From NCBI RefSeq assembly GCF_039545095.1, contig NZ_BAABRS010000005.1, positions 124,001-188,000 of the forward strand: DNA of 64,000 nt, read 5' to 3'. The stretch's first letter is position 1. Each line of letters begins with the position of its first letter. The notes under the pieces are model-generated. The model had not been told where the DNA came from. It saw only the letters and a program-made list of their open reading frames with translations, and made no database searches. The translations under genes were made by a program, and so were the position numbers. This document shows, in pieces, positions 1-64,000 of this stretch. This stretch comes from Fodinibius salicampi. GTDB lineage: Bacteria > Bacteroidota > Rhodothermia > Balneolales > Balneolaceae.

Positions 1-435
1 CAGGCCATAACCGCTTTTACATTCAACCGTTGTCACTCCCAGCGCGCTCATTTTTTCTAAAAAAGAGGAAGCTTTCTTATATAATTCCTCCTCCGATGCA
101 TTCCGAGTGCCCCGCACCGTAGATAAAATTCCTCCTCCCGTCTTAGCAATATCAAGGTAACTTTTCCCTTTTACCCGCATGGTAAACTCATCAGAACGCC
201 AGCCACCAAAAGCCAGATGCGTATGGCAGTCAATCAAGCCAGGGATCACCATCTTACCGCCAGCATCCACAGGTTCGTATTCCGCATAAGTATCAGGAAT
301 ATTGGTTTCTTTCCCAGCCCATTGTATCGTTTCTTCTTTCCAGGCTACTGCCGCGTTTCTAATAGGATGTATTGCTCCCTGTCCTCCTTCTTCCTTACAA
401 GTTGCCAGAAATCCTATATTTTTTAGTATGGGCAT
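1..435 (-). CDS. hutI: Imidazolonepropionase, N-terminal part (cut by left edge)
   Basis: HutI hydrolyses 4-imidazolone-5-propionate to N-formimino-L-glutamate, the third step of histidine breakdown, in the cytoplasm. Only the first 145 codons are in the window; the frame is open to base 1. The amidohydrolase metal motif DCHTHL (His71, His73) is followed by FGGWRSDEF, and [12 protein letters not shown] lies near residues 100-111, all typical of HutI. The ATG at 435 is 42 bases after the hutH stop, so the two are probably cotranscribed, hutH first. The family is usually near 400-420 residues, so about two thirds lies outside. Confidence 0.93.
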
Positions 436-477
436 CAATTCCAGTGTTTATTGTTCTTGCTCCAGGAAATTAAAAGA

Positions 478-1977
478 TTATTCTAATGGGCAAAGTTCTT
501 GCTCCACTTCCTTTACCATGTTACGACTTTGCAATAATTCTACCGCCTTGCTGATGTCATCTTTAAAATAGTGATCGGTGGTAGCATGGGGAATAATATC
601 TCGTACATACTCATGAGCAATCTCTACTCCGGTTCCAGGTTTAAGAGGTTTACGGAAATCCAGCGCCTGTGCGGCGGTAAAAAGCTCAATGGCCAATACC
701 TGCTCTACGTTTTGATAGACTTCCAGAAGCTTCAGCGCACTGATGCTCCCCATACTTACATGGTCTTCCTGCCCAAGGCTGGTCGGAATGGAATCAACTG
801 AAGAGGGATGACAAAGCACCTTATTTTCCGAGACCAGCGAAGCCGAAGTATATTGGGGGATCATAAAGCCGGAGTTAATCCCCGTTTCTTCCATTAACAA
901 CTTAGGAAGTCCATCATGGCCCTCCAAAAGCAGATATGTACGCCGCTCAGAAATACTCGCAAATTCAGCCAAAGCAATCTTCGCATGGTCTAAAGCCAAG
1001 GCCAAAGGCTGACCGTGAAAATTTCCGCCACTAATGATATCGCCGTTTTCAAAAACGAGCGGATTATCCGTTACGGAGTTCAGTTCGGTTTCTATTACTT
1101 CCCTGCAGTATCGCAATCCATCTCTGCTTGCCCCATGTACCTGTGGCACACACCGAAGGCAGTACGGATCCTGTACTTTTCCACAATGCCGATGCGACTC
1201 CAGGATCTCACTATCAACCAGTAACTCACGCACATTACGGGCCACTTCCTGCTGTCCTTTATGGGGACGAATTTCGTGAATGCGCTCGTCAAACGGCTTG
1301 ATACTGCCCTGCAATGCCTCCAAACTCATCGCCGCAATCAGATCGGAGGCCTTCATCAGGTTAAGCGATTTTTCCAGTACGTACGCGCCGTATCCGCTCA
1401 TTAGCTGCGTACCATTAATAAGTGACAGTCCATCTTTGGGTTGCAGATCAATAGGGTTGAGACCGTGCTCATTCAACACTTTTTCAGCCGGGATGGTATC
1501 GGTCCCTTCCTTATTCCAGAACAGTCCGTACCCTAACAGCGGAAGCGCCATATGAGCCAGCGGCGCCAAGTCTCCGGAAGCTCCCACGCTTCCCTTCTCT
1601 GGCATTGCAGGAATCAAATCGTGCTCAAAAAAATAGATCAGGCGATCGAATGTTTTCTCTGAGATTCCCGAGTTACCTAATCCAAGTGCATGAATCTTAA
1701 GCTGAAGCATCAGCTGAGAAATATCTTTGTGAATTAAATCCCCAACACCCACCGAGTGTGACAAAATCAAATTGCGTTGCAATTGCATAAGTTGCTTCCC
1801 GCTCACACGTTTGTTCGCCAAGGCACCAAAACCGGTATTGATACCATACATTGGCTCATCGCGATCAAGTGCCTCCTCAACAATATCTCTGGAGGTTCTT
1901 ATTGATGATTTATCCCTTTTAAGATCAGAAATACTATTCGATAAATCCTCGTACAAACTGGGAATGGTAATCTTCAC
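478..1977 (-). CDS. hutH: Histidine ammonia-lyase
   Basis: Converts L-histidine to urocanate and ammonia, the entry step of histidine use. The 499 residues match the usual family length. The Ala-Ser-Gly triplet that cyclises to the MIO prosthetic group is at 133-135 inside GSVGASGDLAPLAH, and the catalytic tyrosine lies in YGINTGFG (Tyr44). The NGTQ and DNPL blocks of the family are also present. hutI follows 42 bases downstream on the same strand. hutU is not adjacent but about 6 kb away. The start is the ATG at 1977, just before the divergent ZIP-like gene, so the 98-base gap should hold promoters for both. Confidence 0.97.
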   Translation of the reverse strand: MKITIPSLYEDLSNSISDLKRDKSSIRTSRDIVEEALDRDEPMYGINTGFGALANKRVSGKQLMQLQRNLILSHSVGVGDLIHKDISQLMLQLKIHALGLGNSGISEKTFDRLIYFFEHDLIPAMPEKGSVGASGDLAPLAHMALPLLGYGLFWNKEGTDTIPAEKVLNEHGLNPIDLQPKDGLSLINGTQLMSGYGAYVLEKSLNLMKASDLIAAMSLEALQGSIKPFDERIHEIRPHKGQQEVARNVRELLVDSEILESHRHCGKVQDPYCLRCVPQVHGASRDGLRYCREVIETELNSVTDNPLVFENGDIISGGNFHGQPLALALDHAKIALAEFASISERRTYLLLEGHDGLPKLLMEETGINSGFMIPQYTSASLVSENKVLCHPSSVDSIPTSLGQEDHVSMGSISALKLLEVYQNVEQVLAIELFTAAQALDFRKPLKPGTGVEIAHEYVRDIIPHATTDHYFKDDISKAVELLQSRNMVKEVEQELCPLE

Positions 1978-2075
1978 TGGACTGATTTCTTTATCGATAT
2001 TTGTTCAAAAATACGAGGATTTAACACCCGATACCAATTTTGATTATTTTCAAAAACAATTAATCTTGATTTCCT

Positions 2076-2789
2076 ATGAGTCAACTACTCTTCATTATAG
2101 GCATCTCTTGGCTTGCAGGATTTTCGGCCTTTATCGGCAGTAGCATAGCCCAAATTGAAGATACGCCCAATACCGAGGCAAAACAGGAATTTATTTATGG
2201 CATTGTTGCCCTCGGGGGTGGCATTCTACTGGCTGCTGTTGCCTATGCCCTTACTCCCAAGGCTATTGAAGAATTGGGTATAACATCATTGACCATATCC
2301 TTTTGCCTGGGCGGTTTAATATTTTGCTTTTTGGATGCAGTAATCACAAAAATAAGTGGTCAAAAAGCCCAGCTAATGGCAATGTTATTAGACTTTATTC
2401 CAGAAGCAATCTCGATGGGAGCGGTATTTGGACAAAATCAAAACCTCGGTATTTTGTTAGGCAGCTTTATTGCAGCACAAAACCTTCCCGAAGGATTTAA
2501 CTCTTACCGAGAAATGAAACACTCCGGCCTTTCATCCCGCAAAATCCAAATTGCTTTATTTGCAATAAGCTTTATTGGTCCTATAGCAGCTTGTTTGGGA
2601 TATTTTTTCCTGCAAGATAATAACATACTTACAGCCAGTATCATGAGTTTTGCATCCGGAGGCATTTTATACCTAATCTTTCAGGATATTGCTCCACAGG
2701 CAAAAATGAAAAATCATTGGAAGCCTCCGCTGGGTGCCATATTAGGTTTTGCTATTGGAATGATAGCCCATAAACTCCTCGGGTTATAA
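2076..2789 (+). CDS. ZIP-family metal transporter-like membrane protein
   Basis: A 237-residue protein with about eight hydrophobic segments and the two ZIP signature helices: DFIPEAISMG near residues 108-117 and QNLPEGFNSYREM near 140-152. ZIP proteins move Zn(II), Fe(II) or related divalent metals into the cytoplasm. The usual HNLPEG histidine is Gln here and the usual glycine of the IPEG helix is Ala, so metal choice or activity may differ from classical ZIPs. It diverges from hutH and faces the GyrI-like gene. No histidine-rich cytoplasmic loop is visible. The fold assignment is good; the substrate is unknown. Confidence 0.72.
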   Translation: MSQLLFIIGISWLAGFSAFIGSSIAQIEDTPNTEAKQEFIYGIVALGGGILLAAVAYALTPKAIEELGITSLTISFCLGGLIFCFLDAVITKISGQKAQLMAMLLDFIPEAISMGAVFGQNQNLGILLGSFIAAQNLPEGFNSYREMKHSGLSSRKIQIALFAISFIGPIAACLGYFFLQDNNILTASIMSFASGGILYLIFQDIAPQAKMKNHWKPPLGAILGFAIGMIAHKLLGL

Positions 2790-2838
2790 AACTGCTCTAA
2801 AAGTTTTGTCGGCCAATAATAAGTTGAACGCCTATCTC

Positions 2839-3273
2839 TCAGAGCACTTTTATATACAGTTCATGTACTTGATCTGAATTGCCTTTTCGATACCCATAAT
2901 CAATTTTGAAGTCCCCGGCTTCTATATCATTCTCCTCAGCCCAATCGTACATCCTGCCGAATGTTTCGGCAATCCCTTCCAAAGCACCCTGATGCTGCTC
3001 ATAAATATATTTTTGAATGGGTATATCAACTTTTTCCATCTTATCAGGGACTTCTGAATCCTTTTCTACCTCCACCCCAATTAACTGGGTATATTGTCCA
3101 TCTGTAACATCCAGCGAAACATCCATCATCACATCTTCCTTACGGCCCTCGATCTCGTTCAGCCGTCCTTTAGCTTTTTCCCAGGATGGCGGCATGACTT
3201 TATGTAAACTCTGCCAATCCGCCTCTACTTTAATCCCAATAACTGTAAACGCTTCTTTTTCTACAATTTTCAT
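2839..3273 (-). CDS. GyrI-like / AraC effector-binding-domain protein
   Basis: A stand-alone 144-residue protein resembling the GyrI-like small-molecule binding domain (BmrR/Rob effector fold): an N-terminal strand (KIVEKEAFTVIGIKVEA), a central Asp/Val-rich strand with QLIGVEVEK, and a C-terminal half with a duplicated strand-helix pattern ending in a strand. There is no DNA-binding domain and no signal peptide, so it is probably a cytoplasmic ligand-binding or hydrolase-like member. It converges on the ZIP-like gene with a 49-base gap. The ligand cannot be told from sequence. Confidence 0.62.
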   Translation of the reverse strand: MKIVEKEAFTVIGIKVEADWQSLHKVMPPSWEKAKGRLNEIEGRKEDVMMDVSLDVTDGQYTQLIGVEVEKDSEVPDKMEKVDIPIQKYIYEQHQGALEGIAETFGRMYDWAEENDIEAGDFKIDYGYRKGNSDQVHELYIKVL

Positions 3274-3521
3274 TTTGATGATCTTTAAATACTGTAATTA
3301 GATGAACTTATAGAGTAATATATGAGAAATAGTACATTTAGCAGATATAATTCCAGAAAAAATAATACACTAAGTGCAAATAATTCTCATTTCATAGGAT
3401 ACTCCTCTTACGGGTATTGCTAATACCTAAAAAAAGCCTTTACTTCTTCTCAAATTAAAATACTGACTCACAGAGCAATATTTATTGAAGCATCATTGCC
3501 CTAATATGGAAAGGAAAGTAG

Positions 3522-4187
3522 ATGGACAATCAAACATTTATCATCGATTTTGACAGCACTTTTGTAAGCGTTGAATCATTAGACTTATTAGCCACAATAT
3601 CGTTAGATGGCAACGCTGATAAAGATCAAAAAGTAAAGCAGATAGCTGATATCACCGATTTAGGCATGAACGGAGAGTTATCATTCACCGATTCCCTTAA
3701 AAGGAGGCTAGCGGTATTAGAAGCAAACAAATCACATCTCAAAAAGTTGATCCCTCTCCTAAAGTCAGAAATATCGCCTTCCTTTGAAAAAAATCGAGCC
3801 TTTATCCAAGAGCATTCGGATTCGATCTATATTATTTCCAGTGGATTTAAAGAATTTATTGTGCCTGTCGTCGCTGATTTTGGTATTCCCGAAGATCACG
3901 TCTTGGCCAATACCTTTGAGTTTGATGAATCAGGAAATATTACGGGCGCTGACCAACAAAATCCACTCGCAGGAGATAGTGGGAAAATTAAAGTCGTTGA
4001 ACAACTCAATCTCGAAGGAGAAATAATTACAGTTGGAGATGGATATACTGACTACGAGATCAAAAAAGCGGGCCTTGCAACACAATTCTTCGTTTTTACT
4101 GAAAATGTAAGCCGCGAAAAGGTTCTGGAAGCAGCAACGTTTGTTGCTTCTTCATTTGATGAAGTTCTTTTTGCCAAGCAGACCTAA
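3522..4187 (+). CDS. HAD-family phosphatase, SerB-like
   Basis: A 221-residue haloacid-dehalogenase phosphatase of the phosphoserine-phosphatase type. Motif I is DFDSTFVS (nucleophile Asp9, general acid Asp11), motif II the serine of YIISSGF near residue 107, motif III the lysine of GDSGKIKV, and motif IV GDGYTDYE near residue 171. All four catalytic elements are there, so it should be active as a cytoplasmic phosphomonoesterase. O-phosphoserine is the likeliest substrate by similarity, but no serine-synthesis genes are nearby to confirm it. GGAAAGGAAAG before the ATG may serve as a ribosome binding site. Confidence 0.75.
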   Translation: MDNQTFIIDFDSTFVSVESLDLLATISLDGNADKDQKVKQIADITDLGMNGELSFTDSLKRRLAVLEANKSHLKKLIPLLKSEISPSFEKNRAFIQEHSDSIYIISSGFKEFIVPVVADFGIPEDHVLANTFEFDESGNITGADQQNPLAGDSGKIKVVEQLNLEGEIITVGDGYTDYEIKKAGLATQFFVFTENVSREKVLEAATFVASSFDEVLFAKQT

Positions 4188-4327
4188 GAAATCCCTCTGC
4201 GGATAAAACAACTAAACCCCTAAATCATATTTCAAGAGGCTTTAACAAGGAGAAAACGGTCAGTATAACTTGAGGCATAATTTGTATCTTATACATTAAA
4301 TAATCGGAATATTCGTTTCAGTTAAAT

Positions 4328-4987
4328 ATGTCCATCTCATCCTGCATTTTGTGCAGCAGCACTGATATCCAGCATTTCTTTAAAGACACATCCGAACACC
4401 ACGCTTCGGATTACTACCAGTGCCAAAACTGTCGATTGATCTTTGCTCCTCCGAAAGATCGTCCCTCTAGGAGTGCCGAATTTGACCGTTACGAAACCCA
4501 TGAAAACGATCCCCAAGACGAAGGCTATCGCAATTTCCTAGGACAGCTATTTCATCCGTTAAACGAACTGCTTGAACCCGAAAGTAAAGGACTGGATTTC
4601 GGATCAGGTCCAGGCCCTACCCTTAATCTCATGTTTGAAGAAGAGGGACATACCATGCGGATTTACGATTCTTTTTACGATGATGATCCCTCGGTTTTTG
4701 AAGAGACTTACGATTTCATTACAGCTACCGAAGTGGTGGAGCACCTTTTCCATCCCGGCAAAGAATTAGAGCGGCTATGGAGCTGCCTGCGTCCCGGTGG
4801 GTATCTCGGCATCATGACTAAAATTGCTAAAGATGATAAGGATTTCTTTGCCGAATGGCATTACCGGCTGGATCTGACCCACGTTACTTTTTATACCAAA
4901 AATACGTTTCGCTGGCTTGCCGACCATTGGGATGCTCATATCTCTTTTTCTGCTGACCGGGTAATCATCTTTCAGAAAAAACAATAA
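4328..4987 (+). CDS. Class I SAM-dependent methyltransferase with N-terminal zinc ribbon
   Basis: 219 residues. An N-terminal CxxC (CILC, residues 6-9) and a second CxxC (CQNC, about 32-35) form a small zinc ribbon, followed by a Rossmann methyltransferase domain with motif I LDFGSGPGPTL near residue 90. An acidic residue ends the next strand (RIYDSFYDDD), and TATEVVEHLFHP is followed by LRPGGYLGIMT. This Zn-ribbon plus Methyltransf_11-like layout is common in Bacteroidota and Proteobacteria, but the substrate is not established. It converges on the serine-hydrolase gene with a 6-base gap. Confidence 0.8.
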   Translation: MSISSCILCSSTDIQHFFKDTSEHHASDYYQCQNCRLIFAPPKDRPSRSAEFDRYETHENDPQDEGYRNFLGQLFHPLNELLEPESKGLDFGSGPGPTLNLMFEEEGHTMRIYDSFYDDDPSVFEETYDFITATEVVEHLFHPGKELERLWSCLRPGGYLGIMTKIAKDDKDFFAEWHYRLDLTHVTFYTKNTFRWLADHWDAHISFSADRVIIFQKKQ

Positions 4988-4993
4988 CCTCTA

Positions 4994-6973
4994 TCATTCT
5001 TTCTTTTCAAAAAATACGTTTTTTGTACGTCCATTGGATGCATTAAATCCGGTTATCTCATCCTCTTCATTTCGGATAAATGAAAAGTCTGTGACCGGAA
5101 ATTCGCCTGAAAAAGAATCCTCATTACCGGGTGATAAGGTAATGTCATCCAAATAATAGTGCCGCAGTACCAGGCTGCTGTCTTCAAGAGCAATTGTATA
5201 GCTAGTTTCTATTTCCTCACTAAAATAGCGGCCGGTATATTTTTTCATCTGCTCCATATCCGGATCCCACTCAATGCGTTTTGCAATATGATTTCCATTC
5301 TGATGAAGCGTGAGAGAATCGGCCGTCCCGTCTTCATTCAGATGGAATGTAATATCAGCATTCACTCCCACCAAACTAAAGGTAGAGTCGGAGGTAGCCG
5401 TTATATCTACTTCAGGCTGACCTGTAGCCTGGGTATAAAGTCTGTCTCCGTCGCGGTAGAATGAAAGAACAAAGCCCGGCTGAATAACCAGTTCGTAACG
5501 TCCTGTCAGCGGCTCGAAGTTTTCGGGTTCATAGTTAAAGGATTCCTCCTCACCTGACTCCTCCGTTTCTTTAGGTTCCATATGTTCTCCAAAGTACTCA
5601 TCCGCAATTTTTTGCGCTATATCACCCTGGAAAGAACTGTTATTACTTTGGGTTACAACTCCGGCCTCGATCTCGGGGAAATACATCAGCATTGACCGGT
5701 GTGCCAGATCCGATCCGCCGTGGTGTATATATTCCAGTCCCCTGTACTCCTGTGCAAAAAGCCCCAGCCCATATTCGGTGGACTGGCCGTTATTCAGTTT
5801 GTAAGGAGTAGTCATTTGCCGGATGATATTTTCGCTGCCAACTGTTGGTTCCTCCAGGTTTCGAATCCATTTAGCTAGATCCCCAAGGGTTGTATAAATA
5901 CCGCCAGCACCCATAGCCCCGCCTAAATCTGCCACTTCCCTGTACTCTCCATCTTTGCTCATTGTATAGCCCTGAGAGCTTTCCGGCACCACCTGGTTTT
6001 GGGTTTTCCGTACCATCGTATGATTCATTCCAAGAGGCTCAAAAACCTGCTTCTTCATATATTCAGGAAAAGCCATATCAGTAACCCGGTTAATCACTTC
6101 AGCAATCAAAGCGTATCCAGTGTTATTGTAATTCCATTGGGCCCCGGGTTTGTTTTGTAGTTCAGGCTGACGTTGAACCACCTTTATAATCATTTCTCGA
6201 TCCAAATCACTACTCAGGTCCCGCCCCGTCATTGCCAATGTATTTAAAAACTCCCGGTAACCACTGGTGTGCGTTAGTAAATGGCGAAGGGTTACGGTGT
6301 GTTCGAACTCCGGCAGTTCAGGAATATAATCACGGACATCATCATCCAGTGAAAGCTTATCCTGCTCGGCCAGTAATAACAATCCAAAAGCCGTAAACTG
6401 CTTGGACGTCGACCCGATATTGGTTCGGGTTTCAACATCAAAAGGAATATTGTAGCTAAGATTGGCCATACCATAAGCCTCTGAAAATAGGATTTCACCG
6501 TCCCGGATCACCATGGCTTCCGCACCCGGCACATCATTCCCAGAATATGCCATCATCAATTGATCTACACGAGCATCAGGATCAGATGCAATAGGCTCTA
6601 CCGTCGACACCAAAAAGGAATAGTTCCCCTCTTCTTGCTTATACGGTGCCACCTCAATCCGGTAGTTACCGGACAACTTCGTATCAAATTGAAAGCGCTC
6701 GTGTCCTCGCGCCGGGCCATCAAAGGTAGCAACTTCCTCTCCCTTTGGACTATGGACCGTAACCACTACATCTACACTCTGCTGGTTGGCCTTTCCGAAC
6801 ACAAATTGCCCGGAATCTAATTCAGTTGAATAGAAGTGTGAGCCATGTTGCGTTAACGTATTATTCACTTCTTCCCCTATTGCAATAGGAATCTCTTTTT
6901 GATCGGGTTCCTGACCAAAAGCATTAACGGTCAAAACCAGCAAACAACAAAATGATGTAATAAAACTTTTCAT
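4994..6973 (-). CDS. Secreted serine hydrolase, beta-lactamase/PBP-like
   Basis: I start it at the ATG at 6973, which gives a clean signal peptide (MKSFITSFCC to the FGQ cleavage region); the frame extends 23 codons upstream but that part looks non-coding. The exported protein is about 659 residues: a beta-rich pre-peptidase-like domain (about 30-125), then a class C beta-lactamase/DD-peptidase-like domain with SxxK (Ser188-Lys191), the Tyr-Asn-Asn triad (282-284) and a HxG-type HGG, and a beta-rich C-terminal extension with two similar parts. Such proteins are usually periplasmic esterases or D-aminopeptidases rather than antibiotic-resistance enzymes. Confidence 0.85.
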   Translation of the reverse strand: MKSFITSFCCLLVLTVNAFGQEPDQKEIPIAIGEEVNNTLTQHGSHFYSTELDSGQFVFGKANQQSVDVVVTVHSPKGEEVATFDGPARGHERFQFDTKLSGNYRIEVAPYKQEEGNYSFLVSTVEPIASDPDARVDQLMMAYSGNDVPGAEAMVIRDGEILFSEAYGMANLSYNIPFDVETRTNIGSTSKQFTAFGLLLLAEQDKLSLDDDVRDYIPELPEFEHTVTLRHLLTHTSGYREFLNTLAMTGRDLSSDLDREMIIKVVQRQPELQNKPGAQWNYNNTGYALIAEVINRVTDMAFPEYMKKQVFEPLGMNHTMVRKTQNQVVPESSQGYTMSKDGEYREVADLGGAMGAGGIYTTLGDLAKWIRNLEEPTVGSENIIRQMTTPYKLNNGQSTEYGLGLFAQEYRGLEYIHHGGSDLAHRSMLMYFPEIEAGVVTQSNNSSFQGDIAQKIADEYFGEHMEPKETEESGEEESFNYEPENFEPLTGRYELVIQPGFVLSFYRDGDRLYTQATGQPEVDITATSDSTFSLVGVNADITFHLNEDGTADSLTLHQNGNHIAKRIEWDPDMEQMKKYTGRYFSEEIETSYTIALEDSSLVLRHYYLDDITLSPGNEDSFSGEFPVTDFSFIRNEEDEITGFNASNGRTKNVFFEKKE

Positions 6974-7108
6974 TGATATAATTCCTGATTGAAGTTTACC
7001 TGAAAAGAGTATTCTTTGATTTGTTTCCTTATATATTTTCACGTATTTGACGCTGTTATGTTACAGTATGGCAAGGTGCCAACTCATTAAAACAGTCTCT
7101 CTATAAGA

Positions 7109-7576
7109 CTATATATGCATAAAGAAATAATATGCCATCATTCCGGATGCAATCACTTTAAGAAGGATATTAGCTAATAATCCCATAAATGACCCGACTG
7201 CTGATCGCAGGGCTTGGTCCGATGATTGTCCTCCAATCAACTCTCCCAGGAAAGCCCCGGCTAATGGACCGACAATAATTCCCACAGGTAAAAACAGAAG
7301 TCCGGCTATCATCCCGATTATACTTCCCCAAATGCCGTATGGCGACCCTCCGAACTTTTTTGTGCCGTAGGCGGGTATCACATTATCTAAAATCTGTATA
7401 GCCCCTATGATCAATAACCAGATAATCAGGAATTGTACTGTAAATGGCTGCGTGGCGAATTGAAGTAATAACAATCCACAATAAGTGACGGGTATACCGG
7501 GCAATACCGGCAAAAAAGATCCGAAAAATCCGGCAATAATACAGATTCCACCAAGAATTACAAGTATTGTTTCCAT
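7109..7576 (-). CDS. DUF456 family membrane protein
   Basis: 155 residues, nearly all hydrophobic, with five or so membrane segments and the glycine-rich signatures of DUF456: FLPVLPGIPVTYCGLLLL near residues 22-39, DNVIPAYGTKKFGGSPYGIWG in the middle, and LPVGIIVGPLAGAFLGEL. Family members are widespread small inner-membrane proteins of unknown function. It sits between the serine hydrolase and the NTF2-like gene on the same strand, but gaps of 58 bases or more make an operon uncertain. Confidence 0.85.
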   Translation of the reverse strand: METILVILGGICIIAGFFGSFLPVLPGIPVTYCGLLLLQFATQPFTVQFLIIWLLIIGAIQILDNVIPAYGTKKFGGSPYGIWGSIIGMIAGLLFLPVGIIVGPLAGAFLGELIGGQSSDQALRSAVGSFMGLLANILLKVIASGMMAYYFFMHI

Positions 7577-7633
7577 AAGAAGAATGAAATTATATTAAGA
7601 TATCTTATCAGACGAGAAACAATAACTTTTGTT

Positions 7634-8122
7634 TCAGTACTTCTGCTCTAACGGTCCCAGAGGACTCTCTTCACAAGCATTCTGCTTAACATTATAAGTG
7701 ATATCCGCAATTTTCCAATTTGCTTCGGTTTTAATCAGTGAAATTAGGTTGGTCCCACAGTGAGAGAAGGTGCCATCAACATGCAGATCGTAAGGTGTCC
7801 ATGCCATCGCGACATTGTCATCAACCAGCACTTTAGTATTCCACATACGCTCAACTATCGTCTGCTCAAAGTTTCCAATACTTTCCACAAATGAACTATT
7901 TTCTCCCAAGTTAACAATACCCGCTTCATTGATTCGGAACGTATGTCCACCATCCATAAATACCGATGCAGCTTTTGCAGAATCTGCTTCGGCCATAGCA
8001 TCAAAAAGCTTCTGTACAGTTTCCAAAACTGCTTTTTCTTCCTCTCTTTCTTGTCCGTAACACATAATTGCCAAACCAGTTAATAGAAAAACCAGTATCA
8101 CTATTTTGCTTATCATTTTCAT
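7634..8122 (-). CDS. Secreted NTF2-like / SnoaL-like protein
   Basis: 162 residues beginning with a signal peptide (MKMISKIVILVFLLTGLAIM, cleavage likely after CYG). The mature part has the helix of NTF2-like DUF4440/SnoaL proteins (AVLETVQKLFDAMAEADSAK), then strands including VAMAWTPYDLHVDG and a closing strand (WKIADITYNVK). Members of this fold bind small ligands or act as isomerases or lyases; no clear catalytic set is visible. Its stop is upstream of DUF456 on the same strand, and hutU precedes it by 58 bases, so readthrough from hutU is possible. Confidence 0.7.
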   Translation of the reverse strand: MKMISKIVILVFLLTGLAIMCYGQEREEEKAVLETVQKLFDAMAEADSAKAASVFMDGGHTFRINEAGIVNLGENSSFVESIGNFEQTIVERMWNTKVLVDDNVAMAWTPYDLHVDGTFSHCGTNLISLIKTEANWKIADITYNVKQNACEESPLGPLEQKY

Positions 8123-8180
8123 AGATTTCCAAAGGTTGGTTATTGCATTTATTTACATGTTTTGTCCTTAAATATAGATA

Positions 8181-9851
8181 TTACTCTATCATCGGCAAAT
8201 CCATACCCCGCTCTTTGGCTGTTTTGATGGCCTCTTCGTAACCGGCATCTGCATGACGCATAACTCCACTGCCCGGATCGTTGGTAAGTACACGCTGGAG
8301 TCGTTCGTCGGCCATATCGGTACCGTCGGCCACACACACCATGCCCGCATGAATGGAATAGCCGATACCCACACCTCCCCCGTGGTGCAGCGATACCCAG
8401 CTGGCTCCGCTGGCCGTATTGAGCATGGCATTTAACAGCGGCCAGTCCGCAATAGCATCCGAACCGTCCTTCATTCCTTCCGTTTCGCGATTAGGGGAAG
8501 CCACGGAGCCGGTATCCAAATGGTCGCGACCAATAACCAGCGGAGCATCTACCTTTCCTTTTTTGACAAGCCAGTTGAATTTGGCTCCCATTTCTGCCCG
8601 TTCCCCGTATTCCAGCCAGCAGATACGCGAAGGAAGGCCCTGAAACTGCACTTGGTCCTGTGCTTTGTGAATCCAGCGATTAAGCGATTCTTTTTCAGGA
8701 AAGGTATCCAGTACAGCCCTATCCGTCGTATAGATATCTTCGGGATTTCCGGACAGCGCCGCCCAGCGAAACGGTCCCGAACCTCGGCAAAAAAGCGGAC
8801 GAATAAAAGCGGGGACAAATCCCGGAAAGTTAAAAGCCTCCTCCATTCCGCGATGATCGGCCACCTGTCCGCGGATATTGTTGCCATAGTCAAAGGTTAC
8901 GGCGCCTTTTTCCTGCATTTTTAGCATCGTCTCGACATGGGTTTCCATGGAATCGAGCACCGCACCCTGATACATTTGTGGATTAAGCTCCCGCTCTTCA
9001 GCCGCCTCGGCCAGCGACATCCCCGCGGGAATATATCCAAGCTGCAGGTCATGTGCTGATGTCTGATCGGTTAATACATCGGGAACCACTCCTTTTTCCA
9101 GCATCTCCGGCAATACCTCTGCTGCATTACCCAGCAATCCTATGGAAAGCGCTTCTCCTTTTTCCTTGGCATCCAACGCCTTTTCAAGAGCCTCATCAAG
9201 ATTAGTGCATTTTTCATCGCAGTAGCCGGTTTCCACCCTACGATCAATGCGTCGCTCATCTACCTCTATGCCAATAAAAGCTGCGCCGTTCATGGTTGCT
9301 GCCAGCGGCTGAGCTCCGCCCATCCCGCCAAGCCCGGCGGTAACCAGTAATTGTCCCTGAAGGGTACCGTTAAATTTCTGGCGGGCACACTCCGCGAAAG
9401 TTTCGTAGGTCCCCTGCAGGATACCCTGCGTTCCGATATAAATCCAAGAGCCGGCGGTCATTTGGCCGTACATAGTCAGTCCCATTTTGTCAAGCCGCCG
9501 AAATTCATCCCAATTCGCCCACTTCGGCACCAAATGTGCATTGGCAATGAGCAAGCGTGGAGCTTCTTCGTGGGTCCGGAATACGCCCACCGGCTTTCCG
9601 CTTTGCACGAGCAGGGTCTCATCATTTTCCAGGCGCTTTAGCGTTTCCGTAATCTTGTGATAGCACTCCCAGTTCCGCGCCGCTTTTCCTCCACCACCAT
9701 AGACGATCAATTCCTCCGGTTTCTCCGCCACTTCCGGATCAAGGTTGTTCATCAACATGCGCAGGGCAGCCTCCTGGTGCCACCCCTTGCATTGCAGATT
9801 TGTTCCGGTTGGCGCTTTAATGTCCTTGACTTTGCCTCTTTCAGAACCCAT
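8181..9851 (-). CDS. hutU: Urocanate hydratase
   Basis: Converts urocanate to 4-imidazolone-5-propionate, step two of histidine degradation, using tightly bound NAD+. The protein is about 556 residues, the normal length. The NAD-binding glycine cluster [11 protein letters not shown] is near residues 173-183, and the active-site cysteine lies in [10 protein letters not shown] (about Cys411). [15 protein letters not shown] and [12 protein letters not shown] are family blocks. I use the ATG at 9851; an in-frame GTG two codons earlier (9857) is an alternative. It is separated from hutH-hutI by about 6 kb of unrelated genes and diverges from the peptide transporter. Confidence 0.95.
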
Positions 9852-10058
9852 ATCCACTCGTGTTTTATTCCTGATTTTAAAGCAATGTAAAAAATTAATT
9901 TCGGATTACGTATCTGCCTAATAAAGTTCACTAAAATAGCTTTTCGGTAGCGGAGTGGACTTAAAAGTTGCTTCACTATGTCGGTTTAATTATCATTCAC
10001 CGCGTGAATACGATGTGATTTTTGGGCTAAACGGCAATTCGAAATAAATCAGCTATAA

Positions 10059-11753
10059 ATGGCAAACGAACAAGCAGGGACGGTTAATTCTGGCCAGGAA
10101 AACGATTTTTTTGGTCACCCACGGGGACTATCAACACTATTTTTCACGGAGCTTTGGGAGCGATTCAGTTATTATGGAATGCGTGCCCTGCTGGTTCTTT
10201 TTATGACAGCAGAAGCCATTGGCAGCAATCCCGGCCTTGGCTTCAGCGTCGGAAAGGCCACAGCCATTTACGGATTATATACTTTTTTCGTGTATGTACT
10301 CTCGCTGCCGGGTGGCTGGGTTGCCGACAAATTATGGGGCCAGCGTAAGGCCGTATTTGTAGGTGGTTGTATTATCGCCGCCGGACACTTTAGCATGGCC
10401 ATCCCCACCACCATGTTCTTTTATATTGGGCTAGCACTCATCGTTATTGGTACCGGCCTGCTAAAGCCCAACGTCAGTTCAATGGTTGGCGATCTTTATC
10501 CCGAAGGCGGGGCCCGCCGCGACGCCGGCTTTTCCATTTTTTATATGGGTATCAACTTCGGAGCTATCTTAGGTCCCCTGCTTTGCGGCCTTCTTGGCGA
10601 AGGATACAACTGGCATTACGGGTTTTCGCTGGCCGGATTTGGAATGATACTCGGACTTATTTCCTATAAATACGGGTATAAATTTTTGGGCAATGCCGGT
10701 GACCTTAAGACCGGTGAAAGCCAGGAAGTACTCAATGCCCGCAGCCGAAAGTTCTACACCATTCTTTCTGTCACCGCAGGTGCTATTGTTGCATTTACCT
10801 TTTTGATGAGCTCGGGCGTCATTGACATTACGCTCCAGACTTTAGCCGAATACCTGGGCGGTGCAGCCGTTACCATTACTATCCTATTTTTTGGATACAT
10901 CATTTTCTTTGGCGGCCATACCAGAGACGAACAAAAAAAGCTAGGGGTTATCTTCTGGCTCTTTATTTTAGCCGCCCTCTTCTGGAGTGGTTTTGAACAG
11001 GCAGGCTCTTCGCTTAATCTCTTTGCCCAGGATCTGACCAACCGCTCGATTGGCGACGTTGCCTGGCTTGATGGAACGACCGCCCTTATCATCACCCTCC
11101 TTATTGCCGTTCCGGTACTTTATATGGTCTACCGTGTAATCAATCGTGATAATCTTTGGTCTTTTGCCAAATGGGTGGTAGGCATTTCTTCGGTAGGGAT
11201 ACTCATTTTTACCTGGTGGCTTATCCAGCGCATCGGTATTGGATGGGAAACACCGGCCAGCACACTGCAGCTTATTAACCCCTTTTTCATTGTCGTATTT
11301 GCCCCCATCTTTGGATGGCTATGGACCTGGCTGGCATCCAGAAATGCAAACCCCTCTATCCCGGTTAAATTTGGATTGGGGTTATTCGGACTTGCCGCCG
11401 GATTTTTCGTGCTGTCTTGGGGCGCAGTCAACGCAACCGAGGCCAACCCTGTAAGTCCATCGTGGCTGATTGTCACCTACTTCCTGCATACCTGTGGCGA
11501 GCTCTGCTTGTCACCTGTGGGACTTTCTTCCATGACCAAGCTGGCACCTAAGACGCGCGTAAGCCAGATGATGGGGGTTTGGTTTGTAGCTGCTGCCGTT
11601 GGGAATCTCTTTGCCGGACTTATGGCCGGCCAGCTTGAAACTCTGGCGCCCAGCAGTCTCTTCTGGAGCGTAGCTATGATTGTAGGCGGCGGTGGAATAG
11701 TTGCCCTGCTTGCCAGCCCCTATGTTAAGCGTCTGATGGGAGATGTGGAGTAA
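10059..11753 (+). CDS. Proton-dependent oligopeptide transporter (POT/PTR2 family)
   Basis: A 564-residue inner-membrane MFS transporter importing di- and tripeptides with protons. The N-terminal POT signature ELWERFSYYGMRALLVLF (about residues 31-48) contains the ExxER proton-coupling motif. GTGLLKPNVSSMVGDLYPE is the second PTR2 signature, and FWSGFEQAGSSLNLFA is the TM7 block. About fourteen membrane segments are expected. It diverges from hutU over a 200-base gap, which fits amino-acid and peptide use but does not prove coregulation. A strong hairpin terminator follows. Confidence 0.93.
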   Translation: MANEQAGTVNSGQENDFFGHPRGLSTLFFTELWERFSYYGMRALLVLFMTAEAIGSNPGLGFSVGKATAIYGLYTFFVYVLSLPGGWVADKLWGQRKAVFVGGCIIAAGHFSMAIPTTMFFYIGLALIVIGTGLLKPNVSSMVGDLYPEGGARRDAGFSIFYMGINFGAILGPLLCGLLGEGYNWHYGFSLAGFGMILGLISYKYGYKFLGNAGDLKTGESQEVLNARSRKFYTILSVTAGAIVAFTFLMSSGVIDITLQTLAEYLGGAAVTITILFFGYIIFFGGHTRDEQKKLGVIFWLFILAALFWSGFEQAGSSLNLFAQDLTNRSIGDVAWLDGTTALIITLLIAVPVLYMVYRVINRDNLWSFAKWVVGISSVGILIFTWWLIQRIGIGWETPASTLQLINPFFIVVFAPIFGWLWTWLASRNANPSIPVKFGLGLFGLAAGFFVLSWGAVNATEANPVSPSWLIVTYFLHTCGELCLSPVGLSSMTKLAPKTRVSQMMGVWFVAAAVGNLFAGLMAGQLETLAPSSLFWSVAMIVGGGGIVALLASPYVKRLMGDVE

Positions 11754-11792
11754 GCGTGATCGAAGACACAGCAAACGAATGGTTTAAAATAA

Positions 11793-11830
11793 AGGGCGTA
11801 CTTTAAGGGTACGCCCTCTCTTTTTATTTC
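11793..11830 (+). terminator. Rho-independent terminator, probably bidirectional
   Basis: The 9-bp perfect stem AGGGCGTAC / GTACGCCCT (11793-11801 with 11809-11817) has a 7-base loop and is followed by CTCTTTTTATTT. It lies 40 bases after the peptide transporter and 42 bases before the end of the opposing fasciclin gene. An A-rich stretch upstream would give a T tract on the other strand, so it may serve both genes. Confidence 0.85.
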
Positions 11831-11872
11831 GTTTAATAATCGCAGATACAACAGTAAAAGCCACTATACCAC

Positions 11873-12835
11873 TTACATTCCGCTGCCGGAGTGGGGATCT
11901 ACAACAGCATCAATAATATAGACGACCCCATTCTTCCCCTCGATATCTGCCTGCTGAACTACGGCCCGGTCTCCATTGAGCGTTATAGTGCCATCATTCG
12001 ACACCGATACCATAAGGTCTTCTCCATTCCGGGTTGTCAGCGTTTGACCGTCACTCAGCTCATCGGATAAGATCTCCTGTTCCACAACATGGTAGTTTAA
12101 AATCTCCCTCAGGTCAGAATCAGAAAGATCATCCACATTTTGCTCAAAGTTTTCAAAGGCCTCGTCAGTTGGGACAAACACTGTAAATTCTGCCGTTTCA
12201 TCTTCCAGAACACCCTCAAGCTCTGTTCGTCCGGACGTACAGTAGCAAGCGAACTTTGACAGGCTGTACCGCTTTTCGATCGCACCAAAAACGGTCAGAT
12301 ACGCATCCGGAAGAAGTACGTTATCAATCTTATGGATTACCCCATTTGCGGTTTCTTTATCCCCTTCGGTAATTATGGCCTTGTGGTTTAGTTCTATATC
12401 ATTATTGGCCCTCACGAATATAGAACTGCCCGCATTCGTTTCTATCTCCTCGTTCTCCTGGATATCGCCTGTAAACATGGCTCCTGACGCTAGGTGATAA
12501 TTGAGGATCTCCTTTAGCTCCTCGCCGGTAAGATCATCCAGCAATCCTTCGGGGAGCTTGTGAAAAGCCGAATCGGTCGGTGCAAAAGCAGTAAAAGATC
12601 CCTCCGATTCCAATTCGGCATCTAATCCTGTTTGTACCAATATGCCTGAAAAGGTCTTTAAGGTACTGTCCTCGCTTACAACGGTCGAAATACTATCATC
12701 ATCAGAGCCGGGATCAGGATCGGGGCCTGTACTGTTTTGTTCGTCGCATCCGGCGATTCCAACTATTGTCATTAAAAAAAGAGCAATTATTGTAGTAATA
12801 CCTGGGAGTCTGTAATTATTTTCTTGTCCTAACAT
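11873..12835 (-). CDS. Fasciclin (FAS1) domain lipoprotein, two repeats
   Basis: 320 residues. A hydrophobic leader ends in the lipobox VGIAGC (Cys30), so it should be lipid-anchored in the envelope, followed by an acidic Asp/Pro linker. Two FAS1 domains follow. The first (about 47-177) has FTAFAPTDSAF, LNYHLASG and ANGVIHKIDNVLLP. The second (about 178-312) has FTVFVPTDEAF, LNYHVV and KNGVVYIIDAVV. FAS1 domains mediate adhesion or matrix contacts. The second repeat has a CYCTSGRT insertion before its conserved block. It ends at the shared terminator with the peptide transporter. Confidence 0.9.
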   Translation of the reverse strand: MLGQENNYRLPGITTIIALFLMTIVGIAGCDEQNSTGPDPDPGSDDDSISTVVSEDSTLKTFSGILVQTGLDAELESEGSFTAFAPTDSAFHKLPEGLLDDLTGEELKEILNYHLASGAMFTGDIQENEEIETNAGSSIFVRANNDIELNHKAIITEGDKETANGVIHKIDNVLLPDAYLTVFGAIEKRYSLSKFACYCTSGRTELEGVLEDETAEFTVFVPTDEAFENFEQNVDDLSDSDLREILNYHVVEQEILSDELSDGQTLTTRNGEDLMVSVSNDGTITLNGDRAVVQQADIEGKNGVVYIIDAVVDPHSGSGM

Positions 12836-13032
12836 TGTATTCCTCTTACGATTTATTATAGTAGATGAGTCTTTTTTACTTAAACAAGAACCTTAAAAAC
12901 TTGTTCCCCAACCTGTCGAAACTGCCAGTTATTTATGTTGATGATGTAGCGGCCAATACCTTCACCCAGCCTCCGTTAGTAACTGACTTGCTACACATCT
13001 GGAACCTAATACTGCTATACTAACCCTTTCCT

Positions 13033-13125
13033 ACCTTACGACGGGACCCTGTCGTAGTCGTAACATGAGCTATTCCAGCCCTACGACAGGGTGCTGTCGT
13101 GGCCCTGACATAGGGTACTTCAGCC
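13033..13125. repeat. Two imperfect palindromic units spaced 45 bp apart
   Basis: Near-palindromes ACGACGGGACCCTGTCGT (13038-13055) and ACGACAGGGTGCTGTCGT (13083-13100) sit in two related units that both end in CAGCC, about 70 percent alike by my alignment. They lie in the roughly 290-bp gap between the fasciclin gene and the 3' end of the frameshifted DUF4469 gene. The rest of that gap (12836-13032) shows nothing I recognise. It could be a REP-like element or a structured 3' region. Confidence 0.5.
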
Positions 13126-13127
13126 GG

Positions 13128-13828
13128 CTACGCTACCGTTAATTCAGGAGTAAATATGCCCGTCCACAGCCTGTTGCCGTTACGCGGAGTGGTCCTTACT
13201 TCCAACCCGTAGGTGCCGGCAGTAAGGGCTTCCGGAATGCGCAGGAGGAGTCTCTTCGGCTCGTTGGTGCGAATGTCCGGGGACTTGACCTCGTAGTCAC
13301 TGAATTCACTCACAAAGAACACCCTTCGACCTCCAGGTTGTTATATATCTTTAGGTTGTCACCTGTAACTTCCAGTACGCCGTCCGGGGTAAGAATATCG
13401 CCATTGGTCCTGCTGCCCCAGTCGTAGATCTTCTCGATGTGAGGGAGGAGATCCTGTCCATCCACCTTTTGAAGCGTAACGTTATCGGCGACCCCGGTAA
13501 CACTTTTTTTGGCCACCACGCTGACCACCACCCGGTGGCGTTCCGGGTCAAATTGATCCTCATCGCCATTAAAAACTCCGCGGATGCCGTAAAGGGTATA
13601 GATATAGTCTCCGTTGTAGCCTTCACCGCGCCGTATATATTCCATGATGGCCGACCAGTAGCTATCGATCACGGCATTAACTTCAGTGGATTTAAGGATA
13701 GAGCCAGCACCGGTAATGGACTCAATCAGATCTTCGCGGGTTTTAACGGATACATCCGCTGGGCGGGCCAGGCAGTCGTTACGATTATTTGCTGTAAAAT
13801 GATTATCGTAAAGTCTGTAGCGCAGCAT
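13128..13828 (-). pseudogene. HU-like DNA-binding / DUF4469 protein, frameshifted
   Basis: Two adjacent frames make one recognisable protein. The first (13828 to 13310, 172 residues) opens RYRLYDNHFTAN and has the Bacteroidota HU-like domain with YGIRGVFNG and FDPERH, then LTPDGVLEVTGDNLKI. It ends abruptly after NLEVEG. The second (from about 13322 to 13128) continues VFFVSEFSDYEV and ends with the DUF4469 C-terminus AGTYGLEVRTTPRNG. A missing base in the G run GAAGGGTGTTC explains the break; one more G restores GAA-GGG-GTG-TTC. The full protein would be about 233 residues. It may be a genuine mutation or a sequencing error in a homopolymer. Confidence 0.75.
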
Positions 13829-14050
13829 GTTCTCAGATATGCTTCGTTATGGGTTTATATCCTCTATGATAGTTGCTGAAGCGGTATCCGAGGTTTTCTT
13901 ACTATATTATTAAACCTGGAAACCATACCGCATCACCATAATAGTAAGAGCGTTTAACAACCCATTCCTTACATTTTTTTTGAGAACTCCCCATCTAATC
14001 CCGGTCCATACCCTGAGAAACCTTTAGTCTGTAACTTTTGACAACTCCAA

Positions 14051-14139
14051 CTGCCATTGCGAATGAAATTAAACAATCTCTCGATTAGAGCATTCTAAAG
14101 GAGATTGCTTCCCGCCATCCGGCGGATCGCAATGACAGC
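14051..14139. repeat. Inverted-repeat intergenic element (CTGYCATTGCGA ... CAATCTC type)
   Basis: The left arm starts CTGCCATTGCGA and reaches CAATCTC. The right arm starts GAGATTGC and ends TCGCAATGACAG, the reverse complement of the left with one mismatch at the tip. The middle holds a small GC-rich palindrome (CCGCCATCCGGCGG). Elements with these tips occur in many Bacteroidota intergenic regions as small non-coding repeats. It sits in the 372-bp gap between the DUF4469 gene and purU. The remaining 13829-14050 shows no feature I can name. Confidence 0.6.
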
Positions 14140-14200
14140 TTGTAAAAGTGATGGTTTTGCCAAGGCCTCCAAAAAAGAAATGCCCCTCTATACTATTATG

Positions 14201-15037
14201 TTATTCAAACACTATCGTCCGACCATTGTGGATGAAAATCCGCTCTTCGAGCAGCAGCTTTACCGCTTTGGCCAATACCGTTTTCTCTACATCTCTCCCT
14301 GCGCTTGCCATCTCTTCAGCCGTATAGGAATGGTTAACCGGCATCACATCCTGTGCGATAATAGGTCCCTCGTCCAGGTCATCCGTAACAAAATGGGCCG
14401 TGGCGCCAATAATTTTCACGCCCCGCTCAAAGGCCTGCTGGTATGGGTTGGCCCCGATAAAAGCCGGAAGAAAGGAATGATGAATATTGATGATTTTGTC
14501 CTTGTACCGGTCTACAAAATCCGAAGAGAAAATCCGCATATACTTTGCCAGCACAATATAATCAGGCTGGTACTGCTCCAGCACCTCTTCTACCTTTGCT
14601 TCATGCGTTTTCCGGTCTATTTTCTCATGGCTGATAGCGTGAAAAGGAACATCGAAAGCCTCTGACAGTGACCTCAGGTTATCATGGTTACTTATTACAG
14701 CCTGTACATCCGCAGGAATCTCGCCATTACTATATCGCAATAACAAATCGCCCAGGCAGTGCGGTTCTTTTGTCGCCATAATAACAATCGACCGGTCACC
14801 TATTTCCGCATGACGGATATCTGCCTCATTAGGTAAAGATGTCCGAAGGTCTTCCAGAACACCATTGGGCGTTTCCTCCCCTTCAAAAGCCGTCCGCATC
14901 ACAAAATGATCGGTGGTGGTATCCACAAATTCCTGGTTACTTACAATATTCAGTCCGTGCCGGTAGAGTACTTCTGTTATTCTATACACCAATCCTTTTT
15001 CATCCGGACAATCTATATGCAGTACCTGTTTTTCCAT
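14201..15037 (-). CDS. purU: Formyltetrahydrofolate deformylase
   Basis: Hydrolyses 10-formyl-tetrahydrofolate to formate and tetrahydrofolate, balancing one-carbon pools and feeding formate to PurT-type purine synthesis. The 278 residues are the usual length. An N-terminal ACT domain (about 1-80, LHIDCPDEKGLVYRITEVL) is followed by the formyltransferase fold with INIHHSFLPAFIGANPY (the HxSxLP catalytic block) and GATAHFVTDDLDEGPII with its conserved Asp. The start ATG at 15037 has no strong ribosome binding site, as for most genes here. It diverges from mnmE. Confidence 0.95.
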   Translation of the reverse strand: MEKQVLHIDCPDEKGLVYRITEVLYRHGLNIVSNQEFVDTTTDHFVMRTAFEGEETPNGVLEDLRTSLPNEADIRHAEIGDRSIVIMATKEPHCLGDLLLRYSNGEIPADVQAVISNHDNLRSLSEAFDVPFHAISHEKIDRKTHEAKVEEVLEQYQPDYIVLAKYMRIFSSDFVDRYKDKIINIHHSFLPAFIGANPYQQAFERGVKIIGATAHFVTDDLDEGPIIAQDVMPVNHSYTAEEMASAGRDVEKTVLAKAVKLLLEERIFIHNGRTIVFE

Positions 15038-15331
15038 TATATCCCAGTAATTAGATAATTTTTTCTTGTTACCTCGCTATGCAGTGAACATGTAATCGTT
15101 GTAGTATTATATCAGTTTTATAGTCCTTTAGGTGACCCTTTTTCCCTACAAGCAGGGAAAAGACGCCTTACCAGGATGCATAGGGCATATAAGCGTGGGG
15201 CAACCATTTCGGATATGAGATAATGATAAAATTGACCGTAATCAACTGATATTAAAGATTCCAAATACTTAGGTAGGAGGCCAGCCAATAAGTTGATTTC
15301 TTAATAACTGCCCCTAAATAATCAAGAATTA

Positions 15332-15449
15332 TTCAATCTCCCTAAATCCCTCTTCTCCAAGAGGGACTTCTAAAATGCGCTCTATTTGATTAAGAGCTAT
15401 TTCAAAGCTAAAAGAATTCCTCCTTGGAGAAGGAGGACAGGAGGATTGA
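15332..15449. repeat. 118-bp inverted-repeat element with CTTCTCCAAG arms
   Basis: The left arm (about 15332-15370) and right arm (about 15414-15449) are imperfect reverse complements. Both begin at the outside with TCAATC and carry CTTCTCCAAG plus a purine/pyrimidine-rich GAGG block; about 43 bp separates them. This resembles small palindromic units scattered through Bacteroidota genomes. It lies in the 570-bp purU-mnmE gap, which also has a hairpin at 15140-15161 (TTTTCCCT / AGGGAAAA). No ORF, transposase or flanking duplication is visible. Confidence 0.55.
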
Positions 15450-15520
15450 TAGAAATATAATTTTATCACCTGAATTTTTTAATTAAATGGTAATAAGTAT
15501 AACCTTTTGGCCAGCCTCTA

Positions 15521-15539
15521 GACGGGTTACCAACCCGTC
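15521..15539. repeat. Perfect hairpin GACGGGTT-acc-AACCCGTC
   Basis: An 8-bp perfect stem with a 3-base loop, 70-90 bases before mnmE. No T tract follows, so it is not a standard terminator. It could be a further short repeat unit or a structured leader upstream of mnmE. Confidence 0.45.
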
Positions 15540-15611
15540 CTACATTGAATATTATTCCCCGAGACATTATCCGGAATGAATATCCCTCCAAAAGCCCTTA
15601 TCTTAGACACT

Positions 15612-16997
15612 ATGAATCAACAAAACGACATCACCCAAAAAGAACCCATTACCGCCATTGCCACACCCGTGGGGGAAGGCGGTATTGCTGTTATCCGTGT
15701 TTCAGGCAAAAATGCCATTGCCACGGTTAATGAGGCTTTTAAAGGAAACGACCTCACTGCCCAGGATTCCCATACGGTTCACTTCGGAAAAATCCTGGAT
15801 GGCGAAGGCGAAGTTGTGGATGAAGTACTGGCGACTCTGTTCCACGCTCCCAAATCATATACCGGCGAAGAAACGGTAGAAATATCGTGCCACGGCGGGG
15901 TACTGGTGACGCAAGCGGTACTGGAAGCGATGCTTGACCTGGGTATACGCTCGGCCGAACCGGGGGAATTCACGCAGCGCGCATTCCTGAACGGAAAGAT
16001 GGAATTGAGCCAGGCCGAGGCAGTAGCCGATCTCATCCACGCCAAAAGTAAAAAAGCCCTTGATTCTGCTCATCAACAGCTGGAAGGGCGCCTCGGGGAA
16101 CACATCAAGCAGTTTCGGCAGCAAATTATCGATGCCACAGCCATGGTAGAGCTGGAGCTCGATTTCGCGGAGGAAGATGTGGAATTTGCCAATAAAGAAG
16201 AGCTCAAAGAGCTGCTCGTTGAGCTGGATGAAGAAATTGACAACTTGTTGGCCACCTACGAAACGGGACGGCTGGTCAAGCACGGCGTAAAAACGGTTTT
16301 CATTGGCCTGCCCAATGCCGGCAAATCAACCCTGCTGAACACCCTGGTAGGCAAAGACCGCGCTATAGTTACGGAAATTGCCGGCACCACCCGCGATACG
16401 ATCGACGTGGACTGGAGCTATGACGGGCTCCGGTTTATTCTTACGGATACGGCCGGACTACGAGAAACCGAAGATATTGTAGAAGCAGAGGGCGTCAAAC
16501 GATCCCAAAAAGCATTTGATGAAGCCGACCTCGCGGTCTATCTCAAGGATTTGTCTCGTGAACTGACGTCCGAAGAGCGCGAAGATATTGCCCGCTTCCA
16601 AAAAGCGGCCGGCGAAACGCCTTTCGTGCTTATCGGTACCAAAAACGATATCGCACTGGAGGTAGAGGACGAGCGCATGGATTACGATCTGAAGATATCG
16701 GCTCTGGAAGGCGAAAAGATTGAAGAACTCAAGAAACTGATGAAACAGCGCGCCTTGGAAAACAAGGAATATGACTCTTCGAGCCTGCTGGTTACCTCCA
16801 GCCGCCACCGCGATGCCCTGCAAAAAGCCCAGGAAAATGTTCGAAGTGCTATTCAGGCCCTGGAGCAGGGAATGACCGGCGACTTCCTCGCCATTGATTT
16901 ACGGGCTGCCCTCAAAGACCTGGGAACAATCACCGGAGAAATTACGACCGAAGATATCTTGGATTCCATATTCTCACGGTTTTGTATTGGTAAGTAA
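15612..16997 (+). CDS. mnmE: tRNA uridine-5-carboxymethylaminomethyl modification GTPase
   Basis: Works with MnmG to install the cmnm5 group at the wobble uridine (U34) of certain tRNAs. From the ATG at 15612 it is 461 residues, near the family norm; an in-frame ATG at 15576 would add 12 residues unlike MnmE. It has the N-terminal folate-binding domain (ITAIATPVGEGGIAVIRVSG), a helical domain, and an inserted G domain with P-loop GLPNAGKST (about 232-240), DTAGLRE and GTKND. The C-terminal FCIGK holds the essential cysteine. Its partner mnmG is 25 kb away here. Confidence 0.96.
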   Translation: MNQQNDITQKEPITAIATPVGEGGIAVIRVSGKNAIATVNEAFKGNDLTAQDSHTVHFGKILDGEGEVVDEVLATLFHAPKSYTGEETVEISCHGGVLVTQAVLEAMLDLGIRSAEPGEFTQRAFLNGKMELSQAEAVADLIHAKSKKALDSAHQQLEGRLGEHIKQFRQQIIDATAMVELELDFAEEDVEFANKEELKELLVELDEEIDNLLATYETGRLVKHGVKTVFIGLPNAGKSTLLNTLVGKDRAIVTEIAGTTRDTIDVDWSYDGLRFILTDTAGLRETEDIVEAEGVKRSQKAFDEADLAVYLKDLSRELTSEEREDIARFQKAAGETPFVLIGTKNDIALEVEDERMDYDLKISALEGEKIEELKKLMKQRALENKEYDSSSLLVTSSRHRDALQKAQENVRSAIQALEQGMTGDFLAIDLRAALKDLGTITGEITTEDILDSIFSRFCIGK

Positions 16998-17189
16998 AGT
17001 ATCCGCTTTCTTAATCATGCCATTCCATTCGGTCACGAAGCATCTTATCACAACCTTTGACACTGGATAACAGCTGCAGAAGAATTAACTAATCCTGAAT
17101 TTTATTGCTGATTAGCAAACTGTATCGGGAAAACTATAGTTATATGAGTAAGAAAAAGAATAGAAATTAAACTCACAGATTCTCTTTCC

Positions 17190-17786
17190 ATGAAAATTAT
17201 TATTGTAGGAGCTACGGGCACCATCGGACAAAAAGTAACGGCCGACCTTGAAGGTGAACACGACATCATTAAAGTGGGAACCCAAAGCGGTGATATACAG
17301 GCTGATATTACAAAGCCGGGTTCGGTCAAAAGCCTATTCAAGAAGGTAGGGTCTTTCGATGCTTTGGTAAGTGCAGCCGGCGGCGGACATTTCGGTCCCC
17401 TGAAGGAAATGGACAGCGATGATTTCCAGGTTGGTCTGAACAGCAAGCTCGCAGGACAAGCAAATCTCGTTTTAACCGGACAGCATTACATCAACCCCAA
17501 AGGATCGTTTACGCTCATATCTGGCATCCTTTCGGATGATCCGGTCTATGCCTCGGCGAATCTTGCCGCGACCAACGGAGCAATTAATAGCTTTGTGGTT
17601 GCTGCGGCCCGGGAGCTGGAAAATGATGTGCGCATTAATGCTGTAAGTCCGGGCGTGGTGGAAGACTCTCCCGAGTTTTTTGATGCCTTCCCGGGGCACC
17701 GACCTGTGGAAATGGACCGCGTGGTAAGGGCTTTCCGCAAAAGCGTGCTCGGATCTATCTCCGGCGAAGTGATCGAAGTCTGGTAA
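17190..17786 (+). CDS. Short SDR-family protein lacking the YxxxK motif
   Basis: 198 residues with the Rossmann nucleotide motif GATGTIG (residues 7-13), the NAG-equivalent SAAGGG, and INAVSPGVV near the C-terminus, all typical of short-chain dehydrogenases. Where the catalytic Tyr-x-x-x-Lys should be, the sequence reads YASANLAATNGAINSF, so the lysine is missing. A compact SDR subfamily with this feature exists; whether it reduces anything is unclear. The aldo/keto reductase follows 42 bases downstream, suggesting cotranscription. Confidence 0.8.
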   Translation: MKIIIVGATGTIGQKVTADLEGEHDIIKVGTQSGDIQADITKPGSVKSLFKKVGSFDALVSAAGGGHFGPLKEMDSDDFQVGLNSKLAGQANLVLTGQHYINPKGSFTLISGILSDDPVYASANLAATNGAINSFVVAAARELENDVRINAVSPGVVEDSPEFFDAFPGHRPVEMDRVVRAFRKSVLGSISGEVIEVW

Positions 17787-17828
17787 TAAGCTTTCATTAC
17801 AGCGCAAATAACCCAAGATAGTATAATC

Positions 17829-18908
17829 ATGAAACATCCAACTCTCGAAAATTTCTTTTTAATGGCTCCCGACTCTAATAAAGGAAGTTCATCGCCAACT
17901 ACAGAAGATACATCGGAACCCGGTTTTCGCATCAATGATCCTATTAGCCTGGGTGGCGTTGCTGCCGGGAACGGCTTCCACGTGAATAGCGATCAACAAA
18001 TTAACGATACCCTCGAGGCGGCCTGGGAGGCCGGAGTTCGCTATTTTGATACTGCCCCTTTATACGGATATGGCCTCAGTGAGCGCCGCTTTGGAAGGTT
18101 TTTGTTCAACAAAGACCGCGATGATTTTATCCTGTCAACCAAAGTGGGACGTCTGCTCCATCCCGATCCCGACTTCAGCGCTGATCCTGATGACATCTGG
18201 AAAGGTCAACTTAACTTCGAGACCGCCTTTGACTATACTGCCGAAGGGGTACGCCGATCCATCGAAGACAGTATGCATCGGATGGGACTTTCCAGTATTG
18301 ATGTCGTTTATATACACGACCTGTCACCGGATATGATGGGTAAAGAATGGACGGAGTACTTTGAAATAGCCCGAGAAGGAGCCATGCCGGAATTAACGCG
18401 CATGCGCGAAGAGGGTATTATTAAAGCATGGGGCATCGGTGTCAATACAATCGAACCGATCTTGAAAACCATTGAAACAGCCGATCCGGATATTGTACTT
18501 TCGGCCACCCAGTACTCGCTGATGAACCACCAGGATTCACTGGAACGGCTCTTCCCGGCCTGCGAAAAGAATGATGTCTCGGTCGTAGTGGGTGCTGCGG
18601 TCAATGCAGGCTTTCTGGCCGGTAAAGATCGTTTTGATTATGGCGGTTCCATCCCGGAGGGACTCCTTAAACGAAGAGAGCGCATCCATGCTATTGCCGA
18701 TAAATATGATGTGGATCTCCGTACCGCGGCCCTTCAGTTTTCCTTTGCGCCCAAAGCCGTAACTTCTGTTGTGACAGGCGCAAGCAAGCCATACCAGATT
18801 GTGGATAACGTAAGCTCTATGGATACAGATATTCCCTCCGGTTTCTGGAAAGAACTTAAGGAGGAACAGCTCATTTCATCATTGGCTCCCGAACCCGGTA
18901 ATGAATAA
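17829..18908 (+). CDS. Aldo/keto reductase (aldose dehydrogenase-like)
   Basis: 359 residues with a TIM-barrel AKR fold. After a poorly conserved 35-residue leader come LGGVAAGNGF, then GVRYFDTAPLYGYGLSE containing the catalytic Asp and Tyr, then STKVGRLL with the Lys. The order and wording resemble the D-threo-aldose 1-dehydrogenase / pyridoxal 4-dehydrogenase branch. NAD(P) binding is supported by the C-terminal SVVTGASKP. It is cytoplasmic and probably cotranscribed with the SDR gene upstream. Confidence 0.85.
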   Translation: MKHPTLENFFLMAPDSNKGSSSPTTEDTSEPGFRINDPISLGGVAAGNGFHVNSDQQINDTLEAAWEAGVRYFDTAPLYGYGLSERRFGRFLFNKDRDDFILSTKVGRLLHPDPDFSADPDDIWKGQLNFETAFDYTAEGVRRSIEDSMHRMGLSSIDVVYIHDLSPDMMGKEWTEYFEIAREGAMPELTRMREEGIIKAWGIGVNTIEPILKTIETADPDIVLSATQYSLMNHQDSLERLFPACEKNDVSVVVGAAVNAGFLAGKDRFDYGGSIPEGLLKRRERIHAIADKYDVDLRTAALQFSFAPKAVTSVVTGASKPYQIVDNVSSMDTDIPSGFWKELKEEQLISSLAPEPGNE

Positions 18909-19095
18909 TCGTATAGTTTGATAAGTTTATGATTGAGTGGTGAAGATGTGGAAGGATATCTTCTTTTTAAATCCCAGTTGGATGAATGCGGGGAATAATT
19001 TCTGAAGCATCAAACCCTATTTCTTCTAAAACTGTTTACATATCATGAATTCAGGTAAAGAAACGCTATCTCTGGAATTGAATATTATTTAGCCA

Positions 19096-20121
19096 ATGAA
19101 TAGAAAATCATTACAAGATATTTCCTACTCCCTGCTGGATCTGGCCGTTATTACGGAGGGACAGTCACCCGCGGATGCCATCCGTAATAGCCGCGACCTG
19201 GCTCAGCATGTTGAAGATTGGGGATACACCCGGTTCTGGATGGCCGAGCACCATAACATGGAAAACATTGCCAGTTCTGCAACCTCGGTTTTACTGGGAT
19301 TTGTAGCGGAAGCCACTAAATCCATACGAGTCGGCTCGGGTGGTGTCATGTTGCCTAACCACTCGCCGCTGGTTATTGCCGAACAGTTTGGTACCCTGGC
19401 CTCCCTTTATCCAGACCGTATTGATCTTGGCTTAGGTCGTGCGCCCGGAACCGATCAAACTACAGCTCAGGCAATCCGTCCAGACCGGATGCAGCAGGTT
19501 CGCCAGTTCCCTAATAACGTGAAACAGCTCCAAAAGTATTTCTCTGCGGAGAACCGCAATGCCGACGTCCGTGCCATTCCCGGGGAGGGAACTGACGTTC
19601 CCCTGTGGATTCTGGGATCGAGTACGGACAGTGCCCACCTGGCAGCAGCACTGGGACTCCCCTACGTATTTGCAAGCCATTTTTCTCCGCAACAACTCCA
19701 TGCGGCCTTCAGCGTATACCGGGAAGAGTTTCAACCCTCTGAACAACTAAAAGAACCCTATGTTATGCCCTGCATCAATGTAGTAGCAGCCGATACAGAT
19801 GAACAAGCTGAATGGCTGTCGACCTCTTTAAAACAGATGTTCATGGGAGTCGTAACCGGAGAACACAAACCCATGCCTCCCCCGGTTGACGACATGAATA
19901 CAGTTTGGAATCTACGTGAAAAGATGGCCGTGGAGCAAATGCTCAAGTATACCTTCATTGGCAGTAAGGAAACGGTTAAAGACGAAGTGACGGAATTTCT
20001 AAAAGAAACCGGTGCCGATGAGGTTATGATTGCTACTTATATATACGACCATACCCAGCGGCTCAAATCTCATCGGATTTTTGCGGAGATTATGCAGGAA
20101 CAAGAATTAGAAACATCTTAA
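19096..20121 (+). CDS. Luciferase-like (LLM) flavin-dependent oxidoreductase
   Basis: 341 residues of the MsnO8-like bacterial luciferase family: [17 protein letters not shown] at the start, [13 protein letters not shown] near 49-61, [24 protein letters not shown] near 89-112, and [10 protein letters not shown] around 123-132. Members use reduced flavin to oxidise small organics; the substrate is not predictable. The alpha/beta hydrolase gene follows after a 35-base gap. With the SDR and AKR upstream this makes a run of four same-strand redox or hydrolase genes. Confidence 0.9.
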
Positions 20122-20156
20122 CATTACAAGACATGAATAATTAAATCTCTATTCCA

Positions 20157-21152
20157 ATGAAACGGTTACTAATTCTAACGGCCCTCTTACTTTTGGGCTT
20201 TTCTTCACTTTATGCTCAAGACAAACAACCCGAACTGGGTATCAACCTGGAAGGATATGAATATCCCTATCCCGTTGAGTACTTTACCTTTGATTCCCAA
20301 CAGCAGCCATTGAAGATGGCCTTCATGTATGAAGAGGCTAAAAACTCCAATGCCCGGACGGTCCTGTTGTTTCACGGGAAAAACTTTAACGAGGCTTACT
20401 TCGGTCAAACGATAGAGGCTTTGCTGGCGGAGGGCTTTAACGTGCTGGCTCCCGATCAAATTGGCTTTGGTAAATCTACCAAGCCCGACTACTATCACTA
20501 CACCTTTCAGCAGCTGGCCCAAAATACCAAAGCCTTGGCAGATTCGCTGAACATCAGCCAAACAATCGTTTTAGGACACTCTATGGGTGGTATGTTGGCC
20601 ACACGTTTTTCGCTGATGTATCCTCAAACGGTAGAAACCCTGGTATTGGAAAACCCTATTGGCCTTGAAGACTGGAAGAAAAAGGTCCCCTATCAGGGCG
20701 TTGATCATTGGTACCAGCAGGAGCTGGAGAAAACCTATGAAGGCGTCAAACAGTACATGGCGGAGAGCTACTACGACAACAACTGGAAATCTGAATATGA
20801 GGAATGGCTTTATCTCCGAACGGGCTTTATTGGCACCACCGACTATGAACGTTACGCCTGGAACCAGGCCCTGACGACGGATATGGTTTTTACTCAACCC
20901 GTCCTATATGAATTTTCTGAACTGGAAGTTCCCACCGTGCTCATTATCGGTCAGCGGGACCGTACGGCTATTGGTACCGGCCTGGTTTCCGATTCGGTGG
21001 CCGCAACGATGGGTCAATATCCTGAGCTGGGCAAGCGCACGGCCAAACGAATTCCCAACGCTACGCTCATAGAGCTTGATGACATCGGCCATCTGCCACA
21101 TATGGAAGACTTTAACCGTTTTATTGAAGCCTTGCTTTCGAATATCCAATAA
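20157..21152 (+). CDS. Secreted alpha/beta hydrolase
   Basis: 331 residues with a signal peptide (MKRLLILTALLLLGFSSLYAQ). The alpha/beta-hydrolase core has the oxyanion region LLFHGKNFN, the nucleophile elbow GHSMGG (serine about residue 143), the acid near IIGQRDRT, and the histidine in DDIGHLPHMEDF. It should be a periplasmic or secreted esterase-type enzyme. A lid insertion rich in Trp and Tyr lies between the elbow and the acid. It ends before a hairpin shared with secG. Confidence 0.88.
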   Translation: MKRLLILTALLLLGFSSLYAQDKQPELGINLEGYEYPYPVEYFTFDSQQQPLKMAFMYEEAKNSNARTVLLFHGKNFNEAYFGQTIEALLAEGFNVLAPDQIGFGKSTKPDYYHYTFQQLAQNTKALADSLNISQTIVLGHSMGGMLATRFSLMYPQTVETLVLENPIGLEDWKKKVPYQGVDHWYQQELEKTYEGVKQYMAESYYDNNWKSEYEEWLYLRTGFIGTTDYERYAWNQALTTDMVFTQPVLYEFSELEVPTVLIIGQRDRTAIGTGLVSDSVAATMGQYPELGKRTAKRIPNATLIELDDIGHLPHMEDFNRFIEALLSNIQ

Positions 21153-21157
21153 ATAAA

Positions 21158-21187
21158 ATAGGCCCGGTTCCAATGAACCGAGCCTAT
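21158..21187 (-). terminator. Hairpin terminator between the hydrolase and secG
   Basis: The stem ATAGGC-C-CGGTTC / GAACCG-A-GCCTAT has one internal mismatch and a CAAT loop. Read on the minus strand it is followed by TATTTTATTTATT, so it best serves secG, 24 bases after its stop. It may also stop the opposing hydrolase transcript. Confidence 0.75.
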
Positions 21188-21210
21188 AATTCCTTTAAAA
21201 CAAAGGATTC

Positions 21211-21612
21211 TTAATTATCTCCATCTGAACCTGAGCCACTGCCACCATCATTTCCACCTTGATTTTGTGGCAATTCCGTAGGCACAGCAGGTGTGCTCTG
21301 GGATTCATTATTCATATTGTTTGGCTGTACCGGCTGCTCCACTCCACGTTCCTGAACAGCACTTTCTGTTACATCTCCCCGGTCAATTGCAAAGTTGGCA
21401 AGAACACTGAGTACAAGCAAAGCGCCTCCTAAAACCGAAGTTGCCTTAGACAAGAGATCAGCTGTACGGCGCGCACCTAAGCCAGCACCGCCCTGCATTC
21501 CTCCTGCCAGTCCTCCGGAAAGACCTTGTCCCTGTCCCGGTTGCAGCAGAACAACAATGGTTAAAAGTACACAAACAACAATAATCAGAAATAGAATAAT
21601 ATTATAAAGCAT
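21211..21612 (-). CDS. secG: Preprotein translocase subunit SecG
   Basis: A small inner-membrane partner of SecYE that helps protein export. 133 residues with two membrane helices, about 4-24 and 58-76, joined by a cytoplasmic loop carrying LQPGQGQGLSGGLAGGMQGGAG, the SecG signature region. The C-terminal tail (80-133) is Gln/Asn/Gly/Ser-rich and low-complexity, common in Bacteroidota SecG. It is transcribed away from the MscS gene across a 144-base promoter gap. Confidence 0.93.
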   Translation of the reverse strand: MLYNIILFLIIVVCVLLTIVVLLQPGQGQGLSGGLAGGMQGGAGLGARRTADLLSKATSVLGGALLVLSVLANFAIDRGDVTESAVQERGVEQPVQPNNMNNESQSTPAVPTELPQNQGGNDGGSGSGSDGDN

Positions 21613-21685
21613 GGTAATTGATATCTCGGTATGAATTTCAGACTCGTTAAGATATCCAAAATTCCTTTTTTTTACAATGTATTAG

Positions 21686-21713
21686 TTGTAAGTAAACTTA
21701 CTTTTGTATATTG
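21686..21713 (+). promoter_or_regulatory. Possible Bacteroidota-type promoter with inverted repeat, upstream of MscS gene
   Basis: TTG (21686-21688), an 18-base spacer and TATATTG (21707-21713) resemble the -33/-7 elements of Bacteroidota sigma-A promoters (TTTG / TAnnTTTG). A perfect inverted repeat GTAAGT-AA-ACTTAC (21688-21701) sits in the spacer and could be an operator. It is 44 bases before the GTG start. The call is by motif only. Confidence 0.35.
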
Positions 21714-21756
21714 CCAACTTAATTGACCACCTTTTATTTCATTAATCTGATAGTTT

Positions 21757-22665
21757 GTGCAAGATTACTCAAATCAAATTCAGGAATTTGTCCAAAATTC
21801 TCCTGCCTTAAGCTATAAAATATTTCTTACGGTAGCCGTCATTTTCGTTATTTGGGCGCTTCGCCTGATGGCCATTCGTATCGTTAACAGACAGCTTCCC
21901 GAGGCGGAAGATCAGTACAGATGGCGTAAGAACCTAACTTATATCTCTGTTTTCCTGGGTTTTCTTATTGTGGGACGTATATGGTTTGAGGGACTCCAGT
22001 CAATAGCTACATTCCTGGGATTGCTCTCGGCCGGACTTGCAATAGCTCTGAGAGATCCGGTATCCGATTTAGCCGGTTGGCTCTTTATATTGTGGCGCAA
22101 ACCCTTTGAAGTTGGTGATCGTATTCAGCTGGGCGACGTTAAGGGAGATGTTATTGATACCCGTATCTTTAAATTTACGGTTCTTGAGATTGGAAACTGG
22201 GTGCGAAGCGATCAAAGTACGGGCCGTGTTGTGCACGTTCCTAATCATGAAGTATTCAATGAGCCACTGGCGAATTATACCAGCGACTTTGAGTTTATAT
22301 GGAATGAGATGCAAGTGCTTGTCACTTTTGAAAGTGATTGGTCTAAAGCGAAAAAACTACTGCAGGATATTGCCGACAAGCACTTGAATCAGTTTGCGGA
22401 TGAGGCCCAAAGGCAGGTACAAAGAGCCCAAAAAGCCTATCTTATCCATTATAAACACTTAACCCCCATTGTTTATACGGATGTACAGGACAGCGGTATC
22501 TGCCTTACAATACGCCATTTAACCAATCCCAGAAGACGACGTAGTACAAGTGAAGCACTTTGGGAAGATATCCTCAATACATTCGATCAGCATGATGACA
22601 TTGACTTAGCTTACCCCACTATGCGTATTTATAAAGAACCGAATACCAATAAGAATCAGGAATAA
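21757..22665 (+). CDS. MscS-family mechanosensitive channel
   Basis: 302 residues starting at GTG. Two N-terminal membrane helices precede the pore-lining TM3-like segment IATFLGLLSAGLAIALRDPVSD (about 88-109). The MscS beta domain with FEVGDRIQLGDVKGDVIDT follows, then a cytoplasmic alpha-beta domain. Such channels release solutes on hypo-osmotic shock. A long amphipathic linker (AQRQVQRAQKAY) is inserted in the C-terminal part, distinguishing it from the second MscS gene at 56.9 kb. Confidence 0.88.
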   Translation: MQDYSNQIQEFVQNSPALSYKIFLTVAVIFVIWALRLMAIRIVNRQLPEAEDQYRWRKNLTYISVFLGFLIVGRIWFEGLQSIATFLGLLSAGLAIALRDPVSDLAGWLFILWRKPFEVGDRIQLGDVKGDVIDTRIFKFTVLEIGNWVRSDQSTGRVVHVPNHEVFNEPLANYTSDFEFIWNEMQVLVTFESDWSKAKKLLQDIADKHLNQFADEAQRQVQRAQKAYLIHYKHLTPIVYTDVQDSGICLTIRHLTNPRRRRSTSEALWEDILNTFDQHDDIDLAYPTMRIYKEPNTNKNQE

Positions 22666-22690
22666 TATATCAAATCTATCCCCTTCCTTT

Positions 22691-23362
22691 TTATTTGGGT
22701 ATGGGTTGTATGAGTTCAGGGTTATTATTATCCGTATCATTTACCTCTTCAGAAACACGATTGACCGCCATTTTACTCATCGGATAAGGTTTTATCAGGC
22801 GATTAAGCTTCTGTTCATCTAATTGATCTTCACCCAGCCATGCCGTGTACTGTTCTGTATCCAATATCACCGGCATTTTATCACCAACCGGCTGTATAAG
22901 TGCATTAGCCTCTGTAGTAAGAACAGCACAGGAATACACGTCCCGCCCCGTTGACGACTTCCAAATAGAATAGATGCCAGCCATGGCCATCAATTCATTG
23001 GAGAGCAGGCGAATAAAGAAAGGGGTACTCTTCTTTTCTGTCGTTTTCCATTTATAAAATCCGTGCGCAGGTATCAGGCAACGCCGTTTACTAAGGCATT
23101 CCGTAAGCCATTCGTTCTCTTCAATAGCATCCAGGGTAGTTTCATAGTTTTCATTTCCCGCCCGTTCTTCCTCCGCATCCGGTGGAATCAGTCCCCATCG
23201 GAACTGATAGATCTTACGCTCCTCCTCCTGATACACAACCGTAATACGTGATCCAGGAGTTATATTAAAATGGGATTCAAAAAAGTCGGACCGCTCTGTC
23301 CGAACGTTAAACTGTTGTTCTATATCCTCTTGAGTGCCTTTAAATACAAATCGGTCGCTCAT
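22691..23362 (-). CDS. SRAP-fold (HMCES/YedK-like) protein, apparent pseudoenzyme
   Basis: 223 residues with the SRAP fold: FNITPGSRI, WGLIPPDAEEE, CLIPAHGFYKW, MAMAGIYSIW, and a C-terminal MAVNRVSEEVNDTDNN. Active SRAP proteins crosslink abasic sites in single-stranded DNA through Cys2, helped by Asn, Glu (GFYEW) and His (HDRMP). Here residue 2 is Ser, GFYEW reads GFYKW (Lys104) and HDRMP reads GDKMP (Gly160); only the Asn (about 70) remains. It is unlikely to form the normal DNA-protein crosslink, though it could still bind DNA. It converges on the MscS gene with a 25-base gap. Confidence 0.85.
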   Translation of the reverse strand: MSDRFVFKGTQEDIEQQFNVRTERSDFFESHFNITPGSRITVVYQEEERKIYQFRWGLIPPDAEEERAGNENYETTLDAIEENEWLTECLSKRRCLIPAHGFYKWKTTEKKSTPFFIRLLSNELMAMAGIYSIWKSSTGRDVYSCAVLTTEANALIQPVGDKMPVILDTEQYTAWLGEDQLDEQKLNRLIKPYPMSKMAVNRVSEEVNDTDNNNPELIQPIPK

Positions 23363-23456
23363 AAAAACGTTTATTTAGACTTTTCTCCTTTTAGTGTAAC
23401 TTTCACTTCTTTTATACTAAGGTAACCGTCATAGAACCACTAATGTTTCTTAATTT

Positions 23457-24404
23457 ATGAACTTTTTTTTTAATGAAAGGGAAAAACGCCTTCGCGCCGG
23501 ATGGCGACTTATAATCCAGCTTGTCCTTTTATTTTTTATGGCCGGCTTCCTCACTCTGGGTTTCCAGTCCATTTGGCAAAGTTCCCTATCTATTGCTTCA
23601 GCCATTCCTCAATCCATAGGATTCATTTGCAGCGTCTGGATTGCCGCCCGATTACTGGATAAACGTCCCCTTAAACATTACGGATTATCATTTAATTCAC
23701 AATGGATCAAAGACTTTAATGCTGGTATAATCATTGCCGCTACAGCAATAGGGGTAATTTTTTTCGCTGAATGGTTTATGGGATGGCTTTCCATTTCCGG
23801 CTACGGCTGGGAAAACAAAACAACGCCCTATTTCATTGCGGCCCTGTTAAGCTCATTGACTGCAATGCTACTGGTTGGTTTTTATGAAGAACTGTTTTCC
23901 CGTGGCTATCAACTTTTAAACCTGACTGAAGGTCTTCAATTTCCCAATATTAGTCAGCATATAGCTGTTGCCGGAGCTGTAATCATTACTTCCGTCTTAT
24001 TTGGACTACTTCATACATACAATCCAAACGCTTCCGCTGTTTCTACCTTTAATATTATACTGGCAGGGGTAGTTCTTGCCGTTCCCTTTGTATTAACGGG
24101 AAAGCTGGGTTTATCTGCAGGTCTTCATTTCAGCTGGAACTTTACCCAAGGCTCCGTATTTGGTTTTCCGGTGAGCGGCTCGTACCTAGATACTTCCCTT
24201 TTACTGATTGATCAAAAAGGGATGGACATTTGGACCGGTGGAGCTTTTGGTCCGGAAGCAGGATTAATGGGAATCGCCGGAATGGCAATAATGTTAGGGG
24301 GTTCATACGTTTATATATTGAAATCGGGATATAAAAATGGTATTTCCAGCCTATTTTTAAAGAAAAATACGCCAACCATAAATTCAGATGAGCAAGCCCG
24401 ATAA
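23457..24404 (+). CDS. CPBP-family intramembrane metalloprotease
   Basis: 315 residues with about eight membrane segments and all four motifs of the CPBP/Abi family: EELFSRG (about residues 143-149), FGLLHTYNPN with the second-motif His, and SAGLHFSWNF with the third-motif His, all within helices. In bacteria these are membrane proteases or, in some systems, bacteriocin self-immunity proteins; no bacteriocin genes are nearby. It diverges from the SRAP gene over a 94-base gap. Confidence 0.88.
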   Translation: MNFFFNEREKRLRAGWRLIIQLVLLFFMAGFLTLGFQSIWQSSLSIASAIPQSIGFICSVWIAARLLDKRPLKHYGLSFNSQWIKDFNAGIIIAATAIGVIFFAEWFMGWLSISGYGWENKTTPYFIAALLSSLTAMLLVGFYEELFSRGYQLLNLTEGLQFPNISQHIAVAGAVIITSVLFGLLHTYNPNASAVSTFNIILAGVVLAVPFVLTGKLGLSAGLHFSWNFTQGSVFGFPVSGSYLDTSLLLIDQKGMDIWTGGAFGPEAGLMGIAGMAIMLGGSYVYILKSGYKNGISSLFLKKNTPTINSDEQAR

Positions 24405-24496
24405 GTTTTGTATATTCCATCAACTGATTGAGTGTTACTTGATTTTGAAGTAATACATTTTGCAAAAGAACACTAATTAAAGGAAAGGTTAGAAAG

Positions 24497-25855
24497 TTGA
24501 AGTTTGAAGATATTAAGTTAAGCCCCAATATCATGAGCGGGCTTCAGGATGTTAACTACACTGAACTTACCGAACTCCAGGAAAAAGCACTTCCCAAGAT
24601 ACTAGAAGGTAGTGATGCACTGATTAAAGCTGCACCCGGGAAAAGCAAAAATGCTACTTTTGTTATCCCAGCCTTAGCTAAAATTGATGGCAAGGAGGAA
24701 GTCGAGGGTACAACCACCCTTATCTTAACACCCAATTCTGATGAAGCTCAACAAATCGATGAGCTCGTCTGGGCAGCAGGCTATCATGCACAAGTTGAGT
24801 GCGCTTCTATTGATCTTGACGGTAGTGAAGAGGAGCAAAAAGCTTCTTTAAATGACGCTCCCCAAGTTATTGTAGCGAATCCCGGACCTCTGCTCAGCGT
24901 AATGCAAGACCTGCGTTTCATTTTTCGACACATAGATTACCTGGTTATTGATGAGTTGGATAAGCTAGCTTCGCTCAATTTAATACCAAAAGTTAAGAAT
25001 ATTTTAAAGAGAGTTTTGTCTGAACATCAAACGCTCATTTTTACCTCTGAACTAACCGATGAGGTGGAAGCATTTGCCAAAGATAACCTGGAGGATGGCA
25101 TTGCCATAGGTTTTGATGAAAATGGAGTCCCTCCGATGCTTGACAAGCCCCCGACCGTTCCCCAGGATATCTCCCAGGGATATATTTATGTACCCAATCG
25201 GATGAAAATAACTACTCTGATGGCTCATATTGAAGAATCTCCCAATGAGCGGGCGATTATATTTACTGCATCGAAACGAGGTACCGACCGACTGTACAAA
25301 GTACTTCGCAAAAATAATTTCAAATCTACGAGTTTGCACGATAAGCTTTCTGACGAAAAGCGGGCTCAACGCTTCGCTAACTTTACCAACGGGGATGTTC
25401 AGTTTCTTCTGGTCGGTGATTTATCGGCTACAACCATGGATATTGACAATGTAAAACAAGTAATTAATTACGATGTTCCGGAAGACCCTGATGAATATCG
25501 ATACCGTGCTAACCTAGTCAGCCGTGGCAAAGCTTCACGTATTGTTTCCCTGGTATCAAAGCAAGACAGAAATGATATTAATAAACTCGAAAGCGAGCTT
25601 GGCCAGTCTCCCAAAGAATTAGATCTTCCCGAAAAGGTTCAGCAAAAACTCGAAGAACGCCGTAAGAAGAAAAAGGAATCTAATAATCGGCGTAACGGCA
25701 ATAAACAGAAGAAACAGCAACAGAAAAAGAAGAAAAAAGAGATGGAACTTCCCCGTCCCAGCTATGAAAAATTGAGTGGTGGCAAAACGGGTGGGGACAA
25801 GAAAAAGGACAAAAAGTCTGGTGTCATTGATATGCTTAAAAACCTTTTTTCCTGA
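24497..25855 (+). CDS. DEAD-box-like RNA helicase fold with degenerate ATPase motifs
   Basis: 452 residues from a TTG start. The helicase layout is clear: a Q-motif region (ELTELQEKALPKILEG), motif I, DELD in place of DEAD (152-155), and a second RecA domain with IIFTASKRGTDRL and INYDVPEDPDEYRYRANLVSRG. Motif I reads AAPGKSKNATF instead of AxTGxGKTxAF, motif III SAT is replaced by TSE, and motif VI lacks HRxGRxGR. ATP-driven unwinding is doubtful. A lysine-rich tail (about 385-435) could bind RNA. A strong terminator follows. It may be an RNA- or ribosome-binding remodeller that no longer needs ATP. Confidence 0.8.
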   Translation: MKFEDIKLSPNIMSGLQDVNYTELTELQEKALPKILEGSDALIKAAPGKSKNATFVIPALAKIDGKEEVEGTTTLILTPNSDEAQQIDELVWAAGYHAQVECASIDLDGSEEEQKASLNDAPQVIVANPGPLLSVMQDLRFIFRHIDYLVIDELDKLASLNLIPKVKNILKRVLSEHQTLIFTSELTDEVEAFAKDNLEDGIAIGFDENGVPPMLDKPPTVPQDISQGYIYVPNRMKITTLMAHIEESPNERAIIFTASKRGTDRLYKVLRKNNFKSTSLHDKLSDEKRAQRFANFTNGDVQFLLVGDLSATTMDIDNVKQVINYDVPEDPDEYRYRANLVSRGKASRIVSLVSKQDRNDINKLESELGQSPKELDLPEKVQQKLEERRKKKKESNNRRNGNKQKKQQQKKKKKEMELPRPSYEKLSGGKTGGDKKKDKKSGVIDMLKNLFS

Positions 25856-25903
25856 TTAAACTATCTATGTATAGTGCTCCATCTGAGAGCAATTTTATCA
25901 AAC

Positions 25904-25930
25904 AAAAAAGCCCCGATTTGGGGCTTTTTT
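25904..25930 (+). terminator. Bidirectional rho-independent terminator
   Basis: AAAAAAGCCCC (25904-25914) pairs perfectly with GGGGCTTTTTT (25920-25930) around a 5-base GATTT loop. The A and T tracts let it work in both directions, between the helicase-like gene and the opposing alpha-oxoamine synthase. Confidence 0.9.
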
Positions 25931-25965
25931 ATTTGTATAAGTAAAAGGAATAAGAGGTATTATAT

Positions 25966-27207
25966 TTATGCTGTCATTCTTTTCTTTTCCTCAGCTTTTA
26001 CCTCTTTCAAAGCCACATCTTTAATAGCTTCAAATCCCTTTAAAGTTTTCTTAATATGTTCTTCTGTATGTGCGGCTGTTGGTATCAAACGTATAAGCAC
26101 TGTTCCCTTTGGAACAACCGGATACGTTACTCCACTTACAAAGATGCCGTGCTCTTCGCGCAGTTTTCGCATTATAAGCTGACATAAATCTGTACTTCCC
26201 TTTGTGAGTACGGGCGTTACCGGGCATTCTGCCGGCAATACATTATAACCGATTTCCCGGAGTCCTTCACGCAGCATATTTGTATTCTCCCACAACTTTT
26301 CTCTCCACTGGGGGTTCTTTCTGATCATTTCCAGACGTTTACGCGCCGATTTTACAATTGGCATCGGTACGGACTTGGCAAAAATCTGGCTGCGAACATT
26401 CGCTTTCAGAAATTCAACGGCTCGTTTTTCAGTTGCAACAAAAGCTCCAATTAATGCAAAAGCTTTGGCAAAGGTCCCAAAATAAAGGTCAATACCATCA
26501 TGGCACCCAAGATGGGTGCCCGTTCCGGAACCGTCTTCACCCATGGTTCCTACTCCATGGGCATCATCCACAAGCAGGCGGAAAGGATATTTTTCCTTGA
26601 GGGCGATCATCTCTTCCAGAATACCCAGATCGCCCGTCATTCCAAAAGCTCCTTCTGTTACCACTAATACCGAAGAATTCGGCTTCGCATTTCTATGGGC
26701 ACGCTCGAGCTGCTTTTCAAAGCTTTCTATATCGTTGTGCTTGAATACAAACTTTTCGGCCATCGCCAATTGTTTTCCATCTACAATACATGCATGGCTC
26801 AGCTCATCGTAAATCAAAAAATCATTTCTATCGACTAAAGCATGAATAACGCTCATAATGCCCTGATACCCATAGTTCAACAACAAAGAATCAGGCTTAT
26901 GAACAAAGTCAGCCAGTTCTTCCTCGAGCTTTTCGTGCTCGGTAGAGTTGCCAGTCATTAAACGGGCTCCCATAGGACTACTCAGACTATAGTCCTGTGC
27001 AATATTCTTGTCATAGTCCTTTACTTCTTCGTTACTGCCAATTCCTAAATAATCATTAATACTCCAAACGATTACATCATCGCCATTAAACTTCATTGTA
27101 GGACCCAAGGGACCTTCTAATTTGGGAAATGTATAATAACCATATCCTTCTGAGGTGAACTCACCCAATGGTCCGGGCCTTCCCTCAAGCTTGTCAAATA
27201 AATCCAT
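25966..27207 (-). CDS. Alpha-oxoamine synthase (serine palmitoyltransferase / KBL-type)
   Basis: 413 residues, fold type I PLP enzyme. Signatures include the stacking His in DELSHAC (about 138), DDAHGVGTMG (214-223) binding the PLP ring, and the Schiff-base Lys in GTFAKAF (Lys248). The family joins an acyl-CoA to an amino acid with loss of CO2; members include KBL, BioF and the serine palmitoyltransferase that starts sphingolipid synthesis in Bacteroidota. LKANVRSQIFAKS resembles the SPT/KBL branch, but I cannot separate them by eye. No biotin or threonine-dehydrogenase gene is adjacent. Confidence 0.82.
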   Translation of the reverse strand: MDLFDKLEGRPGPLGEFTSEGYGYYTFPKLEGPLGPTMKFNGDDVIVWSINDYLGIGSNEEVKDYDKNIAQDYSLSSPMGARLMTGNSTEHEKLEEELADFVHKPDSLLLNYGYQGIMSVIHALVDRNDFLIYDELSHACIVDGKQLAMAEKFVFKHNDIESFEKQLERAHRNAKPNSSVLVVTEGAFGMTGDLGILEEMIALKEKYPFRLLVDDAHGVGTMGEDGSGTGTHLGCHDGIDLYFGTFAKAFALIGAFVATEKRAVEFLKANVRSQIFAKSVPMPIVKSARKRLEMIRKNPQWREKLWENTNMLREGLREIGYNVLPAECPVTPVLTKGSTDLCQLIMRKLREEHGIFVSGVTYPVVPKGTVLIRLIPTAAHTEEHIKKTLKGFEAIKDVALKEVKAEEKKRMTA

Positions 27208-27302
27208 AAAGAACTAACCTGTTACTTATTTTGTAAAAAATTTATCTAAATATGACAGGTCTTTACCCCCGCCAAAACATCTCAAAAAGGTAACGAAAAA
27301 TG

Positions 27303-27322
27303 CCCTATTCTCAAAAATAGGG
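27303..27322 (-). terminator. Possible terminator hairpin
   Basis: The perfect 7-bp stem CCCTATT / AATAGGG has a 6-base loop and is followed on the minus strand by CATTTTTCG. It lies between the decarboxylase remnant and the alpha-oxoamine synthase and may have ended the former's transcript. Confidence 0.45.
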
Positions 27323-27471
27323 ATATTTAAAGTTTCTTCTTTTAATTAATTGTTTTCTTTCTGCAGCGAATAAAATATTGGTTTTTAAGTGTAAAGAGAT
27401 CCCATTTTAGCCGACCAGATTTTAACCAAAGAAGTCCATCCTATACTGCTTTCTATGCCCTATTAACAATA

Positions 27472-28264
27472 TTATAATTGTTTTGAAATATCCAATACAG
27501 TTTTTTCAAAAAATCGATGTCTTCTTTTTGGGTACGATGATTAATAAAACAAACCCTTAGTGCCGTTTTACCCGTATTTTAGTTCCCGTGAGAAAGATCC
27601 GTCCGTCGGTCTCAATTTTATTTATGAGTCGATCATTCAACTTATTCAGCTTTTCATGATCCGCATTATCGGGATTATATCTGAAACAAACAATCGACAG
27701 CGGTGCCGACAATTCCAGCTTGCTACTTTTTTGAACCAATTCAACCAAATATTGGGCTTTCCCGATATCTGATTAAATTTCATTCCGAATCTGACGCGCA
27801 CCTGCTTCCCCAATTGATCAGTATCCATAAGCATCTGGTCATCTAATGGAATTTTACGCAAGCATTTCTTCCCTAAACCCAGCATATCCATAGCTTTATC
27901 AAAGCTGGAATGCCCCTCTTGGGGTACATAAACCGTCATAGGATTCAATCCATACAACCCTTCATCTGAGGCATCTGTAGTTGCCATAATATTTCGGGCT
28001 ACTGCCAAATTCGCAACTGAACTGCCACTTGGTTGCCACCGCCGGTAATGTATCCATAAAAACGGGGACCAATATTGTTGGTTATTGTGCTGAATACTTT
28101 CTCTCCCACCTCATTTAAAGGATCTTCTAACAACTTTTGGACCTGGTCTGTGATTTGTCCGCGAAAATCTTCCCATCTCTATGTTCTTTATAAAAATCAG
28201 AAACTAACTTACCAGCTTGTTGAATCCACTGCTGAAATTGCTGTGAGGAAACGTCGAGACTCAT
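27472..28264 (-). pseudogene. Pyridoxal-dependent decarboxylase (group II) remnant
   Basis: Pieces of one decarboxylase appear in order across several frames. From the ATG at 28264: an N-terminal helix, then a frame change into GPRFYGYITGGGNQVAV. A gap follows, then SVANLAVARNIMATT and MTVYVPQEGHSSFDKAMDMLGLG and KIPLDDQMLMDTDQL. Another gap follows, then LVELVQKSSKLELSAP, LSIVCFRYNP, and, after one more shift, ALRVCFINHRTQKEDIDFL. The segment with the PLP lysine is missing. The total is about 790 bp against roughly 1.4 kb for an intact gene. It is clearly dead. Confidence 0.88.
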
Positions 28265-28563
28265 TGTTTGCTTTTTTACTGCTGTGTTTTATTGAAAAAC
28301 TTAAATTCGAAATTTCAAATAGCTTCCCAAAAAACTTTGAAAAGCGTATCTCCCTCTCCAATTATAAATACCAATAATCTATTCTAGGAATCGTATTTTC
28401 GTATCAATAAAATTCACTTGTCATTTTCTTCCTTATTCATGTTCAATTGTCATAGGGAATATATCTAAGCAGAAAAACTTTTTTTCTAATCATAAATAAA
28501 CTTTCTGGAATATTTTGTAGATTGAAATATTAAACTGGGAGAAACACTTAATGGAGAGTAACT

Positions 28564-29493
28564 ATGAAATATCTAATTGTACTTTTATGTGGCGTTTTGA
28601 TGTCTTTAACCTTCAGTATTGATGCTGAAGCCCAACTTTTGAACAGGCTTAAGAAAAAGGCACAACAAGCCGCCGAAGACAAGGCAGAGCAGAAAATTAC
28701 TGAGAGGGTTGAAAGAGCTTCCGAAGAAATGGTAGAGCGTTCCTGGAATTCCGTCTTTGGGGAAATGTCACAAGACAGCACCTCCGGTCTACGGCTTCCC
28801 TTTACAATGAACAGCAACGTAACCACCGAGGATGAGTACCACTTTGATACCATTACGACAATGGAGATCAAAACCACCGGGAAAAACGGCGAGTCCGATC
28901 CGTCCGTTATCATGGATATGCATTTTAACGAAAATGAAATGTATACCGGCACCAAATTTAAAAGTGAAGAAATGAGTAAGGAAGATGGGGACCTTTTTAT
29001 CATTTATGACTTTAAAAACTCTGCCATGCTCATGTTAATGAGCAACAATAAAGACCAATTTTCTTTTGCCTACGACTGGAAAGAAGCTTTGGAGCACACT
29101 GAACAAGACATAGATGAGCAAGAGGAGACGGATTGGGATGAAGTTGATGAGTGGCAGGGATACACTAAAATCGGGACTAAAACCATTCTTGGCTACAACT
29201 GTGACGGCTATCGCTCTGAGACGGAGAACGAAAATATCGAAGTATGGGTTAGCCGTGATGCAGATTTCGGTATGAACAATCTATTTAGTGCCAATGCCAA
29301 CGCTAAGCAGCTAAAAGGTAAAATCCCGGAAAATTATCCACATGGGATGCTCATGGAAATGAATACCAAAGACCTCAAAAGTGGTGATATAACTACGATG
29401 AAGGTTACGGATATCAAGAAAGATACCCGGGTGAATTATGTAATGTCCGATTACCCAACTATGAGTTTGGGTTCTATGGGCGAACAAAACTAA
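28564..29493 (+). CDS. Secreted DUF4412-domain protein
   Basis: 309 residues with a signal peptide (MKYLIVLLCGVLMSLTFSID, cleavage near AEA). An amphipathic, charged helix follows (about 25-62, LKKKAQQAAEDKAEQK) and may be a coiled coil. Then comes the beta-rich DUF4412 domain, including SFAYDWKEALEH and TILGYNCDGYRSETENENIEVWVS. DUF4412 proteins are periplasmic or outer-membrane-associated proteins of unknown function in Bacteroidota. An acidic run (EQDIDEQEETDWDEVDEW) precedes the conserved block. AATGGAGAGTAACT before the ATG gives a moderate ribosome binding site. Confidence 0.78.
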   Translation: MKYLIVLLCGVLMSLTFSIDAEAQLLNRLKKKAQQAAEDKAEQKITERVERASEEMVERSWNSVFGEMSQDSTSGLRLPFTMNSNVTTEDEYHFDTITTMEIKTTGKNGESDPSVIMDMHFNENEMYTGTKFKSEEMSKEDGDLFIIYDFKNSAMLMLMSNNKDQFSFAYDWKEALEHTEQDIDEQEETDWDEVDEWQGYTKIGTKTILGYNCDGYRSETENENIEVWVSRDADFGMNNLFSANANAKQLKGKIPENYPHGMLMEMNTKDLKSGDITTMKVTDIKKDTRVNYVMSDYPTMSLGSMGEQN

Positions 29494-29514
29494 TAAGTTA
29501 ACCATTCCTCCCCT

Positions 29515-29562
29515 TATGAAGGAATCGCTGCCGGTAGTATCTCGGAGAGTGATTCCTTCATA
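29515..29562 (+). terminator. Long-loop hairpin after the DUF4412 gene
   Basis: The perfect 12-bp stem TATGAAGGAATC / GATTCCTTCATA (29515-29526 and 29551-29562) has a 24-base loop and a weak T-rich tail (ATTTCC). It lies 21 bases after the stop, so it is probably a terminator or an mRNA 3'-end stabiliser. Confidence 0.6.
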
Positions 29563-29761
29563 ATTTCCTGCATTGAACCTGTTATACTGCTTCTATAAGT
29601 CTTCCATCTGCAATTTACAAGACCCTGTTGTAGGTAACCTCCCAACTGAACGCACCATTTAAGTAAGCTGTTTTAACACTTCTTCTGTATATATTTAGAC
29701 CTAATTTTCTTTCATAAAATTCGTACCTTTACCCGTTTATCAAAACGTAAAGCCATATTGA

Positions 29762-32575
29762 ATGTCTCAGACTGAAACAACTTCCAAGAAGCAACAGCAA
29801 GATCATTCTAACGAAGACCGCCCCATCATTGTTAAGGGAGCACGCGTACACAACCTGAAGGATATTGACGTTGAGATTCCCCGGAATAAAATGACCGTTA
29901 TCACCGGTGTTTCCGGATCGGGGAAGTCAAGTTTGGCATTCGATACCATTTATGCCGAGGGACAGCGTCGCTATGTGGAGAGTCTCTCCAGTTATGCCCG
30001 CCAGTTTCTGGAACGCATGGATAAACCCGATGTGGATTTTATGCAGGGCATTTCTCCTGCTATGGCGATACAACAGAAAACCACCTCCTCAAATCCCCGT
30101 TCAACAGTTGGTACCACTACCGAAATTTACGATTATATGCGCCTGCTGTATGCACGCATTGGTCATACTATTTCTCCCAAGTCCGGGAAGAAAGTCAAAA
30201 AAGACAGTACCAAAACCGCTATCCAAGAGCTGCTGGAACAATTTGATGAAGGAACTAAATTCTATGTGTTATTTTCTATTCCCAAACATGAAGAAAAGGG
30301 GCTGGAAGATGAACTAACGGTATTAAAGGAAAAAGGATATCCCCGACTACTCCATATCAATAAAGAAAATATTCTCGATCTTACGACGGATGAGATTGAT
30401 ACCGGCGAAATTGAGCCCAAGAACTACCGGGTCTTGGTTGACCGACTGGCCCTGAAAAGTGATGACGATACTCGCAGTCGCATTGCTGGCTCTCTTGAAA
30501 CGGCTTTTCGTGAAGGAAACGGACGTTGTTCAGTTAAAATACGAGATGGTAAAGAGTTAAAGTATAGCGAGCGATTCGAAATGGACGGGATGGAGTTTCA
30601 CGAACCGACGCCCCAAATGTTTTCGTTCAATAATCCCTTTGGGGCATGTGACACTTGCGAAGGCTTTGGCAAGGTTTCGGGTATTGATGAGGACCTGGTC
30701 ATTCCAGAACCCGATAAGACTATTCGTGATGGGGCCATTGCTCCTTTCACAGGAGAAAAATTCAGCCGCCATCTTCGCGATCTTATTAAAGTAGCCGCGC
30801 GCCACAGTTTACCTATTGATACTCCCTACCAAGACTTGTCAAAAGAGGTTAAAAATATACTTTGGGAAGGTAAAGATGAATATGTCGGTATCCGTCCATT
30901 TTTCGAAGATGTAAAAAGCCAGTCATACAAAGTTCATATGCGGGTATTTTATTCCCGTTACCGGGGATACAGCCGCTGTCCTGATTGTGAGGGCTACCGC
31001 GTGCGAAAGGACGCCCTCCATGTAAAAGTCAATGACAAACATATCGGTCAGGTAGCCGAAATGACGATTGGACATGCCCGGGAGTTCTTTGAAAACCTAG
31101 AGCTTACCGACTTCGAAAAAGAGGTAGCCGATCAAATTTTATTTGAAATTAGAAAGCGCCTAAAATATTTGGATGAAGTAGGTCTTAGCTATCTAACCCT
31201 TAACCGTTTGGCCAAAACTCTGAGCGGAGGCGAATCCCAGCGCATTAGTCTGGCTAATTCACTGGGTAGCTCGCTTATAGGCAGCCTTTATGTACTGGAT
31301 GAACCAACGATTGGACTTCATCCCCGGGATAACGACCGACTCATTAATATTTTGAAGTCACTTCGTGATATCGGAAATACCGTATTAGTAGTTGAACATG
31401 ACCCTGAAATGATTAAATCGGCTGATAATATCATCGATATTGGTCCTTTTGCCGGTGTACATGGCGGAGAGGTCGTATTTGAGGGGGATTTTGAGGATTT
31501 ATTAGATTCCCCTACTCTTACTGGAAAATACTTAAGCGAACGAAAAAAGATACCTGTTCCCGAAAAACGACGTGAAGGAAGCGGCAACTCTATTGTGTTA
31601 GAAGGAGCATCTGAAAATAATCTTAAAATGCTGGATGTGGAATTTCCACTTGGAAAATTTATTTGTGTAACCGGTGTCTCTGGGTCAGGCAAATCCACTC
31701 TGGTTCACGATACCCTTTACGCTGCAATTCAAAAACAACTGGGAAGCTATAAAGAAAAGATTGGCCGGCATCGAAAAGTAACAGGAGTCAATCATATCGA
31801 TTCGGTAGAGATGGTAGACCAATCCCCTATCGGCCGATCATCGCGATCCAATCCGGCCACCTATACAAAGGCTTTTGACGGTATCCGCGATTTATTCTCT
31901 AACACGCGGCAGTCAAAAATTATGGGCTACGAACCCGGACATTTTTCTTTTAATGTGCCCGGCGGACGCTGTGAAACCTGTCAGGGCGAGGGTATCCAAA
32001 AAATAGAAATGCAATTTATGGCCGATATTGAACTGACCTGTGAAGAGTGCGGCGGCAAGCGATACCGAAAAGATGTGCTACAGGTTAAGTACCGGGGAAA
32101 AAACATCCACGACGTACTGGAAATGTCTGTTTCAGAAGCTATTGAGTTTTTTGTGGATGAGGAACGTATTACTACAAGGCTACAGCCACTTGAAGATGTC
32201 GGACTCGGATATCTTAAATTAGGTCAAAGTGCTCCCACCCTTTCCGGTGGAGAGGCACAACGTGTAAAACTGGCCAAGTTCCTGAGCAAGCCGGCTGGGG
32301 ATCATACGCTCTATTTTTTCGATGAGCCGACCACAGGTCTTCACTTTGAAGATATTGCAAAGCTGCTTGATTCTTTCAAGGAATTAGTGAATAACGGACA
32401 TACCGTCATCATCATCGAACACAACCTTGATGTAATCAAGAGTGCCGATTATATCATTGATATTGGTCCAGAGGGAGGATTCGCCGGCGGAAAGATTGTA
32501 GGTACGGGCACTCCCGAGGAAATTACGAAATTAGAAGATAGTTATACGGGTCGATATTTGAAGGAGGTATTATAG
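29762..32575 (+). CDS. uvrA: Excinuclease ABC subunit A
   Basis: The damage-sensing ATPase of nucleotide excision repair; it dimerises and loads UvrB. 937 residues with two ABC modules: Walker A GVSGSGKSS (49-57) and GVSGSGKST (about 638), signatures LSGGESQRISLA and LSGGEAQRVKLA, and Walker B regions VLDEPTIGLHP and FFDEPTTGLHF. The C-terminal zinc module has CETC...CEEC. In the first zinc module only CDTC is present; the preceding cysteine pair is replaced by the stretch FEMDGMEFHEP. A TACCTTTA element 31-38 bases upstream may be the -7 promoter box. Confidence 0.97.
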   Translation: MSQTETTSKKQQQDHSNEDRPIIVKGARVHNLKDIDVEIPRNKMTVITGVSGSGKSSLAFDTIYAEGQRRYVESLSSYARQFLERMDKPDVDFMQGISPAMAIQQKTTSSNPRSTVGTTTEIYDYMRLLYARIGHTISPKSGKKVKKDSTKTAIQELLEQFDEGTKFYVLFSIPKHEEKGLEDELTVLKEKGYPRLLHINKENILDLTTDEIDTGEIEPKNYRVLVDRLALKSDDDTRSRIAGSLETAFREGNGRCSVKIRDGKELKYSERFEMDGMEFHEPTPQMFSFNNPFGACDTCEGFGKVSGIDEDLVIPEPDKTIRDGAIAPFTGEKFSRHLRDLIKVAARHSLPIDTPYQDLSKEVKNILWEGKDEYVGIRPFFEDVKSQSYKVHMRVFYSRYRGYSRCPDCEGYRVRKDALHVKVNDKHIGQVAEMTIGHAREFFENLELTDFEKEVADQILFEIRKRLKYLDEVGLSYLTLNRLAKTLSGGESQRISLANSLGSSLIGSLYVLDEPTIGLHPRDNDRLINILKSLRDIGNTVLVVEHDPEMIKSADNIIDIGPFAGVHGGEVVFEGDFEDLLDSPTLTGKYLSERKKIPVPEKRREGSGNSIVLEGASENNLKMLDVEFPLGKFICVTGVSGSGKSTLVHDTLYAAIQKQLGSYKEKIGRHRKVTGVNHIDSVEMVDQSPIGRSSRSNPATYTKAFDGIRDLFSNTRQSKIMGYEPGHFSFNVPGGRCETCQGEGIQKIEMQFMADIELTCEECGGKRYRKDVLQVKYRGKNIHDVLEMSVSEAIEFFVDEERITTRLQPLEDVGLGYLKLGQSAPTLSGGEAQRVKLAKFLSKPAGDHTLYFFDEPTTGLHFEDIAKLLDSFKELVNNGHTVIIIEHNLDVIKSADYIIDIGPEGGFAGGKIVGTGTPEEITKLEDSYTGRYLKEVL

Positions 32576-32683
32576 TTAAAAGACCATCCACCCAAGGAGG
32601 GTACCTCTTATTTAGGGATACCTTCGTTAACAGTCAGACCTATCCTGCTATCTCAAATATCAATATTCATCCCGATTAAATGG

Positions 32684-32729
32684 GAATGACATATTAGGAG
32701 GTTTTGTAAAACCTCCTAATATGTCATTC
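32684..32729. repeat. 46-bp perfect palindrome, with a second hairpin alongside
   Basis: A 22-bp arm (32684-32705, starting GAATGACATATTAGG) is followed by two bases and its exact reverse complement (32708-32729). The right arm runs into CATTCTGAACTTGTTTCA, a tip often seen in Bacteroidota intergenic repeats. A second hairpin (ATCCTGAA ... TTCAGGAT) lies at about 32779-32799. This is the 370-bp gap between uvrA and the small secreted-protein gene; there is no ORF. No T tract follows, so it is more likely a mobile palindromic unit than a terminator. Confidence 0.8.
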
Positions 32730-32835
32730 TGAACTTGTTTCAAAGTCTAATTTCCGGGTTTCAGTCATTTAAACAAATGATCCTGAACTAAATTCAGGAT
32801 GGCACCTTAGTTTTTGCAAAGTCTCCCATTAAATA

Positions 32836-32877
32836 TAAAAAGCCTCACTCCCATTAATTCATGAAGTGAGGCCTTTA
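32836..32877 (-). terminator. Hairpin terminator
   Basis: GCCTCACT (32842-32849) pairs with AGTGAGGC (32865-32872) around a 15-base loop, flanked by AAAAA on the left and CTTT on the right. On the minus strand a T run follows, so it probably ends the small secreted-protein gene about 70 bases upstream. Confidence 0.65.
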
Positions 32878-32945
32878 TGGGTACAAGATTTTATCTCAGA
32901 CTGAGTGTACCAAATCTTACAGACATAGAAATAACAAGAAAAGAA

Positions 32946-33323
32946 TTATTCTGAAGCTCTTGTTAAGATAAGCTCCTGCGGACCTGAAGGTCCGGGACCG
33001 CCCTGTCCTTCGAAGGTAAACTCCATAACAATCTTGTCATCATCTTCAAGTACACATTCATGGGATATTGTGGCACCATTGAACTGAGTATCAAAGGAAA
33101 ACTCATTACCATCTACCTGCCCATTCAAAATTTCGATCTCTCCCATGCCTCCTTCTACCGTACCGGTTAGCGTATCTTCATCTACATTAAAGTTATATGT
33201 AATCTCTACCGGTCCATTCGGACTGTCCATCTTCCCAATCCAGGTCCCGTCAATACCAGAATTAACACTTGTAAAAGCAGCAATAATTAAAAATGCTGCG
33301 AACATCCCAACTAACTTTTTCAT
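32946..33323 (-). CDS. Small secreted beta-rich protein of unknown function
   Basis: 125 residues with a signal peptide (MKKLVGMFAAFLIIAAFTSV). The mature part begins GIDGTWIGKMDSPNGPVEITYNF, continues DTLTGTVEGGMGEIEILNGQVDGNEFSFDTQF, and ends with a strand LILTRASE. The alternating pattern suggests a small beta-barrel resembling lipocalin-like domains that occur alone or in secreted enzymes. I know no named family function. A Gly/Pro-rich loop (GQGGPGPSGP) precedes the last strand. Confidence 0.65.
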   Translation of the reverse strand: MKKLVGMFAAFLIIAAFTSVNSGIDGTWIGKMDSPNGPVEITYNFNVDEDTLTGTVEGGMGEIEILNGQVDGNEFSFDTQFNGATISHECVLEDDDKIVMEFTFEGQGGPGPSGPQELILTRASE

Positions 33324-33584
33324 AGCTATCGTGATTTAATTAATAAGAAAAAACAATGATTATACGGTGAATACTATACATTGTTACAATACGTATAACT
33401 TTCTACAAAAAACTATACTAAAAGATTGTATTTGCCCTTATATATTTTTGAAGTTCTTTAATTGAGCATGGAGTTTTCGTTATATTTTAAGCTATATTAC
33501 TTCTATATATAATATATCCTATGAAACTTCTTTATGGGATAGCAGTATGAATGAGATGATGAATCTTAATTAACCTATTTTGTC

Positions 33585-34175
33585 ATGAAGAAATTATTAC
33601 TATCTGTTTTTTTATTATCCGGATTGGTTTTAATGACCACTCCAGCAGCTCACGCTCAATTTTCGATCAAGGGTGGAGTTAATTTAGCCAACTTTAATGA
33701 TACCGACGCCTCGTTTGATTCCCGTACGGGCTTAATGGCAGGCGCAACCTATAGTTTTGGTATCCCGATGAGCCCTATCTCAATAGAACCTGGTGTGTTT
33801 TATGCCCAAAAAGGTGCTAAAATATCAGAAGGCTCTGTTGAAACAACTACTAAATTAGATTACATTGAAATTCCTGTCATAGCCAAATTTGACTTTATTC
33901 TGGACAACCCTATGTTGACGCCTCACGTCTATTTTGGACCCTATGCCGGTTTTAACATTAATGCCGAACAAGAAATTTCCGGAGGCGATAGTGCTGGCAC
34001 ATTTGATATTGAGGATGAAGTCAAAGGAACTGACTTTGGTGTTGTGGTAGGCGCCGGAGCAGATATTACGAAGTTTAATGTTGGCATCCGATATTCAGCA
34101 GGCCTTACCAATACATTTGAAGATGGCGATGGGAAAAATGGGGTCCTCTCCCTTGTGGCTGGTGTTAATTTCTAA
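33585..34175 (+). CDS. Outer-membrane beta-barrel protein (PF13568-like)
   Basis: 196 residues with a signal peptide ending AHA and then alternating strands with Gly/aromatic patterning: FSIKGGVNLANF, TGLMAGATYSFG, LDYIEIPVIAKFDF and a C-terminal LSLVAGVNF ending in Phe, as expected for barrel assembly by BAM. The size fits an eight-stranded barrel. Such proteins are abundant in Bacteroidota; function is unknown. A clear terminator hairpin follows. Confidence 0.82.
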   Translation: MKKLLLSVFLLSGLVLMTTPAAHAQFSIKGGVNLANFNDTDASFDSRTGLMAGATYSFGIPMSPISIEPGVFYAQKGAKISEGSVETTTKLDYIEIPVIAKFDFILDNPMLTPHVYFGPYAGFNINAEQEISGGDSAGTFDIEDEVKGTDFGVVVGAGADITKFNVGIRYSAGLTNTFEDGDGKNGVLSLVAGVNF

Positions 34176-34200
34176 TATCCCGTTTTCTTCACTTATTTTT

Positions 34201-34227
34201 ATAGCTCCACTTTAATCGGTGGAGCTA
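34201..34227 (+). terminator. Rho-independent terminator after the barrel gene
   Basis: ATAGCTCCAC / GTGGAGCTAT is a 10-bp perfect stem with an 8-base loop (TTTAATCG), followed by TTTTTATT. It lies 25 bases after the stop codon. Confidence 0.88.
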
Positions 34228-34278
34228 TTTTTATTCTATATTTTGGGCTCACCATTCATTTTAATAGATTATCTTTCC

Positions 34279-35058
34279 ATGAAAACATTCAAAACCAGAC
34301 TTATGATGAAAACCCAACTTATGCACCTCGTGCCCCGCTCTCTCTTCTTATTTTTCTTTATTGCCTTCTTCGCTATTGACCTATCTGCACAATCACAATC
34401 CGACCAACAGGTACTTATATTTAGCAAGACAGAGGGGTTCCGCCACAGTTCTATAGAAACCGGAACAAAAGCACTCCAACAACTAGCCAGCAACGAAGGT
34501 ATCAACACCCGCCATACTGAAGATTCCCGGTACTTTCATCCGGATAGTCTCAGTTCTTACAATGCTGTTATCTTCCTAAATACTACCGGAAATGTTCTAA
34601 ACGATAGCCAGGAAGAAGCTTTTGAACAGTATATCCAGAATGGCGGAGGATTTTTAGGCATCCATTCAGCGGCAGATACCGAATATGAATGGTCGTGGTA
34701 CGGTGATTTAGTCGGCGCCTATTTTGTTAGTCATCCTCATATACAGAAGGCCACCATCGACGTAGTGGACCAATCGCATCGGGCCACTTCTTTTCTTCCT
34801 AAAGAATGGAAAAGAACCGACGAGTGGTACAACTATAAAAGTATCAGCAAAGAAATTAATGTATTAATGGAACTGGATGAGTCCAGTTACGAAGGGGGAG
34901 AGAATGGCGACTTTCATCCTATTGCCTGGTATCATGAGTTTGATGGAGGGCGCGCTTTTTATACCGGAGGCGGCCACACCGAAGAAAGTTATTCGGAAGA
35001 CCTTTTCATGGATCACCTACGGGAAGCGCTATATTATGTGATTGGAGATAAGGAATAA
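34279..35058 (+). CDS. Secreted ThuA-domain protein
   Basis: The frame is open from 34219, but that part overlaps the terminator, so I start at the ATG at 34279, giving a signal peptide with a long hydrophobic stretch (LFLFFFIAFFAIDLSAQ). The mature part is a ThuA-like class I glutamine-amidotransferase fold: VLIFSKTEGFRHSSIE, YNAVIFLNTTGNVLN, GGGFLGIHSAADTEYEW and PIAWYHEFDGGRAFYTGGGHTEE. ThuA-type domains are linked to sugar use and sit in secreted carbohydrate-active proteins. The usual GATase cysteine is not evident. About 259 residues. Confidence 0.86.
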   Translation: MKTFKTRLMMKTQLMHLVPRSLFLFFFIAFFAIDLSAQSQSDQQVLIFSKTEGFRHSSIETGTKALQQLASNEGINTRHTEDSRYFHPDSLSSYNAVIFLNTTGNVLNDSQEEAFEQYIQNGGGFLGIHSAADTEYEWSWYGDLVGAYFVSHPHIQKATIDVVDQSHRATSFLPKEWKRTDEWYNYKSISKEINVLMELDESSYEGGENGDFHPIAWYHEFDGGRAFYTGGGHTEESYSEDLFMDHLREALYYVIGDKE

Positions 35059-35073
35059 AGGGCAGAAAAATTT

Positions 35074-35328
35074 TTAATTTGACTGTTCAATGGGTACAAT
35101 CTGGCCGGTGGGAGTAATCTTCTCACCAGGTCCGGGTTCTTCTTGGGGAAATTTATCGATAGACACATCCGGATCCCGATCATGCGGCACATAATGATCA
35201 TGAGAACCATGAGATACCGCTGTATAGGGCTTTTCATTAAAATAGCCAAGAGCATCAGCCAACGCAAAACTTGCCAAGACCAATACTACTCCGACAAAAA
35301 TATACTTAAGTCTATTTTTAGAGCTCAT
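35074..35328 (-). CDS. Small membrane-anchored protein of unknown function
   Basis: 84 residues: a short basic N-terminus, one membrane helix (about 9-27, IFVGVVLVLASFALADAL), then a hydrophilic tail rich in His, Asp and Pro (SHGSHDHYVPHDRDPDVS) and a Pro/Gly-rich end. The HGSHDHYVPHDRD stretch could bind metal. It converges on the ThuA gene with a 15-base gap. It may be a real small gene; I know no family. Confidence 0.5.
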   Translation of the reverse strand: MSSKNRLKYIFVGVVLVLASFALADALGYFNEKPYTAVSHGSHDHYVPHDRDPDVSIDKFPQEEPGPGEKITPTGQIVPIEQSN

Positions 35329-35422
35329 AATTTTTGAATTAGTCTCTCATTGTTTCAACACTTCTTAAAGATACGATTGTTCAGCTGAGAACCGAAATAC
35401 TTCTATCAAATTTCATTCAAAT

Positions 35423-35464
35423 AAAAAAGTCCGCCGATTCCTTTAAAAACCGACGGACTTTCTA
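35423..35464 (-). terminator. Probable terminator hairpin
   Basis: AAAAAAGTCCG pairs with CGGACTTT around an inner imperfect stem and an A/T-rich loop. It lies between the 35.07-kb gene's promoter side and the end of the 35.55-kb lipoprotein gene. On the minus strand it is followed by a T run, which fits the end of that lipoprotein transcript. Confidence 0.65.
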
Positions 35465-35552
35465 CTTAATCAATCACTAAGACCTGTTATAAAGCAGGCC
35501 TTAACGCCCAAGTTCAATAAATAACTTGCCTCTCTTAATTCCTCATTTGATT

Positions 35553-36845
35553 TTATTCAAACACCAGAAATTGTAATACGCGCTCTTGTGGTCTCCAGTT
35601 AGGAGTATGCTCCGACTCAACCGTATGGTATGAGCTATAAAACACACTTCCATCTCCCGCCTGGAACGAGACGGTTAACGGACGAACTCCTGAACCTCCG
35701 CTCCATGCAACGTCTCCTTCTACCCATTGCGTTACATCCGAAGAAGCTCCACTATGCGCCCCTTCTATAACAGCCCAACCACCTAAGAAGTCAGTAATAT
35801 GGACCGTATCGTCATCATTAAGGCAGCTTTCTCCGTCAAAGCAAGTAACATTTTCTAACCACGTTTCCATATTGGTTTGCAAAAGAGCGCCATCGGTTTC
35901 TATGCCAGAATTGCCAACCTGGGCATTATTCCATTCTTCCGGCTCATTAGCGGACTTGCTATCATCTCCATGGTAATCGACATAAGAAGGGAAAACCTGC
36001 TCGATATAATCATACGCCCAATCCGTTGTATATAAAATACCTCCGGATTCCACATAATCTTTTAGAGCAGTCCGGTCTTCTTCACTTAATGTGGTTGCAC
36101 TTCCCGAAGACTTACCATGAACATGATTGTGGGTATGCGGGGTGGCTTTTTGATTAAGGGGCGATTCGTTTGCCCCGCAATTGATAAAAATAATATCATA
36201 ATTGAACAGATCTTTTTCTCCATCACCATCTTCATCCGTAAATAAACCGGATGTATTTCCGAAGATATCGAACTGTTCGGTTCCGGGTACGAGCCGGCCA
36301 AAGTTATAATCATTTTCATCGGTTCCAACCTCTCCAAAACCAACCTTTGCTAAAATGTCCTGCATTCGATCATACGATCCTTCGACTACAGCTATTTCGC
36401 CGTCAAAACTCTCGCTGGCACTAGGCATATTTATTTCACCAAGCTCTCCTCCCTCAGCATTTACATCAACCGTCTGCTCAAAAGAGAAAATTCCTTTAAA
36501 AATTTTCAGCAGCACATTGCCACTTGTAACCGGAACGTCAAACGTAAAGGAACCATCGGCTTCCGTACAGGTATAAACCGAATAGCTTTCCGTGGGCTCT
36601 TTACAATCCTGTGCATTTGTGGTTGAAGAGGCAATGCCTTTTGCCTTTGCAACAATTTTATTTGCCCCTTCTCCGGGAATAAAAACCGTTGCTCCCGAAA
36701 GCGGGGTTTCCCCGTCCGGAGCTGTGATAGTTCCTTTTACTTCCGTTGTTTCCGTCTCTCCTGGTCCTGATGAGTTATCTCCGCACGCCTGAAGAGATAA
36801 CAACAATGCCGCCATAAGTATAGTTATGTAGATATTAGTTTTCAT
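35553..36845 (-). CDS. Lipoprotein with carboxypeptidase-regulatory-like and GATase-like domains
   Basis: 430 residues. The lipobox LLSLQAC places the lipidated Cys at 21. An Ig-like carboxypeptidase-regulatory domain follows (about 33-135: VKGTITAPDGETPLSGATVFIPG ... GSFTFDVP). The C-terminal part has IIFINCGANES and DYVESGGILYTTDWAYDYIEQVFP, a pattern like the ThuA/GATase fold. A His-rich loop HTHNHVHGKSSG lies in between. It closes with an Asp/Gly-rich domain. It should be exposed on the envelope; the function is unknown. Its closeness to the ThuA gene may be chance. Confidence 0.7.
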   Translation of the reverse strand: MKTNIYITILMAALLLSLQACGDNSSGPGETETTEVKGTITAPDGETPLSGATVFIPGEGANKIVAKAKGIASSTTNAQDCKEPTESYSVYTCTEADGSFTFDVPVTSGNVLLKIFKGIFSFEQTVDVNAEGGELGEINMPSASESFDGEIAVVEGSYDRMQDILAKVGFGEVGTDENDYNFGRLVPGTEQFDIFGNTSGLFTDEDGDGEKDLFNYDIIFINCGANESPLNQKATPHTHNHVHGKSSGSATTLSEEDRTALKDYVESGGILYTTDWAYDYIEQVFPSYVDYHGDDSKSANEPEEWNNAQVGNSGIETDGALLQTNMETWLENVTCFDGESCLNDDDTVHITDFLGGWAVIEGAHSGASSDVTQWVEGDVAWSGGSGVRPLTVSFQAGDGSVFYSSYHTVESEHTPNWRPQERVLQFLVFE

Positions 36846-36961
36846 GATATATTTATATTGTGATTTAATTCTCGATGATAAATTAGGTTTCCTTATTGTA
36901 TACGAAGTGTGAAATAAAAACAGCTCAAAAAAGTGAATATGAGATTATAAAAATTTCCCTA

Positions 36962-37498
36962 TCACATATATGGGCTTATCATCTGTGGAGCTATGAACAG
37001 GGATAACAAGAACTGGATAACAATTAATACGAGAGCTGAAATCAAAACATACGTTAGTCGCTTATCATCCGGTGTTTCCATCATTTCTGAGATCCCAATC
37101 CAAAAAAGATAGATACTATAGAGACCAAACAGGCCTACCCAGCTCAACAATAAGGAAAGATTGGCGATAATTGCCGCTAAAAGCGAAGGAGTAGATGCAT
37201 AAACAACCAGTTTAAAGGCATTATTCAGGTTTTTAGCTGAATTGAACTTTTCAGAGAGCTCATTAACCACATAAGAAGCAATTACAATCGAAACGATAGG
37301 CATTATCAACTGATAAATTGCCCACCACACGGACCATGTGCCTATCAATCCTGTGATTACAGATAAGGCTACTAATGGCAGAGCATAAAACAGAATGAGG
37401 TCCCACTTAGAACGTTGCTCGTCCTTTATTTGCTTCCACTCCCTTTTAGGCTCTAAAATAATTCCTTTTGCCCGATCAATGATATATTGAAAGTCCAT
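36962..37498 (-). CDS. Yip1-family integral membrane protein
   Basis: 178 residues: an amphipathic N-terminus RAKGIILEPKREWKQIKDEQ, typical of bacterial Yip1-domain proteins, then about five membrane helices (LILFYALPLVALSVITGLIG, WAIYQLIMPIVSIVIASYVV and others) and a final pair around YVLISALVLIVIQFLLSLF. It is an inner-membrane protein of unknown role. It lies between the lipoprotein gene and the barrel gene on the same strand, 40 bases after the barrel gene, so the two may be cotranscribed. Confidence 0.8.
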   Translation of the reverse strand: MDFQYIIDRAKGIILEPKREWKQIKDEQRSKWDLILFYALPLVALSVITGLIGTWSVWWAIYQLIMPIVSIVIASYVVNELSEKFNSAKNLNNAFKLVVYASTPSLLAAIIANLSLLLSWVGLFGLYSIYLFWIGISEMMETPDDKRLTYVLISALVLIVIQFLLSLFIAPQMISPYM

Positions 37499-37538
37499 GA
37501 TCTAACCTTCTTTAGTTACTTGTTGAATTTTCACCTCT

Positions 37539-38051
37539 TTAAATGCTTACTCTCACTCCAAGACCGAGGATTAATTGAGAAACATCATCCCGACCGATAA
37601 TATATTTTGCTTCGCCATACGTTCGCCCAAAACCCATATCGAGTTCTGCGCCAGCCCCTGCATTGATACCTAAATTTGTATCGGACTCTGTAAAAGAAGC
37701 AGCCCCGTCCGGATCATATTTAAAGCGATGATGCATAATATTTAATCCCGTCAATCCATACAGGCTAAAAATCTCTTCGTCCACCGCCATCAGATGACCA
37801 TTGATATTTCCTTCAATCTGATCAAACCTGCTTTGGGCATTCTTTTCAGGAACAGAATAGCCTACATCTGCTCCAACTCTAATTGGTAAATCTGGTAAGC
37901 TGTAATACAAACTTACATTAAAATTCACATTTTCAGATTTGCTCCCATAACCCACTCCACCGCCGGCTCTTATTTCCTGAGCTTCTACAGTAACAGTCCA
38001 TATAAATGCACTGCAAAGAAGTACGGTTAATAAACAACTTAGTTTTTTCAT
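37539..38051 (-). CDS. Secreted outer-membrane beta-barrel protein
   Basis: 170 residues with a signal peptide (MKKLSCLLTVLLCSAFIWTV, cleavage after VEA) and strand-rich mature sequence: IRAGGGVGYGS, FNVSLYYSLPDLPIRVGADVGYSV, LYGLTGLNIMHHRFKY, LGINAGAGAELDMGF and a C-terminal LILGLGVRVSI. The size fits an eight-stranded barrel. It is likely cotranscribed with the Yip1 gene downstream. Function unknown. Confidence 0.75.
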   Translation of the reverse strand: MKKLSCLLTVLLCSAFIWTVTVEAQEIRAGGGVGYGSKSENVNFNVSLYYSLPDLPIRVGADVGYSVPEKNAQSRFDQIEGNINGHLMAVDEEIFSLYGLTGLNIMHHRFKYDPDGAASFTESDTNLGINAGAGAELDMGFGRTYGEAKYIIGRDDVSQLILGLGVRVSI

Positions 38052-38248
38052 AATCCCATCTTTTTTATTGGTATTGTTCTGCGTCTCACTATTTTAATAC
38101 GAAAGGCAAGACTAATTTGGGTCAAAAATTTTTCCTGTTCAGACTATCTATTTATTATTCTGTGATGATTATTTTATCATAGCTTATATTTCCGTTTTTT
38201 ATATCATCCAGTAACTATGAGCATAATTTATAATTAACTCTCCATCTT

Positions 38249-38566
38249 ATGACAACCGAAGAGATTAACAAAGGAAGCCGATTAATAGAAAATCTGATGG
38301 GTAGCACCATTAAGGTTAACCAGGAAAATGTTAAGGATATCCCCCTAGCCTTTCTGGCTACAGAGGATATGAAGTTTCACCAGTCGTGGAAATGGTTGAT
38401 GCCTGTTGTTATTAAAGTTGAGGAAGAGCTCGGCTACCCGGTAACTATTGAGAATAAGCGGTGTGAGATACAAGCAGAAGGAGAAAAATTTGAGCATGAA
38501 GATGAGACCAAGATTCTCGCTGTCTGGCATGCAATCGTTCAATTTCTCGAATGGCGGGAAGAATAA
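38249..38566 (+). CDS. Small conserved-looking protein of unknown function
   Basis: 105 residues, cytoplasmic, charged, no membrane segment. It contains FHQSWKWLMPVVIKVEEELGYPVTIENKRCEIQ and ends WHAIVQFLEWREE. The pattern (a start helix with a short strand pair, then a helix) resembles short proteins found in Bacteroidota phages and mobile DNA, but no other phage gene is here. It lies 72 bases before the potassium channel gene on the same strand. The reading frame is convincing; I cannot assign a function. Confidence 0.55.
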   Translation: MTTEEINKGSRLIENLMGSTIKVNQENVKDIPLAFLATEDMKFHQSWKWLMPVVIKVEEELGYPVTIENKRCEIQAEGEKFEHEDETKILAVWHAIVQFLEWREE

Positions 38567-38638
38567 AAACAGATCATTTACATATAATTTCCGTTATACC
38601 AGTCCCAATGCCTCCAGCAGTCACTTATAATTTCTTTC

Positions 38639-40327
38639 ATGAAGTTTTTTACTTCACAACTAAGTTTTTTTCTTTCGAATCGTAGCACTACGGTAAACAT
38701 AAAAAGACTGTTTCGCTTCTTAACAGGTCTTGCACTCCTCATCCTTGCCTACAGCATTATATTTCACTTTATAATGCTGTATGAGGGACAAGCACACAGT
38801 TGGGTAACCGGTTTTTACTGGACCCTGACGGTAATGTCTACTCTTGGCTTCGGAGATATCACCTTTACAAGCGATCTGGGGCGCGTTTTTTCGGTTGTGG
38901 TTCTTCTTTCCGGCATGCTTTCTCTACTTATCTTACTCCCATTTACTTTTATTGAGTTCTTTTATGCCCCCTGGCTGGAAGCACAGTCTAAAGCAAGAGC
39001 CCCCCGCGAGCTTCCAGAAGACACCAGGGATCACATTATCATAACCCATTTCGATCCTATTTCTCAATCACTTATAGAAAAACTCGACTATTATAATTAT
39101 CAGTATGTTTTGTTGATTGATGAACTTACAAAAGCGTTGGAATACTATGACCAGGGATATCAGGTTGTTTTTGGAGAACTGGATGATCCCGAGACCTACC
39201 GAAAGTTAAGGGTGGAACAGGCTTCTATGGTCGTAACCCTGGGCAACGATATGGCTAACTCCAATATCAGCAATACCGTCCGCGAACTCGATGAGGATGT
39301 TATTATCGTAGCTACAGCGAACTCCGCTAATTCTCTGGATCTTCTTAAGCTGGCCGGAGCAAACCACGTTATACAGTTGGGACGCATGCTAGGCCGCTCG
39401 CTATCGCGAAGAACGATCGGACAGGATCGTCGGGTACATGTAATTGGCCGTTTTGAGGATTTAATAATTGCTGAGGCCACCGCTTATCAAACACCCATGG
39501 TAGGCCAAACCCTTAAAGAAAGTGGAATACGTGAACAATTGGGGATTAACATTGTGGGAATATGGGAGCGGGGTGAGTTCAAACCCGCTCGTACAGATTC
39601 AGTTATCAAAAAGGAAAGCGTCTTGGTAATTGCCGGAACGCTAGAACAACTGCGCACCTACGATGAGTATATGGCTATCTACCAGGCATCTGATAAGCCC
39701 GTTATCATTGTGGGGGCAGGCCGGGTAGGGCGCGGTACTGCGGAAGCATTTGAAGAGCGGGGAATGGATTATCGAATCATAGAAAAAAATCCTGATCGCA
39801 TAAAAGATAATGACAAATATATTTTAGGAAGCGCTGAAGATATAGAAACCCTCAAAAAGGCAGGCATTCAAGATGCTCCCTGTATCATTATTACCACGCA
39901 TGATGACAATGTAAACATTTACCTTACCATCTATGCCCGACAGTTACGTCCTAATATACAGATCATCAGTCGCTCTACCCTACAACGAAATGTATCTACC
40001 CTGCATCGTGCTGGTGCTGATTTTGTAATGTCATATGCTACGATGGGTGGCAATGCTATTTTTAATATTTTAGAGCGCAATGATGTGGTTATGATCGCAG
40101 AAGGTCTTAACGTCTTTTCCATTGAAACCCCTAATTCCCTTCAAGATAAGACCCTGAACTCCAGTAACATACGTGAAGAAACCGGATGTAATGTATTAGC
40201 TATTAAAAAAAATGGAACACAGGTGACGAATCCTTCCCCAGATTCTGTACTTACCGCAGATAGCGAGCTGGTCTTAATTGCCAACAGGGAGGCCGAAGAA
40301 GCTTTTATGAATAAGTACATGGATTAA
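38639..40327 (+). CDS. TrkA-N potassium channel protein (two RCK-type domains)
   Basis: 562 residues. Two membrane helices flank a pore loop with the selectivity filter TLGFGD (68-73, variant of TVGYGD). Two regulatory RCK/TrkA-N units follow: the first from about 128 (IIITHFDPISQSLIEKL) and the second from about 356 (PVIIVGAGRVGRGTAEAFE), each with a TrkA-C-like piece (QTPMVGQTLKESGIRE; NSLQDKTLNSSNIREET). It should be an inner-membrane K+ channel gated by nucleotides or ions. The filter change (V to L, Y to F) is worth noting. Confidence 0.88.
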   Translation: MKFFTSQLSFFLSNRSTTVNIKRLFRFLTGLALLILAYSIIFHFIMLYEGQAHSWVTGFYWTLTVMSTLGFGDITFTSDLGRVFSVVVLLSGMLSLLILLPFTFIEFFYAPWLEAQSKARAPRELPEDTRDHIIITHFDPISQSLIEKLDYYNYQYVLLIDELTKALEYYDQGYQVVFGELDDPETYRKLRVEQASMVVTLGNDMANSNISNTVRELDEDVIIVATANSANSLDLLKLAGANHVIQLGRMLGRSLSRRTIGQDRRVHVIGRFEDLIIAEATAYQTPMVGQTLKESGIREQLGINIVGIWERGEFKPARTDSVIKKESVLVIAGTLEQLRTYDEYMAIYQASDKPVIIVGAGRVGRGTAEAFEERGMDYRIIEKNPDRIKDNDKYILGSAEDIETLKKAGIQDAPCIIITTHDDNVNIYLTIYARQLRPNIQIISRSTLQRNVSTLHRAGADFVMSYATMGGNAIFNILERNDVVMIAEGLNVFSIETPNSLQDKTLNSSNIREETGCNVLAIKKNGTQVTNPSPDSVLTADSELVLIANREAEEAFMNKYMD

Positions 40328-40755
40328 CAATTCCCTCTCCCATAATTTGTTTCGACCTATTCTACCTTGACCGGACCAAGCGTTTCTATCTCCCCTCACC
40401 CTATCACATTTTAATCCTAATATCCGATATTACCTGACCGGCCATTCAGGCAGCTGTTGCAACTATAAATAGTATATAGTATCTATTACAAAATAGACAA
40501 TATTATATATTATAATTTTATAACCATTATTACTTAGTTTTATCTATTTGCATACTTTTTAATTAATATCTGGCTGAGTTGTAACCTTCTCTTATAGAAT
40601 AATAATCAGCACTTGTGGTTAAATTTTCTCCTCTAAAACTCTTATTTTACAAATTCCTCTAATGTACAGCTTGATTAACCATACATTGCTGTATATGCCA
40701 CCTTATAAATATTTTAGCTTATTAAGTGCAATAAAATCAATCACTTACCCTACTT
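40328..40755. other. AT-rich intergenic region before mnmG, nothing assigned
   Basis: A 428-bp gap, very AT-rich in its middle (40470-40560). I see no ORF, tRNA, clear terminator or DnaA box cluster. It probably holds the mnmG promoter, but I cannot place it with confidence. Confidence 0.4.
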
Positions 40756-42645
40756 ATGAAGTCTCTTTACCCTACCTATGATGTTATTGTAGTCGGTGCC
40801 GGCCATGCTGGCAGTGAAGCTGCTGGTGCGGCAGCTGAGATAGGTGCGAAGACCCTACTCATTACTATGAATCTGGATGCCATCGCGAAGATGTCTTGCA
40901 ACCCGGCTATTGGAGGTATTGCAAAAGGGCAGTTAGTTCGTGAAATAGATGCCCTTGGAGGGCTTACGGGTATTGTCGCTGATAAGTCGGCTGTTCAGTT
41001 TCGGATGCTAAATACCAGCAAGGGACCTGCTATGTGGAGCCCCCGATGCCAAAGTGACCGAGCCCTCTATAGCAAGACTATGCGTGAAGAACTGGAAAAA
41101 AAGGATAACCTCTATTTCCGTCAGGATAACGTTGTTGATGTCCTTACTACGAATGACGGCAAACGGGTGACCGGTGTAAAAACCTCAACCGGGCAATCCT
41201 TTGAGGCCCAATCAGTTATACTAACAACGGGTACTTTTGGCAATGGCCTTATTCACATTGGGGAAACTAATTTTGGCGGGGGACGATCTGGTGAGCGGGC
41301 CTCTGTAGGTATTTCCGGAGCTCTTGAGGATCTCGGTTTTGAAGTGGGAAGGCTCAAGACCGGAACACCGCCCCGCATTGACGGTCGTTCTATTAACCTT
41401 GACAAGCTTGAGATACAATATGGTGATGAAGATCCAGCCCCCTTCTCCTTTTTGACGGACTCCCTTCCTTTTCAGGAAGAACAGCTTACCTGCTGGATGG
41501 GCGACACTAATGAAGAAGTTCATGATGTATTACGCTCTGGTTTTGACCGAAGCCCTATGTTTAATGGGACCATTGAATCCACAGGTCCACGCTACTGCCC
41601 AAGTATTGAAGATAAAATTAATCGTTTCTCCGAAAAAGACGGTCATCAACTTTTCCTGGAACCCGAGGGATGGAATACCTATGAGATGTATTTGAATGGA
41701 TTTTCCACCTCCTTACCTGAAGATGTACAATACAAGGCACTTCGAACAATACCGGGTTTCGAAGAGGCCGTAATGCTCCGCCCCGGCTATGCTATTGAGT
41801 ATGATTATTTCCCACCCTACCAGATAAGGCGAAGCATGGAGACCAAAATTACTGAAGGACTCTTCTTTGCGGGACAAATTAACGGAACTACTGGATATGA
41901 GGAAGCCGCTTGCCAGGGATTGATGGCTGGTATTAACGCTGCACGAAAAGTTCAGGGAGATGAAGAGTTTATTCTTAAGCGATCCGAAGCATATATAGGC
42001 GTTCTTATCGATGACCTTATTACTAAAGGTACCGAAGAGCCATACCGGATGTTTACCTCCCGTGCAGAACACAGAATTCTACTCCGCCAGGATAATGCGG
42101 ATCTTCGACTTACAGAACTGGGCCATAAAATTGGGCTTGCTTCTGAAGAGCGCTTCGAGCGATACAAAACAAAAAACGAAGCTATTAATAAGGTTCATGA
42201 CCTCATAGCCGATTACACAGTCTACCCAGAAAAAATGGACCCCATGCTCGAAGAGCAAGGCACCAGCACCTTATCTCAGCCCGTAAAAGCCAAGACACTT
42301 ATCCCTCGTCCGCAACTCTCCATTTATAATCTTTTGGAAGCAGACGATGAGCTTAATCAAAAGGTTGAGGCTATTACAACCGATGAAGACGTCCTCGACC
42401 AGGTAGAAATACAGATCAAATACGCCGGATATATAGAAAAAGAGTTTGAAATGGTGGAAGAAATGCGCAAGCAGGAAGATACGCTTATCCCAGACTCTTT
42501 AAACTATAATAAAATAAACAGCCTTTCGGCCGAGGGAAAAGAAAAAATGGAGCGTATCAAGCCCGAAACGCTGGGACAAGCCAGTCGAATAAGCGGCGTT
42601 TCACCCAGTGACATTTCCGTATTAATGGTCTACCTGAATAATTAA
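40756..42645 (+). CDS. mnmG: tRNA uridine-5-carboxymethylaminomethyl modification enzyme (FAD)
   Basis: Partner of MnmE in cmnm5U34 synthesis. 629 residues, normal length. The FAD-binding motif GAGHAGSEAA is at 14-23, with CNPAIGGIAKGQLVREIDALGG (about 49-70), the catalytic cysteine in CPSIEDK (family Cys277 equivalent), GQINGTTGYEEAACQG, and the C-terminal helical domain ending ASRISGVSPSDISVLMVYL. rsmG follows 11 bases later, the classic mnmG-rsmG pair usually found near the chromosome origin. Confidence 0.97.
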   Translation: MKSLYPTYDVIVVGAGHAGSEAAGAAAEIGAKTLLITMNLDAIAKMSCNPAIGGIAKGQLVREIDALGGLTGIVADKSAVQFRMLNTSKGPAMWSPRCQSDRALYSKTMREELEKKDNLYFRQDNVVDVLTTNDGKRVTGVKTSTGQSFEAQSVILTTGTFGNGLIHIGETNFGGGRSGERASVGISGALEDLGFEVGRLKTGTPPRIDGRSINLDKLEIQYGDEDPAPFSFLTDSLPFQEEQLTCWMGDTNEEVHDVLRSGFDRSPMFNGTIESTGPRYCPSIEDKINRFSEKDGHQLFLEPEGWNTYEMYLNGFSTSLPEDVQYKALRTIPGFEEAVMLRPGYAIEYDYFPPYQIRRSMETKITEGLFFAGQINGTTGYEEAACQGLMAGINAARKVQGDEEFILKRSEAYIGVLIDDLITKGTEEPYRMFTSRAEHRILLRQDNADLRLTELGHKIGLASEERFERYKTKNEAINKVHDLIADYTVYPEKMDPMLEEQGTSTLSQPVKAKTLIPRPQLSIYNLLEADDELNQKVEAITTDEDVLDQVEIQIKYAGYIEKEFEMVEEMRKQEDTLIPDSLNYNKINSLSAEGKEKMERIKPETLGQASRISGVSPSDISVLMVYLNN

Positions 42646-42648
42646 TAA

Positions 42649-42664
42649 CGTTTCACGTGAAACA
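42649..42664. promoter_or_regulatory. parS-like site 1, over the rsmG start codon
   Basis: CGTTTCACGTGAAACA matches the parS consensus TGTTTCACGTGAAACA at 15 of 16 bases; only the first differs. The central CACGTG contains the GTG start codon of rsmG (42657-42659). ParB bound here could also affect rsmG translation or transcription. Confidence 0.8.
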
Positions 42665-43286
42665 CTCTACAAAAAAACTGAATGTTTCACGTGAAACATT
42701 CAGCAATACCGATCAGCTATTAGAAAAGTACAAGCCAAAGATAGAAACCTATATAGATCGTCTTTTTTGGTGGAACAAGCGTATAAACCTTGTAAGTCGC
42801 GATGTTTCACGTGAAACAATACTTGAACATATTCGCCATTCCTTACTATTAGCTCAGTTTGAGTCATTTACCGAAAGCCAAATAATTGTCGATGCCGGTA
42901 CCGGTGGTGGGCTTCCAGGCCTTCCCCTTGCAATCACTCATCCCGAAAAAAGATTTATTCTTAATGATATTGTATCTAAAAAATGCATGGTTCTTAAGCA
43001 AATAGCCCGAAAACTAGCAATTAATAACACTGAGACTATTGATGTAACAATAAAAAATGTGCAGGTGCAAGACCCCTTTCTTCTGATATCTAAGCATGCA
43101 TTTAAAATTAATGACCTATACAAAATGACCGCCCATCTCCCTTGGTCTACTATGATCCTTTATAAAGGAGGAAACTTTAAATCAGAATTAGAGGGTATAG
43201 AAGAACCCCTTGACATTCAATCTATTGAGTTATCACCGGGCGGAGATTTCTATAGTGGAAAGGCGCTGATTATAATCAACAGGTAA
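42657..43286 (+). CDS. rsmG: 16S rRNA (guanine527-N7)-methyltransferase
   Basis: Methylates G527 of 16S rRNA using SAM. 209 residues from a GTG start; no upstream in-frame ATG or better alternative is visible. The SAM motif is DAGTGGGLPGLPLAI (about 81-95), followed by a C-terminal Rossmann domain. WWNKRINLVSRD is the N-terminal RsmG block. The peptide VSRET occurs twice (residues about 10-14 and 50-54) because two parS sites are embedded in the coding sequence. Transcribed with mnmG. No ParA or ParB gene follows, unlike in many bacteria. Confidence 0.93.
   Translation: MKHSTKKLNVSRETFSNTDQLLEKYKPKIETYIDRLFWWNKRINLVSRDVSRETILEHIRHSLLLAQFESFTESQIIVDAGTGGGLPGLPLAITHPEKRFILNDIVSKKCMVLKQIARKLAINNTETIDVTIKNVQVQDPFLLISKHAFKINDLYKMTAHLPWSTMILYKGGNFKSELEGIEEPLDIQSIELSPGGDFYSGKALIIINR
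42678..42703. promoter_or_regulatory. parS site 2, core of a 26-bp perfect palindrome inside rsmG
   Basis: Perfect consensus TGTTTCACGTGAAACA at 42683-42698. The palindrome extends to 26 bp with CTGAA / TTCAG arms. It encodes the first VSRET of RsmG. Confidence 0.9.
42803..42818. promoter_or_regulatory. parS site 3 inside rsmG
   Basis: Perfect consensus TGTTTCACGTGAAACA, 120 bp after site 2. It encodes the second VSRET of RsmG. The distance is a whole number of codons (40), so sites 2 and 3 lie in the same reading frame. Confidence 0.9.
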
Positions 43287-43377
43287 TTAAACTTACCAAG
43301 CCCGCCTTCCTGACTGTAACTATTATTTATTTCGTTTATATTGGGCAGTCAATATTACTGCAAATACAAGCCCATTT

Positions 43378-44325
43378 ATGAACAGTACAGAGCGCCGGAT
43401 GAAGCTCATTCTTATGCTTCAACAATCCAATAAGAGAATTACGGTAAATGATATAGCTGAAAAATTTGACGTAAGTCGCCGGACCGTTTTTCGAGATTTT
43501 AACGCTCTTTCAGAAATGAATGTCCCTATAACCTGGGATGAATACAATGGGTATGGCATCATGAGGGGATACAAGATCCCTCCCCTCATGTTCACCTCTA
43601 AAGAGCTGGCCACAATAATGGTCGGACTCAATTTTGTCAAATCACAGGTGGATAAAACTTTGATTAAAGATGCAAAAGGAGTAGAGTTAAAAATAAAAGA
43701 AGTACTCCCTGAAGAACTACTTACTTTCATGGAGTCGCTGGGTGAACGGACCGTTGTGGACCCCTATTTAAATTTTGGTCCCGAAAAAATGGAAGGGGGC
43801 GACTGGTATGTTATAAGTAATGCCATTTCCGAAAACCAATCCATCAAATTTAACTACCGCTCTAAATCTGACGAAAAGACTAGCAGTAGAAAAATTGATC
43901 CCTATCTCATCGTTTTTTTCCGCGATCACTGGAATGTGATCGGACACTCTCACAAAAGAGACGCTGTTCGGAACTTTGTACTTGATCGGATGTCAGATAT
44001 ACAAATTTTGGACGAAAACTTCGTTCCTCACGGTAAGATCGACGTAGAAGGTCTTATTTTTCGATCTGAGAGCACTTCCCATCGAATAGAGGTATATGTA
44101 CACGAAACCGACGAAAAGCGCTTTAAAGCAAATCTACCGGCTAAAATAATTAAGGAAAAGAAAGAAAAACCTAATTTTATTCGGATAGGGTTTTTCTTTG
44201 ATAATATCAATTTTATAAACAAATGGCTGTTGCAGTTTTCAGAAAATATTAAAATAGTTAAACCAGATATTCTAATAGAAAAAAGGAAAAAACTATTAGA
44301 AAAAATGATAGAAAATATAAATTAA
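43378..44325 (+). CDS. WYL-domain transcription regulator
   Basis: 315 residues. The N-terminal winged HTH (about 1-60) has KRITVNDIAEKFDVSRRTVFRD, the YafY/DeoR-like form. A WYL domain follows (about 140-210), with KIDPYLIVFFRDHWNVIGHSHK in the WYL position, and a C-terminal extension (WCX-like) with a basic tail. WYL proteins sense ligands or single-stranded DNA. Lactate dehydrogenase starts 6 bases after its stop, which strongly suggests cotranscription. The C-terminal third is AT-rich and lysine-rich compared with neighbours. Confidence 0.85.
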   Translation: MNSTERRMKLILMLQQSNKRITVNDIAEKFDVSRRTVFRDFNALSEMNVPITWDEYNGYGIMRGYKIPPLMFTSKELATIMVGLNFVKSQVDKTLIKDAKGVELKIKEVLPEELLTFMESLGERTVVDPYLNFGPEKMEGGDWYVISNAISENQSIKFNYRSKSDEKTSSRKIDPYLIVFFRDHWNVIGHSHKRDAVRNFVLDRMSDIQILDENFVPHGKIDVEGLIFRSESTSHRIEVYVHETDEKRFKANLPAKIIKEKKEKPNFIRIGFFFDNINFINKWLLQFSENIKIVKPDILIEKRKKLLEKMIENIN

Positions 44326-44331
44326 ATTATT

Positions 44332-45276
44332 ATGATACAGAAAAGATCTGTTGCTATAATAGGAACCGGCAACGTTGGAGTAGCTGCTGCCTATGCCCTC
44401 TTCAATCAGCGCATTGCTAGCGAAATCATCTTAGTTGATTTAAATCGAGAGCGAGCTGAAGGAGAAGCTATGGATCTGATGCATGGTCAACTTCTTGTTG
44501 GAAACGTTAAGGTTCGTGCAGGAAGCTACGAAGATTTAAAAGATACCCAGGTAGTGGTTGTCACTGCGGGGGTAGGACAAAAATCTCCTGATGAATCACG
44601 CCTTGAATTATTGAACAGGAATGCCGCGGTATATAATGATATTATTTCAAAATTGGATGAGTATGCTCCAAATGCTATACTCATTATTGCCACCAACCCG
44701 GTAGACATCCTCACCTATGTCTCCCAAAAATTAAGTGCTCGTGAACCACAGCGTATCATCGGAACCGGTACGCTTCTAGATACCGCCCGGTTTCGTGCCT
44801 TACTTGGACGTTATTATGATGTAGATCCACGTTCAGTACATGCCTATATATTAGGAGAACATGGTGACTCAGAAGTGCCCATCTGGAGTCAGGCCAATAT
44901 TGGGGGCCAGCCTATTCAGCATAATACGGTTCTGGGAAAACCCTATAACAAAGAGGCGCTGGATAAGCTTTTTGAGGAATCTAAAAATGCCGCGTATGAA
45001 ATAATAAAACGTAAAGGTTTTACCAACTCAGCCATTGGCGTAGTTATTGCACGAATTGTAGAAGGAATCCTAGAGGATGAGAAAAGCGTAATCCCCGTAA
45101 GTGCCTATTGGGATGGCGCTTACGGAATTAATGATGTCTGCATGAGTCTTCAGAGTGTAGTTGGAATTGAGGGTGTCAAACATCGCGTGCTCCCCGACCT
45201 TGACCAGGAAGAAATACAGGGATTGCGCCAATCGGCAGAGATATTGCAAAGCAGTTTGAAGAAAATCGATATTTAA
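44332..45276 (+). CDS. ldh: L-lactate dehydrogenase
   Basis: 314 residues, NAD-dependent LDH/MDH fold. The nucleotide motif GTGNVG is at 11-16. The substrate-specificity residue in AGVGQKSPDESR is Gln83, which marks lactate rather than malate (Arg there in MDH). The active-site Arg90, the DTAR pair (Asp150, Arg153) and His177 in GEHGDSEVP are all present. It interconverts pyruvate and lactate in the cytoplasm. It begins 6 bases after the WYL regulator stop. Confidence 0.9.
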   Translation: MIQKRSVAIIGTGNVGVAAAYALFNQRIASEIILVDLNRERAEGEAMDLMHGQLLVGNVKVRAGSYEDLKDTQVVVVTAGVGQKSPDESRLELLNRNAAVYNDIISKLDEYAPNAILIIATNPVDILTYVSQKLSAREPQRIIGTGTLLDTARFRALLGRYYDVDPRSVHAYILGEHGDSEVPIWSQANIGGQPIQHNTVLGKPYNKEALDKLFEESKNAAYEIIKRKGFTNSAIGVVIARIVEGILEDEKSVIPVSAYWDGAYGINDVCMSLQSVVGIEGVKHRVLPDLDQEEIQGLRQSAEILQSSLKKIDI

Positions 45277-45315
45277 AAAACCAAGATACTACCTGATTAA
45301 TAGTAATATTATATA

Positions 45316-46191
45316 ATGATACTATGTAAATTTTTTCCCATCATATCAAAATTTTGCTACATAGGTACGTGCATTCTCATTTTATCAGCCTGCACCCCCG
45401 CTGACAGCTCATCTCAGAATAACACAGATAATGTACCCCCTTCACCTGATCAAAAGTTTGTTTGGGAATTATCCTGGACAGATGAATTTGAGTATGAGGG
45501 CCTTCCGGATTCCACAAAATGGAGTTATGAAAACGGATATATCCGAAACAATGAGTTACAGTATTACACCAAAAGACGAAGCAAAAATGCACGTGTGGAA
45601 AAGGGAACCCTAATAATTGAATCCAGGAATGATAATTATAACGGACATTCCTATACCTCTGCCAGCCTGCATACCCGGAATAAAGCTGAGTGGCAATATG
45701 CTAAAATAGAGGTCCGGGCAAAATTGCCAAGCGGTCGCGGCATGTGGCCCGCGATATGGATGCTTGGCACAAATATCGAGAATGTGGGATGGCCCGCATG
45801 CGGAGAGATCGATATCATGGAAAACGTGGGATTTGATCCCTATATAGTGCATGCCAATATCCATACCGAGGCATACAATCATACGAAAGGGACAAATAAG
45901 GGAAACCACATGACTGTAGACGCTCCGTATGAAAAGTTTCATACTTATACTGTGGAATGGCTGCCGCAAAAAATATCATTCTATATTGATGGCAATCAAT
46001 ACTTTACATTCAATAAAGAATCGTCGGATCCCGATGTATGGCCATTCGATCAACCCTTTTATCTTATTATAAATGCTGCAATCGGGGGTGCCTGGGGCGG
46101 GACAGAAGGGGTTGCCGACAGTATATTTCCGCAAAAATATTATGTGGATTATGTGCGGGTTTATAAACCGACATGGAAACAAGAAGAATAG
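45316..46191 (+). CDS. Glycoside hydrolase family 16 lipoprotein (beta-glucanase-like)
   Basis: 291 residues with a lipobox ending in Cys26 (LILSAC), so it is anchored to the envelope. The GH16 catalytic motif GEIDIMEN places the nucleophile and acid/base at Glu164 and Glu169 with Asp166 between. WYxxxNGY-like ENGYIRNNELQYYT, SGRGMWPAIWML and PFYLIINAAIGGAWGG are typical of laminarinases. It should cut beta-1,3 or mixed-linked glucans. No SusC/SusD or other sugar genes are adjacent, so it is not part of a local utilisation locus. Confidence 0.92.
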   Translation: MILCKFFPIISKFCYIGTCILILSACTPADSSSQNNTDNVPPSPDQKFVWELSWTDEFEYEGLPDSTKWSYENGYIRNNELQYYTKRRSKNARVEKGTLIIESRNDNYNGHSYTSASLHTRNKAEWQYAKIEVRAKLPSGRGMWPAIWMLGTNIENVGWPACGEIDIMENVGFDPYIVHANIHTEAYNHTKGTNKGNHMTVDAPYEKFHTYTVEWLPQKISFYIDGNQYFTFNKESSDPDVWPFDQPFYLIINAAIGGAWGGTEGVADSIFPQKYYVDYVRVYKPTWKQEE

Positions 46192-46225
46192 CTTTCCGCT
46201 TAACCACTACATTTTCAATAAATGA

Positions 46226-46254
46226 AAAAGGCTCCCTGGATTAGGGAGCCTTTT
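46226..46254. terminator. Bidirectional rho-independent terminator
   Basis: AAAAGGCTCCCT (46226-46237) pairs perfectly with AGGGAGCCTTTT (46243-46254) around a 5-base loop, with A and T tracts on both sides. It ends both the GH16 gene and the opposing gyrA. Confidence 0.93.
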
Positions 46255-46293
46255 GTATTCTTTGAAGAATATTACTATTAGATTGTGGTACTT

Positions 46294-48750
46294 TTATACC
46301 GTGGAATCCTCTTCTTCATTCACTACACGAGTAACGGCACCGATTTTTCCTTCAGAACCGAGTCGCATAATTCGAACACCCTGGGTATTTCTTCCCATGG
46401 TCCGAATATCACCACAATTCATTCGGATTACTTTACCGCCTTCTGTTATGACCATCAAGTCATCTTTATCAGAAACTTCCTTAAGAGCAATTAGTTCACC
46501 GGTTTTCTTAGTGACCTTAAGAGTAATCACTCCTTTTCCGCCCCTGCTTTGCTCGCGATAATCCTCAACAAGTGATCGTTTTCCGTATCCATTTTCTGAA
46601 ATGGCAAGAACTGTAGCTTCATGGGTGTTTTTAACAACAACCATATCCACAAGTTCATTATTCTTATCCAGATCCATTCCCTTAACACCAGAAGTATTTC
46701 GCCCCATATCCCGAACTTCATCCTCATGGAAGCGGATGGCCCGTCCCTTTCTGTTAGCAAGGATAATATTGCTCTCGCCATTGGTAAGAGCGGCTTCAAG
46801 AAGCGCATCGCCCTCATTAATATTGATTGCAATAATTCCATCGCGGCGTGGACGACTATATGCTTCAAGGGTGGTTTTCTTAACCTTTCCTTCGCGAGTA
46901 GACATCATAATATAATTGTTATTGATGTACTCTTCGTCATCCAGTGTCTTAACAGGAACGAACGTCTTTATCGTATCATCCTTATCAATCTCAATCAGGT
47001 TTACAATGGCGCGTCCGCGTGCTGTTCGAGAGGCCTCAGGAATTTCATAAACTTTTAACCAGTAACACTGTCCCTTCTCGGTAAAGAAAAGAATATAATT
47101 ATGGTTCGTAGCCACAAACAGATGCTCAACGTATTCGTCATCTTTTGTGTTTGTGCCTTTCATTCCCTTACCGCCACGTTTCTGTCGGCGATATCCGCTT
47201 ACCGGCATTCGCTTGATAAACCCTTTATTGGAAATAGTAATAACCACATCTTCATCAGCGATCATATCTTCCACACTGAAGTCTTCCGCCGAGTGAACGA
47301 TTTGGGTGCGGCGCTCGTCACCGTACCGGTTTTGAATTTCAAGCAATTCATCCTTAATAATCGATTTCTGACGATCACGATTAGATAGGATATCCCGGTA
47401 ATCAGCAATTTTTTCAGCTATCTCACCGTACTCAAGCTCTACCTTATCTCTTTCAAGCCCCGTAAGTTTTTGCAAGCGCATATCCAGTATAGCTTTTGCC
47501 TGAATATCGGTCAGAGCAAATTTGCGACGGAGTGCCGCATTTGCCTCTTTTGGGCTGTCGGAAGCACGAATTGTTTTAATAACCTCATCCAGATCATCAA
47601 GTGCAATCTTAAGTCCTTCGAGGATATGGGCACGCGCTTCTGCCTGATCCAGATCGTATAGCGTGCGGCGAATTACAATTTCAATCCGGTGCTCAACGAA
47701 ATGATAAATTAGCTCCTTGAGGGGCATTACCTTCGGACGTCCCTTAACCAATGCAAGGCTAATGACACCAAACGTCGTTTGCATCTGTGTATACTTATAA
47801 AGCTGGTTAAGGACGATGCCGGCATTGGCATTTCGCTTCAACACCACCACAATACGCATACCATCGCGATCTGATTCATCGCGAATCTCAGAAATTTCGT
47901 CAATTTTTTCGTTCTGGGTGAGACGCGCAATCTTCTTAACAAGCGTCGTTTTATTTACCTGGTATGGAATTTCAGTAATAACGATTTGCTCACGTCCGCG
48001 CCGTAGTTCCTCAGTTGTACAACGGGCCCGGAGGGTTATCTTACCGCGTCCGGTTTCGTAGGCTTCCTTAACCCCGCCGTAACCATATATGATACCTCCG
48101 GTCGGGAAGTCGGGTGCAGAAATATGCTCCATCAGCCCCTTGCAATCGATGTCCGGATTCTCGATATAAGCAGTAATACCGTCAATGGTTTCGGTCAGGT
48201 TGTGGGGAGCCATATTGGTAGCCATTCCCACCGCAATACCTGAGGCCCCATTTATAATGAGGTTAGGCAACATACCCGGGAGTACTGTCGGCTCCTGAAG
48301 GGTATCGTCAAAGTTCGTCTGGTAATCTACGGTTTCCTTATTTATATCCGTTAGCATTTCTTCGGCAATACGCTCCATACGAACCTCTGTATAACGCATA
48401 GCCGCCGCAGAGTCACCATCAATGGAGCCAAAGTTTCCCTGCCCATCGACGAGCGGGTAGCGCAGGGAGAAGTCCTGCACCATCCGCACGATAGAATCAT
48501 ATACCGCAGAGTCACCATGCGGGTGATACTTACCGAGTACCTCACCTACAATACGGGCACTCTTTTTATAATTCCTGTTATGAAGCATGCCCAGTTCACT
48601 CATTCCGTATAAAATACGTCGGTGAACTGGTTTTAGACCATCCCGAACATCAGGTAGGGCCCGAGACACAATAACCGACATCGAATAATCGATATAGGCC
48701 GACTGCATCTCATCTTCTATTGCAATGGGTACAATTTTATCTCTAGCCAT
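46294..48750 (-). CDS. gyrA: DNA gyrase subunit A
   Basis: Breakage-reunion subunit of gyrase. 818 residues. The catalytic Tyr120 is in MRYTEVRM. The quinolone-determining region [10 protein letters not shown] has Ser81 and Asp85, the susceptible-type residues. The GyrA box QKRGGKG is near residue 530, and six-bladed C-terminal wrapping repeats (such as [25 protein letters not shown]) follow. gyrB lies upstream on the same strand with a 133-base gap. The two run codirectionally, probably as one unit. Confidence 0.98.
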
Positions 48751-48883
48751 GGATAATGTTTAGTGCGGTGTTAAAAATTTAGCTTCCTAAAATTTATTTC
48801 TGTACAAATAGATTATTAAAAGTGTTTAAGCTGAGAGCGGTAAAGTTCATTACTAAGCTCAAACACTTGTCAACCTGAGTATT

Positions 48884-50836
<1,953 letters not shown>

Positions 50837-51106
50837 TTAAAATAGTGATGAAGACGCCTGAAAATACTGTATATAAAGGCAAAATCAAAGCGAGCGATGG
50901 GAGTTATTGGCAAAAGCGCATATCTGTCCGCAGATCAAATTTAAGCTTTTTTAATAGCTTTAGATTTTCGAGCTATTAAGCATCTATACTTTTTTCTCGA
51001 TAGGAGGTATTTATCATAAAAAGAGAGATTGACCTTTAATAGTATTAAGCTTATTTTCCCTGTCTATCTACGAAATATAACCAATGAGTTTTTCTTATTT
51101 ACAATC

Positions 51107-51352
51107 ATGGCACGTAAAGATGATATAACCGGCAAGGGAGCGCAGAACGGCTACCGCTCCTCCAAGTCAAATAACAAAACGAAGCACAAATTTCAGCAAA
51201 ATCTTCAGAAAAAACGTTTTTACGTTCCCGAAGAGGACAAGTGGGTTACGCTGAAAGTTTCTGCTAAAACGCTTCGCACGATCAACAAGAAAGGCATTAG
51301 TGCCGTCTTAAAAGAAGCCAGAAAAAAAGGAACTCTTTTAAAAGACGTATAA
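51107..51352 (+). CDS. rpmB: 50S ribosomal protein L28
   Basis: 81 residues. I use the ATG at 51107 ([13 protein letters not shown]); an open frame starts 26 codons earlier but that part is AT-rich and unlike L28. The signature [30 protein letters not shown] is complete. It is followed by rpmG with a 4-base gap and a DUF4295 gene 15 bases further, the standard Bacteroidota ribosomal cluster. Confidence 0.93.
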
Positions 51353-51356
51353 CATT

Positions 51357-51521
51357 ATGGCAAAAGGAAACAGAGTACAAGTAATTTTGGAGTGCACGGA
51401 AAAACCGGGTTCTTCGCGGTATGTTACGACCAAGAATCGTCGCAACAATCCCGACCGAATTGAGCTTAAAAAGTACAATCCGGTTCTTCGCAAGCACACC
51501 GTTCATAAAGAAATTAAATAG
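51357..51521 (+). CDS. rpmG: 50S ribosomal protein L33
   Basis: 54 residues, starting ATG at 51357 and ending TAG at 51519-51521: [18 protein letters not shown] opens it and [15 protein letters not shown] closes it. Only one cysteine is present, so it is the zinc-free (C-) form of L33. It is 4 bases after rpmB. Confidence 0.93.
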
Positions 51522-51536
51522 GAACTGATTAGAACT

Positions 51537-51707
51537 ATGGCTAAGAAGAAAACATTTGGTAGCAAAAAGGACGAACAAAAAGGATCGGACCGACAAATGG
51601 CAAAGGTGATCGTTGCTAAGAAAACCGCCAATAATAAGTACGGTTATAAAGAGGCAATGGTCGACCGTGATGATGTTCAGGATTTTATCAAGCAAAACAA
51701 AGAATAA
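51537..51707 (+). CDS. DUF4295 small ribosomal protein (bL38-type)
   Basis: 56 basic residues, ATG at 51537. The C-terminal part KVIVAKKTANNKYGYKEAMVDRDDVQDFI is the DUF4295 pattern, with an N-terminal lysine-rich extension. DUF4295 genes always follow rpmB-rpmG in Bacteroidota, and a member has been described as a new large-subunit protein (bL38) in a Flavobacterium ribosome, as I recall. It is 15 bases after rpmG. Its role is therefore structural in the ribosome. A terminator follows. Confidence 0.82.
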   Translation: MAKKKTFGSKKDEQKGSDRQMAKVIVAKKTANNKYGYKEAMVDRDDVQDFIKQNKE

Positions 51708-51727
51708 CACTTATTCTCCTTTGCCGG

Positions 51728-51770
51728 AAAAGGTTGCATTCGTTTTTGCGGGTGGAACCTTTTTTTTTGC
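51728..51770 (+). terminator. Rho-independent terminator of the ribosomal cluster
   Basis: AAAAGGTT (51728-51735) pairs with AACCTTTT (51756-51763) around a long loop. A run of nine T's overlaps the stem end (51760-51768). It lies 20 bases after the DUF4295 stop. Confidence 0.75.
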
Positions 51771-51810
51771 CACCTTCGTTTAACCCTCAACTAATATATT
51801 AATCTGGATT

Positions 51811-52266
51811 ATGGCACTAAAAGATCAAATAATGGCCGATCTAAAACAGGCCATGAAGGATAAGGATCAAGATAAGCTTAAAGTTCTGCGGTCGCTGAAA
51901 GCGAAACTTCTGGAACGGGAAATAAGCGAACGCAAAGAAGGCGAAGCTACTCTTTCCGATGAACAAACTGTCGAAGTGCTGATGAAGGCTGCCAAGCAGC
52001 GCAAAGAATCTATCGAGCAATTCGGGGAAGGAGGGCGCGAGGACCTGGTTGCATCAGAGGAAGCCGAACTTGAGATCATTAACTCCTATCTGCCCAAGAT
52101 GCTCTCTGAAGAGGAGGTGCGCGATGTTGCCCGGGAAAAGATAGAAGCCTTGGGCGCCGAGAATATGGCTGACATGGGCAAGGTAATGGGCGTTATGATG
52201 CAGGAATTGAAGGGGAAAGCCGAAGGCTCACTTGTTAGCAAGGTGGTTAAAGAGGAACTATCCTGA
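51811..52266 (+). CDS. yqeY: GatB/YqeY-domain protein
   Basis: 151 residues. Helical YqeY domain: LKQAMKDKDQDKLKVLRSLKAKLLEREI, RKESIEQFGEGGREDLVASEEAELEIINSYLP, and MGKVMGVMMQELKGKAEGSLVSKVVKEEL. It resembles the tRNA-binding tail of GatB and is suspected of helping amidated tRNA handling, without proof. cvpA follows 13 bases later and tyrS 14 bases after that, so these three look like one transcription unit. Confidence 0.9.
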   Translation: MALKDQIMADLKQAMKDKDQDKLKVLRSLKAKLLEREISERKEGEATLSDEQTVEVLMKAAKQRKESIEQFGEGGREDLVASEEAELEIINSYLPKMLSEEEVRDVAREKIEALGAENMADMGKVMGVMMQELKGKAEGSLVSKVVKEELS

Positions 52267-52279
52267 CCATTAAACACCC

Positions 52280-52837
52280 ATGAATATCCTGGATTTTTTG
52301 ATATTATTACCTATTGCTTTTTTCGGCTACCGGGGATTCAAAAATGGGTTTGTCCAGGAGGTTTTAGGCATTGTCGGCATTATTTTGGGGGTGTTCCTCA
52401 CCTTCCAATATATGCATCCGGCAGGCGAATATCTTCGTCCCTATCTTTCAGAGTACGAAACTTATATTCCTTTTATCGCTGCCCTGCTCATTTTTATTAC
52501 GACGCTGGTCGTAGTTAATATTATTGCCTACGCTGCAAGCAAGCTGCTTGAAGCGATCCAGCTGAATTTTATTAATCGCATCGCCGGACTTTCATTTGGG
52601 GCACTTAAAAGCGGTATTGCAATCAGTGCTCTATTGCTTGTCGCCGCGGGCTTTAATATGCCATCACAGGATGTTAGGGAACAATCAGCCTCTTATCCCT
52701 ACGTCATTTATCTGGCTCCCTGGGCATACGATACCGTTGCTTCGGTTTATCCGGGGGCTAAAGATTTTGTGGAAACAGTGCAAAAAACAATAGACGAACA
52801 TAATCCCATTCAAAATTTTCCATTTTTAGAACAGTAA
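52280..52837 (+). CDS. CvpA-family membrane protein
   Basis: 185 residues with four membrane segments: NILDFLILLPIAFFGYRGFKNGFVQE at the start, VLGIVGIILGVFLTF, a helix pair around FIAALLIFITTLVVVNIIAY, and ISALLLVAAGF. NRIAGLSFGALKSG is the typical family block before the last helix. CvpA proteins are linked to colicin V production in E. coli and to envelope stress elsewhere. It lies between yqeY and tyrS with short gaps. Confidence 0.88.
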   Translation: MNILDFLILLPIAFFGYRGFKNGFVQEVLGIVGIILGVFLTFQYMHPAGEYLRPYLSEYETYIPFIAALLIFITTLVVVNIIAYAASKLLEAIQLNFINRIAGLSFGALKSGIAISALLLVAAGFNMPSQDVREQSASYPYVIYLAPWAYDTVASVYPGAKDFVETVQKTIDEHNPIQNFPFLEQ

Positions 52838-52851
52838 TTATTTAGATAATC

Positions 52852-54066
52852 ATGGCATTTTTACCTGTTGAAGAACAACTTGATGTTATTAAAAGAGGCA
52901 CAGTGGAAATTGTGCCGGAAGAAGAGCTGGTGGAAAAGCTCAAAGAATCAAAGAAAGAAGACCGTCCACTTAAAATAAAGCTGGGATGTGATCCAACGCG
53001 TCCGGATTTACACCTAGGCCACTCAGTAATCCTCCGCAAGCTGCGCCAGTTCCAGGATCTGGGCCACGAGGCCATTCTTATCATCGGTGATTTCACCGCA
53101 CTTATTGGCGATCCTACCGGGAGGAATCAAACACGCCCGGCCCTTAGCCGCGAGGAAATCGAAGAAAATGCCTCTACCTATCTCGATCAGGCTACCCAGA
53201 TTCTAGATGAATCCAAAACTACGATTGTATACAACTCAGAATGGCTTGGAACCATGGGTTTTGAGGATGTGATTAAGCTCTCTTCAAAGCTCACCGTGGC
53301 ACAAATGATTGAGCGAGATGATTTTTCCAAACGCTACGAGAATAATGAGCCTATTTCGCTTCACGAGTTTCTCTATCCCCTGGCACAGGGACAGGATTCC
53401 GTTCATCTTCAATCCGATGTTGAGCTCGGAGGTACCGATCAAAAATTTAACCTCTTGGTGGGACGAGCACTTCAAAAAGATGATGGGCAGGAGCCCCAAG
53501 CAGCACTTATGATGCCGCTGCTGGTAGGTACCGATGGCAGTAAAAAAATGTCTAAATCCTACGACAATTATATTGGAATTACCGAAGGTCCCAATGACAT
53601 GTACGGGAAGGTCCTTTCAATTCCCGATGACCTTATCTATTCATGGTTTGAACTACTCTCCGATGTTTCCGTTGATGAGCTTCCCAAATACAAGAAAAAG
53701 GCTAGGGAAGATCCACGGAATACTAAACATGAATTAGCGCTGGTTATTACCCGCATGTATCACGGAGAGGAAAAGGCTACGGAGGCACGTGAACATTTCG
53801 AGCAAACCATTATTGGGAATGAAATTCCCGATGATGCTCCTACCCTTACCTATGAAACGGACACCGAAGTGCGCCTTCTGGATATTGTTTCCGATGCCGG
53901 ATTTACTTCTAGTAACGGGGAAACAAAACGACTCATCCAGCAGGGCGGCATTTCAATTGACGATGAAAAGATTTCGGACAAGGGCTACAGCGTAACTTTC
54001 AAAGCTGATACGGAGTTTACGCTGAAAGTTGGTAAACGGAACTACGCGATTGTGAAGAGCAAGTAA
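52852..54066 (+). CDS. tyrS: Tyrosyl-tRNA synthetase
   Basis: Charges tRNA-Tyr. 404 residues, class I. The HIGH-type motif is HLGH in [16 protein letters not shown] (about residues 44-59), the KMSKS loop is [13 protein letters not shown] (about 229-241), and a C-terminal S4 RNA-binding domain starts near residue 340 ([17 protein letters not shown]). It is of the TyrZ-like group. It is the last gene of the yqeY-cvpA-tyrS unit and ends at a strong terminator. Confidence 0.96.
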
Positions 54067-54091
54067 TCAAGAACTTCGTATTCCGTAATGG

Positions 54092-54136
54092 GTAAGGAGT
54101 AAGAATAATTGATTCTTGTTACTCCTTACTTTTATT
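54092..54136 (+). terminator. Rho-independent terminator after tyrS
   Basis: GTAAGGAGTAA (54092-54102) pairs with TTACTCCTTAC (54119-54129), with an inner partial stem, followed by TTTTATT. Confidence 0.88.
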
Positions 54137-54177
54137 ACCCTTCTTCTAAGATTAATCTTCTAAAAAGAAATTAACCC

Positions 54178-54945
54178 ATGCTTAAAATATCATCTCTCAA
54201 TGTAAATGGAATTCGTGCGGCCCATCGTCATGGCTTTACGGACTGGGTAAGTCAAAATAAGCCCGATATTATTTGTCTGCAGGAGCTCCGTGCCCTTGAG
54301 CACCAGGTCCCGGATCCTATCCAGAACATGGATTATCACTCGGTGTATCATACGGCTGAGAAGAAGGGATATTCCGGGGTGGGCATCCTCTCCCGGGAAA
54401 AACCCATCCAAATACAAAAAGGGATTGGTGTGGACTGGATTGATAATGAAGGACGTATCCTTATGTCCGAATTTGAAGATCTGATTGTATTTTCTGTTTA
54501 TGCTCCCAGCGGTACCACCGGTGATGAGCGACAGGACTTGAAAATGGAATTTCTGGATCACTTTCTCCCCTTTGCCCAAAAGTATTTATCCGGAAATAAG
54601 CCTGTTGTTTTCTGTGGAGATTATAACATCTGTCACAAACCGATCGATATTCATAACCCCAAAAGAAACAAAAACACCTCGGGCTTCCTGCCTGAAGAAC
54701 GGGAATGGGTGACCCAGCTTTTAGAGACCGGCTTTGAGGATGCATATCGGCGCCTGCATGAAGGAGAGGAAGATTTGTATAGCTGGTGGAGTTACCGCGC
54801 CGCATCCAAGGAGCGGAACAAGGGCTGGAGAATTGATTACCACATGACCTGCCCTACCCTGCTTGAGGCCGCAGAAGAGGCCGTTATTGAAAGAGAATGG
54901 GATTTATCCGATCATGCCCCTGTAACGATCAGTTACAGTATTTAA
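54178..54945 (+). CDS. xth: Exodeoxyribonuclease III / AP endonuclease
   Basis: 255 residues of the Mg-dependent EEP nuclease fold, acting in base-excision repair. SSLNVNGIRAAHRHGF opens it. IICLQELRA holds the metal-binding Glu, GDYNICHKPIDIHNPK the catalytic Asp/Asn, GWRIDYHM a strand with Asp, and LSDHAPV the catalytic His near the end. Length and motifs are normal. It starts after the tyrS terminator and is followed by a MarR regulator. Confidence 0.95.
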   Translation: MLKISSLNVNGIRAAHRHGFTDWVSQNKPDIICLQELRALEHQVPDPIQNMDYHSVYHTAEKKGYSGVGILSREKPIQIQKGIGVDWIDNEGRILMSEFEDLIVFSVYAPSGTTGDERQDLKMEFLDHFLPFAQKYLSGNKPVVFCGDYNICHKPIDIHNPKRNKNTSGFLPEEREWVTQLLETGFEDAYRRLHEGEEDLYSWWSYRAASKERNKGWRIDYHMTCPTLLEAAEEAVIEREWDLSDHAPVTISYSI

Positions 54946-55031
54946 AGTACCCTTAAGGCTTTGCCAACAATATTGTATATTCGCTATATTATAAAACATC
55001 GTAATCTTTTTACTACCTTATTATCTAACTG

Positions 55032-55490
55032 ATGGGCACGCATTACGAAGGCACGAAAAAGGAAGAACAAACACTGAACGCATTTATCAAGCTGATGCGT
55101 GCAACCGAATCAATTAATAATAGACTTAACCGCCAGCTGGCAGAGCAAGATTTAACAGTCAGTCAGTTTGGCGTTTTGGAAGCACTCCTTCACTTGGGGC
55201 CCCTCAACCAAAAGGCATTGGGAGAAAAACTTCTAAAAAGCGGCGGAAACATAACCTTAGTCATTGATAACCTTGAAAAAAGCGGCTGGGTAGAACGACA
55301 GCGAGATCCCGAAGATCGCCGCTCTATGCTTATTCATCTTACCGAGGCAGGTGAAAAATTAATTCGCTCCTATTTTCCTGAGCACCTTAAGCACATAATG
55401 AAGGAATTTGAGCCTCTAACCAGCAAAGAGCTGGAAAAGCTTGCTGAAATGTGCAAAAAAATAGGGAGAAAGGAAGAAGACAATAAGTAA
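55032..55490 (+). CDS. MarR-family transcription regulator
   Basis: 152 residues. A winged HTH with the MarR pattern: TVSQFGVLEALLHLGPLNQKALGEKLLKSGGNITLVIDNLEKSGWVERQRDPEDRRSMLIHLTEAGEKL. The DRR wing motif (about residues 98-100) is present and no redox cysteine pair is seen; only one cysteine lies near the C-terminus. It may regulate xth or a remote target; no divergent partner gene is adjacent. A strong terminator follows it. Confidence 0.9.
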   Translation: MGTHYEGTKKEEQTLNAFIKLMRATESINNRLNRQLAEQDLTVSQFGVLEALLHLGPLNQKALGEKLLKSGGNITLVIDNLEKSGWVERQRDPEDRRSMLIHLTEAGEKLIRSYFPEHLKHIMKEFEPLTSKELEKLAEMCKKIGRKEEDNK

Positions 55491-55562
55491 TCCCTAATCT
55501 GAGTTATAGAGTGTGGGTATTGAGAATAATATCTCAATTACAGAGTAGCTTCATAACCCTCC

Positions 55563-55593
55563 GGGGATGGGCGTTATCGTCCATCCCCTTTTT
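55563..55593 (+). terminator. Rho-independent terminator after the MarR gene
   Basis: GGGGATGG (55563-55570) pairs with CCATCCCC (55581-55588), with a short inner stem and a TTAT loop, followed by five T's. It lies 72 bases after the stop and 8 bases before the opposing LolC/E gene end. Confidence 0.9.
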
Positions 55594-55600
55594 GTGGACA

Positions 55601-56827
55601 TCAATCATAGCGGATTGCATCGGCCGGCTCAACGGTTGCTGCTCTGCGGGCAGGATACCAACTGGCTAACAGGCATAAAATAAGGCTGCCAATCAGTACA
55701 ATACTCACATCTCCCCCCTCTATATTCACTGGGTAGGCATCTATAATAAAAGCCGAGGAAAGCTCCAGTAATCCATATTGCTTCTGCAGCCAGCTCAGGA
55801 GTAATCCAAGTCCACCACCAATCACACAGCCGATGATTCCGATATACAGTCCCTGGCGCATAAAAATAGATTTTATATCAGAGGGCGTAAATCCCATTGT
55901 CAACAGGACCCCGATATCCCTGTTTTTTTGGATAACGATCATTGTTAACGAACCTATAATATTCAAGACAGCGACCAGTACTATAATCATGAGGATCAGG
56001 TAGGAGCTCCATTTTTCAAGATACATAATATCGTATAGCGGCTGCTGGAGATCGTACCACGTAGAAACAGAATATTCATTCCCCAGGCTCGCACTTAGGG
56101 TACTTTTCACTTCTTCTGCGTTTTGCGAATCCTCAAGACGAAGGTCAATACCTGAAATTTGATTCCTCACCTCGAAAAGACGCTGTGCCGCCTCCATGTC
56201 AATAAACACGGCAGGACCATCCACAATCTGTATTTGGGAGTAGCTACCCCGTATTTCAAACCGAAATTGCCGGGGAAGAGAAAACTGGGTAAGAGATTTT
56301 CTCATCCCGTTTGCACTTAAGAGGGCCACTTCGTCTCCTACATTTAGATTCAGTTCACCCATGAGCTGTTCGTTTACTATCAGTCCGGGGTTTTTATTTC
56401 GAACCCCCAAATCAATCTCTCCTGATGTCAGATTCTTGCTCAAATTATTAATCTCAGAATACTCCTCTATATTTATTCCCTTTACATCAACCACCTTATC
56501 GCTTTTGTTGCTGTGGGCAAGCAAAGCCTTTCCCTCTATATAGGAAGCGGCAGCTGTAATTTCCGGAATCTGTGATAGCTTCTGTTCCATTTCACCCGTA
56601 TAGAGAAAAGAGTTACGTTCTACAGATTCTATGCGGATATCCGGATCATTTTGCAACAAAATACCCTGAATAACCTCAAAAAAACCGTTAAATACGGATA
56701 AAACGACAATTAATAGTGCTGTTCCGACGGTCACTCCCGCAATACTTATTAATGTAAGGGTAGATATGAGTGAAATATGCTTCTTTGAAAAAAGATATCG
56801 CCGCGCTATAAATCCAGTTGTTTTCAT
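55601..56827 (-). CDS. Lipoprotein-releasing ABC transporter permease (LolC/LolE-like)
   Basis: 408 residues. The N-terminal ARRYLFSKKHISLISTLTLISIAGVTVGTALLIVVLSVFNGF and the C-terminal block LTMGFTPSDIKSIFMRQGLYIGIIGCVIGGGLGL ... SWYPARRAATVEPADAIRYD define the FtsX/LolE fold: one membrane helix, a large periplasmic domain (about 45-265) and three more helices. With a LolD ATPase it would move lipoproteins from the inner membrane to the periplasmic carrier. No lolD is adjacent. The MscS gene precedes it on the same strand, 99 bases away. Confidence 0.9.
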   Translation of the reverse strand: MKTTGFIARRYLFSKKHISLISTLTLISIAGVTVGTALLIVVLSVFNGFFEVIQGILLQNDPDIRIESVERNSFLYTGEMEQKLSQIPEITAAASYIEGKALLAHSNKSDKVVDVKGINIEEYSEINNLSKNLTSGEIDLGVRNKNPGLIVNEQLMGELNLNVGDEVALLSANGMRKSLTQFSLPRQFRFEIRGSYSQIQIVDGPAVFIDMEAAQRLFEVRNQISGIDLRLEDSQNAEEVKSTLSASLGNEYSVSTWYDLQQPLYDIMYLEKWSSYLILMIIVLVAVLNIIGSLTMIVIQKNRDIGVLLTMGFTPSDIKSIFMRQGLYIGIIGCVIGGGLGLLLSWLQKQYGLLELSSAFIIDAYPVNIEGGDVSIVLIGSLILCLLASWYPARRAATVEPADAIRYD

Positions 56828-56926
56828 AAATCCAAGATAACCATAATACAGAAAGATTACAGCTGATGATATATATCCCGATGAGCAAACGACTACCAGT
56901 TGTTATATAAACTCCCTTACCAAGTG

Positions 56927-57808
56927 TTAATCCACGTTTTTGTCAACGGGAAGCTTTACGGAACTTCGCACGTGCAAATCACGCTGCGGAAATGGAATCT
57001 CAACGCCATATTTTTGAAAAGTCCGTACGATAGCCTGGTTAAGTTCATTTCTAATTCGCGGATAATGCTTAACATCGGGAATCCATACCCGCAGCTCCAT
57101 ATTCCACGAGGATTCGCCGAATTCAATGAGATGTACCTCCGGATCGGGATTTTTCATTACGCTTTTGTTTTTTTCAGCAACTTCTTCAAGTGCTTCTAAG
57201 ACCGTATCAAGATCTGACTTGTAGGAAACGCCTACATTGATATCCAGACGGTAACTGGGATCTCCATGTGAATAGTTAATAACATTCTTTGATACGAACT
57301 CGGAGTTAGGAACAATAATAAAAATATTATTAACTGTACGCACCATCGTCGCGCGAATATTAATCTCGGTAACGTCTCCTTCAATATCACTAACAACCAC
57401 CCGGTCTCCTACGCTTATCGGCCGCTCAAATAGAATGATAAGTCCCGATATAAAGTTGGCCGTTATATTTTGCAGTCCAAAGCCAATTCCTACCGAAAGA
57501 AGACCAAAAATAACCGTGAGACTACTTAAATTAATCCCTACAAAGTTCAAAGAGACTAAAACTCCGATCGTTATAATAGCATACTGGGTTATTCGAGAAA
57601 GGGTATAACTAGTTCCGGGATCAATTTTAATACGCTTGAATACCCGCCTGTTCAGCGCCCGGCGGGCAAAAATTCCCGCCAGTACAAAAAAGGTAAGGAG
57701 TAATAAAAAAATAAGAATTGAAGCTACCGTTACCGGAGTCTCGCTTATGGAAAATAGCTGAAAGCTTAGAATCTCACGGGTGTAGTTAATAATTTCTTCC
57801 CAGTCCAT
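56927..57808 (-). CDS. MscS-family mechanosensitive channel (second copy)
   Basis: 293 residues. Three N-terminal membrane helices; the pore helix LTVIFGLLSVGIGFGLQNITANFISGL (about 97-123) leads into the beta domain with RPISVGDRVVVSDIEGDVTEINIRAT, then a C-terminal alpha-beta domain with EVEIPFPQRDLHV. It is a more classical MscS than the gene at 21.8 kb. It acts in osmotic release at the inner membrane. It lies upstream of the LolC/E gene on the same strand. Confidence 0.92.
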   Translation of the reverse strand: MDWEEIINYTREILSFQLFSISETPVTVASILIFLLLLTFFVLAGIFARRALNRRVFKRIKIDPGTSYTLSRITQYAIITIGVLVSLNFVGINLSSLTVIFGLLSVGIGFGLQNITANFISGLIILFERPISVGDRVVVSDIEGDVTEINIRATMVRTVNNIFIIVPNSEFVSKNVINYSHGDPSYRLDINVGVSYKSDLDTVLEALEEVAEKNKSVMKNPDPEVHLIEFGESSWNMELRVWIPDVKHYPRIRNELNQAIVRTFQKYGVEIPFPQRDLHVRSSVKLPVDKNVD

Positions 57809-58049
57809 ACATATCTATCTTCATTGATTGATAAAGAGTAGTAGTACTATAATGAAAAATGTTTCTCCTTCCAATATAACTATACGCCCATATTCAAAAA
57901 ATGCGGGTCTACCACAACACCACCAAATATTGGTCCCAGTGTTTTGCTATTCAGTTCAATTAATCTCCCTTTAAATATTGAATATAGCAGCGGATTACGG
58001 TATTTTCAGCGTTTCTTAATTACATAAGATTAATACCTAAACTACCATC

Positions 58050-58607
58050 ATGCGTATCATCATATTTGGACCTCCCGGCGCGGGCAAAGGAACACAAGCG
58101 AAATTAATTAGTGACGAGTACAATATTCCTCACCTTTCAACAGGGGAGATCTTTCGTTCCGCCATCAAAAACGAGACTCCTCTTGGAAAAGAAGTTAAAT
58201 CAATCCTTGATACAGGTGATTTGGTTCCCGATGAAAAGGTGGTGGGACTGGTTGAAGAGGAGCTTAAAAAGGAAAAATATGAGGATGGATACGTTCTGGA
58301 TGGGTTTCCCCGCACCGTCCCTCAAGCTAAGGCGTTTGATAAGATCTTAAAAGAAAAGAACAAATCTCTGGACGCCTTTCTTCAGCTGCAAGTGCCCGAA
58401 GAGGAATTAATTGACCGTATATTAAGCCGCGGTGAAGGACGATCAGATGATACGCCCGAAAAAATAAAAAACCGACTCAATGTCTATTGGGAGGAAACCC
58501 AGCCGGTTCTTAACTACTACCAAGAGCAGGATGTGGTTAGAAAAGTGGAAGGAGTTGGCTCAATTGAAGAAATATTTAGGCGAATTAAAAAAGCACTTGA
58601 AGACTAA
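58050..58607 (+). CDS. adk: Adenylate kinase
   Basis: Converts AMP plus ATP to two ADP. 185 residues with P-loop GPPGAGKGT (7-15), LSTGEIFRSAI, VLDGFPRTVPQA (about 83-94), and a short LID (RGEGRSDDTPEKI). The LID is the short version without four zinc cysteines. The start ATG follows 241 bases of divergent promoter region with the MscS gene. Confidence 0.95.
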   Translation: MRIIIFGPPGAGKGTQAKLISDEYNIPHLSTGEIFRSAIKNETPLGKEVKSILDTGDLVPDEKVVGLVEEELKKEKYEDGYVLDGFPRTVPQAKAFDKILKEKNKSLDAFLQLQVPEEELIDRILSRGEGRSDDTPEKIKNRLNVYWEETQPVLNYYQEQDVVRKVEGVGSIEEIFRRIKKALED

Positions 58608-58687
58608 TTAACTGATTAGGACTTTAGAACTCTGCTCTATAATACATACAAAACACTTCTTAAAATATTTACTAATTAATTAGTAAA

Positions 58688-59590
58688 CTAACTCTGTTCC
58701 TTCAATACTCTTAAAATACCCGGAGTTACATCCATAATGCTTGTTGCATGGGTGAAGTGTCTGGCTCCAGGCCCGTACACAAAAAGGGGAACAGCATTCA
58801 ACGTGTGTGTTTTTACCGAAAGATCTTCCACGTTTCCGTGATCGCTACAAAGAACGATCGTTGCCTCATCCGGCTTATTCTCAATTAAATGGCATAAAAA
58901 GCGATCGTATATTTTCAAATAGTGATTTGCGACCTCCATATCCTTACTATGTCCCGCCTTATCCGTCAGGTAATATTCAAATAAAACCAGATCAAAATTT
59001 ATTAACTGATTAATCAATCTGTTTGAAGCCATTTCTGCCGTTATTTCAGGGACATCGATACTTAACTTTTCTCTCCAGGCTTTTTGTAGAATACCTGCAG
59101 TCAACGCCTTTTCTTTTTTTATCTCAGTAACACTATTTAACGGTAGATCCGCACTTTTTGCCATCAATGTGGTACTGCTCCAACGGTTGCGTTTCCGGGC
59201 CCTTTTAAAGAAAATTTCTGGATATGCATTTATGAAATGACAGCTTTTATTCATCCTTTGGGCTTTAATAAACAAGCTATCGTTCCTGAGTATGGGTTTA
59301 ATTCCTGAATGAGGAAAGGGGCCAAAATGCTTATTTATTTCTTTTGCAGCATTTTCACCACTGAATAGTGCCGTTTGTCCCGTACCGCTTTGAGGCAGTC
59401 CTTCTACATCGAGGGTTGCATCAACTGCCTTAAACACATGATCCACCCTATTTACTACTTCTGTACTTTTTAAAAAGTTCTTTCCACCGGTTAGCGCAGA
59501 AAATCCTTTATACTCAAATTGATAAAAGGGATTGCTTTCAATTTCTTCTCCCAGCCCTACCCCATCGATAAAAAGAAATATAACTGACAT
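58688..59590 (-). CDS. Alkaline-phosphatase-superfamily metalloenzyme (phosphomutase-like)
   Basis: 300 residues. Motifs of the PF01676 metalloenzyme domain: FIDGVGLG (metal-binding Asp), the nucleophile region SGTGQTALFSGENAAK (about 68-83), DKAGHSKD (Asp/His metal ligands), CSDHGNVED (Asp/His) and THTLNAVPLFVYG. Such enzymes include phosphoglycerate mutase and related phosphoesterases; at 300 residues this is a minimal version lacking the insertion domain. The substrate is unclear. It is cotranscribed with dtd, whose stop lies 13 bases from its start. Confidence 0.78.
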   Translation of the reverse strand: MSVIFLFIDGVGLGEEIESNPFYQFEYKGFSALTGGKNFLKSTEVVNRVDHVFKAVDATLDVEGLPQSGTGQTALFSGENAAKEINKHFGPFPHSGIKPILRNDSLFIKAQRMNKSCHFINAYPEIFFKRARKRNRWSSTTLMAKSADLPLNSVTEIKKEKALTAGILQKAWREKLSIDVPEITAEMASNRLINQLINFDLVLFEYYLTDKAGHSKDMEVANHYLKIYDRFLCHLIENKPDEATIVLCSDHGNVEDLSVKTHTLNAVPLFVYGPGARHFTHATSIMDVTPGILRVLKEQS

Positions 59591-59603
59591 GTTTTTACTC
59601 TTA

Positions 59604-60044
59604 CTATCTTTCCAAAACCAGAGTTACGGGACCATCATTATGTAATTGTACATCCATATAGGCCCCAAATTCTCCGGTTTCTATATTCAGATCACAATTA
59701 TTATTTATATAACGGACCATTTTATCATATAATTTCTTTGCTTTATCCGGTCCCGCCGCCTCAAAATAACTGGGCCGGTTACCCTGCTCATAATCACCAT
59801 ACAGCGTAAATTGAGGTACAATCAATATTTCTCCCTCAATATCCTGTACCGATAAATTCATTTTTCCTTCCGCATCATCAAACACTCTCAGCTTTAAAAT
59901 TTTATCAGATAACCACTTCATCTGCTGCTCAGTATCTTCTTCGTGTATCCCAACCAATAGCATTAAGCCGTCTTTTATGGATCCAATTTGCTCATTATTT
60001 ACCCAAACACTCGCTTCCGATACCCGCTGGAGAACAATTTTCAT
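59604..60044 (-). CDS. dtd: D-aminoacyl-tRNA deacylase
   Basis: Removes D-amino acids from mischarged tRNA. 146 residues from the ATG at 60044 (MKIVLQRVSEASVWV); a TTG two codons earlier is in frame but unnecessary. SQFTLYGDYEQGNRPSYFEAA-like block (here QFTLYGDY and GNRPSYFEAAGP) and the C-terminal NDGPVTLVLER with the Gly-cisPro-type GPVT are typical. It is upstream of the phosphomutase-like gene on the same strand. Its 5' end marks the edge of the candidate replication origin. Confidence 0.94.
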   Translation of the reverse strand: MKIVLQRVSEASVWVNNEQIGSIKDGLMLLVGIHEEDTEQQMKWLSDKILKLRVFDDAEGKMNLSVQDIEGEILIVPQFTLYGDYEQGNRPSYFEAAGPDKAKKLYDKMVRYINNNCDLNIETGEFGAYMDVQLHNDGPVTLVLER

Positions 60045-60059
60045 ATTCAATCATGTTTA

Positions 60060-60430
60060 TAACTATGTGGAAAAGTATGTGCATAACTTCTTCTCAAAAT
60101 AAAACAATTAAAACCAATAAAAATTCTCCACATCCATTAACATTCAATATTCATTATCCACAAGTTATACAGTTAAAAAGTACTGTATAAAACATTTTTT
60201 TCTTGACATTCAAATCGTTGTGGATTGTGGATAACCAGATTTTAATCCCGCTAAGTCCTTGTTTTTTATGGGCTAATTATCCACAAAATTATCCACAATT
60301 GATAATAGCCTCGTAAATTAATGTGTACCAAAAAGTTTTCCACTTTTCCACAGCACCTACTATGTACTACAAATATTTATTATCTAATACTATTAATGTT
60401 TTCCGGTGGATAATGTGGAGAAATATTTCT
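60060..60430. other. Candidate chromosomal replication origin (oriC): DnaA-box cluster
   Basis: Perfect DnaA boxes TTATCCACA are at 60154-60162, 60277-60285 and 60289-60297, and one reversed at 60226-60234. Boxes with one mismatch are at 60066-60074, 60078-60086, 60124-60132, 60344-60352, 60405-60413 and 60414-60422. AT-rich stretches at about 60087-60123 and 60370-60400 could unwind. The region is intergenic, and the flanking genes diverge (dtd left, YfiT-like right), so forks would run with them. dnaA is not in the window. Confidence 0.8.
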
Positions 60431-60502
60431 TAAAAAGGAGATCCAAGTTGGCTATATTCATATCAGTTAAATCAAAACCACTTAGTCTTCTCAAGTAAAT
60501 AA

Positions 60503-61027
60503 ATGGATAAAAGCAGGTATCCTATCGGGTCGTACCAGGCAAAGAAAACCATCAGTACGCGAGATGTCGCAAAGTGGATTGATGATATTCAGGAGCTCCC
60601 TGTAAAATTACGATCAGAAGTTTCGTATCTTACCGATGAGCAGCTCGATACGGCCTATCGAGAAGACGGATGGACCGTACGACAGCTGGTACATCACATA
60701 GCCGACAGTCATATTAACTCCTATACCCGGTTCAAATTGGCACTGACGGAAGATCGTCCTTCGATTAAACCCTATTTGCAGGATGAATGGGCTAATTTAC
60801 CGGATACTTCGATGCCGGTAGCTGTTTCCCTTCAGCTGATTGAGTCATTGCATAAACGTTGGGTCGTATTATTAAAATCACTGGATGAAGATCAACTTAA
60901 CCGTGAACTTATTCACCCGGAGTCGGGGACGTTGGTCTTAAAAAGCATGATTGGTCAATATGCCTGGCACGGCAAACACCATTTGGCTCACATCGTTAAT
61001 CTCAAAGAGAAAAAAGACTGGAACTGA
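60503..61027 (+). CDS. YfiT/DinB-family metal-dependent protein (bacillithiol transferase-like)
   Basis: 174 residues. A DinB four-helix fold with the YfiT opening RYPIGSYQ (residues 5-12), the histidine blocks VHHIADSHINSY (about 63-74) and WHGKHHLAHI (about 154-163), which form a three-His metal site. The closest characterised relatives are the YfiT / BstA proteins, some of which transfer bacillithiol. Its TGA overlaps the ATG of purM by one base (TGATG), which suggests translational coupling. It is the first gene to the right of the candidate origin. AAGGAG occurs upstream. Confidence 0.85.
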   Translation: MDKSRYPIGSYQAKKTISTRDVAKWIDDIQELPVKLRSEVSYLTDEQLDTAYREDGWTVRQLVHHIADSHINSYTRFKLALTEDRPSIKPYLQDEWANLPDTSMPVAVSLQLIESLHKRWVVLLKSLDEDQLNRELIHPESGTLVLKSMIGQYAWHGKHHLAHIVNLKEKKDWN

Positions 61028-62031
61028 TGTCTAAAAAGAAATTTACCTACAAAGACGCCGGCGTTGATATTGAAGCCGGGGAAGAAATGGTCGAATCAAT
61101 CAAAGGAATGGTCAAAGAAACCCACAGCAATGCTGTATTGAGCAATATTGGTGGATTTGGTGGATTCTTTCGACCCGACTTGCAAGACTATGAGGATCCT
61201 GTTTTTGTAAGCAGTGTAGATGGGGTGGGCACCAAGCTTATTGTCGCTTTTAAAACTGAAAAGTACCATACCGTAGGTCAGGATCTTGTAAATCATTGCA
61301 TAAATGATATAGCTGTCTGTGGTGCTGATCCCCTATTCTTTCTGGACTATTTTTCGACCGGAAAGCTAAAGCAGGAAGTCGGTTACCAGGTAGTAAAAGG
61401 CTTTTCTGTCGCCTGTAAAGAAAATGGAGTGGCCCTTATTGGCGGGGAAACGGCCGAAATGCCCGATATCTACAGCGAAGGAGAATTTGATCTGGCCGGT
61501 ACCATTGTGGGAATGGTTGATCGGGAGAAAATAATTGACGGAAAGCAGATAGAATCAGGTAATGTACTGTTGGGTTTTCCCAGTACGGGTCTGCATACCA
61601 ACGGTTACTCCCTGGCTCGAAAGGTACTCTTCTCAGAATATGATGTAAGCAATCACGTAGATGAACTGGGGGCCACAGTCGGGGAGGCAATGCTGGCAGT
61701 TCACAAATCCTATCTGCCTGTTATAAGATCACTAAGGAATGAAAATGGAGTAAATGGATTCTCCCATATAACCGGTGGGGGAATTATGGGAAACACAAAA
61801 CGGATAGTACCGGATAAACTAACTATTCAGTTAGATTGGAAAGGATGGGAACGCCCCCCCATTTTTAAACTTATCAAAGACCTGGGAAATGTACCCGAAG
61901 ATGATATGCGGGCGACTTTTAACCTGGGGATTGGGCTTATAGCAGTAGTAGATGAAAAATCTGTGGAGAAGGTAAAAGAGATAGCTTCAGAGATGGACGA
62001 AGAAGTTATAGAGATCGGAAAAATAGCATAG
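61027..62031 (+). CDS. purM: Phosphoribosylformylglycinamidine cyclo-ligase (AIR synthetase)
   Basis: Fifth step of purine synthesis, converting FGAM to AIR with ATP. 334 residues of the PurM/ThiL fold: YKDAGVDIEAG, VSSVDGVGTKLIVA (metal/ATP), HCINDIAVCGADPLFFLDY, LIGGETAEMPDIY, FPSTGLHTNGYSLAR and HITGGGIMGNTKRIVP. All main blocks are present and length is normal. The start ATG overlaps the stop of the YfiT-like gene by one base. Confidence 0.96.
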   Translation: MSKKKFTYKDAGVDIEAGEEMVESIKGMVKETHSNAVLSNIGGFGGFFRPDLQDYEDPVFVSSVDGVGTKLIVAFKTEKYHTVGQDLVNHCINDIAVCGADPLFFLDYFSTGKLKQEVGYQVVKGFSVACKENGVALIGGETAEMPDIYSEGEFDLAGTIVGMVDREKIIDGKQIESGNVLLGFPSTGLHTNGYSLARKVLFSEYDVSNHVDELGATVGEAMLAVHKSYLPVIRSLRNENGVNGFSHITGGGIMGNTKRIVPDKLTIQLDWKGWERPPIFKLIKDLGNVPEDDMRATFNLGIGLIAVVDEKSVEKVKEIASEMDEEVIEIGKIA

Positions 62032-62040
62032 TTTGAGAGT

Positions 62041-62621
62041 ATGTCTGTCCCAACGAATAAAATACAAAATGCATATGACGAGTGGGCTGAAATTTACGAT
62101 ACCAATGAAAATAAAACGCGTGATCTGAATTACCGCTGTATTCGTCAACAACAGCTGGATTTGGTGAATAAAAAGGTATTGGGATCGATATATCAGAAGA
62201 AATGCTTGCCAAAGCTCGGATGCGTTTAGAAGAAAGTAATGTAACATTTATAAACGCAGATATTGCGAAACCCTGGCAACTAGAAGATACAACTCTTGAT
62301 CTTGTTGTGGGGAACCTTGTGTTGGAACATATAAAGGATTTATCCCATGTTTTTAGGGAGGCTTTTCGAATCCTGCAGCCCGGAGGGAAACTTTATGTAG
62401 CTGAATTGCATCCATACAAGCAGTTACAGCAATCGCAGGCTAAGTTTGTGAGCCAGAAAACCGGAGAAGAGATCTTGGTAGATGCATTTATACATCCGGT
62501 ATCGGAGTATATAAATGAGGCATTAACTGCGGGTTTTATGTTGTGCGAAATAGGAGAAAAACAAAGAAAAGATGAAAAAATACCAAGGCTTCTCACCTTA
62601 CTTTTTGAGAAGGAAGCTTAA
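62041..62621 (+). pseudogene. Class I SAM methyltransferase with internal deletion and frameshift
   Basis: Two frames from one methyltransferase. The first (62041-62229) reads AYDEWAEIYDTNENKTRDLNYRCIRQ, then goes out of phase near 62190. The other (to 62621) continues DISEEMLAKARMRLEE, LDLVVGNLVLEHIKDL and FRILQPGGKLYVAELHP. The part between, which should hold motif I (GxGxG) that binds SAM, is missing; after VLG the sequence goes directly into DIS of motif II. About 60-90 bp are lost. It cannot bind SAM normally, so it is called a pseudogene. It sits 9 bases after purM. Confidence 0.82.
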
Positions 62622-62653
62622 TTAACATACAGTCAATTTTTTAAAAAAAGGTT

Positions 62654-63196
62654 ATGAAGAAATTAGCAACGATCGCCCTGTCCGCTTTAATAGTGGTAGC
62701 TTTAGGAATAAAACCGGTACAGGGTCAGGAAGGAGATAATAGTAATAGCTTTAAACAACAGTTCAGTCAACATTTTGATTATGCTTCCCGGGTTCTTTCC
62801 CTGGCCAAAGCCATGCCGGCCGAAAAATACTCCTGGCGACCCGAGGAGGGAGTAAGTTCTGTGGAGGAAGTTTATACTCATATTGCACGGTATAACTTTT
62901 ACTATCCGGAGAATTCGCTGGGTATTCCGGCCCCGGAAGATATAGATGTTGAGAATATAGAGTCGATTACTGGTAAAGAGGAGGTGGTAGCTATTTTAGA
63001 GCGCTCCATAGAATATGTAAAGGAAATAGTAAGAAAAATGGATGAATCAAAGTTAAAGCAGGAGACTGAATTATACGGAAGAACCGTTAATGGTCAAGCC
63101 GTTCTAATGCAGCTCATCACCCATAAGAGTGAGCATGTGGGACAGTCAATCGCTTATGCCCGGATGAATGGTGTAGTACCACCCTGGAGTGAATAG
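62654..63196 (+). CDS. Secreted DinB-domain protein
   Basis: 180 residues. Signal peptide (MKKLATIALSALIVVALGIK, cleavage near VQG). The DinB fold follows: HFDYASRVLSLAKAMPAEKYSWRPEEGVSSVEEVYTHIA (about 39-77), and LMQLITHKSEHVGQSIAYARMNGVVPPW at the end with a His pair. A secreted DinB of this form is common in Bacteroidota; the metal and function are unknown. Confidence 0.8.
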   Translation: MKKLATIALSALIVVALGIKPVQGQEGDNSNSFKQQFSQHFDYASRVLSLAKAMPAEKYSWRPEEGVSSVEEVYTHIARYNFYYPENSLGIPAPEDIDVENIESITGKEEVVAILERSIEYVKEIVRKMDESKLKQETELYGRTVNGQAVLMQLITHKSEHVGQSIAYARMNGVVPPWSE

Positions 63197-63248
63197 AAAA
63201 AGGAAAAATAGAGACTGGGGAAAAAAGGAGTAAAGAAATAGATTGCTT

Positions 63249-64000
63249 TTAGATATAAGCGCTTCCTATCCCTTTTATCTCAGATTTTTCAAATTGGAGA
63301 TAAAAAATCGTACCCTTTTCTTTTTCCGGAGATGGGCGGTAGCTAAAGGTAGCGTCTAATTGTTTGGCAAGCGTATTTATGAGACGGTATCCTAATGTAT
63401 TGGTTTCGGAGATATCAAGGTTTTCCGGAAATCCTACTCCATCATCCTTTATAACCAATTTTAACTGTTCATCAACTTCCGCCAGATCGATCATTATTTT
63501 CCCCTTTTTTCTTTCTTTAAAGGCGTGTTTTATGATGTTGGTAACCACTTCATTGACAACGAGAGAACAGGGAATGGCCTGGTTAACATTTAGTTGGATG
63601 GAACTCAAATTAAGGTCAAGGGAAATATCTGCCTGTACCGGCATTGTATTTAATATTTTTTCAACCAGCGTCTTTATATTTTGTGAAAATTCCAGCTTTG
63701 AGAAACTGTTGGATTGATACAGTTGTTCATGAATAGTTGCCATTGAGCCGATGCGTATGACACTGTCCAGAAGCTTCGCTCTTAACTCCTCATTTTCTTC
63801 ATCAAAGGCCTGAAGCTGCATCATACCCGATACAACGGCCAGGTTGTTTTTAACCCGATGATGTATTTCCGCTAAAAGGGTTTCTTTCTCTTTTAATGCC
63901 TCCTTTATTTTTTCCTCCTGCTTTTTTTGTTGCGTTATATCCTGAGCAATACCTTCCAGCATTTTTGGATTCCCCTCTTCATCCCGGTGTAGTGTTATAC
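63249..64000 (-). CDS. PAS-linked histidine kinase (HisKA_2 type), C-terminal part
   Basis: The right window edge cuts it; the frame is open beyond base 64000. The visible part, about 250 residues, has the end of a PAS/PAC domain (GNPKMLEGIAQDIT), a HisKA_2 dimerisation helix with phosphoacceptor EIHHRVKNNLAVVSGMMQLQ, and a HATPase_c domain with NEVVTNIIKHAF (N box), DDGVGFPEN (G1) and TLGYRLINTLAKQLDA (G2). This type often signals through response regulators in light, stress or energy sensing. The sensor domains lie outside. Confidence 0.9.
   Translation of the reverse strand, partial: ITLHRDEEGNPKMLEGIAQDITQQKKQEEKIKEALKEKETLLAEIHHRVKNNLAVVSGMMQLQAFDEENEELRAKLLDSVIRIGSMATIHEQLYQSNSFSKLEFSQNIKTLVEKILNTMPVQADISLDLNLSSIQLNVNQAIPCSLVVNEVVTNIIKHAFKERKKGKIMIDLAEVDEQLKLVIKDDGVGFPENLDISETNTLGYRLINTLAKQLDATFSYRPSPEKEKGTIFYLQFEKSEIKGIGSAYI

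Follow-up and report, generated by a model that had tools for sequence, protein, structure and literature searches.

The window, namely the whole 64-kb stretch of DNA that was analysed, corresponds to C5:124001–188000, C5 being one of the contigs of an 11-contig, 3.94-Mb assembly. It contains a 458-bp intergenic gap placed between two diverging genes, dtd on the minus strand, with its start codon at 60042–60044, and a DinB_2-superfamily gene on the plus strand. AT content is high throughout the gap, at 0.62–0.78 in 50-bp steps versus 0.48–0.64 in the adjoining coding steps, and the GC content of the 371 bp from 60060 to 60430 is 28.8%. The features of this region and its surroundings are listed below, with conservation given for a genus set of 12 members that includes the genome under study.

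60045–60502, no strand: intergenic region with the proposed oriC; boxes at 60054–60422, cumulative GC-skew minimum at 60404
60054–60062, minus: weak DnaA box TTATAAACA, two mismatches; ≤2 mismatches in 12/12 genus members, own included
60066–60074, minus: DnaA box TTTTCCACA, one mismatch; perfect in 8/12 genus members, ≤1 mismatch in 12/12
60078–60086, minus: DnaA box TTATGCACA, one mismatch; ≤2 mismatches in 12/12 genus members
60124–60132, plus: DnaA box TTCTCCACA, one mismatch; identical in 12/12 genus members
60154–60162, plus: DnaA box TTATCCACA, perfect; ≤1 mismatch in 12/12 genus members
60203–60208, plus: TTGACA, –35-like hexamer inside the origin, putative promoter; in 11/12 genus members, aligned by eye
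from 60219, minus: two-mismatch DnaA site, the sole one of 13 positions not within two mismatches in all 12 genus members
60226–60234, minus: DnaA box TTATCCACA, perfect; ≤2 mismatches in 12/12 genus members
60277–60285, plus: DnaA box TTATCCACA, perfect; ≤1 mismatch in 12/12 genus members
60289–60297, plus: DnaA box TTATCCACA, perfect; ≤1 mismatch in 12/12 genus members
60336–60344, plus: DnaA box TTTTCCACT, two mismatches, leads the tandem pair of the candidate unwinding core; ≤2 mismatches in 12/12
60344–60352, plus: DnaA box TTTTCCACA, one mismatch, second of the tandem pair, sharing one base with the first; ≤1 mismatch in 12/12
60353–60362, plus: 4-nt spacer GCAC and CTACTA, i.e., two DnaA-trios (3′-GAT-5′) on the opposite strand
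60357–60404, no strand: likely DNA-unwinding element, judged by AT content and genus conservation; starts with CTACTATGTACTACAAATATT
60405–60413, minus: DnaA box TTATCCACC, one mismatch, right-hand pair; ≤1 mismatch in 11/12 genus members
60414–60422, minus: DnaA box TTCTCCACA, one mismatch, right-hand pair; identical in 12/12 genus members
59604–60044, minus: dtd, D-aminoacyl-tRNA deacylase, left neighbour (PF02580, E 6.4e-59)
60503–61027, plus: DinB_2-superfamily gene, right neighbour (PF12867, E 5.9e-20)
61027–62031, plus: purM-like gene (AIR synthase families, PF00586/PF02769), conserved right-hand landmark
42650–42817, no strand: mnmG-rsmG junction (end of mnmG, start of rsmG) with three parS-type palindromes (GTTTCACGTGAAAC), by pattern match

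The recount of the DnaA boxes between 60060 and 60430 gave four perfect TTATCCACA boxes (60154+, 60226–, 60277+ and 60289+) and six with one mismatch (60066–, 60078–, 60124+, 60344+, 60405– and 60414–), in exact agreement with the original prediction of four and six in an AT-rich intergenic stretch between diverging genes, the latter being the gap 60045–60502. Three sites with two mismatches (60054–, 60219– and 60336+) add to these ten. The random occurrence of four perfect boxes in about 360 bp had been considered very unlikely, and in fact 5000 dinucleotide shuffles of the 371-bp stretch produced at most three boxes with ≤1 mismatch and at most two perfect boxes. The remainder of the 64-kb window presented 24 boxes with ≤1 mismatch, never more than two per 371 bp. 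Moreover, the 3.94-Mb assembly has 85 perfect boxes, of which four fall within 144 bp at the window cluster, the tightest such group, and the search for a denser cluster elsewhere, proposed beforehand as a check, revealed no other place in the assembly with four perfect boxes so close together. Next among these 85 came a three-box group spanning 270 bp in the upstream region of dnaA, followed by isolated pairs. Similarly, a genome search with the pattern TTWTCCACA, covering TTATCCACA and TTTTCCACA, placed six boxes in the window cluster versus groups of three at C2:491235–491288 and C1:438894–438989, among the 100 matches listed out of 146. Both three-box groups are located far from the origin and from dnaA, in positive-skew parts of their contigs, and possibly correspond to DnaA-regulated genes or titration sites.

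The distribution of GC skew pointed to the same place. A cumulative-skew minimum at this spot had been named beforehand as a finding that would support the origin, and in the contiguous stretch C5:24001–199585 the minimum was observed at C5:184404, i.e., position 60404 of the window, within the cluster. Genome-wide skew was assessed from sampled stretches, amounting to about 1.08 Mb besides the window and drawn from contigs C1–C10, rather than from a whole-genome plot. It was positive in all sampled stretches of C2 (8/8), C4 (4/4) and C6 (2/2), and negative on C3 in 34 of 36 5-kb steps from nine stretches and in three of three further stretches, the two positive steps lying at 20–30 kb; the small contigs C7–C10 had mixed skew. 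Contig C1 was positive in 8/8 20-kb samples up to 720 kb and negative in 11/11 from 800 kb, and an opposite, terminus-like turn is therefore placed between C1:720 and 800 kb. Considering these sampled contigs, the only sustained minus-to-plus turn seen within a contig is that of the cluster. To its right, the 15 kb of remaining contig had a weak skew (+0.088, –0.008, +0.011 and +0.148), which was counted against the origin reading. With the small contigs left out, we infer replication arms of about 2.06 and 1.82 Mb and thus a balanced chromosome.

The assembly contains exactly three sites matching the parS pattern applied, and all of them are found at 42650–42817 of the window, about 17 kb from the cluster. 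Sites of this type near the origin are frequent in bacteria, though not a universal feature. Because several bacteria have their oriC close to mnmG, the mnmG (gidA)-rsmG junction, where these parS-type sites are located, was considered as an alternative origin and set aside, having no box cluster. The gyrA and gyrB genes adjoin each other on the minus strand in the same part of the window (46294–50815), 9–14 kb from the origin.

The box array is preserved among relatives to a degree that its spacers are not. The genome appears to group with Fodinibius/Aliifodinibius, since dtd relatives bearing those names are 69–83% identical. In the genus set, 12 of the 13 box positions stayed within two mismatches in all 12 members, and the alignment of 60052–60430 required no gaps in 10 of the 12, one in another and 11 in the remaining one. 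The mean column conservation was 0.957 for the boxes versus 0.788 for the other columns, and with the box mask shifted circularly, none of 377 placements attained the observed value, the best reaching 0.946. Therefore, an array of about twelve DnaA boxes is fixed in position. Between the boxes, the TTGACA hexamer at 60203–60208 might belong to a promoter driving transcription through the origin, and the partly conserved CTAA-N4-TTG-TTTTT near 60250–60266 may admit an IHF-like reading, for which no claim is made here.

The arrangement extends to the whole order. The dtd gene was present in 54 of the 58 genomes searched, the one under study among them, and 52 of its loci had at least 450 bp upstream, those of G035 and G013 being omitted due to contig ends. 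At least three boxes with ≤1 mismatch were found upstream of dtd in 51 of the 52 loci and at least five in 47, with a mean of 7.3, while on the downstream side, taken as control, none of the 52 had three or more and the mean was 0.17. The sole exception, G055, carries a dtd locus without boxes and was counted against the origin reading. On the side of the boxes away from dtd, purM was found within 1.5 kb in 50/52 loci, and in 15/52 a DinB-like gene was inserted between oriC and purM. Assembly breaks were also noticed in or close to the origin region, as the contigs of G035 and G013 stop 200 or 18 bp beyond dtd and C5 itself stops 15 kb beyond the origin.

The skew of large-contig relatives was inspected at both candidate loci, and a flip at dtd was found in four of the five. 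In G002, G009 and G029, dtd marked a minus-to-plus change in skew, and the sign was the same on both sides of dnaA; G002 also had one stray positive-skew stretch at 536 kb, which weighs against the origin reading. G030 presented a minus-to-plus flip at dtd, supported by a single right-hand sample, and a noisy minus-to-plus change across dnaA as well. In G034, the unclear case, the skew was near zero, with no immediate flip at dtd (993 kb: –0.016). For G043, a single contig of 4.29 Mb, the dnaA match at 277–1587 lay in negative skew, and a local minus-to-plus turn was seen near 270 kb, where the dtd cluster lies, along with several stray sign changes elsewhere. The irregularities of G030, G034 and G043 likewise weigh against the origin reading.

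Within the array, the candidate unwinding core is placed at its right-hand part, where the AT content over 60350–60399, beside the boxes, is 0.76, a value describing composition only. In PMC8287927, the basal unwinding system (BUS) is defined as a box or tandem boxes, a spacer and at least three trios with a middle A, 3′-GAT-5′ being the commonest. Tandem boxes, the better of them within two mismatches as a BUS demands, are found at 60336 (two mismatches) and 60344 (one mismatch), and these are followed by GCAC and then CTACTA, two exact trios in phase. As the conserved tandem boxes are followed by a 4-nt spacer and only two exact trios, against the three or more (after a spacer of 0–16 bp) of the published rule, the window core falls short of that rule. 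The looser NAN trio rule accommodated boxes 60124, 60277 and 60289 on the plus strand and 60078 and 60405 on the minus strand, and is unselective. The stretch CTACTATGTACTACAAATATT (60357–60377) had every column kept in at least 11 of the 12 genus members. A similar sequence, GTACTATTATGTACTGTC, stands upstream of dnaA (L002, about 828–845), either as a shared element or by chance. A minus-strand core, formed by boxes 60414/60405 and then TTAATAGTATTA, agrees with the loose NAN rule and was retained only as a less likely reading, because its trios vary between genus members, whereas the plus-strand CTACTA is mostly kept, as judged by eye.

The pattern box-N4-CTACTA had one match in each of 20 of the 58 genomes, own included, and 19 of these 20 were placed 294–325 bp upstream of dtd, the exception being G038; the reversed control pattern had nine matches in the 58 genomes. 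The exact 18-base core was absent from the other 38, a further point counted against the origin reading. Among 80 genomes sampled from the class in a second set, which overlaps the first set of 58, the core pattern was found in 24 genomes versus 18 reversed-pattern matches overall. Inside the order, 14 of 16 core matches adjoined dtd, with G038 and G086 as exceptions. Outside it, the core was found in 8 of 41 genomes, 0/8 beside dtd, and as the reversed control had six matches in the same 41 genomes, these eight are not clearly above chance. Consequently, the evidence resides in the placement of the core beside dtd, not in the bare number of matches. The same 18-base match to box-N4-CTACTA recurs in three genomes from other orders of the class (G088, G104 and G116), in none of them next to dtd, and this identity may be due to chance.

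A box-N4-CTA arrangement was located 294–325 bp from dtd in 39 of the 52 loci, and runs of exact trios within 16 bp of a same-strand box comprised at least two trios in 27/52 and at least one in 51/52, whereas the control stretch 600–1050 bp from dtd had a single-trio run in 1/52 and none longer, a comparison that tests box and trio jointly, since the control stretch is poor in boxes. Runs of three or four exact CTA trios were present in 3/52 relatives (G032, G027 and G014).

The original interpretation as an oriC thus gains support from the skew minimum in the cluster, the parS-type sites 17 kb off and the order-wide conservation. On this sequence evidence, this Fodinibius-like member of the Balneolaceae very probably replicates its chromosome from a single origin (oriC) at 60054–60422, an origin of the ordinary kind, newly located. 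By analogy with known systems, box binding, opening and helicase loading would all take place at the array. DnaA would fill the boxes, and from the tandem pair at 60336–60352 a DnaA oligomer would extend over the 4-nt spacer to engage the strand facing CTACTA. Opening of the AT-rich stretch 60357–60404 would follow, the inward-facing pair at 60405–60422 would bound the bubble, and helicases loaded at the opened stretch would allow two forks to depart.

The remaining question concerns the dnaA locus. As previously claimed, dnaA is not adjacent to the cluster: its single match is on contig C3 (from C3:37463 on), and the cluster is on C5. Three boxes on the same strand lie upstream of this gene (L002:755–1024 = C3:37140–37409), and the comparison of 30 family loci, taken from 57 genomes with a match, revealed two or three perfect minus-strand boxes upstream of dnaA in all of them. 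Their geometry was nearly invariable, the near two boxes being 97–99 bp apart in 30/30 loci and the far box, perfect or with one mismatch, being 162–164 bp further out (163 in 26/30). A conserved TTTGACA-type motif was observed by eye, in part of the alignment, in the interval separating the box at –159 from the one at –61. The simplest reading of this locus is an autoregulated dnaA promoter, and autoregulation is most likely the role of its conserved boxes.

A different role for these boxes was proposed, in which replication initiates at the window array and the three rigidly spaced boxes upstream of dnaA, besides forming a promoter operator, take part in initiation timing, by titration or by DnaA reactivation or inactivation. 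The 97–99/162–164 bp geometry kept in 30/30 loci is, in our judgement, stiffer than simple repression needs, but plain autoregulation already accounts for boxes at the dnaA promoter, with the TTTGACA-type motif between them, and such two-site control is considered unlikely. Its fuller form, in which Balneolaceae initiation would depend on two separate rigid DnaA arrays, namely a dtd-purM twelve-box orisome with a trio element remodelled in Fodinibius to CTACTA-TG-TACTAC and a dnaA three-box array (163/98 bp) as timing or titration partner beyond autoregulation, is speculative and distinctly unlikely.

Far less probable is that the true origin lies at dnaA (C3, about 37.1–37.5 kb), with the window cluster as a secondary DnaA-binding locus. 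The default indicator gene for oriC is dnaA, adjusted by lineage, according to PMC10225481, and this reading would accommodate the three perfect boxes in 270 bp, the near-constant spacing of two or three perfect boxes in 30/30 loci and the sign change of the G030 samples across dnaA. It is contradicted by the cumulative skew of C3, which keeps falling past dnaA without a turn, and by G002, G009 and G029, in which the same sign is found on both sides of dnaA and opposite signs across dtd. Moreover, box-N4-CTACTA or box-N4-CTA was found upstream of dnaA in 0/30 loci, on either strand.

DnaA titration sites, such as datA, exist in E. coli, and the dense boxes alone would fit equally a datA-like site near, not at, the origin. 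This reading is nonetheless highly improbable given the skew minimum inside the cluster, the trio-like core together with the order-wide positional conservation and the lack of a second such cluster within the 64-kb window. Chance or AT-rich composition, suggested by the 71% AT of the stretch, is dismissed, since 0/5000 shuffles reached ten boxes and the boxes are conserved while the spacers drift.

The very probable oriC between dtd and purM fixes the replication origin for an order in which dnaA misleads, as in G043, where the dnaA match starts at base 277 and the cluster and local turn are found at about 270 kb. Correct origins matter for metagenome growth-rate estimates, strand-bias studies and shuttle vectors. 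Moreover, order-wide origins with fixed boxes and drifting spacers offer a natural experiment on the limits of orisome geometry and on DnaA-trio degradation. Among the papers listed on Balneolales, Fodinibius, Bacteroidetes and Rhodothermus marinus origins, on DnaA-trios and on the deacylase, none dealt with this origin, and a DoriC prediction for a relative may well exist; in PMC6323995, DnaA-trios are described as added to the DoriC records.

Compared with known systems, the window origin resembles the DnaA-dependent bacterial oriC of the DoriC/Ori-Finder type in its box cluster, AT-rich gap, GC-skew minimum and nearby parS-type sites. Unlike the usual bacterial oriC, it is beside neither dnaA nor mnmG, its flanks being dtd and purM, in some genomes with an intervening DinB-like gene. 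An autoregulated dnaA promoter with DnaA boxes matches the C3 locus, whereas the window cluster is flanked instead by dtd and a DinB-like gene. The closest likeness of the core is to the BUS of Bacillus subtilis, which shares tandem boxes, a 4-nt spacer and CTA repeats (3′-GAT-5′ on the other strand), the trio being the element for which PMC10721633 gives a structure of DnaA capturing two bases per trio. Unlike that BUS, the window core has two in-phase exact trios, followed by the genus-conserved TGTACTACAAATATT.
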